From the NCBI GenBank assembly GCA_017634555.1, contig JAGBNF010000032.1, forward strand, positions 1-59,832: a stretch of DNA of 59,832 nt. The letters are read 5' to 3'. This DNA is from Eubacterium sp. Lineage in GTDB: Bacteria > Bacillota > Clostridia > Lachnospirales > Lachnospiraceae. Of the stretch, positions 1 through 59,832 are shown piece by piece (position 1 is the first letter of the stretch; each line of letters starts with the position of its first letter). A program made the position numbers and the translations under genes. Under the pieces are notes generated by a model that saw only the letters and a program-made list of their open reading frames with translations, was not told where the DNA came from and ran no database searches.

Positions 1-45
1 CCTGATCCCAAATCAGGCACTCTAGCCAAGCTGAGCCACACCCCG
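1..45 (-). tRNA. tRNA-Pro (anticodon TGG), 3' part cut by window edge
   Basis: Read on the minus strand, the 5' end CGGGGTG is at 45. The D-arm (GGCTCAG...GAGTG) and the anticodon arm, with loop TTTGGGA and anticodon TGG, follow. The variable, T and acceptor 3' parts lie outside the window, so the gene is partial only because of the edge. A consensus promoter sits just upstream. Confidence 0.85.
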
Positions 46-76
46 TTAGGTGTTTTATGTCACCCAGCGAATACAG

Positions 77-105
77 ATTATATATTAATCATCACCGGAT
101 GTCAA
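77..105 (-). promoter_or_regulatory. Consensus promoter of tRNA-Pro
   Basis: On the minus strand TTGACA (100-105) is followed after exactly 17 nt by TATAAT (77-82). Both hexamers are perfect. The expected start is about 25 nt before the tRNA-Pro 5' end. This promoter makes tRNA-Pro independent of the upstream tRNA-Val/tRNA-Met unit. Confidence 0.8.
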
Positions 106-106
106 G

Positions 107-127
107 CAGAATTTTTTAAAAATTCTG
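107..127 (-). terminator. AT-rich palindrome after tRNA-Met, possible terminator
   Basis: Two 10-nt arms (CAGAATTTTT and AAAAATTCTG) flank a single central base, immediately 3' of tRNA-Met. The hairpin would be A/T-rich with no separate T-run, so it could be a weak terminator or a processing signal before the tRNA-Pro promoter. Confidence 0.4.
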
Positions 128-130
128 TAG

Positions 131-204
131 TAGCGGGAGGGGGATTCGAACCCTCGACACTACGGGTATGAACCGTATGCTCTAGCCAACTGAGCTATCC
201 CGCC
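131..204 (-). tRNA. tRNA-Met (elongator, anticodon CAT)
   Basis: Complete cloverleaf of 74 nt without encoded CCA. The acceptor stem is GGCGGGA/TCCCGCT, the anticodon loop TTCATAC on a TACGG/CCGTA stem, and the T-loop TTCGAAT. The anticodon stem lacks the three G-C pairs of initiator tRNA and position 1 pairs with 72, so I call it elongator Met. A CAT-anticodon Ile tRNA is the less likely alternative. It lies 12 nt after tRNA-Val. Confidence 0.93.
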
Positions 205-216
205 AGGTAATTGTAA

Positions 217-289
217 TGGGGCCTACAGGGCTCGAACCTGTGACCCTCTGCTTGTAAGGCAGATGCTCTCCCAGCTGAGCTAAGACCCC
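217..289 (-). tRNA. tRNA-Val (anticodon TAC)
   Basis: Complete 73-nt cloverleaf. The acceptor stem starts GGGGTCT and closes with AGGCCCC plus discriminator A. The anticodon loop CTTACAA sits on TCTGC/GCAGA. It is the first tRNA of the unit and is preceded by a leader with a hairpin and a perfect promoter. Confidence 0.93.
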
Positions 290-295
290 ATTAGG

Positions 296-354
296 TCGTG
301 CCACTCTCTCAACGGCACGAACGTTATTATACCCATATGACATCCAATTGTCAA
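296..354 (-). promoter_or_regulatory. Consensus tRNA-Val/Met promoter with leader hairpin
   Basis: TTGACA (349-354) and TATAAT (326-331) are both perfect and separated by 17 nt. The predicted transcript starts near 319, directly at an inverted repeat (TCGTGCC at 296-302, GGCACGA at 314-320) that would form a 5' hairpin removed during tRNA processing. Confidence 0.8.
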
Positions 355-378
355 GAATAATTTATAACTTTTTTTACA

Positions 379-1305
379 TTATTTTTTATTCAGTTTTTCA
401 ACGATTACAGGCAGCTCTTTATCAATGATTTCGTTGTCCAGCTGGCATGTTCCGGCATTGGCATGACCGCCTCCGCCATAGCTGAGACAAAGCTCTCCGA
501 TGTTAAAATCCGAACTCTTATTGATAATAGATTTACCGATCATTACAGCAGTATTCTGCTTCTTAAATCCCCATGCAACATGAACAGAGATTTCAACCTC
601 CGGCCACATAGCATAAACCATAAATCTGTTGCCTGTATAAATTGTCTCCTCATTTCTGAGGTCTATAACTGCTACCTTGCCTTCTATTCGGGTAACCTTC
701 TGCAGCTGCTCCTTAAAAAGGTCCTGCTGCCTGAAATACATATCTACTCTTTCCTTAACATCAGGAAGCTCCAGAACCTGATCTACGTTGTGATCTACAC
801 AGTAATCAATAAGCTCCATCATAAGGTCATAATTGGATATTCTGAAGTCATGGAATCTTCCGAGACCTGTACGAGCATCCATAAGGAAATTCATGAGAAC
901 CCAGCCTGTAGGATTGAGAATCTCATCCTTTGTGAAATCAGCACTGTCACCCTTATCAACGGCCAGCATTATCTCTTCTGATACTTTCTTGAACTTCTCA
1001 GCGCCGCCGTAATAATCATATACGACTCTCGCTGCAGACTTGGCATGTCCATCAATGATATACTTGCCCTTGTAGTCTTCTTCCTTATTTCTTAAAAGCT
1101 CACTCTCATGATGATCAAAAGCAAGTCCTACTCTCTTATCAAAAGGCAGGTTTGTAGTGATATCATTCTCATTAAGATCAATCTTACCGTCCTGAACATC
1201 CTTAGGATGTACAAACTTAATATCACCTATAAGTCCAAGTTCCTTAAGAAGCATTGCACATACAAGACCGTCAAAATCACTTCTGGTTACAAGTCTATTC
1301 TTCAT
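379..1305 (-). CDS. DHH-family phosphoesterase (exopolyphosphatase-like)
   Basis: 308-residue soluble protein. The N-terminal SDFDG and the central FDHHES (the DHH metal-binding triad) mark the DHH superfamily. GGGGHANAGT near the C-terminus matches the substrate-binding loop of the DHHA1-type second domain. The family hydrolyses phosphodiesters such as oligoribonucleotides, cyclic dinucleotides or polyphosphate; the substrate here cannot be read from sequence. The ATG at 1305 is chosen over an upstream in-frame start because GGAGGGG lies 6 nt before it. The gene follows the histidine kinase with 63 nt between and no clear terminator, so read-through is possible. Confidence 0.8.
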   Translation of the reverse strand: MKNRLVTRSDFDGLVCAMLLKELGLIGDIKFVHPKDVQDGKIDLNENDITTNLPFDKRVGLAFDHHESELLRNKEEDYKGKYIIDGHAKSAARVVYDYYGGAEKFKKVSEEIMLAVDKGDSADFTKDEILNPTGWVLMNFLMDARTGLGRFHDFRISNYDLMMELIDYCVDHNVDQVLELPDVKERVDMYFRQQDLFKEQLQKVTRIEGKVAVIDLRNEETIYTGNRFMVYAMWPEVEISVHVAWGFKKQNTAVMIGKSIINKSSDFNIGELCLSYGGGGHANAGTCQLDNEIIDKELPVIVEKLNKK

Positions 1306-1368
1306 TGTTACCCCTCCAATAAAAAATCTAAACCCCAAGATAAGATAATTATATAATAATATAACTAT

Positions 1369-4203
1369 TTAGACAACGTCTTTTGCATCAGTCTCTGCTT
1401 CTGATTCTTCTGAATATTCCTCAGTTTCTTCCTCGATTTGCTCTGTTATAAGCTCCATAGGAACAATAGGGAAAATAACGTCAACCTTGAACAGATCTCC
1501 ATCAATTGAAAGGTTGAAAACACCGCCCTGAAGCTCAGTAAGATTCCTTGCTATAGAAAGACCAAGACCTGATCCTTCCGTAAATCTGGACTTATCTCCT
1601 CGTACGAATCTTTCTGTCAGTTCTTCTGCTGAAATATTAAGCATTTCACGACTTACATTTTTTATTGAGAATGCAGCATTATCCCCGTCAATAGAAAGGT
1701 TCATGTAAACTCTGGAACCCTGAATGGCATACTTGCTCGCATTCGTAAACAGGTTTTCGATAATTCTGAAGGTTCTTGCGCCATCCACGTGAATAAATGC
1801 CGGGGCATCCGGAACCGTCAAAACGATCTCCAATGAATTCTCGGTAAACTTATCCTCAAACTCAGCTACAGCCTGCTGTATAAGCTCTGTATAGTCAAGA
1901 TTGATATATTCAAATTCAATATTACCCGTACTTACCTTAGAAGCCTCTATAAGGTCCAGCGTAAGCTGTTTAAGTCTCTGAGACTTTACATCAAGTATAT
2001 TTATATACTCTTCAAGCTTAGGATTATTAATTTTCTCTCTCTTCATGAGATCGACGTAATTTATGATAGATGTAAGCGGTGTCTTGATATCATGGCTTAC
2101 ATTTGTAATAAGCTCGGCCTTAAGCTTCTCATCCTTCGTAGAAGCCTCTACAGCCTTGTTAAGTCCTTCTCCGAGATGGTTAAGGCTTTCACCCAGCTTA
2201 CGGCAGCTTCCTGACAGATCATCGGTATTAACCTTAGCAAGGAACTTACCATTCTCGATATCTTTACAAACGTCAATAAGCTTCTCTATCTGGTTGGTAT
2301 ATTTTACAAGCTTAAATATACCAATAAAATCAAGAATAATAATACCAATTATAAAGAAATAGTCTATAATACCTATCTCCTCATACTTGATATGCTTAAA
2401 GAGCAGATATATCAGGAATATGTTTGCTCCACTGAAAATAAAGAGCTTTACAAAGAACAGCATTCTTGCACTGAAATTCTTTGTAACGTTCTTATAGCCC
2501 TTATATAAAAGGTCATACAGCTTAAATACTATGAGTTCTTTAAAGAATACTCCCTTCCTGACCCTTCTGACAAAGGACAGGAATACGAATGACACAAAAA
2601 TGTATATAAGCAGGATTATAAGTAAAACAGCTATAACTGTAGCCGGATTATCATAATCTATTGTTCCTGATGGATGAACCAGGAAACCATATGGTTTGAA
2701 GCCGGTCCTAATGAATCTGTAGGCAATATATAGAAGTGCCAAAAAAGTGCCTATATATACTTCTGCCGGAATCCTATCAGAAAAACCGAGCTTAATATCC
2801 TTTTCACCCATTTCATCAAATACAACACCTGTTGTCATAGTTAAGAATATTACTGTCAGAGTAAAAAAGAATGCAAGTATGATAAAGACAGGCACAGGCT
2901 GTGTAATCACACGACAATAAGTATATACAGCAGCCGGGATAACCAACTCATTCGTTTCATCGTCAAGTTTTATTCCGAAGATAAAATCAACCTTCTCAGG
3001 CATCTTATCTATCTTCTTCATCAGGGTATCCTTGCAGTAATTGTACTTTACAAACTCACCCTTCTTATCATAATAAAACGAATTAACTCTGTTCTTCGAC
3101 GCACTGAATTCGACAACAATATCTGATTCGTTTATGATACTGTGTCTTAACTCATCAAAGCTGCCATAGATTTCGCCTCGTGATACTATTCTTCCGGTCT
3201 CTCTGTCAATAAATCCATAGTTTATACCACTAAGATTATTTGCATCATATACAAAGCTCTCAAACATGGAAATATTCTCAAAGGATTGTGATGCAAGAAA
3301 AGGAGCCACAGCGTAATCAAAATACGGTGCGGATATAAGAGATTTATTAAGATCTGTTCCATCAACCTTACATGCAGGAATATATAAATACTTAGTATTC
3401 ATGAGTGTTTCGAGATCCACCATTCCTACAGATCCGTTGAAAAATAAGTTTTCTTCTTCAGAATAAAGTGCAATACCTGAATTAGGGCTACTATCACTCA
3501 CTGTGACATAAGCAACCGCCATATCCTGATCTTTAACATCAAAATTCGTCTCAATGTCAGACTGGCTGTTTGATGAAATTCCTTTCAATCGACCATCTTC
3601 ATCATAATAAGCTACATATTCGTTGGCATATATGCCGGGTCTGAAATTACCGATAGCCGTTTCAAGATTTTCTACTCTGTCAGCATTACTCTTTATAAGA
3701 TCAACATAATCCTTTCCGGAAATACATATGAAATTCTTATTGATATCCATAAAATCATAAAATGTATATGGATGCTCACTGAATATATCATGATGTACAC
3801 CGTTTGAATCAACATAATTGAAATCAAGAAAAACTGCTTCAGCAATATCTATTAAAGATTTTTTCTCTTCCTGTTCCAGATCTTTTGCAGTATAGATATG
3901 TTTTTCTTCAATATCAGGATAGTATCTAAGATTCATTGACATATTATTGAAATCCAGATTCTTCAGTCTTCCGTACATATCAATATAGTCAACGAAGTTT
4001 TCTCCACACGAATTAACAATACTCTCCGTATATGCTATCTCCTGAAAAGGTTTTGACCTGTCGATATCCTTTCCAAAAAAATGGAATCTTCCGTAGGCTG
4101 AAATAACAGCAATAATCATTCCTACAAAGAATAAAAAGCCAAGTAAATATACGGCCGCCTTAACCTTTTTGCTGTATATAAAGCTACCCTTCAACTCTCT
4201 CAC
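1369..4203 (-). CDS. Large membrane sensor histidine kinase
   Basis: 944 residues. There is an N-terminal membrane helix (about 15-38), a roughly 390-residue extracytoplasmic sensor region, then about five hydrophobic segments (about 430-640), a dimerization/phosphoacceptor domain with SHDIKTPL (His about 704), and a HATPase domain with ENLFTNASKYA and GSGLGLSIA. A Glu-rich tail ends the protein. The start codon is GTG at 4203; its G overlaps the regulator stop (GTGA overlap), which suggests translational coupling to the preceding response regulator. The sensor domain is not one I recognise. The SHDIKTPLTSI motif is common in Firmicute kinases of the VanS/PhoR type. The signal sensed is unknown. 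Confidence 0.9.
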   Translation of the reverse strand: MRELKGSFIYSKKVKAAVYLLGFLFFVGMIIAVISAYGRFHFFGKDIDRSKPFQEIAYTESIVNSCGENFVDYIDMYGRLKNLDFNNMSMNLRYYPDIEEKHIYTAKDLEQEEKKSLIDIAEAVFLDFNYVDSNGVHHDIFSEHPYTFYDFMDINKNFICISGKDYVDLIKSNADRVENLETAIGNFRPGIYANEYVAYYDEDGRLKGISSNSQSDIETNFDVKDQDMAVAYVTVSDSSPNSGIALYSEEENLFFNGSVGMVDLETLMNTKYLYIPACKVDGTDLNKSLISAPYFDYAVAPFLASQSFENISMFESFVYDANNLSGINYGFIDRETGRIVSRGEIYGSFDELRHSIINESDIVVEFSASKNRVNSFYYDKKGEFVKYNYCKDTLMKKIDKMPEKVDFIFGIKLDDETNELVIPAAVYTYCRVITQPVPVFIILAFFFTLTVIFLTMTTGVVFDEMGEKDIKLGFSDRIPAEVYIGTFLALLYIAYRFIRTGFKPYGFLVHPSGTIDYDNPATVIAVLLIILLIYIFVSFVFLSFVRRVRKGVFFKELIVFKLYDLLYKGYKNVTKNFSARMLFFVKLFIFSGANIFLIYLLFKHIKYEEIGIIDYFFIIGIIILDFIGIFKLVKYTNQIEKLIDVCKDIENGKFLAKVNTDDLSGSCRKLGESLNHLGEGLNKAVEASTKDEKLKAELITNVSHDIKTPLTSIINYVDLMKREKINNPKLEEYINILDVKSQRLKQLTLDLIEASKVSTGNIEFEYINLDYTELIQQAVAEFEDKFTENSLEIVLTVPDAPAFIHVDGARTFRIIENLFTNASKYAIQGSRVYMNLSIDGDNAAFSIKNVSREMLNISAEELTERFVRGDKSRFTEGSGLGLSIARNLTELQGGVFNLSIDGDLFKVDVIFPIVPMELITEQIEEETEEYSEESEAETDAKDVV

Positions 4204-4895
4204 CTTTTCTCAATCTTATATCCCTGACCCCAGACAACCTTAAGATATCTAGGCTCCTTAGGATTGATCTCAATCTTCTCTCTGATATGTCTGATATGAA
4301 CTGCGATTATGTTATCGGTACCTATAGCATCTTCGTTCCATACCGATTCATAAATCTTTGTAGTAGAGAATACGCGTCCCTTATTAACCGTGAGGAACTT
4401 AAGAATATCGTATTCGATTGGTGTAAGCTTTACTTCATTTCCGTCAACAGTAACCTGCTTTGAGCTGTCATTAATGATCAGACCACCGCTGGAAATGATA
4501 TCATCCTCATCTTCATCTGTCATTGATCCAAGCTGCGTATAACGTCTTAACTGTGACTTAACACGTGCAAGAAGCTCAAGTGGTGAAAATGGCTTTGTTA
4601 TATAATCATCTGCTCCGATATTAAGTCCGAGGATCTTATCGGCATCCTCTGACTTAGCTGAAAGAAGGATAACAGGTATAGAGCTCTTCTCTCTAACCTT
4701 AAGTGTCGCATTGATGCCATCCATTTCAGGCATCATTATATCCCTGATAAGAAGATGAACCTCTTCCGATTCCATAACCGAAAGTGCCTCAACTCCGTTG
4801 TACGCTTTAAGAACCTTATAACCCTCTGTCTCAAGATAAATCGCTATCGCGTCAACGATTTCCTTGTCATCATCACAAATCAGAATATTAAACAT
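4200..4895 (-). CDS. OmpR/PhoB-family response regulator
   Basis: 231 residues. The receiver domain carries the acidic pocket DDD (8-10), phosphoacceptor Asp52 within RDIMMPEMDG, and Lys in ITKPFSP. A winged-helix DNA-binding domain follows (about 135-231; EVKLTPIEYDILKFL, VWGQGYKIE). It would be phosphorylated by the kinase encoded immediately downstream, with which it overlaps by four bases. An Arg directly before the phosphoacceptor is slightly unusual. Target genes are not evident from the window. Confidence 0.92.
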   Translation of the reverse strand: MFNILICDDDKEIVDAIAIYLETEGYKVLKAYNGVEALSVMESEEVHLLIRDIMMPEMDGINATLKVREKSSIPVILLSAKSEDADKILGLNIGADDYITKPFSPLELLARVKSQLRRYTQLGSMTDEDEDDIISSGGLIINDSSKQVTVDGNEVKLTPIEYDILKFLTVNKGRVFSTTKIYESVWNEDAIGTDNIIAVHIRHIREKIEINPKEPRYLKVVWGQGYKIEKR

Positions 4896-5000
4896 CGTAT
4901 TACCCTCTCTTTCAAACAGTAGAATGTTGCAAAATCACATCTTTATTCTAATCTATATATATTAAAATAAAAAGCGCAAAATTATGAATATAATCTTAAA

Positions 5001-5029
5001 AACGGCACATTGGAAACCCAATGTGCCGT
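5001..5029 (-). terminator. Strong intrinsic terminator of the pcrA-DUF4230-small protein unit
   Basis: A perfect 12-bp inverted repeat (5002-5013 with 5018-5029, loop of 4) is followed on the minus strand by TTTTT. The plus strand has no T-run, so it acts for the minus-strand unit ending at 5074. Confidence 0.85.
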
Positions 5030-5073
5030 CGCTAAATCATATAGATTTTATGATTATCCTATATACAGTAAAA

Positions 5074-5316
5074 TTAAGCCTCAGCGATATCTGTATCTGG
5101 CTTTACATCCTCTTCGATATCTGCGTCATCTTCAAAGAAATCATCATCAAAGTCATCATCAAACTCATCAAAATCGTCAAGATAATCAGGAGTAAGATAC
5201 TTATAAACTGCTATAGCAATACCTGTAATGATTGTAATTATACCAACGATGATAGCAACTGAAATAATCGCATTCTTTGCATCTTCTACTGCTGAGTCTT
5301 TTACTTCCTTGTTCAT
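5074..5316 (-). CDS. Small membrane protein with acidic tail
   Basis: 80 residues. A charged N-terminus is followed by one hydrophobic helix (about 18-38, rich in Ile/Val/Ala/Gly). The cytoplasmic or external tail is strikingly acidic, with runs such as DDFDDDFFEDD. I do not recognise a family. The start at 5316 is preferred because AAGGGGG lies 8 nt upstream; longer in-frame starts lack a ribosome site. It is the last gene after pcrA and the DUF4230 gene and is followed by a strong terminator, so it is probably expressed with them. Confidence 0.7.
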   Translation of the reverse strand: MNKEVKDSAVEDAKNAIISVAIIVGIITIITGIAIAVYKYLTPDYLDDFDEFDDDFDDDFFEDDADIEEDVKPDTDIAEA

Positions 5317-5367
5317 GTCATGAACCCCCTTTGTTAGTCTTTTGATAGATGTAGTATAACACATGAA

Positions 5368-6015
5368 TTATTGAATCTCAAGCGTTCTTTCGCCAATTGA
5401 ACCGATTAATAAACCTTTAATAATTTCCTCTGCCTGCTCCTTGGATTTGTCCTTCAAAGCCTGAATATCGGCCTTTTCCTGCACATCTCCCTCGGCTGCG
5501 GAAATGGCTGTAACCACGTCATCCTTGTCCGACCAGTTGAACAGAGCATACTTCTCATCATAGAACTGAATCGAGTCCGGATCAACGTCAATTCCCTGAA
5601 TTTCAACCTCAGGAAGCTTGATTATAACCTTATCCTCGGTAACGGTTATATCAACCTTAGACATGTCTATACCCGCCCTTACTTCGGCTGAGTAGATCAT
5701 TGTAAATGATTTCTGTGTTATAAATGGTATATTTCCGTCAGTATATGTAATAAGACCGTTATATGTAAGCTCGGCGGTAGTCAGATCACTTGCTTCATTA
5801 AGCTTGGCTGATATGAACTGTGAATCTATAACCGGTTCAGGCTTTGTATATATCTTCTTAGTTATACTGAACGTCAGATATCCGACCATCAGAAGGCTAA
5901 GCAGAAAGAACATGATAGGTATATAATTGGCAAACTTGCCGAGTCCCCTCTCCTTCTCTCTCTTTCTTGGTCTTTCTCTTTCCTCATCGTCTACATCATG
6001 ATATTTCAGAGACAT
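5368..6015 (-). CDS. DUF4230 membrane-anchored protein
   Basis: 215 residues. The N-terminus is highly charged (Arg/Lys/Glu), followed by a single membrane helix (about 31-52) and an outer domain with the pattern typical of DUF4230 (LTTAELTYNG, VDITVTEDKVIIKLPEVEI, and an amphipathic helix near the end). The family's function is unknown; members are usually anchored with the globular domain outside. It follows pcrA after 16 nt and precedes the acidic small membrane protein, so the three form one unit. The family name is from memory. Confidence 0.8.
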   Translation of the reverse strand: MSLKYHDVDDEERERPRKREKERGLGKFANYIPIMFFLLSLLMVGYLTFSITKKIYTKPEPVIDSQFISAKLNEASDLTTAELTYNGLITYTDGNIPFITQKSFTMIYSAEVRAGIDMSKVDITVTEDKVIIKLPEVEIQGIDVDPDSIQFYDEKYALFNWSDKDDVVTAISAAEGDVQEKADIQALKDKSKEQAEEIIKGLLIGSIGERTLEIQ

Positions 6016-6031
6016 CTTATCCTCCCTGCAA

Positions 6032-8266
6032 TTAAACCTTCTTAAGCTTTGCCAGCGATGCGAACATCTTCTTCTCGCCGGTCTTCTCGAAATCGATCAC
6101 TACCTCGTAATCGCTTCCTGTCTTAACCTTGCTTTTAACAACACCCTTACCAAACTTTATATGTCTTACTGTATCTCCGACTTCAAATGCATAGCTGTCT
6201 GCAGATGCAGTCGGCATACCCTTTGATATACCGCTGAGACCTCCGGCAAATCCCGAACCATAACTCCTGTTTCCCGCAGCAAATGCCTTAAACGGTTCCG
6301 GCTTTCTCACAGGTGCATCATTTGTTCTGATCCTGTTACCGTATCCGCTCTTCTTAAGCAGCTCATCCGGTATCTCATTTACAAATCTCGATACAGAACC
6401 ATACATTCTGTTACCGTTTATCATTCTGCTGTTTGCACTGCTGAGATACAGTTTTTCCATTGCTCTCGTTATACCAACATAGCACAAACGTCTCTCTTCT
6501 TCAACTGCATCAGCGTCATCAGAATCGATGGAAAGTCCGCTCGGGAAGAGTCTTTCCTCCATTCCGACTATAAATACATAAGGGAACTCAAGTCCCTTTG
6601 CACTGTGAAGAGTCATAAGTGTTACCGTACCGTAGTTATCTGTGCTGTCATCTACATCAGCTACAAGTGCAATTTCTTCAAGAAGACCTCCGAGTGTCGG
6701 TTCCTCTTCTCTCTCACAGTAATCAGCGATCTTACTCTTAAGTTCCTTCAGGTTTTCAAGTCTGCCCTTAGCTTCCTCAGTACCCTCAGCGATCAGCTCA
6801 TTCTTGTAGCCTGTCTCATCCAGTATGCTATCATAAAGCTCTGTAAGATTACCCTCTGCAGCCTTTCTCCTGAAGCCCTCCATCATTGCGATAAAGCTCC
6901 TCAGCTTTTCCTGTGCACGGCCGGCAGAGGTTACCATATAATCATCCAGGCAGATATCATATATGCTTATTCCTGCTTCATCTGCCAGATCTGCAAGTTT
7001 GTTTACTGTAGTGTCACCGATTCCCCTTCGCGGTACATTTATTATTCTTCTTATGGATACGTTATCATCTGTGTTTTCGATACACTTCAGGTATCCGACA
7101 ATATCCATTACCTCTTTACGATTATAGAATCCCGTTGAACCATATATTCTGTACGGTATATTTGCATATATCAGCTTCTCCTCGATCACACGGGACTGAT
7201 TATTGGTTCTGTAGAGAACAGCTATATCCGAGAACGATACACCGTTCTTATAAAGAGACTGTATATTGTTTACCACGCCCAGAGCCTCTTCATGCTCTGA
7301 CTCATAGGCTGTATATGTTATAAGCTCTCCTTCTTCCTTATCCGTCCAGAGAGTCTTCGCTTTTCTGCCTTCATTGTTTGCTATTACTTTATTCGCTGCA
7401 GCAAGTATATTCTTTGTTGATCTGTAATTCTGCTCAAGTCTTATGACCTTGGCATCATCATACTCATCCTCGAAGTTCAGGATATTATATATATTTGCAC
7501 CTCTGAACTTATAGATGGACTGATCGTCATCACCTACTACACAAAGATTTCTGTAACCGTCTGCAAGCATCTTGACCAAAAGGAACTGTGTGTGGTTCGT
7601 ATCCTGGTACTCATCAACCATTATATACTTAAATCTGTTCTGATATATTTCAAGAACCTCAGGGCACTCCATAAAGAGTCTGATGGTCGTAAAAATCAGG
7701 TCATCAAAGTCCAGCGCATTGTTCTGAGCAAGTCTTCTCTGATATTCAGCATAGGCTCTGGCCTTATTCATATCTCTTAGATTGGTACCGGCCATTCTCT
7801 CGAGATCCTCCGGTGTCAGGAATTCCTCCTTAGCCTTAGAAACTGCCGCAAGCATCATCTTCTCCGGATAGATCTTATTATCAAGCTCAAGAGCCTTCAG
7901 CGACTCCTTCATTACCGCCTTCTGATCCGTAGTATCATAAATAGTAAAATTGTTCTTTCCGCCTATCTTATCATAGAATCTTCGAAGTATTCTCACGCAC
8001 ATCGAGTGAAATGTGCTGACCCATATACTTTCAGCGCCGCTGCCTACCAGCTTATCAACTCTTTCGCGCATTTCGTTGGCAGCCTTGTTGGTAAATGTGA
8101 TAGCGAGGATATTGTATGGTTCAACCTTCTTCTCCTCGATAAGATATGCAATTCTATGTGTTATTACTCTGGTCTTTCCACTTCCTGCTCCCGCCAGAAG
8201 AAGTACCGGACCTTCTGTTGTTTCAACCGCCTCCTTCTGAGGCGCATTCATATTGTCAAGATTCAT
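6032..8266 (-). CDS. pcrA: ATP-dependent DNA helicase PcrA (UvrD/Rep family)
   Basis: 744 residues, usual for PcrA. Helicase motifs in order: AGAGSGKT (Walker A, motif I), TFTNKAANEMRER (Ia), VDEYQDTN (motif II), GDDDQSIYKFRGA (III), LEQNYRS (IV), TLMTLHSAKGLEFPYVF (V) and GITRAMEKLYL (VI). The C-terminal segment GDTVRHIKFGKGVV is the Tudor-like RNA-polymerase-binding fold of PcrA. It is a superfamily 1 3'-5' helicase acting in repair and in clearing replication/transcription conflicts. The start at 8266 has AAAGGATG upstream; a longer in-frame ATG at 8296 lies on the terminator's T-run side and is less likely. Confidence 0.95.
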   Translation of the reverse strand: MNLDNMNAPQKEAVETTEGPVLLLAGAGSGKTRVITHRIAYLIEEKKVEPYNILAITFTNKAANEMRERVDKLVGSGAESIWVSTFHSMCVRILRRFYDKIGGKNNFTIYDTTDQKAVMKESLKALELDNKIYPEKMMLAAVSKAKEEFLTPEDLERMAGTNLRDMNKARAYAEYQRRLAQNNALDFDDLIFTTIRLFMECPEVLEIYQNRFKYIMVDEYQDTNHTQFLLVKMLADGYRNLCVVGDDDQSIYKFRGANIYNILNFEDEYDDAKVIRLEQNYRSTKNILAAANKVIANNEGRKAKTLWTDKEEGELITYTAYESEHEEALGVVNNIQSLYKNGVSFSDIAVLYRTNNQSRVIEEKLIYANIPYRIYGSTGFYNRKEVMDIVGYLKCIENTDDNVSIRRIINVPRRGIGDTTVNKLADLADEAGISIYDICLDDYMVTSAGRAQEKLRSFIAMMEGFRRKAAEGNLTELYDSILDETGYKNELIAEGTEEAKGRLENLKELKSKIADYCEREEEPTLGGLLEEIALVADVDDSTDNYGTVTLMTLHSAKGLEFPYVFIVGMEERLFPSGLSIDSDDADAVEEERRLCYVGITRAMEKLYLSSANSRMINGNRMYGSVSRFVNEIPDELLKKSGYGNRIRTNDAPVRKPEPFKAFAAGNRSYGSGFAGGLSGISKGMPTASADSYAFEVGDTVRHIKFGKGVVKSKVKTGSDYEVVIDFEKTGEKKMFASLAKLKKV

Positions 8267-8297
8267 TAAATAAACATCCTTTATTCTTTGTATCAAC

Positions 8298-8335
8298 GAA
8301 AAAGAAGAGGCCCCTCGTCGTTACGAGAAGGCCTC
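8298..8335 (-). terminator. Terminator of pspA, placed just before pcrA
   Basis: The imperfect hairpin arms GAGGCC..CTCGT and ACGAG..GGCCTC (8307-8335) are followed on the minus strand by a TTCTTTTT tract. Only about 32 nt separate its end from the pcrA start codon. Confidence 0.75.
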
Positions 8336-8360
8336 ATATACACTCAGTTTAATCAGAGAA

Positions 8361-9053
8361 TTACTCTGCTGATGTAACTCCAAGCTTAGCCTTAAGAGCA
8401 GCAAGCTCATCTGCAACACCACCATCAGGAGTAGCATCGTACTTAGCTGTAAGACTATCTACTTCATTAGTAGCAACAGACATATTAAGTGCTGACTCAG
8501 CCTCAGCTCTGTCAAGCATAGCATCTGCCTTGTCTTCCATTCTCTGGAATGCAGCAATGCTTGATGATGAATCAGAAACAGTAGATGTAATCTTGTTGAT
8601 ATCCTGCTGAGCCTTAGCTACACGGATCTTAGCCTTGATTGCATCTCTTCTTGACTCAAGTTCTGATATATCACTAATAAGCTTATCATGCATCTGACGC
8701 ATCTTCATTGAGTTAGCAGCTGCAGCTTCGTATGTCTTCTGGAAGCTTGCCTGTCTTGCCTGAAGCTTAGCCTTCTCCTGAAGGAACTTAGCAGCATCGG
8801 CATCATTTCCTGCAAGAACTGCCTTCTCAGCATAGCTCTGCATTTTGTTAACTTCTGCAGTAGCCTCATCGAGCTGTCTCTTAGCCTTGTTCTCATCAGC
8901 CATAACAGCAGCTGTCTCTTCACGAACCTTAGCAAGGTCCTTGTTGAGATTTCTCATTGTCTGATCGATCATCTTCTCCGGATCTTCAGCCTTATCGAGA
9001 AGTGCGTTAATGTTTGATGACATGATGTCTTTAAATCTTGAGATGATTCCCAT
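8361..9053 (-). CDS. pspA: PspA/IM30 family membrane-stress protein
   Basis: 230 residues, almost all helical coiled coil. The N-terminus MGIISRFKDIM and the following LLDKAEDPEKMIDQ are characteristic of PspA/IM30/LiaH proteins, which oligomerise on damaged inner membranes (ESCRT-III-like fold). The ATG at 9053 is chosen because AAGGAGG lies 10 nt upstream; the longer frame has no ribosome site. It has its own promoter (9115-9143) and a terminator (8298-8335), so it is a single-gene unit. No pspF, liaF or liaRS partner is visible here. Confidence 0.92.
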   Translation of the reverse strand: MGIISRFKDIMSSNINALLDKAEDPEKMIDQTMRNLNKDLAKVREETAAVMADENKAKRQLDEATAEVNKMQSYAEKAVLAGNDADAAKFLQEKAKLQARQASFQKTYEAAAANSMKMRQMHDKLISDISELESRRDAIKAKIRVAKAQQDINKITSTVSDSSSSIAAFQRMEDKADAMLDRAEAESALNMSVATNEVDSLTAKYDATPDGGVADELAALKAKLGVTSAE

Positions 9054-9114
9054 AATATAAAATCCTCCTTGAAAAATAAATCCTTCACTTTTTAATGTGA
9101 AAATCACTTTTTTA

Positions 9115-9143
9115 ATTATATCTTATACATGATAATTATACAA
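9115..9143 (-). promoter_or_regulatory. pspA promoter
   Basis: TTGTAT (9138-9143), 17 nt, then a perfect TATAAT (9115-9120), about 60 nt before the pspA start. Between promoter and start lie two direct copies of TCACTTTTT (plus strand 9085-9093 and 9104-9112) around TGTGA, a possible regulatory site. Confidence 0.65.
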
Positions 9144-9194
9144 ATATTATTTTACTCCGAATCACTATATCAGACGAATTATTACTTTAGTCAT

Positions 9195-10514
9195 TTAGAT
9201 TCTTTTTATCACCACAGGCCTTGCCTCAGCCTCGTTATCTGATACGTTGTACGCTGCGATAAGATCCGCTTCTGCCTGATCGAGAATATCTTCCTTATCC
9301 GTATATAGCGTTGCAAAAACCTCATCCTTTGAAATTCTGTCGCCCAGCTTTTTATTGATAATAATACCGGCCGAACTGTCAATGGAGTCTTCCTTTCTGA
9401 CTCTTCCTGCTCCAAGTATACAGGATACCATTCCGACTTTTGTTGCATCGCAGCTTTCAAGATATCCGTCCTTATCCATATAGACATCTCTCTTATATAA
9501 AGGCTGTTTCAGTTTAGACGGATCATCGACAAAGCTGTCATCTCCGCCCTGAGCTTTTACAAACTGACGGAACTTATCAAGAGCCTTGCCTGATGCGATC
9601 ACTTCGTCTATTGCTTTATATGCCTCATTCCATCTCTTATCTTCATCCGCCTCATCGGAAATATCCGACATAATATAAAGATATGCACAAAGCTCTCTGC
9701 ATATTTCAGTCAGCCGTTCTTCACCGCATCCCTTAAGGACTTCAACAGCCTCAAGCACTTCAAGACTGTTGCCGACCGCATGTCCCAGTGGCTGATCCAT
9801 ATCAGTGATCAGTGCAGCAGTTCTTCGTCCGCAGTTATTGCCGATTTTTATCATAGTCTCGGCAAGCATTTCAGCACTCTCATATTCGCGCATGAAAGCC
9901 CCGCTTCCACATTTCACATCCAGAAGGATAACATCTGCTCCGGATGCCAGCTTCTTACTCATTATGCTTGATGCAATAAGTGAAATACTATCTACCGTAG
10001 CAGTAACATCTCTAAGCGAATAAAGCTTCTTATCAGCAGGCACCAGATTCTTTGTCTGGGCCGCATCAACCATTCCTATTTCCTTGACCTGATTGATAAA
10101 AGCTTCTTCAGTGAGTTCCGATGAAAAGCCCGGTATACTGTCCAGCTTATCAATAGTTCCTCCCGTTGCACCGAGCCCTCTTCCGCTCATCTTTGCAACC
10201 TTTCCGCCGAGAGCCGCCATCACAGGCTCAACCACAAGAGTCGTCTTATCTCCTATGCCTCCGGTAGAATGCTTATCAAGCTTTAATCCCGGAATATCCG
10301 AAAGATCCATAACATCTCCGCTTTCCATCATGGTCATGGTAAGCTTCGTTGTCTCTTCTTCATTCATGCCCTTAAGGCAGATTGCCATAAGGAGTGCCGA
10401 CACCTGGTAATCCGGAATCTCTCCTTCCGTAAACCCCTTTACGAAAAACTCTATCTCCTCATCAGTCAGAGCTTCTCCCCTTTTCTTCTTGTCGATAATA
10501 TCATACATTCTCAT
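9195..10514 (-). CDS. pdp: Pyrimidine-nucleoside phosphorylase
   Basis: 439 residues. KLDKHSTGGIGDKTT is the thymidine/pyrimidine phosphorylase signature, and SGRGLGATGGTIDKLDSIPG and the phosphate-binding Gly-rich stretches follow. The enzyme cleaves uridine or (deoxy)thymidine with phosphate, releasing base and sugar-1-phosphate for salvage. The length fits Pdp (about 430) better than trpD-type relatives. GGGGGA lies 9 nt before the ATG. It is the last gene of the pyr-aminopeptidase run, 27 nt behind the aminopeptidase, which joins salvage to de novo synthesis. No clear terminator follows. Confidence 0.93.
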   Translation of the reverse strand: MRMYDIIDKKKRGEALTDEEIEFFVKGFTEGEIPDYQVSALLMAICLKGMNEEETTKLTMTMMESGDVMDLSDIPGLKLDKHSTGGIGDKTTLVVEPVMAALGGKVAKMSGRGLGATGGTIDKLDSIPGFSSELTEEAFINQVKEIGMVDAAQTKNLVPADKKLYSLRDVTATVDSISLIASSIMSKKLASGADVILLDVKCGSGAFMREYESAEMLAETMIKIGNNCGRRTAALITDMDQPLGHAVGNSLEVLEAVEVLKGCGEERLTEICRELCAYLYIMSDISDEADEDKRWNEAYKAIDEVIASGKALDKFRQFVKAQGGDDSFVDDPSKLKQPLYKRDVYMDKDGYLESCDATKVGMVSCILGAGRVRKEDSIDSSAGIIINKKLGDRISKDEVFATLYTDKEDILDQAEADLIAAYNVSDNEAEARPVVIKRI

Positions 10515-10541
10515 AGTTCAGTCCCCCATATTAACTGTATA

Positions 10542-12593
10542 CTATATCAGAGCCTCGTTCAGCTCCTCGGTTCCCTGAAGAACGAATCTTCCGTCCTTTA
10601 TGATATCTATTTTTGTTCCGTCACTATATACCGCCGAGATTCTTCCCAGCTCACTGTACGGTATTGTTATATCTGTATGGCAGTTGAAGTAAGCCTTCTC
10701 CGGATCCGTATTTCTCATCAGTGAGAAATCATTTTCTCTTGAAATGATTTCCTTACCATCAGGATTGTAAACCTTCTTATCCTCAGCATGACTGTAGCAG
10801 GTATCACCTACTGCGAAATGCGGACCGGTCTTTTCAACTATGAGTATCGGAAGCTTATCAAGTATATCGAACTTCCTTGCCATTCTGTATGCTACAGTAT
10901 TTGTACCGATAGCAAACTCACCTATAGGCAGTGTCTCATGATTGAAAAGAATATTTTCCTTGATATATCTCTTACCATCTTCTATATCGTCATAGTTACT
11001 GCAGGAGTAATCCTTAACCATTCCGTCTTCAAAGTCGATGGTAATATTTTCAAAATGATATCCGCCAAGATATGCGGAGCTCACCTGAAGCCTTCCGTGT
11101 GTTCCCTTAAGAACCGGTGAAGTGAATACTTCTCCCAGCGGTATATTTACATCGGCAACGCAGTTTTCAAACTGAGTCTCTGCTGAAGGATATGCAAGAT
11201 GTCTCATTGCCACATGCATATTAGTATCATTGCCGTCCGAACCGACAACCTCAACATATTCGGAGCAGTCTAGGGCGTCGATTATCTTCTGCTGGATAGC
11301 GGTATATTTATCATTATCCAGAGTATTAAGCACCATAGTCTCTCTGAATATATCTTCGAAGTCATCTCCGATAGATGGGAGCGGAAATGCAATTATGGTA
11401 AATGAATATTCATCACCCGGAATATATTTATTCGATATGACAGAAAGCTTTCGGTTCATATCGATAGATGTTTCTTCCTGCGCGATATTCAGTCTTGCCA
11501 CGCTGTCCTTGGCCTTCGGATTAAAAAGCTCTTCTCCAAAGCTCTCGATTACTGCAGGTCCGGCATAACGTGACGCTGCTTCCTTAAACTCTTCATACGC
11601 TGCCTCAGTAGCATTTATCCTTCTGTCGGCAAATCTGCCATCAAGAAATACAGCCTCATCCATTCTGTGATCATATTCAAACTGATCATTTACAGATGTT
11701 GCTTCAAAGCCCTGTTTTATAACACCTCTTCTGCACATTCTGTTCACTGCATATCTGTTAAGTATCGGGCGAAGTCCCATATCAGCAAACTTCTTTACTG
11801 CAGATTTTACAATTCTCTCTTCACCTATATGATATCTTATGTTAACCGAGCCCTTTCCTTCGAAGTTAACTCTCATGACATCAAATCCGCGTCTGAAGCC
11901 CGATGTAAACACCTCTGCCATTCTGTCTATCTCTTCATCACTGAGTTTTCCCAGGTATTCCGACAGCTTTATTTCATTATCAGTGATATATTCGCCGTAT
12001 CTGAAAAGATATGAAGTATCACCGAGATTTTCATTCATCACGATCTTATATGCGATATTTTCAGACGGAACTATGGACTCCTCAAGTCTCTCACGGGTAA
12101 AGTATTCGATATAATCAAATGCATGATAGAATATCGTATCACTGACCGCCTTGGCAGTCGGTTTGGTTTCATCAGTAAAAAGTCCGAAGAGCTCGAGATA
12201 AAGCTCAAGCAGTACCAGAACATCAAAATATTTCTCATCCGTCAGAAGCTGAGGCAGATATACAAGCTCTGCCGCAATATAAGACAGCTCATGTCCGAAT
12301 ATACCCAACCTATCCTCAGCATAATCCGGATTAGCATAGCTTTCATCATAATTCTCAGGGAGAACACTCCTGAAAAGCCTGCTGTTATCCTCTCTCAGAC
12401 TATATATATCTTTATGGAAATATCCGTCCTTTTTTATTTCATCAAACAAGTCGAATACTCCGCATATATCCTTTGCCGTACACATAAAAAAGTCAGAGTA
12501 CTCCGGAAAAGCCATCCCGGTCTCCTCTGATATTTCTCTGATCCTGCCTATGGCAAGATCCAGTCTTTCCTTTTCTTCAGCTGAAAGTACCAT
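10542..12593 (-). CDS. M29-family aminopeptidase (AmpS/PepS type)
   Basis: 683 residues, longer than the usual 370-410 of M29 enzymes because of an N-terminal helical region of about 270 residues. The catalytic half has the family's metal ligands: the GEFAIGTN block (Glu), TGPHFAVGDTCYSH (two His) and Asp in NCHTDITIPY. These dinuclear metal enzymes release N-terminal residues from peptides in the cytosol. The second ATG (12593) is preferred over 12599 because AAGGGG lies 6 nt before it. Gaps of 27 and 34 nt to its neighbours place it in the pyr run, an unusual location. Confidence 0.85.
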   Translation of the reverse strand: MVLSAEEKERLDLAIGRIREISEETGMAFPEYSDFFMCTAKDICGVFDLFDEIKKDGYFHKDIYSLREDNSRLFRSVLPENYDESYANPDYAEDRLGIFGHELSYIAAELVYLPQLLTDEKYFDVLVLLELYLELFGLFTDETKPTAKAVSDTIFYHAFDYIEYFTRERLEESIVPSENIAYKIVMNENLGDTSYLFRYGEYITDNEIKLSEYLGKLSDEEIDRMAEVFTSGFRRGFDVMRVNFEGKGSVNIRYHIGEERIVKSAVKKFADMGLRPILNRYAVNRMCRRGVIKQGFEATSVNDQFEYDHRMDEAVFLDGRFADRRINATEAAYEEFKEAASRYAGPAVIESFGEELFNPKAKDSVARLNIAQEETSIDMNRKLSVISNKYIPGDEYSFTIIAFPLPSIGDDFEDIFRETMVLNTLDNDKYTAIQQKIIDALDCSEYVEVVGSDGNDTNMHVAMRHLAYPSAETQFENCVADVNIPLGEVFTSPVLKGTHGRLQVSSAYLGGYHFENITIDFEDGMVKDYSCSNYDDIEDGKRYIKENILFNHETLPIGEFAIGTNTVAYRMARKFDILDKLPILIVEKTGPHFAVGDTCYSHAEDKKVYNPDGKEIISRENDFSLMRNTDPEKAYFNCHTDITIPYSELGRISAVYSDGTKIDIIKDGRFVLQGTEELNEALI

Positions 12594-12627
12594 TGTCATC
12601 CCCTTTGTATAATCTTATACACACTCA

Positions 12628-12948
12628 CTAAAATCTGCTGCATAAAAATACAGCAGCCACGAGCAGTATTGATATAATGCTCATCGTCATTACAAGTCGT
12701 TTACTTTTTGCAGATCCCTCATTTGCCTTCCTTGCAAGGATTGCAAATACAAGCGCGGTAAGTCCCGCAACAAGGTCAGCAAGAAGCACGGCGCCTACAG
12801 AATACAGCGCCGCACCCTTCTTTGTTATCCCATATATGACTATTGATATCGTTGCAAGCACAGAAAGCGCTCCGAGAATGGCAGATATAATTACATCCAC
12901 CGATATCATTTCATCTGCAAATCGATATCTTTTTACACGTCTCTTCAT
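12628..12948 (-). CDS. Small three-helix membrane protein
   Basis: 106 residues with a basic N-terminus (KRRVKRYRF) and three hydrophobic helices (about 16-40, 47-70 and 86-104). It may belong to DUF6142, a family of small membrane proteins; that name is from memory and unsure. The ribosome site is weak (TGGA), and the gene lies between pyrD (33 nt upstream) and the aminopeptidase (34 nt downstream), so translation may rely on the run-through message. No function is evident. Confidence 0.65.
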   Translation of the reverse strand: MKRRVKRYRFADEMISVDVIISAILGALSVLATISIVIYGITKKGAALYSVGAVLLADLVAGLTALVFAILARKANEGSAKSKRLVMTMSIISILLVAAVFLCSRF

Positions 12949-12981
12949 AAATCCATTTATCAGTGATTTCGTGAAATGTAT

Positions 12982-13884
12982 CTATAAGCATTTCCTTATC
13001 TCTGAAAGATCACTGATACCCTTTCTCTTCATGAACTCCTCAATTCCGCTGATAACCTTCAGTGTTGTATATGGATCATGGAAATTGGCTGTACCTACCG
13101 CAACTGCTGTAGCTCCTGCCATGATAAACTCTATTGCATCCTCTGCAGATGCGATTCCACCCATACCGATTACAGGAACATCAACACTGTGACATACCTG
13201 ATATACCATTCTGAGCGCCACCGGTTTTACTGCAGGACCCGAAAGTCCTCCGGTAGTATTCTTTATAGCGAAGGCTCTTCTCTCAATATCTATCTTCATA
13301 CCTGTAAGAGTATTTATAAGAGACAGTGCATCAGCACCACCATCAACCGCTGCCTTAGCCATCTCCGAAATATTAGTAACATTCGGGCTGAGCTTCATGA
13401 TCACCGGCTGAGCAGCCTTCTTCTTGATTTCTTTTGTTATATGATTAAGTGCATCCGGATCAACGCCGAATGCAATTCCGCCTTCCTTAACGTTCGGGCA
13501 GGATACATTTATCTCGAGAAGATCAACTCTCTTCTCATCAGCAAGTCTTTCAACAACCTCAATATATTCCGCCTCTGAATGACCGCATACATTGACAATG
13601 ACTGCTGTATCCTTATTCTTCAGGAATTCCAGATCTCTCTTGATAAATGTATCAATTCCCGGATTCTGAAGTCCTATTGCATTCATCATTCCGCTTGCTG
13701 TTTCTGCGATTCTCGGTGTTGGATTTCCCGGCCATGGTACATTTGCAACACCCTTAGTTGTAACTGCTCCGAGCTTTGAAACATCAAAAAACTCATCATA
13801 TTCCATACCCGAGCCGAATGTACCGGAAGCTACTGTAACGGGATTCTTAAGTTTTACTCCGCAGATATCTACTGACATATCCAT
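12982..13884 (-). CDS. pyrD: Dihydroorotate dehydrogenase B, catalytic subunit
   Basis: 300 residues, FMN-binding TIM barrel of class 1B. The start region MSVDICGVKLKNPVTVASG, the FMN/substrate loop around NAIGLQNPG, the catalytic Cys in EINVSCPNVKEGG and the C-terminal GMGGIASAEDAIEFIMAGA are all present. It oxidises dihydroorotate to orotate and passes electrons through PyrK to NAD. The start overlaps the pyrK stop by one base (TAATG) with GAGGAGG inside the pyrK end, so the two subunits are coupled. Confidence 0.96.
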   Translation of the reverse strand: MDMSVDICGVKLKNPVTVASGTFGSGMEYDEFFDVSKLGAVTTKGVANVPWPGNPTPRIAETASGMMNAIGLQNPGIDTFIKRDLEFLKNKDTAVIVNVCGHSEAEYIEVVERLADEKRVDLLEINVSCPNVKEGGIAFGVDPDALNHITKEIKKKAAQPVIMKLSPNVTNISEMAKAAVDGGADALSLINTLTGMKIDIERRAFAIKNTTGGLSGPAVKPVALRMVYQVCHSVDVPVIGMGGIASAEDAIEFIMAGATAVAVGTANFHDPYTTLKVISGIEEFMKRKGISDLSEIRKCL

Positions 13885-14660
13885 TACAGAACCACCTCCT
13901 CTGCATAAAATACCGGACCATCCTTACAGATTCTCTTGTTATGAACCTTTGAATGATCATCTATATCCTTGCTCTCGCAGACACATGCAAGACATGCACC
14001 AATACCGCAGGCCATTCTTTCTTCAAGTGAAAGCTGAGCCTTGATACCTTTTTCCTCTGCATATGCTTTAATGGCACGAAGCATAGGAGTCGGTCCACAG
14101 GTAAAGATCATATCAGTACTGATACCGTATTCTCTCACGCCATCGAGTACATTTCCCTTAACACCGATACTTCCTGTATCACTTGTAATATATACTGTCG
14201 CGATCTCCTGAAAATCCTCAAGAAGAAACGCTTCATCTCTGTATCCAAGAACAACCTTAAGCTCATCCTTCGCTACTCCTGACTCACGAAGCTCCTTTGC
14301 AAGTCTGAGCATCGGAGGAATTCCTATACCTCCTCCGAGAAGGAGCGGCTTCTCACTTTTAAGCTCATATCCGTTCCCCAGAGGGCCAAGAATATCAACT
14401 ATATCTCCTTCAGTGAGACAACTCATCTGTCTGGTTCCTTCTCCTGCAACTCTATATACGAGTCTGAGAAGTCCCTTTTCCTTATCAAGGTCACATATAC
14501 TTATCGGTCTCGGAAGGAGCCTTGAAGGATCTGCAGTATATACAGAAACGAACTGTCCCGAGTGCGCTGCCTTAACAAGCTCAGCTGCCTCAACCCATAA
14601 ACTGTAGATTCCTTCAGCAAGTATATTCTGGCTTACCACTTTACAATTATATTTATCCAT
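13884..14660 (-). CDS. pyrK: Dihydroorotate dehydrogenase B, electron-transfer subunit
   Basis: 258 residues. It has a flavin-binding barrel (RLLPRPISICD), a nucleotide-binding domain (LLGGGIGIPPML) and a C-terminal [2Fe-2S] site with CGIGACLACVC followed by CKDGPVF. It transfers electrons from PyrD's FMN via FAD and the cluster to NAD. The gene lies between pyrF (45 nt upstream) and pyrD (one-base overlap), the standard pyr arrangement. Confidence 0.96.
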   Translation of the reverse strand: MDKYNCKVVSQNILAEGIYSLWVEAAELVKAAHSGQFVSVYTADPSRLLPRPISICDLDKEKGLLRLVYRVAGEGTRQMSCLTEGDIVDILGPLGNGYELKSEKPLLLGGGIGIPPMLRLAKELRESGVAKDELKVVLGYRDEAFLLEDFQEIATVYITSDTGSIGVKGNVLDGVREYGISTDMIFTCGPTPMLRAIKAYAEEKGIKAQLSLEERMACGIGACLACVCESKDIDDHSKVHNKRICKDGPVFYAEEVVL

Positions 14661-14705
14661 ACGATAACCTCTAAACTACTTTATTCTATCAGGAAATGTA
14701 CCGCC

Positions 14706-15626
14706 TTAGCCTATTGCCTGGCTGATATCCTCGATCATATCGATAGTTGCCTGACGTGCAGCTTCTGCATAGCCTTCCTCACCGAATGATGCATACTTCT
14801 CGTTCTTAAATGCAGCAATGATTCCTCTTGAAGAATTAACTATCGCGCCGAGACCATCCTCGTTGAAATAACCCTTAAGGTCACTTCCCTTACCTCCCTG
14901 TGCTCCGTATCCCGGAACAAGGATGTAAGTCTTAGGCATACGGCGTCTCAGCTCAATTCCCATCTCAGGATATGTAGCTCCTACAACAGCTCCTACATTA
15001 CTGTAATCACCGTCCATAGACTCTTTGCCCCATGCAACTACTGTATCAGCAACTTCCTCGTAAAGAGTCTTGTCACCGATCTTCTGATCCTGGAATTCAC
15101 CTGACGAAGGATTTGATGTCTTAACAAGTACAAATATACCCTTATCGCATGAATTACAGATTTCAATAAATGGCTTTACTCCGTCGGAACCCAGATAAGG
15201 ATTAACAGTAACAATATCCTCATCAAAAGGAGCAATCTCTGTATTACCGATAGTAACCTTACCGATATGACCGATTGCATATGCTCCTGAAGTAGAACCT
15301 ATATCTCCTCTCTTGATATCACCTATTACCACAAGTCCCTTCTCATGTGCATAATCAACAGTCTTCTTATAAGCTGCAACACCCGGAACACCGAACTGCT
15401 CATACATTGCGACCTGTGGCTTAACAGCAGGGATAAGCTCATATATAGCATCTATAAGTCCCTTGTTGTATTCAAATATCGCATCTGCAGCCGCATCGAG
15501 AGTTTCACCCTTTTCCTTGATTGCTTTATCAAGAAGGAATTTAGGAAGAAATGCCATCTGTGGATCAAGTCCCACAACAACAGGTGCATTCTTCTTTTTA
15601 ATTTCGGCAATAAGCTTTGATATCAT
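14706..15626 (-). CDS. pyrF: Orotidine 5'-phosphate decarboxylase (PyrF type 2)
   Basis: 306 residues, typical of the longer type 2 enzymes. VVGLDP near the N-terminus, the catalytic DIKRGDIGSTS and the phosphate-binding region near the C-terminus (LVPGYGAQGGKG) are visible. It converts OMP to UMP, the last step of UMP synthesis. GAGGTAA precedes the ATG. The 110-nt leader holds a small GAGA-tetraloop hairpin that resembles, but does not exactly match, a PyrR site. It is the first pyr gene after the LytTR regulator. Confidence 0.96.
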   Translation of the reverse strand: MISKLIAEIKKKNAPVVVGLDPQMAFLPKFLLDKAIKEKGETLDAAADAIFEYNKGLIDAIYELIPAVKPQVAMYEQFGVPGVAAYKKTVDYAHEKGLVVIGDIKRGDIGSTSGAYAIGHIGKVTIGNTEIAPFDEDIVTVNPYLGSDGVKPFIEICNSCDKGIFVLVKTSNPSSGEFQDQKIGDKTLYEEVADTVVAWGKESMDGDYSNVGAVVGATYPEMGIELRRRMPKTYILVPGYGAQGGKGSDLKGYFNEDGLGAIVNSSRGIIAAFKNEKYASFGEEGYAEAARQATIDMIEDISQAIG

Positions 15627-15654
15627 TTATCTTACCTCTTTCATATATTTATTT

Positions 15655-15673
15655 GTCAGTCCTCTCGGACCTT
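15655..15673 (-). promoter_or_regulatory. Leader hairpin before pyrF, PyrR-site-like
   Basis: On the minus strand AAGGTCCGAGAGGACTGAC folds as a 5-bp stem with a GAGA tetraloop, about 29 nt before the pyrF start codon. It shares TCC...GAGAGG with PyrR-binding loops but is one base shorter in the loop than the B. subtilis sites I recall. It could also be a plain mRNA 5' hairpin. Confidence 0.35.
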
Positions 15674-15736
15674 AATCTTACATATTTTATCAAAATTATG
15701 TTTCATAGTAAAGTTTATAAGTATTAAAGTATTTCA

Positions 15737-16459
15737 TTATAGAGATGTTATATTAAAGGCATTACTCAGTCTTTCGAGCCCCGATGCAGTTACATGAACC
15801 GTATTATCCAGTCCTCTTACTATAAGCTCACTGCAGTTATATCCGGCGATATAATTCGGATTCACATATTCACTTCTGTTTACCTGTATAAAGCCGTACT
15901 TAATAAGCCTCTCGATAATATCTCCTGCTCTCCTGACATCCATTGAATACCTGTTGCTTCCGGTACAGATAGAAAACTGTCTTTCATTCTTCTCCGTGAG
16001 AATGATATTATCGGGATTGAGAAATTCCGTCTTATTGTACCTCTTAAATGTAAGAACCAGTGCATCCCCTTTATTCTTAACAGCAAAGCTTTTTCTACGG
16101 CCTATTACGAATCTGAAAGCTTCCTCTGCGCTGCTTAACTCTGTTGGGGTTGTAAGAATACTGCAGCAGAATAATCCTCTGTTATCAAAGCTTACTGCAT
16201 CATAATAATCGGCCGTAAGTACAATATCCACATACTTATACTGATCAAAGCGTCTAAGCTTTCTGATAAGTTCAATCCCCGAGACCCTGTGATCACCTTC
16301 CATACTTATAACAAAAAGATCGAACTCTTCCGCCAAAGCCAGTTTCAACGCTTCATCATAATCCCTTACAATCAGGATTTTTTCAAAAGGAAATGCGAGC
16401 TGTATCGCCCGTTTGATCAATAAAGCTTCTTTAATATCATAAATATATATCATGGTCAT
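15737..16459 (-). CDS. LytTR-domain regulator with receiver-like head lacking the phospho-Asp
   Basis: 240 residues. The first about 120 residues follow a receiver fold pattern (MIYIYDIKEALLI, FDLFVISMEG, DIVLTADYYDAV), but the phosphoacceptor position reads Ser/Met and the acidic pair is absent. Residues about 130-235 look like a LytTR DNA-binding domain (ERQFSICTGSNRYSMDVRRA, GFIQVNRSEYVNPNYI). AAGGAG lies 6 nt before the first ATG. It stands directly upstream of pyrF on the same strand. It is probably a phosphorylation-independent transcription regulator; its target is unknown, and self or pyr control is only inference. Confidence 0.75.
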   Translation of the reverse strand: MTMIYIYDIKEALLIKRAIQLAFPFEKILIVRDYDEALKLALAEEFDLFVISMEGDHRVSGIELIRKLRRFDQYKYVDIVLTADYYDAVSFDNRGLFCCSILTTPTELSSAEEAFRFVIGRRKSFAVKNKGDALVLTFKRYNKTEFLNPDNIILTEKNERQFSICTGSNRYSMDVRRAGDIIERLIKYGFIQVNRSEYVNPNYIAGYNCSELIVRGLDNTVHVTASGLERLSNAFNITSL

Positions 16460-16506
16460 GGCTTACTCCTTTTCCGAAACCATGATCCCGTCAGAATACT
16501 TATAAA

Positions 16507-16550
16507 CAAAAAAGGTTTATGCTATTAAATACATAATAACATAAACCTTT
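16507..16550 (-). terminator. Terminator after the first class A PBP gene
   Basis: Arms AAAGGTTTATG (16511-16521) and CATAAACCTTT (16540-16550) form a perfect 11-bp stem. On the minus strand a TTTTTT tract follows, terminating the penicillin-binding-protein message 19 nt after its stop. Confidence 0.8.
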
Positions 16551-16568
16551 CATAAACAATATAACTTA

Positions 16569-19541
16569 TTATGGTTCAGAAGGAACCGGCTCCGGATCTA
16601 CAGGTTCAGGCTGCGGTTCTTCTGAAGGAGCTTCAGTCGGAGCCTCTGTAGGTGCCTCAGTAGGTGCTTCTGTCGGAGCTTCTGTAGGTGCCTCGGTCGG
16701 AGCCTCTGTAGGTGCCTGTGTAGGCTGCTGTGTCGGAGCCTCTGTTGTAGTTGTCTGAGTCGTGGTAGCATCAGCCTTCTTAAAACTTGCTGTTACCGAA
16801 TGTGTTCCTGTTACATTATTAAATGTAACCTCTGATATACCAAACTGCGGATTTCCGTCAATCCATACCGCATCGATAACATATCCTGCTAAAGGATAAA
16901 TATGAATTGTTATGGAACCACCATCTGAAACACCGGTAGATGCATCGATGGATCCACCTTCACCAAGGACTCTGTTAATGATAACATGATCTCCCGCAAT
17001 AGCCGGATGAAGCGGACATTCCGAAGTAAAGATTCCATCATCATATGGGTAAGGGAAGTTAACGATCTGTCTTGATGAATCGTTATCTCCACCTGACATT
17101 ATCTGATACTCTGTAACATTAGGACATGCATTTGTAGCTCTTGCATGAGATTCATCACAGATCTTTATGCTTGTCTCATGACCACCCTTACATCTCTTTG
17201 ACGGAACATTATCTTCCGCACAATAGTCAGTTGATGTAGGACATCCTGCTACAGGAAGAAGTCCGGACATTCTGCAAACAGTAACCTGAGTAAGTCCGTC
17301 AGGCTTTTCCCAGTCAAGATCTGGATCATGTCCCTCAAGCTCGGCAATACCGTCCATTATATCTCTCCACATATATTTGTGAAGCTGTGTATCTGCATAT
17401 ACGTTGGAATCCATTCCATACCATACAGAAGCTGTATAATACGGTGTCATTCCACAGAACCAAAGGTCATAACAGTTAGATGTTGTACCCGTCTTACCTG
17501 CTGCAACTCCACCTGTGTTAAGCTGAGCTCTTGTACCTGTACCTGCTCTGATAACGTCCTTCATAGCATCAAGAAGCTGCCATGCTGTAGTAGCCTTACA
17601 AGCTGTATGAGTTGTAGGAAGCTTTTCAGGAACAGTATTATCTATAACAAGATTACCGTCATGATCATAAACCTTTGAATAGAATACAGGCTTAATATAG
17701 GTTCCCATATTTGCAATTGCCGCATAAGCAGCAGTTATTTCAAGATTAGTAACTCCGTATGTCAGACCACCGAGAGCGGTTGACTGCTGGATATCTGTAA
17801 AAAGCACACCTGATGGAGATACGTATTCATCTACGATAGTTGTGAATCCGAGTCTCTTCAGATATCTGAAGGCAACCTCAGGTGTAACGGCTGTAATAGC
17901 CTGAACCGCAACGATATTCATTGATTCCTGAATACCCATACGGATTGAAGCCCAGCCTCTGTAGCCACCATACCAGTTTTTAACAGGTGTTCCGTCGGCG
18001 AATGCATAAGGCTTATCCTCAAACATGTTGCAGAGTCCGCCCATTGTATCGATAAACGGAAGGAATGCGGCAACAACTTTGAAACATGATCCCGGCTGTC
18101 TCTCGGCATCCGTAGCACGGTTAAATCCGAGGTTTTCTGTCTTCTCACCTCTACCACCGGTTACAGCCTTTACATATCCATTATGCTGATCGATAACTGT
18201 ACATGAAGCCTGTGGCTGTATTGCGAACTTGATCTCTTCGCTGACGAAGGTTCCTCCGTCTCTGTCAAGAAGTGCTTCCTTATATCTGTCAGCAGCCTCT
18301 CTTGCAAGAGTCTCATTCGGATAAATATTGTTATATGAATAATTCTCTGTAACGTCCTTGTAGTAATTTACAAGTGTATTCTGATCATAATAGTGAGGTG
18401 TTCTTCCGTCCTTATCCATAAGTGTCAGCTTATAGTTAAGCGCAACCTCAGTTTCATCCGGATAATAATCAGGATTATTGATTACATCATCACAAACCTT
18501 CTGAATACCGAAGTCCTGTGTGCTGTAGATAGTATAACCGCCGGTGTACATTTCATTGAATGCTTCCGCCTCGGTCATATCATACATTTCCTCAAGATCA
18601 GCTACGAAAGCCCACATCATAGCATCCTTGAAGTATGAATTATATTCAAATTCCTCGTCTTTCTGCTTCTTGATTTCCTTAACACGGGCATATACATCAT
18701 CGTTACGTGCAGCTGTGTACTCTGCCTCTGTTATATATCCGAGTTCCTTCATCTTATCAAGAACGTCGATACGTCTGTTTGCATTCTTTTCAGGGAAGAT
18801 TACCGGATCAAAGCTGTAAGGATTCTGTGTGATTCCGGCGATCATCGCAATTTCGGAAACCTTAAGATCACCGATTGACTTTTCAAAATATCTCTGAGCA
18901 GCAGCCTCAATACCGTTTACACCCTGTCCAAGATAAATAGTATTAAGGTAATACTCTATGATCTGCTCCTTGGTATAGATCTTTTCAAGCTCCATCGCGA
19001 GCATCTGCTCCTGAACCTTACGTTCGATATGCTGAATCTTTGAAGGCTCATCACCACCGTTGAAGGCCTGGTTCTTTATAAGCTGCTGCGTAATGGTCGA
19101 AGCACCTTCGTCCATGCTTCCGCTGGCAAGATCTCGATAAAGAGCTCTGAAGATACCTCTTACGTCGATACCGTTATGCTCCCAGAATCTTTCATCCTCG
19201 ATAGCAACAAAGGCATTTACGAACTGCTCAGGTATATCTTCATAATATACATAAATTCTGTTCGAATTGATCGTCGAAAGAGAATCTATCTCATTACCGT
19301 TCTGATCACAGATTATGGTTTTAAATCCTTTTGGTTTAATATTGATATTTCTTACATCAGGTGCATCATCAAGAATACCCTTCATGACACCGAAGCCGGC
19401 CCCCGCCAGCACAATAATACAAAGCACGAAACAGCTCAGTACTATCTTAAAGGCACTGATAAGAGCCCTTCTGAAATATCTCTGTTCTTTTGAGATAAGC
19501 TTATCTCGCCTTACTTTTACGGAATGTCTGTCTAAATCCAA
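16569..19541 (-). CDS. Class A penicillin-binding protein with APTE-repeat tail
   Basis: 990 residues. N-terminal membrane anchor (about 28-52). Glycosyltransferase domain motifs: EDERFWEHNGID, GASTITQQL and NTIYLGQGVNGIE. Transpeptidase motifs: SCFK (Ser nucleophile and Lys), SMN and KTGTT. Then a Cys-containing linker, a small beta domain resembling InlB-B/Big-like repeats (about 860-925) and a Thr/Pro/Glu tail with about seven APTE units. It polymerises and cross-links peptidoglycan outside the membrane. The start is TTG with GGAGG 7 nt upstream. It is a paralog of the next gene upstream and has its own promoter. Confidence 0.93.
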   Translation of the reverse strand: MDLDRHSVKVRRDKLISKEQRYFRRALISAFKIVLSCFVLCIIVLAGAGFGVMKGILDDAPDVRNINIKPKGFKTIICDQNGNEIDSLSTINSNRIYVYYEDIPEQFVNAFVAIEDERFWEHNGIDVRGIFRALYRDLASGSMDEGASTITQQLIKNQAFNGGDEPSKIQHIERKVQEQMLAMELEKIYTKEQIIEYYLNTIYLGQGVNGIEAAAQRYFEKSIGDLKVSEIAMIAGITQNPYSFDPVIFPEKNANRRIDVLDKMKELGYITEAEYTAARNDDVYARVKEIKKQKDEEFEYNSYFKDAMMWAFVADLEEMYDMTEAEAFNEMYTGGYTIYSTQDFGIQKVCDDVINNPDYYPDETEVALNYKLTLMDKDGRTPHYYDQNTLVNYYKDVTENYSYNNIYPNETLAREAADRYKEALLDRDGGTFVSEEIKFAIQPQASCTVIDQHNGYVKAVTGGRGEKTENLGFNRATDAERQPGSCFKVVAAFLPFIDTMGGLCNMFEDKPYAFADGTPVKNWYGGYRGWASIRMGIQESMNIVAVQAITAVTPEVAFRYLKRLGFTTIVDEYVSPSGVLFTDIQQSTALGGLTYGVTNLEITAAYAAIANMGTYIKPVFYSKVYDHDGNLVIDNTVPEKLPTTHTACKATTAWQLLDAMKDVIRAGTGTRAQLNTGGVAAGKTGTTSNCYDLWFCGMTPYYTASVWYGMDSNVYADTQLHKYMWRDIMDGIAELEGHDPDLDWEKPDGLTQVTVCRMSGLLPVAGCPTSTDYCAEDNVPSKRCKGGHETSIKICDESHARATNACPNVTEYQIMSGGDNDSSRQIVNFPYPYDDGIFTSECPLHPAIAGDHVIINRVLGEGGSIDASTGVSDGGSITIHIYPLAGYVIDAVWIDGNPQFGISEVTFNNVTGTHSVTASFKKADATTTQTTTTEAPTQQPTQAPTEAPTEAPTEAPTEAPTEAPTEAPTEAPSEEPQPEPVDPEPVPSEP
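16626..16743 (-). repeat. 12-nt tandem repeat coding the APTE tail
   Basis: Imperfect 12-nt units of the type GGAGCCTCTGTA (plus strand) encode about seven Ala-Pro-Thr-Glu repeats with Gln variants at one end. Third-position differences between units show it is not newly expanded. A Pro/Thr/Glu spacer of this type often spans the cell wall. Confidence 0.85.
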
Positions 19542-19555
19542 TTTAAGCCTCCACG

Positions 19556-19576
19556 TTCCGATATCAGATATCGGAA
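19556..19576. promoter_or_regulatory. 21-nt perfect palindrome in the PBP leader
   Basis: TTCCGATATC-A-GATATCGGAA is a perfect inverted repeat just before the ribosome site of the first PBP and after the predicted transcription start. A half copy (TTCCGATAT at 22660-22668) occupies the same place before the second PBP. It could be an operator or an RNA hairpin that gates the TTG start. Confidence 0.5.
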
Positions 19577-19599
19577 ATATTATTTTTTTACAACTTAAT

Positions 19600-19627
19600 A
19601 TTATAACACTCTCTGGATTTATTGCAA
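19600..19627 (-). promoter_or_regulatory. Promoter of the first PBP gene
   Basis: TTGCAA (19622-19627), 16 nt, then a perfect TATAAT (19600-19605). The predicted start is near 19593, about 50 nt before the TTG start codon, so the palindrome at 19556-19576 is transcribed. Confidence 0.65.
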
Positions 19628-19703
19628 ACCTTATATTATTATAATTGAATTTTCGACATTTTTACCAAATAAGCCCCTCTCAGCAGTCCGGATTATATTC
19701 CGG

Positions 19704-22646
19704 TTACGGCTGAGATTCAGGATTTATCTGTTCAGGCTCAGGCTGCGACTCCGGCTGTTCCGAATTCGGTTGGTTCGGATCCGGCTGCGGTTGATTTGGG
19801 TCCGGTTGTGGTTGTCCCGGATCCGGCTGCGGCTGATTCGGATCCGGCTGCGGCTGATTTGGATCAGGCTGTCCCGGCGCTCCCTCTTTCTTCTTAAACT
19901 TAACAGTTATTGAATGTGAATCCGATATATCTGTGAATGTGTATTCCGAAGCACCAAACTGAGGTTCTCCGTCAACCCAGACAGTTTCCACCTCATATCC
20001 GTCTGCAGGACTCCAATGTACTGTTACGGTTGAACCACCTGCGACACCCATTGTGGCATCTATGGTTCCACCACCATCAAAGACTCTGTTGACGATTACA
20101 AAGTCTCCTTCTACAGGCTTATGCTTATCACATTCAGATTCCCAAATGCTGTCATCATATTTGAAAGGACAATCTACGATAATTCTCTTATCACCCTCCT
20201 GCTTTACCTGATACTCTGTAACGCAAGGACATGCATTTGTTGCCTTTTTATGAGTCTCATCACAAATCTTTATACTTGTTTCGTGTCCGCCCTTACATCT
20301 GTCGCAAGGAACATTCTCCTCTGCACAATAATCTGTAGATGTCGGACATCCTGCCACAGGAAGTAGTCCCGATAATCTGCACACCGTGACCTGCGTAAGT
20401 CCGTCAGGCATATCCCAGTCAAGACTCGGATCGTGGCCTTCAAGCTCAGCGATACCATCCATGATATCTCTCCACATATATTTGTGAAGCTGTGTATCCG
20501 CATATGAAGGTGTATCTATTCCATACCATACAGAAGCTGTATAATACGGTGTCATTCCGCAGAACCAAAGGTCATAACAATTTGATGTTGTACCCGTCTT
20601 ACCTGCGGCCACACCTCCGGTATTAAGCTGTGCCTTCATACCTGTTCCCTGTGTAATAACGTCCTTCATCGCATCAAGCAGCTGCCATGCTGTTGTTTCC
20701 TTGCATACTGCATGTGTTGTCGGAAGCTTTTCAGGAACGGTATTATCTATAATAAGATTTCCGTCATGATCGTAAACCTGTGAATAGAAACATGGCTTAA
20801 TATATGTTCCCATATTTGCAATAGCTGCATAAGCTGCAGTTATCTCAAGGTTTGTAACTCCATAAGTGAGACCACCAAGTGCCAATGACTGGTTGATATC
20901 TGTATACGGTTTTCCGTCAGGAGCTATATACTCATCGACAAGAGTCGTAAATCCAAGTCTTTTCAGATACTCGAACGCTACCTCAGGTGTTACATCAGTG
21001 ATTGCCTGAACCGCAACGATATTCATAGACTCCTGAATACCCATTCGTATAGACGACCAACCTTTGTAGCCCTCATACCAGTTCTTTACAGGTGAACCGT
21101 CTAAATACTCATAAGGCTTATCCTCATACATGTTGCAGAGTCCGCCCATGGTATCAATATAAGGAAGAAATGCAGCAACCACCTTGAAACATGATCCCGG
21201 CTGTCTCTTTGCATCTGTCGCACGGTTAAATCCGAGATTCTCAGTCTTCTTACCTCTTCCTCCCGTAACTGCCTTAACATATCCTGTATGCTGGTCTATT
21301 ACAGAAACCGATGCCTGTGGCTGAATAGCAAACTTCATATCCTCGCTTACGAAAGATCCGTCTGTCTCATCAAGCATTGCTTCTTTAAATTCATCTGCCG
21401 CCTGTCTGGCTGACGCTTCATCAGGATACAGATTCTTATATGAATAATCCTCTGTAGTTCTCATAAAATAACTAACAAGAGAATTCTGGTCATAATAATG
21501 AGGTGTCTTTCCGTCTCCATCCATGATCACAAGATCATAGTTAATTACAACCTCTGTTTCCTCCGGATAATACTCCGGATCATTTACAACATTATCACAA
21601 ACCCTCTGAATACCGAAATCCTGTGTACTGTATATAGTATATCCGCCGGTATACATTTCATTGAAGGCTTCTGCTTCCGTATAGCCGTACATTTCCTCAA
21701 GATCTTCTACAAATGCCCACATCAAAGCATCTTTGAAATATGAATTATACTCAAAGTTCTCTTCTTCCTGCTGTTTGACCTCCTTGACACGTGCATATAC
21801 GTCATCATCATGAGCGGCCTTATATTCTTCTTCTGTTATATAACCGAGTTCCTTCATCTTGTTCAGGACATCGATACGTCTCTTCGCATTATTCTCCGGG
21901 AAGATTACCGGGTCAAAGCCGTAAGGATTCTGAGTGATTCCGGCAATCATCGCAATCTCCGAAACATTCAGTTCACCTATAGACTTATCAAAATATCTCT
22001 GAGAAGCAGCCTCAATACCGTTTACACCCTGTCCGAGATAAATGGTATTAAGATAATACTCGATTATCTGTTCCTTTGTATAAATCTTCTCAAGCTCCAT
22101 TGCCAGCATCTGCTCCTGAACCTTACGTTCGATTCGCTGAATCTTCGTCGGTTCATCACCTCCGTTAAAGGCCTGGTTCTTGATAAGCTGCTGCGTAATG
22201 GTTGACGCACCCTCATCCATGCTTCCGCTTGCAAGATCTCTTACAAGTGCTCTGAAGATACCCCTTACATCGATACCGTTGTGATCCCAGAATCTTTCAT
22301 CCTCGATGGCAACGAAAGCATTTACAAACTGCTTTGGAATATCCTCATAATAAACATATATTCGGTTTGAATTGATCATAGACAGAGAATCTATCTCATT
22401 CCCCTGCTGATCAACTATGATAGTCTTAAATCCCTTCGGCTTAATGTTAATGGATCTTGGGTCCGGAGCATCGTCAAGTATGCCCTTCATAACTCCAAAG
22501 CCGGCTCCCGCAAGCAGGATAATACATATGATAAATGCACTAAGTATTATCTTGAAGCCGCTTACCATGACCCTTCTTATATATCTTTGCTCCTTTGACA
22601 TGAGCTGTTTTCTTCTCTTCTTTACGGAATACTTGTTAAAAATCAA
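19704..22646 (-). CDS. Class A penicillin-binding protein with Gln/Pro/Asp repeat tail
   Basis: 980 residues with the same domain order as its downstream neighbour: membrane anchor (about 28-52), glycosyltransferase (EDERFWDHNGID, GASTITQQL), transpeptidase (SCFK, SMN, KTGTT), a beta domain (about 855-920) and a low-complexity tail of DPNQPQP units. The two proteins are nearly co-linear and very similar except in the tails, so they arose by tandem duplication. The start is again TTG with GGAGG 7 nt upstream. A hairpin of 5 bp follows the stop but has no T-run. Both may be active bifunctional synthases. Confidence 0.93.
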   Translation of the reverse strand: MIFNKYSVKKRRKQLMSKEQRYIRRVMVSGFKIILSAFIICIILLAGAGFGVMKGILDDAPDPRSINIKPKGFKTIIVDQQGNEIDSLSMINSNRIYVYYEDIPKQFVNAFVAIEDERFWDHNGIDVRGIFRALVRDLASGSMDEGASTITQQLIKNQAFNGGDEPTKIQRIERKVQEQMLAMELEKIYTKEQIIEYYLNTIYLGQGVNGIEAASQRYFDKSIGELNVSEIAMIAGITQNPYGFDPVIFPENNAKRRIDVLNKMKELGYITEEEYKAAHDDDVYARVKEVKQQEEENFEYNSYFKDALMWAFVEDLEEMYGYTEAEAFNEMYTGGYTIYSTQDFGIQRVCDNVVNDPEYYPEETEVVINYDLVIMDGDGKTPHYYDQNSLVSYFMRTTEDYSYKNLYPDEASARQAADEFKEAMLDETDGSFVSEDMKFAIQPQASVSVIDQHTGYVKAVTGGRGKKTENLGFNRATDAKRQPGSCFKVVAAFLPYIDTMGGLCNMYEDKPYEYLDGSPVKNWYEGYKGWSSIRMGIQESMNIVAVQAITDVTPEVAFEYLKRLGFTTLVDEYIAPDGKPYTDINQSLALGGLTYGVTNLEITAAYAAIANMGTYIKPCFYSQVYDHDGNLIIDNTVPEKLPTTHAVCKETTAWQLLDAMKDVITQGTGMKAQLNTGGVAAGKTGTTSNCYDLWFCGMTPYYTASVWYGIDTPSYADTQLHKYMWRDIMDGIAELEGHDPSLDWDMPDGLTQVTVCRLSGLLPVAGCPTSTDYCAEENVPCDRCKGGHETSIKICDETHKKATNACPCVTEYQVKQEGDKRIIVDCPFKYDDSIWESECDKHKPVEGDFVIVNRVFDGGGTIDATMGVAGGSTVTVHWSPADGYEVETVWVDGEPQFGASEYTFTDISDSHSITVKFKKKEGAPGQPDPNQPQPDPNQPQPDPGQPQPDPNQPQPDPNQPNSEQPESQPEPEQINPESQP
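19774..19874 (-). repeat. 21-nt tandem repeat coding the DPNQPQP tail
   Basis: About five 21-nt units of the type GGATCCGGCTGCGGCTGATTT (given here split as GGATCCGGCTGC + GGCTGATTT) encode seven-residue units rich in Pro, Gln, Asp and Asn. Two adjacent units are almost identical, suggesting recent copy-number change. Confidence 0.8.
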
Positions 22647-22746
22647 TGTATGCCTCCGATTCCGATATTAAATACCTTATTTTATTCTGTATCAATACAC
22701 ATTAATACATCTTGATATGATAGCATTCATCTGCCATTTACAGTAC

Positions 22747-24246
22747 TTAATATTTTTTGAAGATTTTTTTAACCATTTCTATGAATTCTTTATTATTCTT
22801 GGTCTGTGAAAACAGCTTTACAAGCTCTTCAACAATTTCATCCGTACGGTTTCCGCGGAAATTGCTGTGAATAAGGTCAAGCGCTTCCTTTTCCTCAGGA
22901 TCAAGAAGAAGGTCATCTCTTCTGGTTCCCGACTTCGGTATATTAATGGCAGGGAATATTCTCTTCTCTGAAAGACTTCTGTCGAGAACAAGCTCCATGT
23001 TACCGGTTCCCTTGAACTCTTCGAATACCACATCATCCATACGACTGCCTGTTTCGATAAGCGCAGTAGCGAGTATTGTAAGACTTCCGCCCTCTCTCAT
23101 ATTTCTTGCAGCTCCGAAAAACTTTTTCGGCATATGAAGTGCCGCAGGATCAAGTCCACCGGACAGAGTTCTTCCACTGGCTGTGACTGTAAGGTTATAT
23201 GCTCTGGCAAGTCTTGTAATACTGTCTATAAGGATCACTACGTCCTTCTTTATCTCAACAAGTCTCTTCGCACGCTCGATGACCATTTCGGAAACGCGCT
23301 TATGATGCTCGGGAAGCTCATCGAATGTTGAGTAGATTACCTCTGCATTCGGTCCCTCTATAGCTTCTTTAATATCTGTAACCTCTTCAGGTCTCTCGTC
23401 GATAAGAAGTACGAGGAGGTGCATTTCCGGATATGCGGTTGTAATTCTTTTTGCTATCTGCTTAAGAAGCGTTGTCTTACCTGCCTTAGGAGGTGAAACG
23501 ATCATTCCTCTCTGTCCCTTACCTATAGGTGAAAAGAAATCAACGATTCTTATAGCTCTCGGTGCATTGTCATAATCAAGATGTATTCTCTCATCAGGGA
23601 ATATCGGAGTAAGATCCTCAAAAGGAATTCTGTTTCTTACCTCCTCCGGTGAAATTCCGTTCACCTTATCTATATAGAGAAGCCCGCTGTACTTATCGTT
23701 TGCGGAATTATTTTTCTTTACGGGACCGGATACCACGTCTCCTGTCTTAAGACGGAATTTTCTTATCTGTGTAGGTGCAAGATAGATATCTCTTGCTCCC
23801 GGCATGTAGTTATCACTTCTGAGGAATCCATAGCCTTCAGGAAGGATTTCAAGAATTCCATCGGAAATGTAATCCTTCTCCGGCGCCTCTGACTCTTCAT
23901 CAATATCCTGCTCTGCATCCTGAACAACTTCCTGAGGCTGTCTTTCCTCTCGTGAATACCTTTCCTCGCGAGGCTGATCTTCGTTTTCTTTTGACTGAAC
24001 CGGTTTTGTAGGTCTTCTTCTCTTTCCCGCTTCCACCTTCTTCGGTTCCTCAGGCTTTCTCTCCTCAGGCTGCTTAACTTCCTGCTTTGTCTCCTCTGAC
24101 TTTGCTTCTTCCTTAGACTGCATCATAAGATCGATCTTCTCGAGAAGCATTGCAAGATCCTTCTTTTTCATATCGGCTGCATTTACTATTCCCTTTTCTG
24201 CAGCAAGTGCTCTCAGTTCAGCTACGGGTGTTTTACTGTAATTCAT
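22747..24246 (-). CDS. rho: Transcription termination factor Rho
   Basis: 499 residues, longer than the 420 of E. coli Rho because of an inserted Glu/Lys/Gln/Arg-rich stretch (about 42-125) between the N-terminal SAP-like helix bundle ([15 protein letters not shown]) and the cold-shock RNA-binding fold ([19 protein letters not shown]). The ATPase core shows Walker [46 protein letters not shown] and [18 protein letters not shown]. It is a hexameric RNA translocase ending transcription. AAAGGAG lies 6 nt before the ATG at 24246, chosen over a longer frame without a ribosome site. Confidence 0.96.
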
Positions 24247-24296
24247 ATAATCTCCTTTTTTACACTGATTTGTCACATGATTAACAATAAGTTACA

Positions 24297-24325
24297 TTGA
24301 TTTTTTTATCTTTTTGTCGTATTCT
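24297..24325 (+). promoter_or_regulatory. Candidate promoter of the DUF4364 gene
   Basis: TTGATT (24297-24302), 17 nt, then TATTCT (24320-24325), lying between rho and the divergent DUF4364 gene. The resulting leader of about 95 nt contains two inverted repeats. Confidence 0.45.
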
Positions 24326-24333
24326 ATTAAATG

Positions 24334-24394
24334 CGCCCTTAAGGACGCCGGGTTTCAAATCGATCTAAAATGTACCCCCCTTAGCGGTACATTT
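24334..24394. promoter_or_regulatory. Two inverted repeats in the DUF4364 leader
   Basis: The first (about 24334-24349) pairs GCGCCC with GGACGC around TTAA. The second pairs AAATGTACC (24368-24376) with GGTACATTT (24386-24394), 9 nt apart and perfect. They lie 30-90 nt before the start codon. They could be operators for the encoded winged-helix-like protein or RNA hairpins. Confidence 0.45.
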
Positions 24395-24424
24395 CATATA
24401 ATATTGTTGCATGGGGAAATGTAT

Positions 24425-25018
24425 ATGGAAGGCTTAATGCTTTATAAACTGATAATTCTGTATATGCTGGACAGGATAGATGAATATACTCTGACCAATT
24501 CACGTATAACCAGCTTTATTCTTGATAAGGGTTATACGAATCTTTTCAATATTCATGAGTCGCTCAGTGAACTTATTGATGAAGGCTTCATATCAGTAAG
24601 CATCATCAGAGACACCAAGCATTATAAGATTACAAATCTCGGCGAAGAGGCTCTTCTCTACTTCGAGAACAGACTTTCCAATTCTATTAAACAGGAAATC
24701 CTCGATTACTTCAAAGCGGAAAAGATCAACCTGAAAAACGAGTCCGAGATATATGCGGATTTTTATTATAATGATAATCAGGAATATACTGTAGAATGTG
24801 TCATTAAAGAAAGAAGGGATACTCTTATCGATCTTAAGCTTAATGTCACCAGCAAGACTCTTGCAAGATCGATATGCGATAATTGGCGAGCTAAGAGTAC
24901 CGATGTATATCAGTATCTTATCAACGAATTGTGGGTGAACTCGGATAATGAAAACACCGAGCCCACTACAACCGATATTCTGAAATCTAAGACTCCTCCT
25001 GCGGAGAGTCCTCAGTAA
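24425..25018 (+). CDS. DUF4364 family protein (winged-helix-like regulator)
   Basis: 197 residues. The pattern MLYKLIILYMLDRIDEYTLTNSRI and the following helix-turn-helix-like region (LSELIDEGFISVSI, YKITNLGEEALLYFE) match DUF4364, a Clostridia family with a MarR/PadR-like winged helix and a mixed C-terminal domain. The start ATG at 24425 has GGGGA 8 nt upstream; an earlier ATG at 24419 is too close to that site. Its 3' end overlaps the convergent engB gene by 32 nt, so antisense effects are possible. Family name from memory; the target is unknown, but the upstream palindrome suggests self-control. Confidence 0.8.
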   Translation: MEGLMLYKLIILYMLDRIDEYTLTNSRITSFILDKGYTNLFNIHESLSELIDEGFISVSIIRDTKHYKITNLGEEALLYFENRLSNSIKQEILDYFKAEKINLKNESEIYADFYYNDNQEYTVECVIKERRDTLIDLKLNVTSKTLARSICDNWRAKSTDVYQYLINELWVNSDNENTEPTTTDILKSKTPPAESPQ

Positions 25019-25595
25019 CTATTTCTTCAATAAGATCCAGAATTTCTTCACGTCCTGTCCTTTTCAAAGCTGAGAAGGGCAGGATTTTTACGTCACTGCC
25101 GGCCGAAAGGGTTTTCCTGATTATTCCCAGACTTCTTATCATCTGATTTTTACTCAGCTTATCTGTCTTTGTGGCAATGATCACCGGTGTAAATCCGGCC
25201 GAAACCATCCATTCGTACATCTGCTGATCGTCCTTTGTAGGCGGAATCCTGCTGTCAACCAGAAGAAAAACGCTCTTCAGCGTTTTACTGTTATTAAGAT
25301 ATTTTTCAATCATTTTGCCCCATTTGGCTCTTTCTGTACGAGCCGCCTTGGCATATCCATATCCGGGTAAATCCACAAAGAAGAACTCTTTGTTTATTTC
25401 ATAGAAATTGATCGTGATAGTCTTGCCCGGTGTCGAAGAAGTTCTGGCAAGATTTTTTCTGTTCAGAAGACCGTTGATAAGAGATGATTTGCCGACATTT
25501 GATCTGCCGGCAAATGCTATCTCAGTTTTTGTGTTTTCAGGGAACTTACTTGTTACACCACATGTAACAGCAAGCTCTGCACTTTTTATAACCAT
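24987..25595 (-). CDS. ysxC: Ribosome-biogenesis GTPase YsxC/EngB
   Basis: 202 residues, the standard size. GTPase motifs: GRSNVGKSSL (G1), the SSTPGKT switch (G2), DLPGYGYAK (G3), TKTDK (G4) and the SAL G5 equivalent. It is required for assembly of the large ribosomal subunit. It follows clpX by 7 nt, the usual clpX-(lon)-engB context, here without lon. The 3' end runs 32 nt into the convergent DUF4364 gene. Confidence 0.96.
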   Translation of the reverse strand: MVIKSAELAVTCGVTSKFPENTKTEIAFAGRSNVGKSSLINGLLNRKNLARTSSTPGKTITINFYEINKEFFFVDLPGYGYAKAARTERAKWGKMIEKYLNNSKTLKSVFLLVDSRIPPTKDDQQMYEWMVSAGFTPVIIATKTDKLSKNQMIRSLGIIRKTLSAGSDVKILPFSALKRTGREEILDLIEEIVTEDSPQEES

Positions 25596-25602
25596 ATTAA
25601 CC

Positions 25603-26874
25603 TCAGGCTATTTCATCATTCTTCTTGATAGTTTTATGTGAGCGTGACTTTGTCTCTCCCTCTTCACGATATGTAAGCTCAGGATCAGCTCCGTCAGCTA
25701 TTGATTCCTTTGTAACATATACAGACTTAACTCTGTCATCTGAAGGAATCTCATACATGATGTTCATCATCGCTTTTTCAATGATGGCTCTGAGTCCTCT
25801 GGCTCCTGTACTTCTGCTCATTGCTTCTCTTGCAATTTCACGAAGTGCTTCCTCAGAGAATTCAAGTTCAACATCATCAAGTTCAAAAAGCTTCTTATAC
25901 TGCTTTGTAATAGCGCTCTTCGGCTCTGTAAGAATACTTACGAGAGCTTCCTCATCAAGCTCGTCAAGTGTAACTACTACAGGTACACGTCCGACAAACT
26001 CAGGAATGATACCGTACTTGATAAGATCCTGTGGCTGAACCTGCTTAAGAAGCTCATTGTTTGTAGACTCATTCTTTACTACATCGGCATTAAATCCGAT
26101 AGACTTCTGACCTACACGCTTCTCGATGATCTTATCAAGACCGTCAAATGCACCACCGCAGATGAAAAGAATGTCAGTGGTATCTATCTTTATAAGCTCC
26201 TGATTCGGGTGCTTACGTCCGCCCTGTGGCGGAACTGATGCAACAGTACCCTCAATGATCTTGAGGAGTGCCTGCTGTACACCCTCACCGGAAACATCTC
26301 TTGTGATTGAAACATTTTCAGATTTCTTGGAAATCTTATCTATCTCATCGATATAAACGATTCCGTGCTCGGCTCTGTCTATATCATAATCCGCAGCCTG
26401 GATAAGCTTGAGAAGGATATTCTCAACATCCTCACCTACATATCCTGCCTCGGTAAGTGTTGTTGCATCCGCAATCGCGAAAGGAACATTCAGCATCTTG
26501 GCAAGTGTCTGAGCGAGATAGGTCTTACCTGATCCGGTAGGTCCGACAACGATGATGTTTGACTTCTGAAGCTCTACATCGAAAGTCTTACCGGACATAA
26601 CTCTCTTATAATGATTATACACAGCTACCGAAAGGACCTTCTTTGCTTCTTCCTGTCCGATTACATACTCATCCAGAAATGCCTTGATTTCCTTTGGCTT
26701 ATAGAGATTGATCTCATCGCTCATCTCATCGCCGAGCTCTTCATCAATGATCTCTGAACACAGATCTACGCATTCGTCACAGATATATATTCCCGGACCG
26801 GCAATAAGCTTTCTTACCCTGTCCTGGCTCTTTCCGCAGAAAGAGCATTTTAATAATTTATCTTCCTTAGCCAT
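25603..26874 (-). CDS. clpX: ATP-dependent Clp protease, ATPase subunit ClpX
   Basis: 423 residues. The N-terminal zinc-binding domain has two Cys pairs ([13 protein letters not shown]). The AAA+ core has GPTGSGKT, Walker [10 protein letters not shown] and the sensor region TGARGLRAI. An IGF-type ClpP-binding loop is represented near KSIGFNAD. It unfolds substrates for ClpP. It lies 23 nt behind clpP and 7 nt before engB, so it is part of the tig-clpP-clpX-engB operon. Confidence 0.97.
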
Positions 26875-26897
26875 TTTTAATCCTTATTATCGATTTA

Positions 26898-27482
26898 TTA
26901 TTTACGATTTGTAACAACGTGATCTATAAGTCCGTACTCTGCTGCTTCCTCAGCTGTCATCCAGTTGTTTCTCTCGCAGTCTGCTCTCATAGTCTCATAA
27001 TCCTTACCACAGTTTTCTGCCATGATCTTAAGGAGATTTTCCTTTATTCTGAGAATATGCTTTACATCTATCTCCATATCAGTAGCCTGACCCTGTGTTC
27101 CGCCAAGTGGCTGATGGATCATGATCTCTGAATTAGGAAGTGCGAATCTCTTACCCTTCGCACCACCTGAAAGAAGGAACGCACCCATTGAAGCTGCCAT
27201 TCCGACACAGATAGTAGAAACATCACACTTGATGTAATTCATTGTGTCATAGATAGCCATACCGGCTGTTACAGATCCACCCGGGCTATTGATGTAAAGG
27301 CTGATATCCTTGTTTGTATCCTCTGACTCAAGGAAAAGCAGCTGAGCTACAACAAGACTTGCTGTAACATCATTTACTTCATCTCCTAGGAAAATGATTC
27401 TTTCCTTTAAGAGTCTTGAATAAATATCATATGCTCTTTCACCCCTGTTGGTGGTCTCAATGACTGTAGGCACCAATGCCAT
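26898..27482 (-). CDS. clpP: ATP-dependent Clp protease, proteolytic subunit ClpP
   Basis: 194 residues, typical. It has the catalytic Ser in [11 protein letters not shown], the His in MIHQPLGG and the Asp region near the C-terminus (YGLIDHVV). The N-terminus [20 protein letters not shown] matches ClpP after pro-peptide trimming. Tetradecameric serine protease working with ClpX. It starts 35 nt after tig. Confidence 0.97.
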
Positions 27483-27517
27483 ATCTATACCTCCTGATTT
27501 ATAAACATTCGGATTGA

Positions 27518-28804
27518 TTATACTTCCTTAATATTCTCAACGATGAAGTCAGCAGCCTTTTCTACTGCGATATCCTTCTTGATTGACTCTCTTTCCTTGT
27601 CACCGATGTAACCCTTGAACTTATCAGCTTCAATTCCGTACATAGCTGCCATCTCTTCAAGCTTCTTGTCAAAATCTTCATCTGTAACTTCGATGTTCTC
27701 TGCCTTAGCAACTGCCTCAAGAACGAGTCTGCTCTTTACGCGCTTCTCAGCCTCAGGCTTAACCTGCTCAAGCATAGTCTCCTCGTTAAGACCTGTATAC
27801 TGTGAATACATATCGAAGCTCATTCCCTGCATAGAGAGCTGCTGCTTGAACTCGTTAAGCATTGACTCCTGCTGTCCTTCGATCATTGAAGCAGGGATAT
27901 CCATCTCTGATGACTCCATAAGCTTCTCGATTGCGGTATTCTCTGTCTTATTCTTAGCCTGCTTCTGCTTCTTTTCCTCAAGCTGCTTTCTAATGTTTGC
28001 CTTGTATTCATCAACTGTCTCAGCATCTGAGATATCTGATACATACTCATCATCAAGCTCAGGAAGCTGCTCCTCCTGAAGTGAGTTAAGCTTGCACTTG
28101 AATACTGCAGCCTTACCCTTAAGATCCTCTGAATGATAATCCTCTGGGAATGTTACATTTACATCAAACTCTTCACCGATTTCATGACCAACGATCTGAT
28201 CTTCGAAACCTGGGATGAAGCTCTTGCTTCCGAGTGTAAGAGAATAGTTCTCACCCTTTCCGCCTTCAAATGCAACATCATCTACAAAACCTTCGAAATC
28301 AATATTTGTGATATCTCCATCCTTTGCAGCTCTATCTGTAACGTCAATCTTTCTTGCGTTCTGACGTCTTACTCTGTCGATTTCTTCATCAATTTCCTGA
28401 CCTGATACTGTTGTATCGATTTTCTCTACCTCGATGCCCTTATATGTTCCGAGCTTAACTTCAGGCTTAAGATCAACCTCTGCTGTATAGATGAAGTCCT
28501 TACCCTTCTCGATCTGTACTACATCGATTTCCGGACGTGAAACAATATCAAGCTCGCACTTATCATATGCTTCCGGATATGTTTCATTTATAACCTTGTT
28601 AGCAGCCTCATCGTAGAAGATTTCAGGGCCGTACATTTTCTCGATAACAGCCATAGGAACCTTTCCCTTACGGAATCCTGAAATGCTGATCTTGTTCTTC
28701 TGCTTATTGTATGCAGCAACAAGTGCCTTTCCGAAATCCTCTGCAGGTACTGTGATTGTCAGCTTTGCCCTGTTATTCTCCAACTGTTCAACTGTGAAAC
28801 TCAT
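27518..28804 (-). CDS. tig: Trigger factor
   Basis: 428 residues with the usual three parts: the ribosome-binding domain ([17 protein letters not shown] at about 43-59), the FKBP-like peptidyl-prolyl isomerase domain (about 155-245; [33 protein letters not shown]) and the helical chaperone arms to the C-terminus. It binds nascent chains at the ribosome exit. AGGAGG precedes the ATG. It is the first gene of the operon with clpP, clpX and engB and has its own promoter. Confidence 0.97.
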
Positions 28805-28877
28805 TATTCTTTCCTCCTGAAATATTATCTCTAATGCAGCTCATACTGCTTTTTTGCTTTTAAGCATCAGTCGTTTG

Positions 28878-28906
28878 ATTATATCACAACGTTTTAATTA
28901 AGTAAA
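28878..28906 (-). promoter_or_regulatory. Promoter of the tig-clpP-clpX-engB operon
   Basis: TTTACT (28901-28906), 17 nt, then a perfect TATAAT (28878-28883) preceded by TG at the extended -10 position. The leader of about 70 nt contains short inverted repeats (TGCTTAAAAGCA; GCAG...CTGC). No CIRCE-type or CtsR-type heat-shock site is visible. Confidence 0.6.
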
Positions 28907-28927
28907 GATGAGAGATTCATGATATTT

Positions 28928-29404
28928 TTAATCCTGATATACGAGTCTGTCATCTGTAATATTCTTAAGCACTTCAAGGTATTTTGCCGCAACGTATTTT
29001 GCCATCGGAAGATTCATATCAAGATAATTTCCGCAGTCACGTGCTGCCTGTCCCGGAACCTCTCCCTCAAAGGAAGCCATGAACTCATACATTCTTATCA
29101 TAAGAGGAAGTACATCCTTTGACTCATAATCTCCCGCAAGCACTGTATAGAAACCTGTTCTACAGCCCATCGGTCCGAAATATACTACTCTGTCCTTAAA
29201 CTCAGGATCATTTCTGAGAAATGTAGCCCCAAGATGTTCAAGTGTATGAATCTCAGCAGTATTCATGACAGGCTCGAAATTCGGTCTTGTCATTCTGAGA
29301 TCAAATGTTGTAATAACCTCTTCACCCACTTTATCCTTACGGGAAACATAAAGTCCCGGAAGTAAAACAAGATGATTAACATTAAAGCTGGCAATCTTTT
29401 CCAT
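28928..29404 (-). CDS. luxS: S-ribosylhomocysteine lyase (AI-2 synthase)
   Basis: 158 residues, normal for LuxS. The metal-binding HTLEH at about 53-57, the catalytic Cys in MGCRTGFY (about 83) and C-terminal CGNYLDMNL are present. It cleaves S-ribosylhomocysteine to homocysteine and 4,5-dihydroxy-2,3-pentanedione, the AI-2 precursor. It lies 55 nt after the second of two unknown membrane-protein genes that separate it from mtnN, the preceding enzyme of the same pathway. Confidence 0.97.
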   Translation of the reverse strand: MEKIASFNVNHLVLLPGLYVSRKDKVGEEVITTFDLRMTRPNFEPVMNTAEIHTLEHLGATFLRNDPEFKDRVVYFGPMGCRTGFYTVLAGDYESKDVLPLMIRMYEFMASFEGEVPGQAARDCGNYLDMNLPMAKYVAAKYLEVLKNITDDRLVYQD

Positions 29405-29459
29405 TGATTATATCTCCTTTTTCAAAAATAAAAAATGTATCTGCTAATATAATTTTCAA

Positions 29460-30254
29460 TCACTTAAGCAGGTCTCTTCCCGATATGGAAATTGTTTTCG
29501 GCACATCGTCGTTTACCACATTACTCGGATCGAAATCAATCGGTTCATACTCCTGAATAACAGGAATCTGTTCTTCCTTACTCACAACGCCTTCAATCTT
29601 ATCATTTCTTTTCTTTATCATATATAAGATTGCATTTCCGAACAGCGCTCCCACACCTACTATAAGTGATATTAAGAATCTTATCCATAATCTGGAAACA
29701 TCCTTCCGGGCATTCAGACTGTAATATCTGACCTTAACGTTCGAAAGATCTCCGTCGATTATCCCCTGCTGTTTCAGAGCCTTTTCATATTTTTTTGCCG
29801 GCATACCGGTCTTTATATCCGTTACTCTTCCTTCAACGGTAATGGTTGTATAAGATCTTTTCCCCGAAGCCACATCGGTTTCACTAGTTATCATTTCAAG
29901 ATCAGATTTATTGATTCCTGAGTTCAGCTTTACAGCCATTACGGAACCGTCTTCAAGATAAGCGATGTAATAAGTACCTGCGTCCCCTCTATCATGTCGA
30001 TTTCCGGAGGGCTCTACATAAAATGTACCGAAGCCTGCATTTATATCAAGCCTGCAGAATTCTTCATTAATATTATCACTTGAGTAGACCTCATTCTTCG
30101 CAAGTTCTTCATTAATGTAGATAAAATCCCTTTTAACCATGTACCGGTAATTGGCAGCGATCAAAAATATCGCATATCCGATACCAAGTATTCCTACGCA
30201 GAAAAGCTTTGCCTCTTTGCTCATGCGCAGAAACGTTCTCATTGTTGCATTCAT
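29460..30254 (-). CDS. Membrane protein, paralog of the next gene upstream (DUF6709-like)
   Basis: 264 residues. N-terminal membrane helix (about 17-37), an outer domain (about 45-190) with GTYYIAYLEDGSVMAVKL and EMITSET...ITVEGRV, a second helix (about 195-218) and a short cytoplasmic tail ending ISISGRDLLK. The 299-residue neighbour shows the same pattern, including the ending IAGTNLIK. Resembles proteins I recall as DUF6709; unverified. GAGGGG lies 8 nt before the ATG. Lying between mtnN and luxS, it may be co-expressed with AI-2 production; no transport or sensing motif is visible. Confidence 0.75.
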   Translation of the reverse strand: MNATMRTFLRMSKEAKLFCVGILGIGYAIFLIAANYRYMVKRDFIYINEELAKNEVYSSDNINEEFCRLDINAGFGTFYVEPSGNRHDRGDAGTYYIAYLEDGSVMAVKLNSGINKSDLEMITSETDVASGKRSYTTITVEGRVTDIKTGMPAKKYEKALKQQGIIDGDLSNVKVRYYSLNARKDVSRLWIRFLISLIVGVGALFGNAILYMIKKRNDKIEGVVSKEEQIPVIQEYEPIDFDPSNVVNDDVPKTISISGRDLLK

Positions 30255-30330
30255 TGCTTTTTCCCCTCGTATAAATATTATCTATGATAAATACTTATAA
30301 CTCTTCACTTTAATACTTCACTTAATACTT

Positions 30331-31230
30331 TTATTTGATAAGATTCGTACCTGCTATCGAAATCTTACCGTCCTCGGTTCTTTCATGACGTTCGCCATCA
30401 CCGAACCTTACAGGCTTTTCAGCCTCCTTATCCATTACAGTTCCTTCCCCAAGGAAACTGTCAACAGAGAGTTTTTCTGACGGAGCACTATAATCATAAC
30501 CCGCTTTAACATCATTCATATTAACATGCTGTGCAGCTGCAGCAGCACTTTCCGCTGCCTTTCTGGCCGCCTCCTCAAAGGCTTCCTCTCTTCTTTTCTT
30601 AGCCTTTGAAATCGTCATGACGATAGCATCTCCGAAAAGAACGATAATGCCTCCTCCAAGCAACACTATGAACATCGTCCATAACATTTTGTTATTGTCT
30701 GTGGCATCAATATAGATGTATCTTATCTTAACCTTATTATCTTTTGCATCCTTAATGCCAAGAAGCTTAAGCGCATCATCATAAAACCCTTTCAGCTGCG
30801 TATCTGTAAGTGTACTTACTCTTCCTTCAATGGTAAGTGTGTGCTCGGCATAAAAATCTTTAGAAGCATAGGTTTCACTTGTGATCATTTCAAGCTTATC
30901 TATGTCGGCAGCTTTGTTTACCTTTACGGCCATAACCGAATTATCATCAAGAAGCGCTATATAATACGTATCCCCGTTTTTACCTTCTACTTTTCCTTCT
31001 CTTTCGGCAAAGCCTCCCAGACAGGAATTTACTGTGATCATACAATACTTTTCTGAAAGTATCTGTTCACTGTCAAGTTCATAATGACTGTCATAAAGCA
31101 TTTTATTGATGCTTGGAGCATCACCGCTCATCATATAATCATGGTTACATGCAAAAATACCGATTGCGACTATTATACTAAATATTGCCCCGAAAAATGC
31201 GCGTCCCTGGTATTTCATATTACTATACAT
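30331..31230 (-). CDS. Membrane protein, paralog of the downstream neighbour (DUF6709-like)
   Basis: 299 residues. A first membrane helix (about 9-27), an outer domain containing CMITVNSCLGGFAE, GDTYYIALLDDNSVMAVKV and EMITSET, a second helix (about 185-208), then a charged tail with an Ala/Glu-rich helix and the ending ISIAGTNLIK shared with its paralog. GGAGG is 11 nt before the ATG, a slightly long spacing; ATG at residue 5 is possible. It starts 23 nt after mtnN. I know no function for this family. Confidence 0.75.
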   Translation of the reverse strand: MYSNMKYQGRAFFGAIFSIIVAIGIFACNHDYMMSGDAPSINKMLYDSHYELDSEQILSEKYCMITVNSCLGGFAEREGKVEGKNGDTYYIALLDDNSVMAVKVNKAADIDKLEMITSETYASKDFYAEHTLTIEGRVSTLTDTQLKGFYDDALKLLGIKDAKDNKVKIRYIYIDATDNNKMLWTMFIVLLGGGIIVLFGDAIVMTISKAKKRREEAFEEAARKAAESAAAAAQHVNMNDVKAGYDYSAPSEKLSVDSFLGEGTVMDKEAEKPVRFGDGERHERTEDGKISIAGTNLIK

Positions 31231-31253
31231 TAATTAATATACCTCCGGATGCC

Positions 31254-31946
31254 TTACATCATTCTGAGCATTTCGCGTACAAGCTTTACCGAATGCTCTA
31301 TAGCCTTTATCTTGAATGATGGGTAATCCATTTCAGCTGAATCATCAGCCTTATCGGATATTGCTCTGATGATCAGGTACGGTGTATCATTTGCAACTGC
31401 TGTCTGAGCTATAGCTGCACCTTCCATCTCTGTACACATTCCGTTAAAGTTTTCAACCAGCTTATCCTTTGTCTTCTTGCTTGAAACGAAAAGATCGCCG
31501 CTTACTACTCTTCCTTCAAATACCTTAACATCATCATTAACCTTTTCACAGGCATCTCTCGCTATCTTTCTGAGTGAATCACTTGCTTCAAATATAGATA
31601 TATCCTGGTCCGGAATGATTCCCTGCTCAAAGCCCAATGCAGTAACATTCATATCATGCTGAAGACTGTCTGTAGATAATACTATGTCTCCGATATCGAT
31701 CTTACTGTCAAGGCTTCCGGCAATACCGGTATTAATGATAGAACTGCATTTATAGATATCACAAAGTACAGCTGTCGAAATTGCTGCGTTAACCTTTCCG
31801 ACTCCACACTGAACAACTACACATTCCTTTCCTTCAAGCTTACCTATATAAAACTCTCTTGATGCATGCTTTTCAACCTTACAATCCTCCATTAGGCCCT
31901 TAAGTGCATCAACCTCTTCATTCATCGCTCCGATAATTCCTATCAT
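31254..31946 (-). CDS. mtnN: 5'-methylthioadenosine/S-adenosylhomocysteine nucleosidase
   Basis: 230 residues when started at 31946, the usual MtnN/Pfs size. AAGGA lies 8 nt before that ATG, while the longer frame from 32042 crosses the promoter and is rejected. Motifs: MIGIIGAMNEEVDALKG, the central GVGKVNAAISTAVLCD, MEGAAIAQTA and the catalytic Asp in RAISDKADD. It removes adenine from MTA and SAH, giving S-ribosylhomocysteine for LuxS. It is the first gene of the mtnN-two membrane proteins-luxS unit. Confidence 0.95.
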   Translation of the reverse strand: MIGIIGAMNEEVDALKGLMEDCKVEKHASREFYIGKLEGKECVVVQCGVGKVNAAISTAVLCDIYKCSSIINTGIAGSLDSKIDIGDIVLSTDSLQHDMNVTALGFEQGIIPDQDISIFEASDSLRKIARDACEKVNDDVKVFEGRVVSGDLFVSSKKTKDKLVENFNGMCTEMEGAAIAQTAVANDTPYLIIRAISDKADDSAEMDYPSFKIKAIEHSVKLVREMLRMM

Positions 31947-32009
31947 ATTATTAGTCCTTTCATCATAAATAATGAGCCGCACATTTCCCACAAGGCTCAA
32001 CTGTCCACT

Positions 32010-32038
32010 ATTATACTTAAACAAATATATTATTTCAA
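32010..32038 (-). promoter_or_regulatory. Promoter of the mtnN unit
   Basis: TTGAAA (32033-32038), 17 nt, then a perfect TATAAT (32010-32015). The leader carries a 5-bp hairpin (GAGCC 31974-31978 with GGCTC 31994-31998) before the ribosome site. Confidence 0.7.
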
Positions 32039-32096
32039 ACACGAAAAATTTTTTGCATTTTTTTGAAAAAAAACACTACACGTTTTGATTAAAAAA

Positions 32097-32105
32097 TGAT
32101 ATAGT
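32097..32105 (+). promoter_or_regulatory. Candidate extended -10 promoter of carB
   Basis: TGATATAGT has the extended -10 form TGnTATAnT. No good -35 lies 17 nt upstream. It is about 65 nt before the carB start. Confidence 0.4.
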
Positions 32106-32170
32106 ATTACGGATATTGAACTAAGACATGAAAAAACTTATGAACAAGACAAAATGAGGAGGATTAAACA

Positions 32171-35100
32171 ATGTCACAGAGAACAGACATTCACAAGGTT
32201 CTGATCATCGGCTCCGGTCCTATTATTATCGGACAGGCGTGTGAATTTGACTATTCAGGAACTCAGGCATGTAAGGCTCTTCGCAAGCTTGGATACGAGA
32301 TCGTTCTCGTTAATTCCAACCCTGCTACTATTATGACTGACCCTGAAATGGCAGATGTTACTTATATTGAGCCATTAAATGTTAAACGCTTAGAAGCTAT
32401 TATTGAAAAAGAACGTCCTGATGCTCTCCTTCCGAATCTCGGTGGACAGTCAGGACTTAATCTTTGTTCAGAGCTTGCTGAAGCAGGTGTTCTGGATAAA
32501 TATAATGTTAAGGTCATCGGTGTTCAGGTTGATGCCATCGAGCGTGGTGAGGACCGTATTGAGTTTAAGAACACCATGAACTCTCTCGGAATTGAAGTTG
32601 CAAGAAGTGAAGTTGCTTACTCTGTTGACGAAGCCCTCGCTATCGCTGATAAGCTCGGTTATCCTGTCGTTCTCAGACCTGCCTACACAATGGGCGGTGC
32701 CGGCGGCGGACTTGTATATAATAAGGAAGAGCTTCAGACAGTATGTGCAAGAGGTCTTAAGGCCAGCCTTGTAGGACAGGTTCTTGTTGAGGAATGTGTC
32801 AGCGGCTGGGAGGAGCTCGAGCTCGAGGTTGTTCGTGATAAGGAAGGCAACATGATCACAGTCTGCTTTATCGAGAACATTGACCCAATGGGTGTACATA
32901 CAGGTGATTCATTCTGCTCTGCTCCTATGCTTACAATCTCACAGGAGGTTCAGGACAGACTTCAGAAGCAGGCTTACGCTATCGTTGATGCTATTCAGGT
33001 TATCGGTGGTACAAACGTTCAGTTTGCGCACGATCCTGTTTCAGACCGTATCGTTGTAATCGAGATCAACCCTCGTACATCACGTTCATCAGCACTTGCT
33101 TCAAAGGCAACAGGATTCCCTATTGCTCTCGTTTCAGCAATGCTTGCATCAGGACTTACACTCAGCGAGATTCCTTGCGGTAAGTATGGTACTCTTGATA
33201 AGTACGTTCCTGACGGCGACTATGTAGTTATCAAGTTCGCTCGTTGGGCATTTGAGAAGTTCAAGGGTGTTGAAGATAAATTAGGTACACAGATGCGTGC
33301 CGTTGGTGAAGTAATGTCCATCGGTAAGACTTACAAGGAAGCTTTCCAGAAGGCTATCCGTTCTCTCGAAAAGGGACGCTATGGTCTCGGACATGTTAAG
33401 AACTTCAACGACATGACAAAGGAGCAGCTCCTTCAGGCACTCATTACACCATCAAGCGAAAGACATTTCCAGATGTACGAAGCTCTTCGTAAGGGTGCAA
33501 CTGTAGATGAGATCCACAACATCACAAAGGTTAAGCACTACTTCATCGAGCAGATGAAGGAACTCGTTGATGAGGAAGAAGCTCTTGTTAAGGATTACAA
33601 GGGTCAGGTTCCTTCAGACGCAGCTCTTACACAGGCTAAGAAGGACGGATTCTCAGATAAGTACCTCAGCGAGATCCTCGATGTTGAGGAAGCCGCTATC
33701 CGTGAGAAGCGTGAAGCAATCGGCGTAGTTGAGACATGGGATAAGGTACACGTAAGCGGTACAGAGAACAGCTCATACTACTATTCAACATATAATGCAG
33801 CTGATAACAATGAAGCAACAGACAACGCTAAGAAGATCATGATCCTTGGCGGTGGTCCTAACCGTATCGGTCAGGGTATCGAATTCGATTATTGCTGTGT
33901 TCACGCTGCTCTTTCACTTAAGAAGCTCGGTTACGAAACAATCATTGTTAACTGTAACCCTGAGACAGTTTCTACAGACTACGATACATCAGATAAGCTC
34001 TATTTCGAGCCTCTTACAACTGAGGATGTACTCAGCATTTACCGTAAAGAGAAGCCGGTGGGCGTTATCGCTCAGTTCGGTGGACAGACACCTCTTAACA
34101 TAGCTGCAGAGCTTCAGAAGAACGGTGTTAAGATTCTCGGTACATCTCCGGAAGTCATCGACCTTGCAGAGGACAGAGACCTCTTCCGTGCTATGATGGA
34201 TAAGCTTGAAATCCCTATGCCTGAAGCAGGCATGGCTACAACAGTTGAAGAAGCTATTGAGATTGCTAACAAGATCGGATATCCTGTAATGGTTCGTCCT
34301 TCATACGTTCTCGGCGGACGTGGAATGGAAGTCGTATACGATGATGACAGCATGACAGGCTATATGCAGGCTGCTGTAGGTGTTACACCTGACAGACCTA
34401 TCCTTATCGACAGATTCCTGCACCACGCTACTGAGTGCGAGGCAGATGCTATATCAGACGGAACACATGCATTTGTTCCTGCAGTTATGGAGCACATCGA
34501 GCTTGCCGGAATTCATTCAGGTGACTCTGCTTGTATCATTCCTTCAAAGCATATCTCTGAGGAGAACCTTGCTACTATCAAGGAATATACACGCAAGATT
34601 GCTGAGGAAATGCATGTAGTAGGTCTTATGAACATGCAGTACGCTATCGAGGACGGTAAGGTATTCGTACTTGAAGCTAACCCACGTGCATCCAGAACAG
34701 TTCCTCTCGTATCAAAGGTTTGCGGAATCAAGATGGTTCCACTTGCTACAGAGATCATTGTTTCAGAGCTCACAGGTCAGCCTTCACCGGTACCTTCACT
34801 CAAGGAGAAGAACATTCCTTACTACGGAGTTAAGGAAGCAGTATTCCCATTCAACATGTTCCCTGAGGTAGATCCTATCCTCGGACCTGAAATGCGTTCT
34901 ACAGGTGAGGTTCTCGGAATATCTAAGTCTTCAGGTGGTGCTTACTTCAAGGCTCAGGAGGCTGCTAAGTCAGCTCTTCCTACTTCAGGTACAGTACTCA
35001 TCTCTGTAAATAAGACTGAGAAGCCTGAGGTTGCTGAAGTTGCTGCTCTTCTTCATAAGAACGGCTTCAAGATCATGGCAACAGGCACAACATGCGATCT

Positions 35101-35401
35101 TATCAACGAAGCAGGAATTCCTGCAGAGAAGGTTAAGAAGCTCTACGAAGGAAGACCAAACGTACTTGATCATATAACAAACGGTGATATCCAGCTTATC
35201 ATCAACTCTCCTGCAGGTAAGGAAAGCGTACATGATGACAGTTATCTCCGTAAGGCTGCTATAAAGAACAAGATTCCATACATCACGACAATCGCTGCAG
35301 GACGTGCAGCTGCCGAAGGAATCGACCACATCAACAACCGTACACACGGAACTATCCATTCTCTTCAGGAATGGCATGAGTCAATCTCAGACAAGCAGTA
35401 A
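32171..35401 (+). CDS. carB: Carbamoyl-phosphate synthase, large subunit
   Basis: 1076 residues, full length. Two homologous halves: the first with GSGPIIIGQACEFDYSG and LRPAYTMGGAGGG, the second (from about 560) with LGGGPNRIGQGIEFDYCC and VRPSYVLGGRGME, each an ATP-grasp domain. A C-terminal MGS-like allosteric domain (about 940-1076) contains FKIMATGTTCDLINEAG. It makes carbamoyl phosphate from bicarbonate, ammonia and two ATP. GAGGAGG lies 8 nt before the ATG. The glutaminase subunit carA is not in the window, so the subunits are encoded apart. carB stands alone between its promoter and terminator. Confidence 0.97.
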   Translation: MSQRTDIHKVLIIGSGPIIIGQACEFDYSGTQACKALRKLGYEIVLVNSNPATIMTDPEMADVTYIEPLNVKRLEAIIEKERPDALLPNLGGQSGLNLCSELAEAGVLDKYNVKVIGVQVDAIERGEDRIEFKNTMNSLGIEVARSEVAYSVDEALAIADKLGYPVVLRPAYTMGGAGGGLVYNKEELQTVCARGLKASLVGQVLVEECVSGWEELELEVVRDKEGNMITVCFIENIDPMGVHTGDSFCSAPMLTISQEVQDRLQKQAYAIVDAIQVIGGTNVQFAHDPVSDRIVVIEINPRTSRSSALASKATGFPIALVSAMLASGLTLSEIPCGKYGTLDKYVPDGDYVVIKFARWAFEKFKGVEDKLGTQMRAVGEVMSIGKTYKEAFQKAIRSLEKGRYGLGHVKNFNDMTKEQLLQALITPSSERHFQMYEALRKGATVDEIHNITKVKHYFIEQMKELVDEEEALVKDYKGQVPSDAALTQAKKDGFSDKYLSEILDVEEAAIREKREAIGVVETWDKVHVSGTENSSYYYSTYNAADNNEATDNAKKIMILGGGPNRIGQGIEFDYCCVHAALSLKKLGYETIIVNCNPETVSTDYDTSDKLYFEPLTTEDVLSIYRKEKPVGVIAQFGGQTPLNIAAELQKNGVKILGTSPEVIDLAEDRDLFRAMMDKLEIPMPEAGMATTVEEAIEIANKIGYPVMVRPSYVLGGRGMEVVYDDDSMTGYMQAAVGVTPDRPILIDRFLHHATECEADAISDGTHAFVPAVMEHIELAGIHSGDSACIIPSKHISEENLATIKEYTRKIAEEMHVVGLMNMQYAIEDGKVFVLEANPRASRTVPLVSKVCGIKMVPLATEIIVSELTGQPSPVPSLKEKNIPYYGVKEAVFPFNMFPEVDPILGPEMRSTGEVLGISKSSGGAYFKAQEAAKSALPTSGTVLISVNKTEKPEVAEVAALLHKNGFKIMATGTTCDLINEAGIPAEKVKKLYEGRPNVLDHITNGDIQLIINSPAGKESVHDDSYLRKAAIKNKIPYITTIAAGRAAAEGIDHINNRTHGTIHSLQEWHESISDKQ

Positions 35402-35416
35402 TATTGATTTTTCAAG

Positions 35417-35449
35417 GACAGCATATCGATTCGGTATGCTGTCTTTTTT
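35417..35449 (+). terminator. Terminator of carB
   Basis: Arms GACAGCATA (35417-35425) and TATGCTGTC (35435-35443) with a 9-nt loop, followed by TTTTTT. A classic intrinsic terminator 15 nt after the carB stop. Confidence 0.9.
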
Positions 35450-35503
35450 ATGCCCATTTTTATACATTTTTAAATATTCTTCTCTCTTATTTTAATTAAT
35501 TTA

Positions 35504-35540
35504 TGGTATTATTAAGATAGGTTTTTGTTATGGCAAAAAC
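35504..35540 (+). promoter_or_regulatory. Extended -10 promoter and 5' hairpin of the alarmone synthetase gene
   Basis: TGGTATTAT (35504-35512) fits an extended -10. The transcript would begin near 35519, right at the inverted repeat GTTTTTG (35521-35527) and CAAAAAC (35534-35540), a hairpin at the extreme 5' end that may protect the message. Confidence 0.45.
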
Positions 35541-35563
35541 ATAATGTATATTGAGGGGCAAAT

Positions 35564-36253
35564 ATGAATTCTATCAATACAAATTCTATATACGGCGAGT
35601 ATGCCGAGTATCTTGATCTGGTCCTTGAGGACCTGTCAAAACGATTTAAAAACTTCGATGATTATGTACTCGAACAGACCGGTGAACATGGCTTTGAGCA
35701 TATAATTACCCGTATCAAATCCGATGAAAGCATGCGTGAAAAATGTATCCGAAAAGGGATACCCGAAACACCTTACTCTGCTCTCTATATCAACACTGAT
35801 GCAATTGGCATGCGTATAGTAACTTCCTTTGTAGATGACATTTATCTGATGATCAAATATATAAAGAGCTTCGATAACTGTGAAGTAATCGAGGAAAAGG
35901 ATTATATTAAGCATGCTAAGCCTAACGGCTACAGAAGCTATCATCTTATCCTTGCCGTAACAACGGATTATCCTGATGTAAACGGAAATGAAAAGGGAAT
36001 ATACTATGTGGAGATTCAGATCCGTACTATCGCAATGGATACCTGGGCAAGTCTCGAACATAAGATCAGATATAAGAAAAATATTGCCGAACAGGAACTG
36101 ATAAGCAATGAGCTTAAACGATGTGCCGATGAGCTTGCATCCTGCGAACTTTCAATGCAGACTATCAGAGGAATGATACGCAGTAAGCTTTCACAGAATG
36201 AAAATAATGACGAATCGGGAAATGCAGAAAATAAAGAAAATACAGTTATATAA
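35564..36253 (+). CDS. Small alarmone synthetase (RelQ-like (p)ppGpp synthetase)
   Basis: 229 residues with only a RelA/SpoT synthetase domain, no hydrolase or TGS domain. Synthetase motifs: YINTDAIGMRIVTSFVDDIY, KHAKPNGYRSYHLIL (the G-loop region) and VEIQIRTIAMDTWASLEHKIRYKK. A C-terminal helical segment (about 180-215) would form the tetramer seen in RelQ. It makes (p)ppGpp from ATP and GTP or GDP. GAGGGG lies 8 nt before the ATG. It is followed after 41 nt by a two-component system on the same strand. Confidence 0.9.
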   Translation: MNSINTNSIYGEYAEYLDLVLEDLSKRFKNFDDYVLEQTGEHGFEHIITRIKSDESMREKCIRKGIPETPYSALYINTDAIGMRIVTSFVDDIYLMIKYIKSFDNCEVIEEKDYIKHAKPNGYRSYHLILAVTTDYPDVNGNEKGIYYVEIQIRTIAMDTWASLEHKIRYKKNIAEQELISNELKRCADELASCELSMQTIRGMIRSKLSQNENNDESGNAENKENTVI

Positions 36254-36294
36254 TATTTCTGTAAATAACTATACATAATGAGGGGAATTAATAA

Positions 36295-36963
36295 ATGAAA
36301 ATATTACTTGCCGAGGATGAACATGAGCTTTCAAGAGCTCTTGTGGCCGTCCTCGAACATAACGGATATGAAGTAACAGCCGTCTATAACGGCCAGGACG
36401 CAGTAGGATCGGCTAAAGCTTCAGCATTCGATTGTTTTATCTTTGATATAATGATGCCCGTTAAAGACGGCATAACTGCGCTCACAGAGATACGTGCTGC
36501 CGGAGACATTACTCCTGCTCTGTTCCTTACAGCCAAATCAGAAACAGATGATAAGATACTGGGGCTGGATGCCGGAGCAGACGATTATCTGACAAAGCCT
36601 TTTTCAATGGCCGAGCTTTTGGCACGTCTCCGTTCTCTTACAAGACGCCGTGCTGTATATCAGTCAACTGATATTACCTACGGAAATGTAACACTCAATA
36701 TCGAGAATCAGGAGATCAAATCAGAAAATTCAATACGTCTTTCAAGCAAGGAAGCACATATGCTTGAGCTCTTTATGAGAAATCCTAATAAAGAGCTAAG
36801 GACAGACGAGCTTTTCAATCATATCTGGAAGGATGAATCTGCCACCGACCTCAGTGCCGTATGGTTATATATCTCCTACCTTAATAACAAACTGTCGGCC
36901 ATCGATGCCAACATTACAATAAACGGTGAAGAAGGCGGAAGCTTCGCTTTGAAACTTGCATAA
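36295..36963 (+). CDS. OmpR/PhoB-family response regulator (second system)
   Basis: 222 residues. The receiver has EDE (7-9), the phosphoacceptor Asp51 in FDIMMPVKDG and Lys in LTKPFSM. A winged-helix domain follows (about 125-222), with an NLIWKDE-type region and the ending EEGGSFALKLA, shorter than usual. GAGGGG precedes the ATG. It is followed by its kinase gene 13 nt on. Confidence 0.92.
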   Translation: MKILLAEDEHELSRALVAVLEHNGYEVTAVYNGQDAVGSAKASAFDCFIFDIMMPVKDGITALTEIRAAGDITPALFLTAKSETDDKILGLDAGADDYLTKPFSMAELLARLRSLTRRRAVYQSTDITYGNVTLNIENQEIKSENSIRLSSKEAHMLELFMRNPNKELRTDELFNHIWKDESATDLSAVWLYISYLNNKLSAIDANITINGEEGGSFALKLA

Positions 36964-36976
36964 TGGAGAACAATTA

Positions 36977-38200
36977 ATGCAGAAACTCAAGCTCAAATTC
37001 ATATTGATTGCATCGGTTTCATTCTCTCTGGTTCTGATCACTGTACTCGGCGTAGTTAATTACATAAGCTACCGAAGTATTTATGACGAGATTTATACAA
37101 CTCTCAGGATCATTACCGAGAACGGCGGACTGCCCGATTACATCAATAATGAATATAAAAACTATGACGACTTCATGGTAACTCCCGAAACCATCTATGA
37201 GACACGTTATTTCACTGTCGAATACGATGATTCCATGACGATCACACAACTCAATATAGATAATATCGCAGCTGTAAGTGAAAGGGATATTTCGGACTTC
37301 ATAAACTATACAATGACTACCGATAAATCCTACGGCATGCTCAGAAAGAATATGATGCGTTATGCATTTCTCAAAACTAAGAAAAGCAATGGTACAACCG
37401 TTATCGCATTCATGGATTGTACACGCCGTATTATGACTCTGCGAAATATGATAAGATTTTCAATCTATGTCGGCATCATAAGTATGCTTATGCTTATACT
37501 CCTCTTATCTTTCTTCTCAAGGAAAGCCGTTGCGCCAATACTTAAGAATATGGAGTCACAGAAGCAGTTCATAACAAATGCCAGTCACGAGCTTAAAACT
37601 CCTCTTGCAGTTATTTCTGCAAATGCCGAAGTTATTGAAATGACCAATGGAAAATCAGAATGGACCGAAAGCATACGCAATCAGGTTACTCATATGTCAG
37701 AGCTGGTATCGCAGCTCATTGTCCTTTCAAAGCTTCAGGAACATGATGATATAGAACTCACAGAGGTAAACTTCTCTTCCAAGGCTAACGATGTTGCTAA
37801 ATCCTTTAAGACCGTTGCCGAAGCCGCAGGAAAAACCTTTGAATCCGAAATTGCTCAGAATGTAATGATACAGGCCGATGAACGCGGATCACGAGAGCTT
37901 ATAAGTATTCTTGTAGACAATGCTGTTAAATACTGTGATGATGGCGGGACCGTAAGAATGACACTTAATTCAAAAGGTAAAAAAGCATTTCTTACAGTAT
38001 CAAATGATTACGCTGCAGGTGAAGGCGTTGATTATTCCAGATTCTTCGAACGCTTCTACAGAGCCGATGAATCACATAACAACGAAACAAAGGGCTACGG
38101 AATAGGCCTCTCCATGGCTGAGGGTCTCGTAGAAATGTTTAACGGACGAATAAGTGTAAATTATAAAAACAAGGTAATAACCTTTACCGTAGTCCTGTAG
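36977..38200 (+). CDS. Sensor histidine kinase (second system)
   Basis: 407 residues. Two membrane helices (about 7-28 and 160-183) enclose an outer sensor loop of about 130 residues. The phosphoacceptor domain has ASHELKTPLAVISANAE (His about 214), then the ATPase domain with DNAVKYC and GYGIGLSMAEGL. The ATG at 36977 is chosen because GGAG lies 9 nt upstream; an earlier in-frame start overlaps the regulator and lacks a ribosome site. No HAMP linker is evident. It pairs with the regulator just upstream. Confidence 0.92.
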   Translation: MQKLKLKFILIASVSFSLVLITVLGVVNYISYRSIYDEIYTTLRIITENGGLPDYINNEYKNYDDFMVTPETIYETRYFTVEYDDSMTITQLNIDNIAAVSERDISDFINYTMTTDKSYGMLRKNMMRYAFLKTKKSNGTTVIAFMDCTRRIMTLRNMIRFSIYVGIISMLMLILLLSFFSRKAVAPILKNMESQKQFITNASHELKTPLAVISANAEVIEMTNGKSEWTESIRNQVTHMSELVSQLIVLSKLQEHDDIELTEVNFSSKANDVAKSFKTVAEAAGKTFESEIAQNVMIQADERGSRELISILVDNAVKYCDDGGTVRMTLNSKGKKAFLTVSNDYAAGEGVDYSRFFERFYRADESHNNETKGYGIGLSMAEGLVEMFNGRISVNYKNKVITFTVVL

Positions 38201-38242
38201 ATAGTCCAAAAAAATCAATAATCAAACATATGAATTACCAAC

Positions 38243-38283
38243 AAAAAAAGCTTCCCATACATCATCAGTATGAGAAGCTTTTA
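38243..38283. terminator. Bidirectional terminator between the kinase and the C11 protease
   Basis: AAGCTTCCCATAC and GTATGAGAAGCTT (one mismatch) form a 13-bp stem. On the minus strand TTTTTTT follows, on the plus strand TTTT. It would end both convergent messages. Confidence 0.8.
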
Positions 38284-38294
38284 TATTGTACTTA

Positions 38295-40754
38295 TTAGTT
38301 CTCCGGAACTACCGGTGTCCAGTATTCCTGGTTATAAATATCTGTTAAGAGGTAAGTGATCTGTGTCTTAGCACCTACATCTACATTTGATATCTCAAGG
38401 TTTGGAGAATATGTTATCTGTTCGCCGAGGAAGTAGCTGTCCTGATATACTCCGTCATATGAATAATAATCACATAAGAAGTCTATCTTTGTTCCCTCCG
38501 GAATCTCGGTAACACCCTTAGCTACTGCTTCAGTCTCACCATCAACATAATCATATCTTGCACCTGCTATATATCCATAAGGATTTGTGCTGTCAAATGT
38601 AATAATAAGATTTGCTCTTACACCATCAAGCATTACAGGAACTCTTCCGGATACTGTAGATGAGCCATCAACCTCGATTTCTGACTCATAGTAGAAAGCA
38701 ACCGGCTGTCCATCTATAGCAAGCCATGTATTATCAGTATCTCCGATAAGTCTTCCGTCTTCTGTGAACTGATATATGCTGTCAAGTCCGAGATCAACGA
38801 AGCCTGTACCGTCATCAACGAACATATTCATCTGAAGTGACTGTATAAGCTGCCACTGCTCTGTTGGTATGCTCATTGTATGTGTTCCGTCGCTCTCGGT
38901 ATTCCATACCATCTGGGACGGATCAAACTGATTAGCGGCTACATAATTAGCTGCATCATTTACATTATATACAGCTGCATCATCCATGAAGTCCGATGCA
39001 TTTCTGTCAATTCCCTCTATACTTCTTCCACCGCCGAGGAATGCGTTGAGAAGCTGGCTGATAGCATCACTTCCCTGTGTGGATGAACCTGCAGAACCAC
39101 CTGTCAGCATACCAAATGGATTTGTTGTACCACCGGCTGCAACCTGTCCTGATGTCTCAAGACCGGCAAATGCCTTGATACAATTAGCATACTCACTGTC
39201 CATTCCGATATCATTGTAGTTTGATACTACAGTACCGACCTTGTTAGCCTTCCTGTATGGGAAATAGATTGAAAGACCGTATGCATTTGACATACTGCTT
39301 GATGTTCTGTTGTATTTAACTGCTGAAAGAAGTGCTTCCTGAAGTGCCTTGGCATCTTCTGAACCGATTCTCTGAGTAAGATTTACAAGGTCTATCTGGT
39401 CAATCTTTGAAGATGTTGCAAACTCTCTTGTACCTACTCTCGCATCAGATACCTGCTTGTAATCCTTCTTTATAAGCTCAACAGTATCTGTAGAGAACTC
39501 TGTCATCTTAGGCGGAACTGTCTGTGAAAGCTCAGCAAGATCGATAACCGAAAGTGTTGTCTTCTGGCCGTTACATTTACGTCCACACTCATCAACAAAG
39601 CCATCTACGATATTCTTACCGATCTCAAGTGTCGGCATAGAAGTATTCTTTGAAAGCTCATTCAGCCACGGAGTATAGTACCAGCCGATACCCGGCTCAG
39701 TCTCTTCCGAAGCTATAAGATAATCAGCATAGTTACTGCACATAAGAGCTGTTTCATATGTTGCCATAAGACATGCATCAAATCCGATAAAATCGAATGT
39801 AACGCCTGCATTCTTAAGTGCGCTGTTTATCTCTGCAAGATCCATAGAACCTGATGAAGCAAATTTCTCATCATATCCGTAACCTGTTATAGAACCGCCG
39901 CCGTGATCCCAGAATATAAGCTCATTTCTGTTAGCCGGGAAGTTCTGGTTACAATACTTGATAAATGCTGTAAGTGTTGCAGGATCTGTCATAACCTTGC
40001 TGCCATCATCAGCAACAAGCTGTTCCAAACTACCGTTCTTAATTCTGTATATCTGATTTACCTGATTCGATACACCGTTTATCTTCCAGTTCTTGCATCC
40101 ACCTGTATAGATGATAATGTTGATATTATCATTAAGTGATGCAGAAGCCATTTCCCTCAGGTCATTAGATGCCATTCCGCCCCTTGACTCAAGGTCTGTA
40201 CCGCACGTGTAAACCATTATAGTTATTGTATCCTGGCCGTTACCGAGAATCTGTGTTCTCTTTTCTCTTGCGGATGCACTTACTTCAGTATTAAGCTTAC
40301 TTGTATTGTTAAATCCATCCATCCAGCCTGAGGACGTCTGTCCTCCGGAGAATCCTCCGAAAAGACTTGTTATATCACCGATACCGAAGGATGTTCCACT
40401 GCCGACTCCACTTGAAACCGATTGTGAACTGCCTCCGATACTGCCTGAACCTGTACCGGCAGAACCGCCCGAACTTCCTGCATCGGAACCACCTCCGCCA
40501 AGAAGGGCACCAAGTCCACCTCCGCCTCCGCCAAGAAGCAGAACGAGGATAATTATAAGGAGTTTTCCACCGCCAAGGCCACCGGCTCTTGTACCACTCT
40601 GTCCTGTTCTTCCGGTATTACTGCCGGAGCTTGTTCTTCCGGCATAACCATCAGTTCTTCCTACAGGACCGGTACCAAGACCTTCTCCTCTTCTATGAAC
40701 TCCTTTTGAATTATTAGTTACGTTCTTCTGTCTGCCACCATTCTTTGGATCCAT
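38295..40754 (-). CDS. Membrane-anchored C11 (clostripain-family) cysteine protease
   Basis: 819 residues. The N-terminus is basic and Asn/Gly-rich, with one hydrophobic stretch (LLIIILVLLLG, about 70-80) and long Gly/Ser runs to about 150 that look like a spacer. The peptidase domain has TIMVYTCGTDLES, the catalytic His in IFWDHGGGSITGYG and the catalytic Cys in FDACLMATYE, the C11 dyad. A beta-rich C-terminal domain follows (about 600-819). It is probably anchored with the protease outside; the substrate is unknown. AGGAGG is 7 nt before the ATG at 40754. It follows etfA after 41 nt with no terminator. Confidence 0.88.
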   Translation of the reverse strand: MDPKNGGRQKNVTNNSKGVHRRGEGLGTGPVGRTDGYAGRTSSGSNTGRTGQSGTRAGGLGGGKLLIIILVLLLGGGGGGLGALLGGGGSDAGSSGGSAGTGSGSIGGSSQSVSSGVGSGTSFGIGDITSLFGGFSGGQTSSGWMDGFNNTSKLNTEVSASAREKRTQILGNGQDTITIMVYTCGTDLESRGGMASNDLREMASASLNDNINIIIYTGGCKNWKINGVSNQVNQIYRIKNGSLEQLVADDGSKVMTDPATLTAFIKYCNQNFPANRNELIFWDHGGGSITGYGYDEKFASSGSMDLAEINSALKNAGVTFDFIGFDACLMATYETALMCSNYADYLIASEETEPGIGWYYTPWLNELSKNTSMPTLEIGKNIVDGFVDECGRKCNGQKTTLSVIDLAELSQTVPPKMTEFSTDTVELIKKDYKQVSDARVGTREFATSSKIDQIDLVNLTQRIGSEDAKALQEALLSAVKYNRTSSSMSNAYGLSIYFPYRKANKVGTVVSNYNDIGMDSEYANCIKAFAGLETSGQVAAGGTTNPFGMLTGGSAGSSTQGSDAISQLLNAFLGGGRSIEGIDRNASDFMDDAAVYNVNDAANYVAANQFDPSQMVWNTESDGTHTMSIPTEQWQLIQSLQMNMFVDDGTGFVDLGLDSIYQFTEDGRLIGDTDNTWLAIDGQPVAFYYESEIEVDGSSTVSGRVPVMLDGVRANLIITFDSTNPYGYIAGARYDYVDGETEAVAKGVTEIPEGTKIDFLCDYYSYDGVYQDSYFLGEQITYSPNLEISNVDVGAKTQITYLLTDIYNQEYWTPVVPEN

Positions 40755-40795
40755 ACAGTATCCTCCTGCCAATAACTAATAGGGAACCGATATTA

Positions 40796-41854
40796 TCAGT
40801 CCTCTTCCTCAAAGTTCTTTGCTTCAAGTATTCCCTTCGTAAGAAGCGGAACAATCTTATTTAAATCACCTACAATACCGTAATCTGCAACATCGAAGAT
40901 AGGTGCTGTCTCATCCTTGTTGATAGCGATGATGAGATCAGACTCTTCCATACCGGAAACGTGCTGAATAGCACCTGAAATACCGATTGCAAAATATACG
41001 CTAGGACGTACAGTCTTTCCTGTCTGTCCTACCTGAAGTTCCTTAGGCATCCAACCGTTATCTACAGCGGCACGTGAACAAGCAACCTCTCCTCCGAGAG
41101 CATCAGCAAGTTCCTTAAGAAGCTCAAAGTTCTCTGCAGAACCTACACCTCTACCACCTGCAACAAGAATCTTAGCCTTCTGGATATCTACTGTCTTAAC
41201 TGTCTCTCTAACAACCTCAAGTATCTCAACATACTTGTTGTCAGGTGTAAAGCCAGGATTGAACTCGATAAGCTCACATGTTCTGCCAACGATCTTTGGG
41301 GATCTTGTCATAACGCCCGGACGAACAGTTGCCATCTGAGGTCTGAAATCAGGACATGCGATTGTTGCTATTGTATTTCCACCAAATGCAGGACGAGTCA
41401 TAAGAAGCTGATTATGCTTCTGCTGATCTTCCTTACCAGGAATTGCGTTAAGCGGGAAATCACCCACCTCAAGTAATGTACAGTCAGCTGTAAGACCTGT
41501 ATGAACACGTGCACAAACACGAGGTGCAAGGTCACGGCCAATAGCTGTAGCACCGATAAGGAATACATCCGGCTTAAACTTATTGATAACTTCTGACAGA
41601 GCATGTGCATAAGGCTCTGTTCTGTACTCCTTAAGCTCAGGATCATCGATAAGAATGATCTTATCAGCTCCGTGCTCTTCAAGATGGAATACTTTATTCT
41701 TAATATCAGAACCGCAGAGAACTGCTACTACCTCAGTATTAAGATCCTTTGCAAGATCGATAGCCTTTCCCATAAGCTCATATGTAATTTCAGATATATG
41801 ATTGTCTATCTGCTGAGCAAATACATAAACGCCCTTATATTCTTCTAGAGACAT
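40796..41854 (-). CDS. etfA: Electron transfer flavoprotein, alpha subunit
   Basis: 352 residues. The C-terminal FAD domain has KILVAGGRGVGSAENFELL, ELQVGQTGKTVRPSVYFAIG and GISGAIQHVSGM, the classic EtfA signature. Together with EtfB and Bcd it forms the butyryl-CoA dehydrogenase complex, which in Clostridia bifurcates electrons from NADH to crotonyl-CoA and ferredoxin. It lies 54 nt behind etfB and is the last fermentation gene of the operon. Confidence 0.96.
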   Translation of the reverse strand: MSLEEYKGVYVFAQQIDNHISEITYELMGKAIDLAKDLNTEVVAVLCGSDIKNKVFHLEEHGADKIILIDDPELKEYRTEPYAHALSEVINKFKPDVFLIGATAIGRDLAPRVCARVHTGLTADCTLLEVGDFPLNAIPGKEDQQKHNQLLMTRPAFGGNTIATIACPDFRPQMATVRPGVMTRSPKIVGRTCELIEFNPGFTPDNKYVEILEVVRETVKTVDIQKAKILVAGGRGVGSAENFELLKELADALGGEVACSRAAVDNGWMPKELQVGQTGKTVRPSVYFAIGISGAIQHVSGMEESDLIIAINKDETAPIFDVADYGIVGDLNKIVPLLTKGILEAKNFEEED

Positions 41855-41908
41855 AATAATCCTCCTAAATGTAATAATCTAACAAATTACTCCCACCGAA
41901 ACGAGAAG

Positions 41909-42694
41909 TTAAATAACGTGCTTTTCTGCAAGCTTATCAATGATAAACTGTGCTCCGTCGTTTGCGCTTTCAGGCACAAACTTCTCTCCTGCGCCCTTAG
42001 CAACCTTATCGGAAGCCTTAGCGATCTGTGTAGGAGAACCCTTAAGTCCCATATTGCTGTCATCAAGAGTCTTAAGATCATCTCTTGACCAAACTGTAAT
42101 TTCTGCATTAAATGCATCTAAGATACCGCCCGGAGTCATATATCTAGGCTTATTAAGCTCTGAAAGAGCTGTAATGAGACATGGCATCTTAGCCTTTAAC
42201 ATATGATATCTGTCATCGAACTGTCTTTTAACGATAACTGAATCACCTTCAACCTTGATGTCCTCTGCATAAGAAATTACAGGGATATCAAGATGCTCTG
42301 ATATCTGAGGACCAACCTGAGCTGTATCACCATCGATAGCCTGACGACCTGTGATAATAAGATCATACTCAAGATTTCTGATAGCAGCTGCTATTGTCTG
42401 AGATGTAGCCCATGTATCAGCTCCTGCAAGTCTTCTGTCTGTTACAAGGATTCCCTTGTCAGCACCCATAGCGATAGCCTCACGAAGAACATCCTCTGCC
42501 TTCGGAAGACCCATTGTAACAACCGTAACTTCTGCACCTGTCTCATCCTTGATTCTGAGAGCAGCCTCAAGGCCTGCCTTATCATCAGGATTCATAATAG
42601 ACTTCATTGCATTTCTATCGAGAGTACCGTCCGGCTTAAACTTTACTCCACCCTTTGTATCAGGTACCTGTTTTACACAAACAACTATTTTCAC
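41909..42694 (-). CDS. etfB: Electron transfer flavoprotein, beta subunit
   Basis: 261 residues starting with GTG at 42694: AAGGAGG lies 8 nt before it, and EtfB proteins begin KIVVCVKQVPDT. The ORF could be extended 7 codons to a TTG, but that would run through the ribosome site. Motifs: MNPDDKAGLEAALRIKDE, VTVVTMGLPKAEDVLREA, and DLIITGRQAIDGDTAQVGP for nucleotide binding. Placed 13 nt after bcd, as expected for the Bcd-EtfBA complex. Confidence 0.96.
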   Translation of the reverse strand: MKIVVCVKQVPDTKGGVKFKPDGTLDRNAMKSIMNPDDKAGLEAALRIKDETGAEVTVVTMGLPKAEDVLREAIAMGADKGILVTDRRLAGADTWATSQTIAAAIRNLEYDLIITGRQAIDGDTAQVGPQISEHLDIPVISYAEDIKVEGDSVIVKRQFDDRYHMLKAKMPCLITALSELNKPRYMTPGGILDAFNAEITVWSRDDLKTLDDSNMGLKGSPTQIAKASDKVAKGAGEKFVPESANDGAQFIIDKLAEKHVI

Positions 42695-42707
42695 GCCTGT
42701 ACCCTCC

Positions 42708-43874
42708 TTAACCAAGTAAATTAGCTGAGATTACCATACGCTGAACTTCGCTGGTACCCTCATATATTTCAGTGATCTTAGCATCACGCATCATACGCTC
42801 AATCTCATATTCCTTGATATAACCGTATCCACCGTGAAGCTGAACAGCCTTTGTAGTAACTTCCATTGCAACTTCTGCAGCATATAACTTAGCCATAGCA
42901 GCTTCTACGCTGTAAGAAGTCTTATGATCCTGGTTGTACTGGTCCTTAGTACGGGCAGCCTTATAAACAAGCATCTTAGCAGCCTCAATCTTTGTTGCCA
43001 TATCAGCAAGCTGGAACTGTGTGTTCTGGAAAGCTGATATTGAACGACCGAACTGCTTACGCTCCTTTGTATATGCAACAGTTCTCTCAAGTGCACCCTC
43101 TGCGATACCGAGTGCCTGAGCTGCAATTCCGATACGTCCGCCGTCAAGAGTATGCATAGCGATACCAAATCCCTTACCCTGAGCACCAAGAAGTGCATCC
43201 TTAGGTATACGGCAGTCCTCGAATACGAGCTCATATGTTGAAGAACCGCAGATTCCCATCTTGTTTTCCTTTGCACCGAATGCGAATCCAGGAGTTCCCT
43301 TTTCTACTATGAATGCAGAAATCTCCTTCATCTTCTTACCGCGCTTTTCAATGATACCTGTAACCGCGATTACAATGTAAACATCTGCAACCTTACCGTT
43401 TGTAATGAAGCACTTAGATCCGTTAAGCACCCACTCATCTCCATCAAGTACAGCTTTGGTCTGCTGTCCCTGAGCATCAGTACCTGCACCAGGCTCTGTA
43501 AGAGCAAAAGCACCAAGCTTCTTACCTGTTGCAAGGTCAGAAACATACTTTGCCTTCTGATCCGGTGTACCGTATGTAAGAATAGGATCGATACAAAGTG
43601 AAGTATGAGCTGAAAGTATTACTGATGTAGTAGCACATACTTTAGCCATCTCCTCTACTGCCATGATATATGTAAGTACATCACAGCCCTGTCCTCCGAA
43701 TTCCTTCGGAACAGGTATTCCGAGAAATCCGGCCTTAGCCATCTTCTCAACTGTTTCACTCGGAAATCTATGTTCTTCATCGATTTCCTGAGCAAGTGGC
43801 TTAACCTCGTTTTCAGCAAACTGGCTGAAAAGCTCTCTGGTCATCTCATACTTTCTGTCAAGTGTGAAATCCAT
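42708..43874 (-). CDS. bcd: Butyryl-CoA dehydrogenase (short-chain acyl-CoA dehydrogenase)
   Basis: 388 residues. FAD/acyl-CoA signatures AFALTEPGAGTDAQGQQT and QLHGGYGYIKEYEIERMMRD are present, with the catalytic Glu in TEIYEGTSEVQ. It reduces crotonyl-CoA to butyryl-CoA together with EtfAB. GGAGG lies 8 nt before the ATG at 43874, chosen over a longer start. The 129-nt gap to hbd contains a large imperfect hairpin, while bcd and etfB are 13 nt apart. Confidence 0.96.
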   Translation of the reverse strand: MDFTLDRKYEMTRELFSQFAENEVKPLAQEIDEEHRFPSETVEKMAKAGFLGIPVPKEFGGQGCDVLTYIMAVEEMAKVCATTSVILSAHTSLCIDPILTYGTPDQKAKYVSDLATGKKLGAFALTEPGAGTDAQGQQTKAVLDGDEWVLNGSKCFITNGKVADVYIVIAVTGIIEKRGKKMKEISAFIVEKGTPGFAFGAKENKMGICGSSTYELVFEDCRIPKDALLGAQGKGFGIAMHTLDGGRIGIAAQALGIAEGALERTVAYTKERKQFGRSISAFQNTQFQLADMATKIEAAKMLVYKAARTKDQYNQDHKTSYSVEAAMAKLYAAEVAMEVTTKAVQLHGGYGYIKEYEIERMMRDAKITEIYEGTSEVQRMVISANLLG

Positions 43875-43950
43875 TAATTTTTCCTCCAAGATTTATTTCT
43901 ATATTATTATATGTCTCTCCGTAAAAACATATATACTATAAACACACAAC

Positions 43951-43995
43951 AACCCGGGTACCGTATTTTTGCATGAAAAGTACAGTCCCGGGGTT
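43951..43995. repeat. Imperfect hairpin between hbd and bcd
   Basis: AACCCGGGTAC (43951-43961) pairs with GTAC + CCCGGGGTT (43980-43995) with a 3-nt bulge. No T-run follows on the minus strand. It could stabilise or process the operon message, or act as a weak attenuator. Confidence 0.5.
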
Positions 43996-44003
43996 AAAAT
44001 CAA

Positions 44004-44846
44004 TTATTTCTTTGAATAATCGTAGAAGCCGATTCCTGTCTTACGGCCAAGCTTTCCGGCACGAACCATCTTACGAAGAAGTGGATGAGGACGATACTTA
44101 GGATCGCCTGTCTCATTCTGAAGTACTTCCATGATTGCAAGTACGATGTCAAGACCAACAAGATCTCCAAGTGCAAGAGGTCCCATTGGATGTGAGCATC
44201 CAAGAATCATAGCTGTATCAATATCTTCAACTGTAGCAATACCATCAGCATAAATACCGATTGCTTCGTTGATCATTGGGATAAGGACTCTGTTAACAAC
44301 GAATCCAGGAGCTTCAGCAACCTGTACAGGTGTCTTGCCGATCTCTGTTGCGATACCCTTGATCTTCTCAACAAGGTCATCAGGTGTATTTCCGCCTGCA
44401 ATAACTTCTACAAGCTTCATTCTGTCAGCAGGGTTGAAGAAGTGCATACCGATAAGCGGTCTGTCAAGAACAGAACCAATCTCTGTGATAGAAAGTGATG
44501 AAGTATTTGTAGCAAAGATACAATCAGCCTTGCAGATTTCCATCAGTTCCTTGAATGTAGACTTCTTAAGCTCCATGTTCTCAGGAGCAACTTCAATTAC
44601 AAGATCACAGTCAGCGCAGATATCCTTAAGACCTGTCTTGATCTTTCCAAGGATCTCAGCACCCTTATCTGCAGTGATCTTTTCCTTGCCAACAAGGAAG
44701 TTAATGTTCTTCTCAATCTTAGCTTTTCCGCCATCAGCAAACTCCTGCTTGATATCACATAAACGAACTTCATATCCGTCTGTCATAGCGAAAGCCTGTG
44801 CAATACCGGAACCCATTGTTCCTGCACCAACAATACCAACTATCAT
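44004..44846 (-). CDS. hbd: 3-hydroxybutyryl-CoA dehydrogenase
   Basis: 280 residues. NAD-binding [14 protein letters not shown] at the N-terminus, [11 protein letters not shown], the active-site region [26 protein letters not shown] and the C-terminal [12 protein letters not shown]. It reduces acetoacetyl-CoA to 3-hydroxybutyryl-CoA in butyrate formation. It lies 52 nt behind crt. Confidence 0.96.
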
Positions 44847-44898
44847 TTCTGATTCCTCCTAAAAATGTATTTCATTTCTTTACAAAATATATTTCCGT

Positions 44899-45693
44899 TT
44901 ATTTATTCACAAAAGGAACAACCTTAAGCTTCTTTTCCTTATCCTTCTCAAGGAAGTTAGCCATAGCTGCCTTCTGATCCTCTGTCTCGAAGCAGTCACC
45001 GAAAAGCTTTTCTTCTATAACAATAGCGCTGTCCATATCTGCGTCAAGTCCGTCATTGATTGCCTTCTTGCAATTTCTTACAGCTATAGGTGCGTTTGCA
45101 GCAATGATAGAAGCAAGCTTCTTTGCCTGATCAAGCAGCTCTTCCTGAGGATAAACCGCATTTACAAGACCTATACGAAGTGCTTCCTCTGCCTTGATAT
45201 TTCTTGCAGTATAGATAAGCTGCTTAGCCATACCAACGCCGATGATTCTTGCAAGTCTCTGTGTACCGCCGAATCCCGGAGTAATTCCGAGACCAACTTC
45301 AGGCTGACCGAAGATTGCATTCTCTGAGCAGATTCTGATATCACAGCTCATTGAAATCTCGCATCCGCCACCAAGAGCGAATCCGTTTACTGCTGCAATA
45401 ACAGGAATTGGGAAAGTCTCGATAAATCTGAAGATATCATTACCCTTCTTACCGAAAGCCTCACCCTCTGCCTTTGAAAGTGATGACATCTCACCGATAT
45501 CAGCACCTGCAACGAATGACTTCTCACCTGCACCTGTAAGAACTACTGCTCTTACAGCATCTAAATCTATAGCCTTGAATGTTTCCTCAAGTTCTTCAAG
45601 GACCTGAGAATTAAGTGCATTAAGAGCCTTTGGACGATCGATAGTGACAACACCTACGAATCCGTCCTGCTCATACTTGATATATTCTGCCAT
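44899..45693 (-). CDS. crt: 3-hydroxybutyryl-CoA dehydratase (crotonase)
   Basis: 264 residues of the enoyl-CoA hydratase fold. The oxyanion hole regions SFVAGADIGEMSS and FALGGGCEISMSCD (with Glu), and the second Glu in GQPEVGLGITPGFGG, are visible. It dehydrates 3-hydroxybutyryl-CoA to crotonyl-CoA. It begins 10 nt after thl. Confidence 0.96.
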   Translation of the reverse strand: MAEYIKYEQDGFVGVVTIDRPKALNALNSQVLEELEETFKAIDLDAVRAVVLTGAGEKSFVAGADIGEMSSLSKAEGEAFGKKGNDIFRFIETFPIPVIAAVNGFALGGGCEISMSCDIRICSENAIFGQPEVGLGITPGFGGTQRLARIIGVGMAKQLIYTARNIKAEEALRIGLVNAVYPQEELLDQAKKLASIIAANAPIAVRNCKKAINDGLDADMDSAIVIEEKLFGDCFETEDQKAAMANFLEKDKEKKLKVVPFVNK

Positions 45694-45703
45694 TATGATC
45701 TCC

Positions 45704-46900
45704 TTAGTCTCTCTCTACGATGGTTGCACATCCCATACCACCACCGATACAAAGTGTTGCAAGACCCTTCTTGAGATCATTATCTTCCATCTCATGAAGA
45801 AGTGTAACGAGGATACGGCATCCTGATGCTCCAACTGGATGTCCGAGTGCGATAGCACCACCACGTGGGTTAAGCTGCTTATCAACATCGATTCCGAGAT
45901 CCTTACCAACTGCTACTGACTGAGCTGCGAATGCTTCATTAGCCTCGATTACATCGAAGTCCTCAATCTTGTAGCCTGTCTTAGCCATAACCTTCTTTGT
46001 AGCTGCTACAGGACCAACACCCATGATCTCCGGTGCAACACCTGCAAGTGCTCCGCCTACGAATGTAGCCATAGGCTTAACACCAAGCTCCTCAGCCTTC
46101 TCAGCTGACATAACAACGATTGCTGCAGCACCGTCGTTGATACCTGAAGCGTTACCTGCTGTTACATATCCATCAGGATTGATAGCTCTCATCTTTGAAA
46201 GGCCCTCAGCTGTGATACCTGCACGTGGGTTCTCATCTGTATCGAAAAGAACTGTCTCCTTCTTCTTCTTGATCTCTACAGGAACAATCTCTCTCTTGAA
46301 GAGACCTTCTGCCATAGCCTTCTCACACTTCTGCTGTGACTTAGCTGCGAACTCATCAAGTTCTTCTCTTGTAAGTCCCCACTGCTCAGCAACATTATCA
46401 GCTGTCTTGATCATATGATAATCATTGAATGCATCCCAAAGAGCATCCTTAACCATTGTATCAACAAGAGCGCCCTGACTGTTTGATGGCCATGTCATTC
46501 TATAACCGTAACGGCCGTTTGGAAGTGCAAATGGAGCCATTGACATGTTCTCCATACCACCTGCTACAACGATGTCAGCATCACCTGCCTGAATCATCTG
46601 TGCAGCCATATTAACTGCATTAAGTCCGGAACCGCATACTACGTTAATAGTTACAGCAGGACACTCAACAGGAAGACCTGCCTTGATTGCTGCCTGACGA
46701 GCAACGTTCTGTCCCTGTCCGGCCTGGATTACACAACCCATATAAACGTGATCAACCTGGTCTGCGGAAACACCAGCTCGTGTGAGCGCTTCCTTGATAA
46801 CGATTGCACCAAGATCAGCAACTGGAGTAGTGCTGAGTGATCCACCCATGGTTCCGATTGCTGTACGACATGCACCAGCTAATACGACTTTCTTTGCCAT
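45704..46900 (-). CDS. thl: Acetyl-CoA C-acetyltransferase (thiolase)
   Basis: 398 residues. The nucleophilic Cys in [14 protein letters not shown] (about 88-90), the His in [17 protein letters not shown] and the second Cys in [10 protein letters not shown] are the three thiolase signatures. It condenses two acetyl-CoA to acetoacetyl-CoA. It is the first gene of the butyrate operon, with GGAGG before the ATG, and a promoter with palindromic boxes upstream. Confidence 0.96.
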
Positions 46901-46975
46901 TACATTTTACCTCCATATTCAATTACGAATTTAAATTTTTTATATTTTTGTTACTTTTACAAAAAGAACTTCTAA

Positions 46976-47030
46976 ATAATAGCATAAATACTGTGACTAC
47001 GCAACTAATCAAATTGACTATATTTAGTCA
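46976..47030 (-). promoter_or_regulatory. Butyrate operon promoter with TGACTA boxes
   Basis: TTGCGT (46999-47004), 17 nt, TATTAT (46976-46981) with TG at the extended -10 position. Upstream lies the palindrome TGACTA-TATT-TAGTCA (47015-47030), and a third copy GTGACTA (46993-46999) overlaps the -35 edge. The boxes look like an operator. They do not match the Rex consensus TTGTTAA...TTAACAA that I would expect for redox control. Confidence 0.6.
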
Positions 47031-47037
47031 CCTTCTA

Positions 47038-48057
47038 CTAATTATCGATGTCATTTTGACGTTTTTCTGCTTCCAGATATGAAATATACTTACCTGCCAT
47101 ACCTGTACCTGCCGCAAGAACATTAACAGGCTCTGCCGAAGGAATTACCTTTACACCGGTTCTTTCGGCTATCAGTCTCTCCATTCCATAGAGCTGACTG
47201 CCTCCTCCTGACAGCATTATTCCCTCTTCTACTATATCCCCAACCACATCAGGATCTGCTTTATCTATTATATAAAGAGCCCTGTCTGCTATCTGATTTG
47301 CAAGCTCCGACATAGCCTCAACTGTTTCATTTGATGAAAGCTCCACCTTGACCGGAAGCCCTGTCATTACATTTCTTCCCTTTATCTCATAGGTCACATC
47401 ATTTGCTCTTATCATTACCGCGCCGGCTTCTATCTTGGCATCCTCTGCCGAAAGATCCCCGAGCAGCACATTATATTTACGTCTTACATATCTCGACAGA
47501 GCCTCTGTGAAATCATCTCCTCCGAGTTTCATAGATTCACCTATAACAACATCTCCTGCGGAAATGATAGCGATTTCGGTCGTACCTCCGCCAATATCTA
47601 TGATCATATGCCCTGATGCTTCCATTACATCAACACCCGAGCCGATTGCCGCAGCAATAGGTGCAGTGATAAGCTGTCTTCCTCTTGCTCCAAGCTTCTC
47701 AGCAGCGGAAAGCACCGCATTTTTCTCAACCTCGGAGATATCCATAGGTATGGTCACGCAAATGTTCGGCCTTCCGAAAATTCTTCTTTTTCTGAGTGCA
47801 TTTTTTACAAATGCTTTGATCATTCTTTCGGCAAGTGAATACTGTGAGATAACGCCTCTTCTGATAGGAAGCTCAACCACAATACTTTCATCCGTCTTAC
47901 CTATCATCTTTTTCGCCTTGGTACCTACAGCAATAATCTTCCTGCTCTTCCGCTCATACGCTATTACAGCAGGTTGATTTATCACTATTCCTTTATCTCT
48001 CATATATATTGAAACCTTGGATGTTCCAAGATCCATACCTATATCAACTCTGTACAT
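47038..48057 (-). CDS. mreB: Divergent MreB-family actin homologue
   Basis: 339 residues. Actin-fold phosphate loops GMDLGTSKVSIYM and DIGGGTTEIAIIS, the region EKNAVLSAAEKLGARG, and the adenosine loop MLSGGGSQLYGMERLIAERTG. Several normally constant MreB/Mbl positions differ (LPIRRGVISQYS instead of the usual RPMKDGVIADY form), so it is probably a paralog rather than the housekeeping MreB. mreC/mreD are absent. The ATG at 48057 has GGGAG 6 nt upstream. It follows the giant coiled-coil gene across a terminator, so it may share regulation with it. The symbol is for the family; the exact paralog is unsure. Confidence 0.8.
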   Translation of the reverse strand: MYRVDIGMDLGTSKVSIYMRDKGIVINQPAVIAYERKSRKIIAVGTKAKKMIGKTDESIVVELPIRRGVISQYSLAERMIKAFVKNALRKRRIFGRPNICVTIPMDISEVEKNAVLSAAEKLGARGRQLITAPIAAAIGSGVDVMEASGHMIIDIGGGTTEIAIISAGDVVIGESMKLGGDDFTEALSRYVRRKYNVLLGDLSAEDAKIEAGAVMIRANDVTYEIKGRNVMTGLPVKVELSSNETVEAMSELANQIADRALYIIDKADPDVVGDIVEEGIMLSGGGSQLYGMERLIAERTGVKVIPSAEPVNVLAAGTGMAGKYISYLEAEKRQNDIDN

Positions 48058-48070
48058 CTGATACTCCCTT

Positions 48071-48106
48071 AAAAAACAGCCGATGCTCTTTGAAGCACCG
48101 GCTGTT
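48071..48106 (-). terminator. Terminator lying on top of the mreB ribosome site
   Basis: AACAGCCGATGC and GCACCGGCTGTT pair (12 bp with one wobble), followed on the minus strand by TTTTTT. The mreB ribosome site begins immediately after, and only 69 nt separate the two genes. Confidence 0.75.
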
Positions 48107-48125
48107 ATAATCATGCATTACTTTA

Positions 48126-51100
48126 TTATGCAAAGTCCTCAGCAAGAATTATCTTATCTTCTATGCCAGCCTTTTTCTCTCTCTCATCGCATCTTGCGAT
48201 TGTTTCATCAAGATTTGCAATAAGCCTGTCGAGATTTCCATCCTCCATAGCAAGGATAAGATTCTTTAACTTCTCGGCTACGTTATCACCTGAGAGATAT
48301 CCTCTCTGCATCATATAACCGATAGCGATGATGTTCATATCGTTTCTGTCTACCTTCTGCATTTCAATGAAATGTTCAAAGTCAGGACGAACTTCATTTA
48401 CACCATCGAAAAGTCTTGATATGGAATCGATCTCACCCGTAAGGATAATTACGAAATCAAACTTTTCATCATCTGACAGCTCAACGATTTCCTTAAGTTT
48501 TGCAGGAGCTATAAGACCGGCATTCTCTACTACAAGAGTTCCACCCTTAAGCTTTTCCATTGCAGGTCCGAGATTAACCTTATTAAGCGCCTGAGCCTTA
48601 ATCTTAGCTATCGTCTTCGACTTACAGATACCCATATCGTAAAAACTTCTTGCGAAGTCTTCACCAACACATACCGAACCAAATCCATGCTTACCAAGAA
48701 CAACGATATTTCTTGGATGATCTGCATTATTTGAAATAGTATTAAATGCTTCAACTATCTGATCATCAGCATCTTCGATACTGAGGTATTTCTCAAGATA
48801 ATATGCTGCAAGCGGAAGTCTTCCACCATCTGCTACAGATGTAAGATCAAGATTGATCTTATCTGCATCGGCAAGCTTCTGCTCTGCATTCTTCTTGGAC
48901 TTCTTAGCATCTTCAACTGCCTTCTCAGCTTCCTTGATCTTCTTCTCAAGTTCAGCTATCTCTTCAACATTAGCTGAACTTGCAGCTGCAGCTTCTTCTG
49001 CTGCTTTCTGCGCATCTGCGATTTCCTTCTCAGCACTCTTAACATCAGCATCCTTAGCCTTTAACTCTTCAGCAACCTTAGCCTTGTTGTCCTTAGCAGT
49101 CTGAACAGCCTTCTGAGCTTCATCCTTCTTAGAAGCAAGTGCATTTACAGCCTTAGCTATTGCAGCATCGATAAGTGCACTAAGTCCGTCTTCAGACTTC
49201 TTGATTGCAAGCTCTTCAGCTTTCTTCTTAGCACCTTCAAGAGCTGTAGCTCTTGTCTTTGCATCCTTCTCAGCTTCAGCATCAATATCAGCAAAACGCT
49301 TCTTGGATGACTCTTCAATCTTCTTAACTTCTTCTTCGCCGGCAGCCTTTGCCTTATCTACAGCAGCCTTTGCTGTCTCAACAAGCTTTGCGGCAGCCTT
49401 CTCTGCATTTCTGGCTTCATCAACCTTGCCTCTCGCTTCATTAACAAGCTTCTCTGCATCAGCCTTAGCCTTCTTTGCAGCCTCTTCATCTTTATTTACC
49501 TGCTCACGAGCAGCTTTTGCTTCAGCAACTGCCTTCTGAGCATCAGCAAGTGCCTTTTCTGCATCTGCAACGACCTTATCAGCACCGGCCTTTTTATCTG
49601 CAAAGCCCTTGATCTGAGCTTCTGCAGCCTTAACCTTTTCATGTTCTGCTGTAACATTTGCCTCTGCCTTCTTTACATCTGCAGCAGCGGCATCAGCCTT
49701 CTTCTGAAGATCAGTAACAGCATTCTTTGCTTCTTCTTCCTTTGCTTGAGCAGCCTTTGATGCTTCAGCCTTTTTAGCCTCGATATCCTTCTTTGCATCT
49801 TCCTTAGCCTTAGCAAACTTTTCATCAGAAGCCTTTGCAGCATCAGCAGCTTCCTTTTCAACCTCAGCGATTGCGGCCTTAACTGCTTCCTGCTTAGCCT
49901 TGTCAGCCTCAACCTTTGCTTCCTTAAGTGCTGTAGCTCTTGCCTCTTCTTCTTCCTTCTGAACCTGAGCAACCTTTTCATTAGCTGCTTCTATAGCAGA
50001 ATCAGAATCAACAAGCCTCTTAGCTGCAGCGATTCTTGCTTCCTCAGCATTTATAAGCTTCATCTTGAGGGCTGCAGGAACATCTTTAACTTCAACCTTC
50101 TGACCTTTTGCAGCTTCAGCCTTTTTCTTAGCATCTTCAACTGCCTTCTTAACCTGATCAAGTCTTTCTTCTGCAACCTTTATATCAGCATCAGCAGTTT
50201 CAATTTCCTTCTTTGCATTCTGCTTAGCATTTTCCTTCTGCTCAGCAATCGCATCCATTCTGGCCTTTTCAGCCGCTTTCTTTCTTTCTTCTTCTATAGC
50301 CTTACGCTTAGCTGAATCGGCAGCCTTTCTCTTTGCAGCCTCTTCCGCTCTCTTCTTAGCGAGTTCTTCAGCCTTTCTCTTAGCTTCAGATTCAGCTGCT
50401 CTCTTCTTAGCAAGCTCTTCAGCCTTCTTCTTAGCCTCTTCCTCTGCAGCCTTGCGCTCTGCGGCAGCCTTTGCAGCCTCATCGGCTCTCTTCTTCTCTT
50501 CGGCCTCTTCGCTGGCCTTCTCATCTGCCTTACGCTTATCTTCCTCGGCCTTTCTTCTTGCAGCAGCCTTCTGCTTTGCTGCAGCAATTCTGTCAAGCTC
50601 TTCGTCAGCCCTCTTCATACCGGCTGTCGAACGCTTCTTACCCACCTTGGAATCATCCTGAGCTTCTTCAGGCTTTTCCTTAGCCTTACGAGCCTCTTCC
50701 TCAGCCTTTTCCTTCTTATCATCTGCAGCAGTCTTTTCTGCAATAGTTTTAGCCTGTGCAGCAAATGATGAATCGTCTTCATCATCTATATCATACATAG
50801 ACGCAGAATCAGGCGCTCCGCCCGCTCTGTTAGGAATGATGCTATCGATATCATCAGGACCCTTCTTAGCATCTTCAGGTCTGTCACTTGATACCCAGCC
50901 TGCATCATCCGCATTTACAACAGTTCCGTCGGAACTGAAGGACAGCTTTCCGTCCTTGTTGTCAACAACCTTACCCTTACCATCACCGAAATCAAGGCCA
51001 AGTCCACCTGTAGGAATTGTACCGAGACCTCCTTTGAGTCCACCGTTAAGTCCTCCTGTAGGTTCTGGAATAGAATTAAGGCCGCCGCCCTTCTTAGCGC

Positions 51101-51467
51101 TGCCTAATCCATCCCTCATATCGGAGGTAAGCACGGTAGTCTTGTCATCTGCACCTTCCTCAATATTTGAGCCAGGGCCCTTAAGGACTTCAGTATCGGA
51201 ATCAGCTGCTTTTCTTTCCAGCTCATCTAAATCAATGCCAAGTTCCTCGGCACGCTTTTTCCTCTTCTTCTCCTGTATTTTAGCAAGCTCCTCAGGAGTA
51301 AGAGTCTTATACTTTTTCTGACCCTCTGATTCCTTCTTTGGCTTACTCTTGCCGGCAAATGCCATTGCCTCCTGCTCTCTCTGCAGTTTAGCAGCTTTTT
51401 CTGCACGTTCCTTCTCAACCTGTGCACGCACAGCCGCAATTAGGGCTTCTCTTTGGTCTACAGCCAC
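48126..51467 (-). CDS. Giant coiled-coil protein with degenerate AAA (CbxX/SpoVK-like) C-terminus
   Basis: 1113 residues. About 1-230: charged, Gly/Asp-rich and partly disordered. About 240-870: nearly uninterrupted Ala/Glu/Lys coiled coil. About 880-1113: a globular domain patterned like CbxX/CfqX/SpoVK ATPases, with VVLGKHGFGS in place of Walker A (Lys-Thr replaced by Ser-Val) and KGGTLVVENAG in place of Walker B, then FVIILTGEIDSISRLFDG and RPDFEHFIEM where relatives have AGYPDEMERFL and SRFPHVIEF. Probably cannot hydrolyse ATP. The start is GTG with AAGGAGG 9 nt upstream. Last of three large unknown genes before mreB. Function unknown; a scaffold is inference. Confidence 0.8.
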   Translation of the reverse strand: MAVDQREALIAAVRAQVEKERAEKAAKLQREQEAMAFAGKSKPKKESEGQKKYKTLTPEELAKIQEKKRKKRAEELGIDLDELERKAADSDTEVLKGPGSNIEEGADDKTTVLTSDMRDGLGSAKKGGGLNSIPEPTGGLNGGLKGGLGTIPTGGLGLDFGDGKGKVVDNKDGKLSFSSDGTVVNADDAGWVSSDRPEDAKKGPDDIDSIIPNRAGGAPDSASMYDIDDEDDSSFAAQAKTIAEKTAADDKKEKAEEEARKAKEKPEEAQDDSKVGKKRSTAGMKRADEELDRIAAAKQKAAARRKAEEDKRKADEKASEEAEEKKRADEAAKAAAERKAAEEEAKKKAEELAKKRAAESEAKRKAEELAKKRAEEAAKRKAADSAKRKAIEEERKKAAEKARMDAIAEQKENAKQNAKKEIETADADIKVAEERLDQVKKAVEDAKKKAEAAKGQKVEVKDVPAALKMKLINAEEARIAAAKRLVDSDSAIEAANEKVAQVQKEEEEARATALKEAKVEADKAKQEAVKAAIAEVEKEAADAAKASDEKFAKAKEDAKKDIEAKKAEASKAAQAKEEEAKNAVTDLQKKADAAAADVKKAEANVTAEHEKVKAAEAQIKGFADKKAGADKVVADAEKALADAQKAVAEAKAAREQVNKDEEAAKKAKADAEKLVNEARGKVDEARNAEKAAAKLVETAKAAVDKAKAAGEEEVKKIEESSKKRFADIDAEAEKDAKTRATALEGAKKKAEELAIKKSEDGLSALIDAAIAKAVNALASKKDEAQKAVQTAKDNKAKVAEELKAKDADVKSAEKEIADAQKAAEEAAAASSANVEEIAELEKKIKEAEKAVEDAKKSKKNAEQKLADADKINLDLTSVADGGRLPLAAYYLEKYLSIEDADDQIVEAFNTISNNADHPRNIVVLGKHGFGSVCVGEDFARSFYDMGICKSKTIAKIKAQALNKVNLGPAMEKLKGGTLVVENAGLIAPAKLKEIVELSDDEKFDFVIILTGEIDSISRLFDGVNEVRPDFEHFIEMQKVDRNDMNIIAIGYMMQRGYLSGDNVAEKLKNLILAMEDGNLDRLIANLDETIARCDEREKKAGIEDKIILAEDFA

Positions 51468-51525
51468 TGCTAAGTACCTCCTTTAATACATTACTCTTTT
51501 ATTCTGATATATCTAATCATTTCCC

Positions 51526-54500
51526 CTAGATATCTATACCCAATGATGCAAGCAGCTCTTGTGCTTCACGCATCTTTTCATCTTCAGCCTTAAGTTTTGC
51601 ATCAAGCTCGGACTGCTTCTCGTTTACAATATCATCGAACTTATTTTCGATTTCAAAGTCATTCCTTACTGTAGGGAAGAGATCCGTCTTGAATTCAGGG
51701 AACTCAAATCTCGGTTTAACCATAAGATATGCAGGTTCAGGTTCACCTTCATATACAACTTCCGGTTCAACTTCAGGCTTTATAACATTCTCATCAACAA
51801 CCTCAACCTCCGGTTCGACAGTCTCTTCAACTTCGGTATCTTCAACCTCAGCCTCCGATTCGAATACAGGCTCGAATCCGGCATCTATCGTCGTATCAAA
51901 TTCATTTTCTGTATCAAATGTATCCTCAACCTCTGCTTCTGATTCGAACTCTGCTTCAAAGCCGGTATCAATACTTGCCTCAACTTCAGGTTCTTTCCTT
52001 GCTTCAATCTCAGATTCTTTCTCAGCTTCAAATTCAGGTTCTGATCTGAATTCTATCTTAGGCTCCGAATCAAACGAAGGCTTAGATTCTGATTTAAATT
52101 CTATCTTTGACTCAGTATCACGTCTTGCAGCTGAACCATATGCCCCCTGCAGTCCCGGTCCGAATACTGATTCTGTTCCGGTTCCGGATCCGAATACTGA
52201 CGTTCCCGATCCGTATGAATTCTTAAGTCCATATTTGATGGTAGTCTTAACCTCAGGTTCCTTTTCAGGTTCCGGTTCAGACTTCGTCTCAGGTTCCGGT
52301 TCCTTCTTCGAATTAAGAACCGCCTGCAGCTTCTGAGTAAACTCAAGCTCTGGATCAAATCCGTTTATAGTACTGAATTCAGGACTATTTATCTTTCCGG
52401 AGAAGAAATCTTCAACCTCTGTCTCATCGTCAGCCTCAGTTTCTGCTTCAGACTCAGCTTCCACTTCTACTTCAGTCTCAGATTTGATTTCCGTCTCAAA
52501 CTCGGATACATTTTCTGACGCAGGCTCTGTTTCAAATTCAGATACAGTTTCTGTATCAGAAACAGAATTATATTCAGCAACAATTTCAGGTTCTGACGTT
52601 ATTTCAGGTTCCTTCTCATTTTCGAAATCCGGAACCGAATCAATCTCTGCAGTAAATGCAGACTCGGAATCTAAATCGTTGTCCGCGTTGTCAAATGCTT
52701 CAACCTCATTATCATTTTCATCCGAAATCTGACTTTCAAGTTCTTTTCCAAACAGCGAAGCATAATCAAATCCGGAACTAAGTGTCGGCTCATCATCTGC
52801 TTCTTCAGCTTCTCCGGTATCTTCATATTCAGCCTTAAAATCATCTGTAATTTCAGGGCCGATAAATGCATCTTCCTCTGAAATATATGATTTTACAGGT
52901 TCTTCTATCATTTCCGTCTCATATGATTCTTCAGACTCTACTACTGTTTCAGCTTCTGTCTCATATGATTCTTCAGGCTCTGCAGACTCGGTATTCACCT
53001 CCGCCTCAGTTTCATATGCTTCTTCGGTCTCTTCAGGCTCTGCGAACTCTTCAGCATCCTCATTGCTTCCTGCTTCAGAACCAACCTCATAGAACGGCTC
53101 ATCAAGATGATCGAACTTTGTTCTGTCTTCAATCTGAGGATTTAGCACCTTCTCGATTGCAGCAGCAAGCTCTTCATCTGTCATTGATGCAAGTTCTGTA
53201 TCGGAAAGTGAAGCTATATACTGCTTTGTAACTGATATATACTCCTCATCGATATCGGAATAATCATAATCATCATAATCGAAGTCGTCTTCATCCTCCT
53301 CAGCTTCGGCTGCAAATTCTTCCTCAGCTTCTGGAGCAAGCTCTTCTTCAGTGTCATAAGCAGCTTTCTCTTCGGATTCAAGAACAATATCATCTTCAGG
53401 TTCTGTTTCAGTCGAACCGTAGGATGCCTTTTCTTCCTCTTCCTCCTGCTTAAGGCTTTCCTTCGTCTTTCTGAAGTCAAGCTCTGCATTCTGCTTATAT
53501 CTCTCGAGCTCCTTATATGCACTTATACTATCGAAAGGATTCTCGAAAGCTTCCTCTTCTTCTTTATCAAGATCATATATAGATTCTGATTCCGGTGCGA
53601 ATCCGTCATCAAAATCGTATGATATAAATTCTTTCTCAGGCTTAATCTCCTTCATATCCGCCTTAGTAGTACCTGTAGATCGAATATTGTTGAAGATACC
53701 CTTAACAAATCCTGCAGCTCCGGTTGATTCAGATACTGACTCTTCCTTCTCGGCCACAGCATCTTCCTTCTTTGCTTCCTCTGAAACGCCTTCGGTTGCG
53801 GCTGCTGTATTTATATCGGCTTCGCCCACAGTCTCAACTGTTTCAGATGCAGCATTTACGCCTTCTGCAGTTTCTGCAGCAACAGCCTGCTCGGCAGCTC
53901 CTTCAGTTACTGTTCCGGCTGCTGTTTCACTTACCTGTACAGCCGCTGCAGCTTCTTCTGTCTCAGCCTTAACTTCTTCAGTCTTAGGCCGTGTCTTGCC
54001 CTTCAGGAATCTCTTCCTGATAAACGACTTAAGTCTCTTTTCGACTGCCGCATTTAACTGAACTTCTCCTTCTGAAGCGCCGTCTTCGGATACGATCACA
54101 TTTCCATCTGCATCAAGCTCAGATTCAGCTGATCCATCCTTGTTTTTCTTTATCTTGTTCAGGAACTTGGAACCTGTCTTAACGTCATCATACATCTCAG
54201 TTATGACTGCGTCCTGGCTCTGAGGATTACGTCTCAGATAATCAGCCTTCAGAACTTCCTCTTCCTGTGCTCTAATACTTTCTTCTTCCGGATCTTTATC
54301 CGCAGATTCTTCCTTCGGATAAATGTAAAAATATACTTCAGCCTTTTCTCTTCCATCAAGTATATCTACTATCGTCTGAGTATAATAACCATCTTTGAAG
54401 GTTGCCAGATAATCCGAACTTAATATCTCATACTCATCCTTCTTATCCATCAGATAAAGAATGAGGAATAATTCGAAGCTCCAATTCTCATCAAGCTGAT

Positions 54501-54915
54501 CTCTGAATCCCGGATACAGCATATCGTGAAGTACGCTAAGCTCTGCCCGAGCCGCCTTCTTCATGATATAGCTTCCCTCTGAAAACTCACCGGAAAGACC
54601 TGTGATGTTAGCTTCATATTCCTCATAATATCTTTCAGCGAGACTCTTAAAACCTCTCTTAAGATAAAAATTCATGATTGAAAAAATGATCCTGTTGGCA
54701 ACCGGCGCCATGGAATGTGCCTTGACATAAAGCTGTCTTGCCTCCTTGAGCCTGCCCACATTTTCATAAATCTCTGCACACGAACGTAAAAACTGAGGAT
54801 TAAGCGATCTTTCAAGGTTCTGGGAGTCAAGTATATCTACAGCGAGATTATACTCATGCCTCTCAGCCATCTGCTTAATCTTATTAACGTTTGCCATGCT
54901 AAGTCCGGAACTCAA
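51526..54915 (-). CDS. Giant acidic protein with helical-repeat N-terminus
   Basis: 1129 residues. About 1-210 is helical and TPR-like (EARQLYVKAHSMAPVANRI, GFKSLAERYYEEYEANI). The rest is dominated by Glu, Ser and Asp with long low-complexity stretches (about 290-1070), and a short conserved-looking C-terminal helix (FDDIVNEKQSELDAKLKAED) ends the protein. The start is TTG at 54915 (GAGG 9 nt upstream) or ATG at 54897 with a weak site; the first is given but not settled. No membrane segment. It sits 12 nt after the YbjQ-zinc protein and 58 nt before the coiled-coil gene, so the three are probably one operon. Function unknown. Confidence 0.75.
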   Translation of the reverse strand: MSSGLSMANVNKIKQMAERHEYNLAVDILDSQNLERSLNPQFLRSCAEIYENVGRLKEARQLYVKAHSMAPVANRIIFSIMNFYLKRGFKSLAERYYEEYEANITGLSGEFSEGSYIMKKAARAELSVLHDMLYPGFRDQLDENWSFELFLILYLMDKKDEYEILSSDYLATFKDGYYTQTIVDILDGREKAEVYFYIYPKEESADKDPEEESIRAQEEEVLKADYLRRNPQSQDAVITEMYDDVKTGSKFLNKIKKNKDGSAESELDADGNVIVSEDGASEGEVQLNAAVEKRLKSFIRKRFLKGKTRPKTEEVKAETEEAAAAVQVSETAAGTVTEGAAEQAVAAETAEGVNAASETVETVGEADINTAAATEGVSEEAKKEDAVAEKEESVSESTGAAGFVKGIFNNIRSTGTTKADMKEIKPEKEFISYDFDDGFAPESESIYDLDKEEEEAFENPFDSISAYKELERYKQNAELDFRKTKESLKQEEEEEKASYGSTETEPEDDIVLESEEKAAYDTEEELAPEAEEEFAAEAEEDEDDFDYDDYDYSDIDEEYISVTKQYIASLSDTELASMTDEELAAAIEKVLNPQIEDRTKFDHLDEPFYEVGSEAGSNEDAEEFAEPEETEEAYETEAEVNTESAEPEESYETEAETVVESEESYETEMIEEPVKSYISEEDAFIGPEITDDFKAEYEDTGEAEEADDEPTLSSGFDYASLFGKELESQISDENDNEVEAFDNADNDLDSESAFTAEIDSVPDFENEKEPEITSEPEIVAEYNSVSDTETVSEFETEPASENVSEFETEIKSETEVEVEAESEAETEADDETEVEDFFSGKINSPEFSTINGFDPELEFTQKLQAVLNSKKEPEPETKSEPEPEKEPEVKTTIKYGLKNSYGSGTSVFGSGTGTESVFGPGLQGAYGSAARRDTESKIEFKSESKPSFDSEPKIEFRSEPEFEAEKESEIEARKEPEVEASIDTGFEAEFESEAEVEDTFDTENEFDTTIDAGFEPVFESEAEVEDTEVEETVEPEVEVVDENVIKPEVEPEVVYEGEPEPAYLMVKPRFEFPEFKTDLFPTVRNDFEIENKFDDIVNEKQSELDAKLKAEDEKMREAQELLASLGIDI

Positions 54916-54927
54916 AACTTTTAACCT

Positions 54928-56028
54928 CTATTCCTCAGAATCATCCTCGAAAAGCTTTTCAACCTTTTCGATTACGCTCTCTTTCATATGTCCTCTGGTC
55001 CTTTCGTACTGAAGACCCGATTCCATTATTTCAAGGAGCGGCATTCTGTATTTCGAATCTATTTCTTTAAGATGTCCCATCAGAACATCCTTTAATTCAA
55101 TTACATATTCTTTTCTTCGCATCTCGGCGATCATCTTCTCATAGTTAAATGATGCCTTGACCATGATATCCTTCTGTTTACGCTTACAGACAACACACTC
55201 CGTAAGCCCTGCTTCATTCACATGACCGCAGATACATGTCCAGATCATGCCGTCCGACTTATATTTCGAAACAGCATCGATGCCCTTCTTTTCCTTGAGT
55301 GATTCAAGACGCTTATAACTCATGCTTACATTTACCGGAGAATCATTACAAGCAAGAATTCCTCTCGGAGTCACATACTTGTTCAGGAATACCTTTGCAT
55401 CCTTGAGAATCTTTATATCATCAGGTGAAATCCTGCTGGAGATATAATCAGATTCAATCACTGAAAGGTTTCCTCCCTTACTGAATGTGAAGTCTACATT
55501 CTTTATCAAAAGCCTCTCATCATAAAGATTCGTAAACTCAATATCCGTTCTGATAGATATGATATCCTCGTTATTGTAATTATAACAGGTGATACCCATA
55601 TTTATCTCATTCTTGGTACCGTCAAGAGTTATCTTTACCGGTCTCGGTACAATCTGTGTGTAGTAATTCGTAACATACAGCTCTCTGTGAATTGAATTAT
55701 CCACAACGATCTTCTTCCTTACGATTACTGCATTACCGGTCATTATAACGCCGAAAGAGCCACCCTCAATAGACGCATGAGTCATCTTGAGACCTAATAT
55801 TGCATTAGCCCCCTTCTTCTCTGCTTCCTTGAGAATTCTCTTCTCCGCCGCTTCACGACATTTGTCGAGTTTAACCATATCTTTCTGGGAGACATTCGTC
55901 ACAGTGGACGCAATGCCGCTAAGAAAATTCGAGCCAAGAAGTGCCTGGCTTGAAATGAAGCCCAGATACTCTACGATCTCGTACCCCTCGAGACTCGAAC
56001 CAGTACTGATAAGAACGCTTTCAGACAT
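54928..56028 (-). CDS. YbjQ-fold protein with RanBP2-like zinc ribbon
   Basis: 366 residues. About 1-105 resembles the YbjQ/UPF0145 fold (GYEIVEYLGFISSQ, EAEKKGANAILGLKMTHASI). A beta-rich middle part follows (about 110-250). At about 265-287 is WTCICGHVNEAGLTECVVCK, a four-Cys zinc ribbon of the RanBP2 form, then a helical charged tail. GGAGGGG lies 6 nt before the ATG. It opens the large-protein cluster and has its own promoter just behind folA. YbjQ-fold proteins form pentameric rings; the role here is unknown. Confidence 0.75.
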   Translation of the reverse strand: MSESVLISTGSSLEGYEIVEYLGFISSQALLGSNFLSGIASTVTNVSQKDMVKLDKCREAAEKRILKEAEKKGANAILGLKMTHASIEGGSFGVIMTGNAVIVRKKIVVDNSIHRELYVTNYYTQIVPRPVKITLDGTKNEINMGITCYNYNNEDIISIRTDIEFTNLYDERLLIKNVDFTFSKGGNLSVIESDYISSRISPDDIKILKDAKVFLNKYVTPRGILACNDSPVNVSMSYKRLESLKEKKGIDAVSKYKSDGMIWTCICGHVNEAGLTECVVCKRKQKDIMVKASFNYEKMIAEMRRKEYVIELKDVLMGHLKEIDSKYRMPLLEIMESGLQYERTRGHMKESVIEKVEKLFEDDSEE

Positions 56029-56052
56029 TCTCTACCCCTCCACATTATCATT

Positions 56053-56080
56053 AATATATTTTACCACAAATGTAAGTCAA
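56053..56080 (-). promoter_or_regulatory. Promoter of the large-protein cluster
   Basis: TTGACT (56075-56080), 16 nt, TATATT (56053-56058), right after the folA stop. The predicted transcript begins about 20 nt before the YbjQ-protein start codon. Confidence 0.6.
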
Positions 56081-56081
56081 A

Positions 56082-56585
56082 TCAAAGCAGTTTTGGGCAT
56101 TTATTCTTATAAGTTACGTAGTTGTATTCAATACTGAAATATGTCATTTCCTCGCTCTCATCAACGACTTCCCAATTCCCCTTTAAATCAAGGTTTGGGA
56201 AGTAAGTATCGGCCTGATACTTATAATTGAGCTTGGTAAGATAAGCGGTGTCGCAATAATCGTACAGCATCTCGTACATCATTCCGCCACCTACAACAAA
56301 GATATCTTCGCTGTTATATTCCTTAAGCGTCTCAAAGAGCTGCTCTACAGTGTTAACGATGACCGCACCTCTCGGATTAAAATTCGGATTTCCCGAAAGA
56401 ATGATATTAGCCCTCTCCGAAAACGGAATGCCGTTAGGAAATGTGGAAAGAGTCTTCCTTCCAAGCACAACAACCTTACCTGTAGTCATCTGCCTGAAAC
56501 GTTTCTGATCCTCCGGAATCCTTACCAGAAGACTGTTTGCGTGTCCTATAGCCCAATTGGCATCAACAGCTGCGATAAGATTCAT
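56082..56585 (-). CDS. folA: Dihydrofolate reductase
   Basis: 167 residues, usual size. MNLIAAVDANWAIGHANSLL, the catalytic acidic residue in RIPEDQKRFRQMT, GKVVVLGRKTLSTFPNG and FVVGGGMMYEMLYD are present. It reduces dihydrofolate to tetrahydrofolate with NADPH, restoring the folate oxidised by ThyA. GGGGGG precedes the ATG at 56585, which is chosen over a longer frame. It lies 25 nt behind thyA, forming a thyA-folA unit. Confidence 0.95.
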   Translation of the reverse strand: MNLIAAVDANWAIGHANSLLVRIPEDQKRFRQMTTGKVVVLGRKTLSTFPNGIPFSERANIILSGNPNFNPRGAVIVNTVEQLFETLKEYNSEDIFVVGGGMMYEMLYDYCDTAYLTKLNYKYQADTYFPNLDLKGNWEVVDESEEMTYFSIEYNYVTYKNKCPKLL

Positions 56586-56610
56586 TGAAACACCCCCCTC
56601 GTCCAAATAA

Positions 56611-57441
56611 TCAGACAGCAACAGGAATATCCTTAACCTGTGGTCCTGTCACATAGTCCTCAACAGTAAAATCACTCGGTTTAAATTCATAGAAATCTTT
56701 AATATCAGGATTGAGCGTAACCTTTGGTGCAGGGTACGTCTCTCTCTCTATAAGTTCTTTTATGATAGGAATATGTCTGTCATAAATGTGCGCGTCACTG
56801 ATAACATGTACAAGCTCGCCCGGCTTAAGTCCGGAAACCTGAGCAATCATCATCACAAGCGCCGCATACTGAACAACATTCCAGTTTCCTGCAGCAAGGA
56901 TGTCCTGAGAACGCTGATTAAGTATCGCATTAAGCTTATCTCCCATAACATTGAATGTCATGCTGTAAGCACATGGATAAAGCTGCATCTCATGAAGATC
57001 CTGATGCACATAGATATTTGTCATTATTCTTCTGCTGTATGGATTGTTCTTAAGATCATAGAGAACTCTGTCTACCTGATCAAACTCTCCCTCAGCATAT
57101 TTATGTTTTACACCAAGCTGGTATCCGTAAGCCTTACCGATGGAACCGTTCTCATCAGCCCACTGATCCCAGATATGACTTTTAAGATCATGAATGTTAT
57201 TTGATTTTTTCTGCCATATCCAGAGTATCTCATCTATAGCAGACTTAATATATGTCTGTCTCAGTGTGATTGCAGGAAACTCCTTAGAAAGATCGTATCT
57301 GTTAACCACACCGAAAACCTTAAGCGTATAGGCATAGCTTCCGTCTTCCCACTTCGGTCTGACCTTTTCGCCCTCTGTGCTGATTCCTTCATTCAGAACC
57401 TTTTTGCACATATCTATATAAATTTCATCAGCCTTACTCAT
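56611..57441 (-). CDS. thyA: Thymidylate synthase (ThyA)
   Basis: 276 residues. The catalytic Cys in LYPCAYSMTFNV, the Arg pair in NNPYSRRIM, QRSQDILAAGNWNVVQYA and HIYDRHIPIIKEL are the ThyA motifs. It methylates dUMP with methylene-tetrahydrofolate. GAGG lies 5 nt before the ATG at 57441. It is divergent from the XRE regulator, with a 138-nt spacer carrying repeated TTCGA boxes. Confidence 0.95.
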   Translation of the reverse strand: MSKADEIYIDMCKKVLNEGISTEGEKVRPKWEDGSYAYTLKVFGVVNRYDLSKEFPAITLRQTYIKSAIDEILWIWQKKSNNIHDLKSHIWDQWADENGSIGKAYGYQLGVKHKYAEGEFDQVDRVLYDLKNNPYSRRIMTNIYVHQDLHEMQLYPCAYSMTFNVMGDKLNAILNQRSQDILAAGNWNVVQYAALVMMIAQVSGLKPGELVHVISDAHIYDRHIPIIKELIERETYPAPKVTLNPDIKDFYEFKPSDFTVEDYVTGPQVKDIPVAV

Positions 57442-57470
57442 AAACACCTCACCAATAATTTAATAATGCG

Positions 57471-57510
57471 GTCGAAAAATCAATTCGACACCGATTTCCT
57501 TATATTCGAA
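57471..57510. promoter_or_regulatory. TTCGA-type boxes between thyA and the XRE gene
   Basis: GTCGAA (57471-57476) and TTCGAC (57484-57489) form an inverted repeat, and a self-complementary TTCGAA follows at 57505-57510. These lie where both divergent promoters should be. They could be operators of the adjacent XRE protein. Confidence 0.35.
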
Positions 57511-57579
57511 CGCATTTTGTCCAAAAACATAATCTTAATGATAACATATATATACAAAAAATAAAAGGAGGATAAACTC

Positions 57580-57882
57580 GTGTCACATGTTGTTATTTTC
57601 TGGGGACAGCTGCTTCGCGAAATGCGAAAATCCCACCATCTGACTCAGGAGGAAATCGCCAGAGTACTCCATATTTCGAGACAGGATTACAGCCATATAG
57701 AAACCGGTAAAGTCAGACCTTCGCCGGAAATAATTTCGATACTTTCAAACCTGTATGACAAGGACCTTTTCACCTATGCACTCGACAAGATGCCCGATGC
57801 ACTCATCAACGAACAGCAGGAGTTTAAATCCTTTTTACGATCAGGTCTGCAAAGTCCGAAATCCGATAAAAGGAAACTGTAA
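57580..57882 (+). CDS. XRE-family helix-turn-helix regulator
   Basis: 100 residues. The HTH (about 13-65) is LLREMRKSHHLTQEEIARVL, with ISRQDYSHIETGKVRPSPE as the recognition part. A short unstructured tail completes it, with no sensor or catalytic domain. The start is GTG with AAGGAGG 8 nt upstream. It is divergent to thyA and convergent to the pseudo-receiver gene, with a shared terminator. Target unknown; self-control via the boxes in the spacer is inference. Confidence 0.85.
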   Translation: MSHVVIFWGQLLREMRKSHHLTQEEIARVLHISRQDYSHIETGKVRPSPEIISILSNLYDKDLFTYALDKMPDALINEQQEFKSFLRSGLQSPKSDKRKL

Positions 57883-57884
57883 TA

Positions 57885-57912
57885 AAAAATCCGGGTATAA
57901 ACCCGGATTTTT
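57885..57912. terminator. Bidirectional terminator after the XRE gene
   Basis: AAAAATCCGGGT (57885-57896) and ACCCGGATTTTT (57901-57912) form a perfect 12-bp stem with a 4-nt loop. T-runs are present on both strands, so it ends both convergent messages. Confidence 0.85.
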
Positions 57913-57919
57913 CTAATGA

Positions 57920-59101
57920 TCATATAGATCTGAATATTTCAATTGCAAGCTCGGTATCTGTATCCATAAGTCTTGAACCGCGCTTCAGTTTTTGTCGGAT
58001 AATATCATCAAAATCATATTCCATCAGAAGCTTCATCATGCTCTCGGCATATTCCTCATCATAATCAACCAGCGCAACTATGATATCCTCAACTCTGTCA
58101 CGCATATCCTCTTCCGATATCCATATGCCGTTTGACTTTATATCTTCCTTCTCAAAAAACGACTGTACATATTCAGGCTTTCCGAGCCAGTCAGCCATAC
58201 CGGCAACAACATATTTCCATTCGGATATAAGCTTCTTCCAGTTTTCCTCAGCAACCTCGAGTGTATCCTCTTTAGCAAGGTTTACATGATCATCAAAAAT
58301 ATCCGCAAGATGGATAGCTCCGAGCTCACGTGAAGTCTCTCGAAGCTCTCTCACCACTTCCATATATTTATATTTATCGTTCAGAGCAAGCGCATCGAAT
58401 GCCTTATCCTTGTTCAGGTCATAACATTTAACGAATGCTGTTGCAGCCTGTCGGTACTCATCCATATCACCCTTGAACTTTTCAAGGCCGACACTGAGTC
58501 TGACATCACATCTTTTAAGTCTCCTGGTAGTATCCGCAATGTCCTTTATGTACTCAATGGTGCGTTCATCTTCCGGAAGCATCTTCTTAGGGCAATGCTT
58601 AATGATTGCATTCTCAAGAACACATTTTTCAACAGGCTTTCTGATTATTCCGTCAAAGCCCATGTCACGATAATATTGATCTTTATTCTTATTGGTTTCC
58701 GAAAGAATAACATAGATCTTTGAATCACGGACCTTACAATGATCGCTGTTTTTCATGTTCTTAAGAGTCTGCTCTCCGTCCATTCTCGGAAGATCCGCAG
58801 CTATAAGGATGAGATCAAACTTATCCTTAGAAATCTTTTCAAGCCCTTCAGCTCCCGTATGAGCAGTAGCAACATTACAGCCTGCGTTTTCGGCAATCTC
58901 CTTCTCGTGCTCGAGATCGAGATTGTTGTTATCTATGATCAGCACATAGTAGAACCCCTCCCTGTTATAAAGGTGGAGGTCCTTGTCAAACACATTCTCA
59001 TTTTCTTCATCATCGCTTTTTGCTCTTCCGGGAATTGGAAGTCCATCAGGAAGAACTTTATGCACAAAACTTATAAAGCCGTTTCTGATTCCACCAGGCA
59101 T
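57920..59101 (-). CDS. Protein with pseudo-receiver and degenerate Hpt-like domain
   Basis: 393 residues. About 50-175 has a receiver pattern (YYVLIIDNNNLDLE, FDLILIAADLPRMDGE, IIRKPVE), but the phosphoacceptor position is Ala (ILIAADL where LLDIQMP would be expected), while the Lys is kept. About 185-290 resembles an Hpt bundle (YKYMEVVRELRETSRELGA), but the phospho-His is absent. The C-terminal third is helical and acidic. It starts 13 nt after the tyrS stop, whose TAG overlaps the ribosome site, so it is co-transcribed with tyrS. Likely a phosphorylation-independent adaptor; role unknown. Confidence 0.7.
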   Translation of the reverse strand: MPGGIRNGFISFVHKVLPDGLPIPGRAKSDDEENENVFDKDLHLYNREGFYYVLIIDNNNLDLEHEKEIAENAGCNVATAHTGAEGLEKISKDKFDLILIAADLPRMDGEQTLKNMKNSDHCKVRDSKIYVILSETNKNKDQYYRDMGFDGIIRKPVEKCVLENAIIKHCPKKMLPEDERTIEYIKDIADTTRRLKRCDVRLSVGLEKFKGDMDEYRQAATAFVKCYDLNKDKAFDALALNDKYKYMEVVRELRETSRELGAIHLADIFDDHVNLAKEDTLEVAEENWKKLISEWKYVVAGMADWLGKPEYVQSFFEKEDIKSNGIWISEEDMRDRVEDIIVALVDYDEEYAESMMKLLMEYDFDDIIRQKLKRGSRLMDTDTELAIEIFRSI

Positions 59102-59114
59102 TCTGTTTTCTCCT

Positions 59115-59832
59115 CTAACGATTGAAAATTATCTTTCTGAAATTCTTCTTACCTTTTTTGATAACGAACTCATCATTAAAGTCATCTTCACCGTAATCAG
59201 CCTTAACGTCCGTCACCTTCTCACCATTAACGGTTACGCCGCCCTGCTCGATAGCACGTCTTCCTTCAGTCTTTGATGATGCAAGTCCTGCCGCAACAAG
59301 AAGTGACTGAAGTGAGATACGACCATCCATAAAGTCTGTTGCAGAAATCTCTGTTTCAGGCATATTCTCTGTTGTTCCCTGCATGAAGATTGCCTTTGCA
59401 GCTGCATCAGCCTTGTCAGCCTCTTCCTTGCCGTGAACAAGTTCTGTAAGATGATATGCCAGAATTTCCTTAGCCTTGTTAAGCTCTGCACCTTCCCAGC
59501 TTTCCATAGGTCTGATTTCCTCAAGCGGAATAAATGTGAGCATCTTGATGCACTTGATAACGTCTGCATCATCAACATTTCTCCAGTACTGATAGAACTC
59601 GTACGGAGTAGTCTTCTCAGGATCAAGCCATACAGCGCCCTTTGCTGTCTTACCCATCTTCTTACCCTCTGAGTTAAGAAGAAGTGTTATTGTCATGGCA
59701 TGTGCATCCTTACCCAGCTTCTTACGAATCAGTTCTGTACCGCCCAGCATGTTTGACCACTGATCGTCGCCACCGAACTGCATGTTGCATCCGTATTTCT
59801 GGAAGAGCATATAGAAGTCATAGCTCTGCATA
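59115..59832 (-). CDS. tyrS: Tyrosyl-tRNA synthetase, 3' part (cut by window edge)
   Basis: About 239 residues of the C-terminal portion are visible; the 5' end lies beyond the window. QFGGDDQWSNMLGGTELIRK and GKKMGKTAKGAVWLDPEKT (the KMSKS-type loop as KMGKT) identify TyrRS, and the last about 70 residues form an S4-like RNA-binding domain (ISLQSLLVAAGLASSKTEG, VTVNGEKVTD). It charges tRNA-Tyr. The stop overlaps the ribosome site of the next gene. Confidence 0.95.
   Translation of the reverse strand, partial: MQSYDFYMLFQKYGCNMQFGGDDQWSNMLGGTELIRKKLGKDAHAMTITLLLNSEGKKMGKTAKGAVWLDPEKTTPYEFYQYWRNVDDADVIKCIKMLTFIPLEEIRPMESWEGAELNKAKEILAYHLTELVHGKEEADKADAAAKAIFMQGTTENMPETEISATDFMDGRISLQSLLVAAGLASSKTEGRRAIEQGGVTVNGEKVTDVKADYGEDDFNDEFVIKKGKKNFRKIIFNR

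Follow-up and report, generated by a model that had tools for sequence, protein, structure and literature searches.

To our knowledge, few partners of the bacterial actin homologue MreB are known outside the rod system (mreBCD), and we know of no dead AAA+ chaperone that serves as a cytoskeletal scaffold. MamJ, the partner of the actin homologue MamK, is an acidic repetitive protein. Networks made up of coiled-coil and actin-like proteins are described for RS-1 (PMC12748827), and the catalytic motif of MreB is given as E...T-X-[D/E] (PMC9597168). Those AAA+ proteins of the SpoVK/CbbX/EccA clade that have been characterised act as dedicated chaperones; SpoVK, one of them, activates MurG according to PMC10659427.

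The window analysed here, 59,832 nt of DNA from a Lachnospiraceae bacterium (Eubacterium sp.), holds four genes that are shared by gut and rumen bacteria of one lineage of that family. Judged by its sequences, the four-gene set may encode a so far undescribed scaffold inside the cell, perhaps one that serves envelope building.

Organization and conservation of the locus

The genes lie on the minus strand in the order Y (54928..56028, 366 aa), A (51526..54915, an acidic protein of 1129 aa), B (48126..51467, 1113 aa) and mreB2 (47038..48057, 339 aa). The first-pass annotation had described three large genes of 366, 1129 and 1113 residues followed by an MreB, all in the same orientation, with spacers of 12 nt (Y–A) and 58 nt (A–B), and all of them were found where it had placed them. 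Its list of parts (a YbjQ fold, a TPR-like acidic protein, a helix-rich protein with an AAA-type end and an actin homologue) proved right wherever it could be tested. It had also called the mreB gene correctly, but not its start: instead of 48114, the most likely start is the ATG at 48057, preceded 6 nt upstream by AAGGGAG, and the gap between B and mreB2 is therefore 68 nt. The start codon of A is TTG, as called by the ORF finder. Comparison with the nearest relatives gave dN/dS values of 0.03–0.23 (11 comparisons with finite dS), which are rough because dS exceeded 1 in all 11; for Y, dS was saturated.

The neighbourhood is kept beyond close relatives. In all 50 B loci compared, mreB2 is directly downstream of B, at identities of the AAA domain to that of the window down to 41%; the exception is one genome (G002), in which A–B and mreB2 are found at different places. 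All 42 loci with upstream sequence have A, or its tail, ahead of B: A is directly upstream in 34 of the 50 loci and separated from B by a stray ORF in one more (L180), while in 7 the upstream ORF is cut by the contig start and ends in an A-type tail. In 8 of the 50, B itself is cut. Y is placed more loosely: in 5 of 35 loci, 0.7–3.7 kb lie between it and A.

The surroundings of the cluster are conserved too, with thyA present in 34 and folA in 31 of the 36 loci containing A, and ygiQ or thl 3' of mreB2 in 39 of 50; the recurrent labelled neighbours are thyA, folA, ygiQ, thl, crt and hbd. A check on gene names first assigned by eye, in this and the other neighbourhoods compared, bore out thl, crt, hbd, thyA, recD2, radC and argG, together with a radical SAM protein of the YgiQ type, genes of the branching-enzyme type and one of the flgF/G type. 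Conservation of the flanks would be expected if MreB2, as a relative of the common copy on the recD2 side (see below), were no more than this lineage's MreB of the rod system, having taken over after the mreC-linked copy was lost, and if A, B and Y had a separate job and were its neighbours by inherited synteny. We regard this explanation as rather doubtful, and the adjacency of B and mreB2 in 50 of 50 loci argues against it, 9 of these loci having a called gene other than ygiQ or thl next in line. In one of these 9 (L196), ygiQ comes one ORF later.

The separation of the genes in G002, in turn, fits this alternative, and so does a terminator-like hairpin with a T tract that separates B from mreB2 (48071..48105, minus strand; hairpin 48105–48076). 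It was not listed for the window by the pattern tool. Such hairpins are present in 18 of 51 B–mreB2 gaps (the window and 17 relatives), as against none of 36 A–B gaps, so that counting mreB2 as the operon's fourth gene may be too simple. The hairpin and the arrangement in G002 both count against a simple operon.

A third clade of MreB

MreB2 belongs to the MreB_Mbl family (346.1 bits, cut-off 27, E 2.1e-103) and exceeds the cut-off of NCBIfam PRK13927 (339.9 against 293); its score with TIGR00904 (315.9) is below the cut-off of 365.75. In a tree, the MreB proteins fall into three clades, namely MreB2, a common copy on the recD2 side and the mreC-linked copy. A branch supported at 100/100 splits MreB2 from the 24 mreC-linked rows, and its nearest relative is the common copy. 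MreB2 is therefore not the mreC-linked housekeeping copy, an option that the first pass had left open: it forms a clade of its own and does not lie beside mreC. Genes of the flg type occur in 3 of 6 fetched neighbourhoods of the common copy, locus L115 having been judged by eye.

No mreB was found beside mreC in any of the 19 MreB2 genomes examined, compared with 24 of 29 others that have one there. This absence, which had been overlooked at first pass, is what a rod-system MreB2 would predict, as is its closeness to the common copy. However, mreB is also missing from that place in G131 and in 5 of the 29 other mreC loci, and no MreB2 was found in those genomes; its loss need not, therefore, follow from MreB2.

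The T-X-[D/E] part of the catalytic motif is retained in 53 of 53 MreB2 proteins, whereas the catalytic Glu is kept in 30 (L168, for example) and lost in 23 (among them L166), against no loss among 18 common copies. In the window, Ala replaces the Glu, and the Thr and the acidic residue are retained. Loss of the Glu speaks against a rod-system role for MreB2, an argument weakened by the mreC-linked copy, which has K or R at this position in 24 of 24 cases; MreB2 is thus not alone in this loss. A loop of basic and hydrophobic residues (KRRIFGRP in the window) corresponds to the membrane-inserting site of other MreBs; [IF]WG[RK]P is found in this loop in 33 of 53 MreB2 proteins and in none of 18 common copies. 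MreB2 thus shares with the rod-system MreB the MreB_Mbl family, the T-X-[D/E] motif and the basic and hydrophobic loop residues, but differs in its separate clade, its position away from mreC and the loss of Glu in part of its members, including that of the window.

A and B as two halves of one protein

The first 200 residues of A form a TPR-like domain (54316..54915, minus strand), as indicated by an N-terminal HMM and by dN/dS (0.07, against 0.21 for the tail, with dS above 2 for both); in Pfam, the TPR match of the window protein is below threshold (12.5 bits, cut-off 27). A long acidic linker follows, with a net charge of -187 across aa 251–1050, and the C-terminus carries a helix-like motif conserved in most of the relatives listed.

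B, which has no Pfam match anywhere in its 1113 aa in the window, is composed of an N-terminal motif, DQREALIAAVRAQVEKERAEK, a Gly-rich linker, a long Lys/Glu/Ala-rich stretch and a C-terminal pseudo-AAA domain. The stretch (aa 291–870; 48858..50597, minus strand) is nearly proline-free (A 28.6%, K 20.3%, E 16.2%, one Pro) and is likely to form a single long helix or a coiled coil. For the C-terminal 244 aa (48129..48860, minus strand), AlphaFold predicts an AAA+ fold (pLDDT 92.6) whose closest match is CbbX (3syk), placing the domain in the SpoVK/CbbX/EccA clade. In contrast to that clade, the Walker A Lys is lost, and with it any working Walker A (GK[ST]): it is kept in 0 of 52 B proteins and 0 of 30 short paralogues, compared with 10 of 11 single-chain proteins. 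The second residue of Walker B is Asn in 50 of 52 B proteins.

These single-chain proteins, of which 11 were fetched whole out of 128 genomes with a match, have the architecture TPR-like domain, linker, AAA. HMMs of the A N-terminus and of the B C-terminus each match all 11 at the corresponding end, and A and B look like the separated halves of a single chaperone-like protein found elsewhere. Neither this relation of A and B to the two ends of a family-wide protein nor the loss of the Lys in the AAA end had been recognized at first pass. Pfam, run on 5 of the 11, detected TPR in 4 (2 over a cut-off); the protein of G131 had no TPR match in the scan. In that fused protein the N-terminal motif of B is present internally, and it may be either ancestral or the result of re-fusion, as the AAA tree leaves both. 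Among split-pair genomes, five besides that of the window have one copy each, while G000 has two, the second being a short B paralogue.

The single-chain relatives match NCBIfam cbbX/spoVK far below the cut-offs (36 bits against 459), and a search with their profile retrieves the solved structures of CbbX (3.8e-20) and EccA1 (1.8e-12). They share with EccA, of type VII secretion, a TPR ahead of the AAA in one chain; in the window, TPR and AAA are on separate proteins, with hundreds of low-complexity linker residues, and adjoin an actin homologue. If the genes formed a module for secretion or sporulation around a chaperone of the EccA or SpoVK type, and MreB2 were there by chance, this would account for the combination of TPR and SpoVK/CbbX-type AAA, which is the arrangement of EccA (PMC10659427), and for the match to the EccA1 structure. 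We consider such a module very unlikely, given that all 52 of 52 B heads are without the Lys of Walker A.

The acidic repetitive protein beside an actin homologue resembles MamJ/MamK, and together with the helical and TPR proteins it resembles the magnetosome cytoskeleton of MamK/MamJ and the coiled-coil Mad proteins. MreB2 might accordingly be a track on which A and B tether an organelle or inclusion, such as a glycogen granule. Coiled-coil and actin-like proteins make up networks in RS-1 (PMC12748827), MamA (TPR) is matched by two single-chain proteins (1.9e-6 and 1.7e-4), and a gene of the glycogen branching type, with domains CBM_48 and alpha-amylase, adjoins the single-chain homologue in 5 of 11 fetched neighbourhoods, four of which have near-identical homologues (88–95%). 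A positioning role nevertheless appears unlikely: MreB2, from different bacteria, gave 52.4 bits with the NCBIfam MamK model (cut-off 400), against 339.9 with MreB, and the labelled genes that recur around the split cluster are those listed above.

The YbjQ protein

Y combines a YbjQ domain (aa 5–103), a beta-sandwich (about aa 124–231), a zinc ribbon (aa 263–284) and a helical C-terminus. PF01906 (YbjQ_1) matches it with 54.3 bits (cut-off 23, E 2.3e-14) and is matched in 36 of 36 Y rows. The first 100 residues are like YbjQ/UPF0145 in sequence and fold; unlike in that family, they are fused to the beta-sandwich, the zinc ribbon and the helical C-terminus, which is conserved. The solved YbjQ homologues have 5 chains per entry.

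A possible scaffold for envelope growth

The explanation that we prefer, with a probability of roughly 0.4, is that the module is a membrane-attached scaffold linking an envelope enzyme to a filament of MreB2; a scaffold or envelope function is what we infer from the parts. Filaments of MreB2, slowly turning or static, would lie on the inner membrane, held by the basic and hydrophobic loop. The pseudo-AAA head of B would cap a long helical rod, some 60 nm in length should the 420 residues without proline form a single helix. This head, together with the TPR of A on its acidic tether, would hold a client and connect it with the filament. The two proteins would rejoin via their conserved loose ends, the C-terminus of A with the N-terminus of B, and Y, as a pentamer, would be the hub.

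Since the AAA clade, as far as it is characterised, consists of dedicated chaperones and one of them activates MurG, the client would most likely be an enzyme that works in the cytoplasm on envelope synthesis; to A, B and MreB2, MurG would be linked by clade only, as an analogy. MreB2 would take on work done elsewhere by the mreC-linked MreB. The fuller proposal, that in this Lachnospiraceae lineage a dead, split chaperone ATPase came to serve as a scaffold dedicated to a third MreB impaired in hydrolysis, which replaced the mreC-linked MreB as the organiser of envelope growth, is offered tentatively, as a possibility against which we would set the longer odds.

If true, the scaffold bears on how gut and rumen bacteria without an mreC-linked MreB grow. 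Because Eubacterium ruminantium ATCC 17233 (locus L185), a named strain, has all four genes, the idea is testable.

Conservation of the gene cluster

The genes of interest lie on the minus strand of the window in the order thyA, folA, Y (a 366-aa YbjQ/zinc-ribbon protein), A (1129 aa, acidic, with a TPR-like N-terminus), B (1113 aa, with a C-terminal pseudo-AAA head), MreB2, thl, crt and hbd. The intergenic gaps are 12 nt between Y and A, 58 nt between A and B and, if MreB2 starts at 48057, 68 nt between B and MreB2. The assembly (G000; 2.33 Mb, 47 contigs, 71.85% complete) has Lachnospiraceae as its closest named relatives in a scan of GTDB genome contigs.

A single scan of these contigs, using the AAA ends of B and seven relatives as queries, yielded 122 relatives, and the 80 best were retained: 50 B-type loci, L167, in which B is frame-shifted, and 29 loci carrying a shorter paralogue of B. 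MreB2 was the next gene downstream of B in all 50 B-type loci. A was directly upstream in 34 loci and, in L180, separated from B by a stray ORF; in seven loci the contig start cuts an upstream ORF that ends in an A-type tail, and in eight B itself is cut. Of the 36 loci with A, 35 (all but L169) also had Y upstream of it, at a distance of at most 123 nt in 30 and of 0.7-3.7 kb in five. The next called gene 3' of MreB2 was ygiQ (24 loci), thl (15), another gene (9) or unreadable (2), and the block therefore survives changes of its flank. Carriers without a metagenome mark on record include Eubacterium ruminantium ATCC 17233 and Lachnospiraceae bacteria AC2031 and LC2019.

The cluster is thus real and conserved. 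The first-pass annotation had asked whether the four genes stay together and in order; this holds for B and MreB2 and largely for A, but Y is more loosely attached, and one genome (G002) is split, with A-B upstream of argG, MreB2 next to ygiQ at another site, and Y next to thyA at the end of a contig. Near-full-length Y with at least 44% identity occurred in six of the 150 family genomes sampled, the window's included, and weaker long matches in two more. The cluster had also been called a candidate for an undescribed one, and literature searches indeed found no description of it. Its parts belong to known families; how they are combined and what became of the chaperone are, to our knowledge, new. 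The Lys/Glu/Ala repeat of the B gene contains a frameshift in two loci, L065:10546-13400 (genome G129) and L167, through either assembly error or a real change.

In Y, a YbjQ domain precedes a beta-sandwich, which is followed by a zinc ribbon and then by helices; all four cysteines of the ribbon are conserved in each of 36 rows. The structure model of Y is middling (mean pLDDT 76.3, pTM 0.41); by analogy with solved YbjQ homologues, which have five chains per entry, Y is likely pentameric. Upstream of thyA, and on the other strand, is a small gene (57580-57882; helix-turn-helix type by eye); 30 of the 36 loci with A contain a homologue of it.

A and B resemble two halves of one protein

In 128 of 150 family genomes there was a match to the AAA end of B, mostly within single reading frames of about 700-1300 residues, and 11 of these single-chain proteins were fetched whole. 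An HMM built on the first 200 residues of A matched the N-terminus of all 11 (in a set of 28 sequences, E 7e-57 to 5e-18), and one built on the last 245 residues of B matched the C-terminus of the same 11; A and B therefore resemble the separated parts of a single protein. In the single-chain protein of genome G131 (L072, 1108 aa), the mid-chain segment REELIAAVRAQVERERAAK is by eye the counterpart of the N-terminus of B, REALIAAVRAQVEKERAEK, although the HMM gave no score; a Gly-rich linker follows, and then a head without the Walker lysine. This fused protein could be an intermediate that has survived or the product of a re-fusion; the AAA tree favours neither.

The five split-pair genomes other than that of the window show one copy each in the family scan, and G000 combines the split pair with the short paralogue, which groups among the B rows of the AAA tree. 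The short paralogue (G000:C17:4225-5514, L073, and L204-L240; 334-446 aa in 29 loci) carries, in the sequences displayed, the pseudo-AAA behind an N-terminal helix of the MKPF/MRKPF...AYDAIKKLL type, and MreB is absent alongside it in the locus maps of relatives. In five of 11 family neighbourhoods (L077, L080-L083) the single-chain gene adjoins a CBM_48 plus alpha-amylase gene of the glycogen branching type; in L074, L075 and L078 it comes after a 1475-1490-aa gene of unknown kind.

The NCBIfam scan of five single-chain proteins gave CbbX matches in all five and SpoVK matches in four, all far under the cut-offs, and a profile of ten single-chain proteins found solved CbbX (3.8e-20) and EccA1 (1.8e-12). 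CbbX was also the top structural match of the predicted B head (pLDDT 92.6) with both Foldseek and VIA-align; the rmsd to CbbX is large (7.4-8.2), and the subdomains probably differ in their arrangement. Ten of 11 single-chain proteins have the Walker A lysine, and it is missing from all 52 B proteins and all 30 short paralogues. At the second Walker B position, 50 of 52 B proteins have Asn, and only one of the 11 single-chain proteins has an acidic residue. Judging from these residues, the B head has probably retained the fold but no longer uses nucleotide; the single-chain proteins may already be weak ATPases.

In PMC10659427 the SpoVK clade is described as containing dedicated chaperones, TPR-bearing EccA among them, and Bacillus subtilis SpoVK is reported to activate MurG, a peptidoglycan enzyme. 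We tentatively propose, with a probability of roughly 0.4, that a dead chaperone, split into A and B, would act as a scaffold on a putative MreB2 filament, with an envelope enzyme as client.

Residues 251-1050 of A have a net charge of -187, and residues 291-870 of B are 29% Ala, 20% Lys and 16% Glu, with one Pro. The helix rise being 0.15 nm per residue, the 420-residue proline-free run in the window's B would, if it formed a single helix, be about 63 nm long. The ends at the split, i.e. the C-terminus of A and the N-terminus of B, are better conserved than the middles, which suggests candidate docking sites. The A terminus is of ASLGI type in many relatives and a different tail in others; the B N-terminus is absent as such in L233, L237 and L239.

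MreB2 and the other MreB proteins

In the window, the gap between B and MreB2 contains a hairpin with a T tract (48105-48071); it was found by our own scan and RNA folding, and the pattern tool did not list it. Of 51 B-MreB2 gaps, counting the window's, 18 contain such a hairpin, as do 8 of the 52 regions downstream of MreB2 and none of the 36 gaps between A and B. These hairpins count against a simple operon, and expression of MreB2 may be weaker or independent.

In a 48-row tree, MreB2 (6 rows, 98/80), the common copy (18 rows, 96/93) and the mreC-linked MreB (24 rows, 100/100) each grouped together, with MreB2 closest to the common copy; the window's MreB is accordingly not the mreC-linked one. 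The common copy lies by recD2 in six of six neighbourhoods, with flgF/G-type genes in three (one neighbourhood by eye). At the position of the membrane-inserting loop of other MreBs, MreB2 has the motif [IF]WG[RK]P in 33 of 53 rows, as against 0 of 18 common rows; the window's loop reads KRRIFGRP.

Glu140 of CcMreB positions the attacking water (PMC9597168). The equivalent residue is Glu in 18 of 18 common rows and 30 of 53 MreB2 rows, the other 23 having Ser, Ala (as in the window), Thr or Tyr; the T-X-[D/E] motif is kept in 53 of 53 MreB2. All 24 mreC-linked rows (L121-L161) have Lys (18) or Arg (6) at this position, which suggests that the canonical operon MreB of the family may itself hydrolyse poorly.

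Fourteen further MreB2 genomes each contained exactly two MreB genes (E 1e-30) and one mreC, with no MreB gene beside mreC; the gene before mreC was radC in 12 and an unlabelled ORF in two. Together with G040, G070, G129, G106 and G002, an mreC-linked mreB was present in 0 of 19 MreB2 genomes, as against 24 of 29 mreC loci of other family genomes (the 30 best-scoring of 55 matches, less G002, counted with the MreB2 genomes); the Fisher p is 7e-9, with the counts not independent, since the genomes are related and the 30 loci non-random. G000 stands outside the 19 because it shows no mreC and its assembly is incomplete. The other five of the 29 loci, and G131, also have no mreC-linked mreB.

Over about 318 residues, MreB2 (47038-48114) also matches the phage-virus family phrog_22570 (682 positions, without an assigned function) at 8.9e-61, which points to an MreB-like protein in phages.
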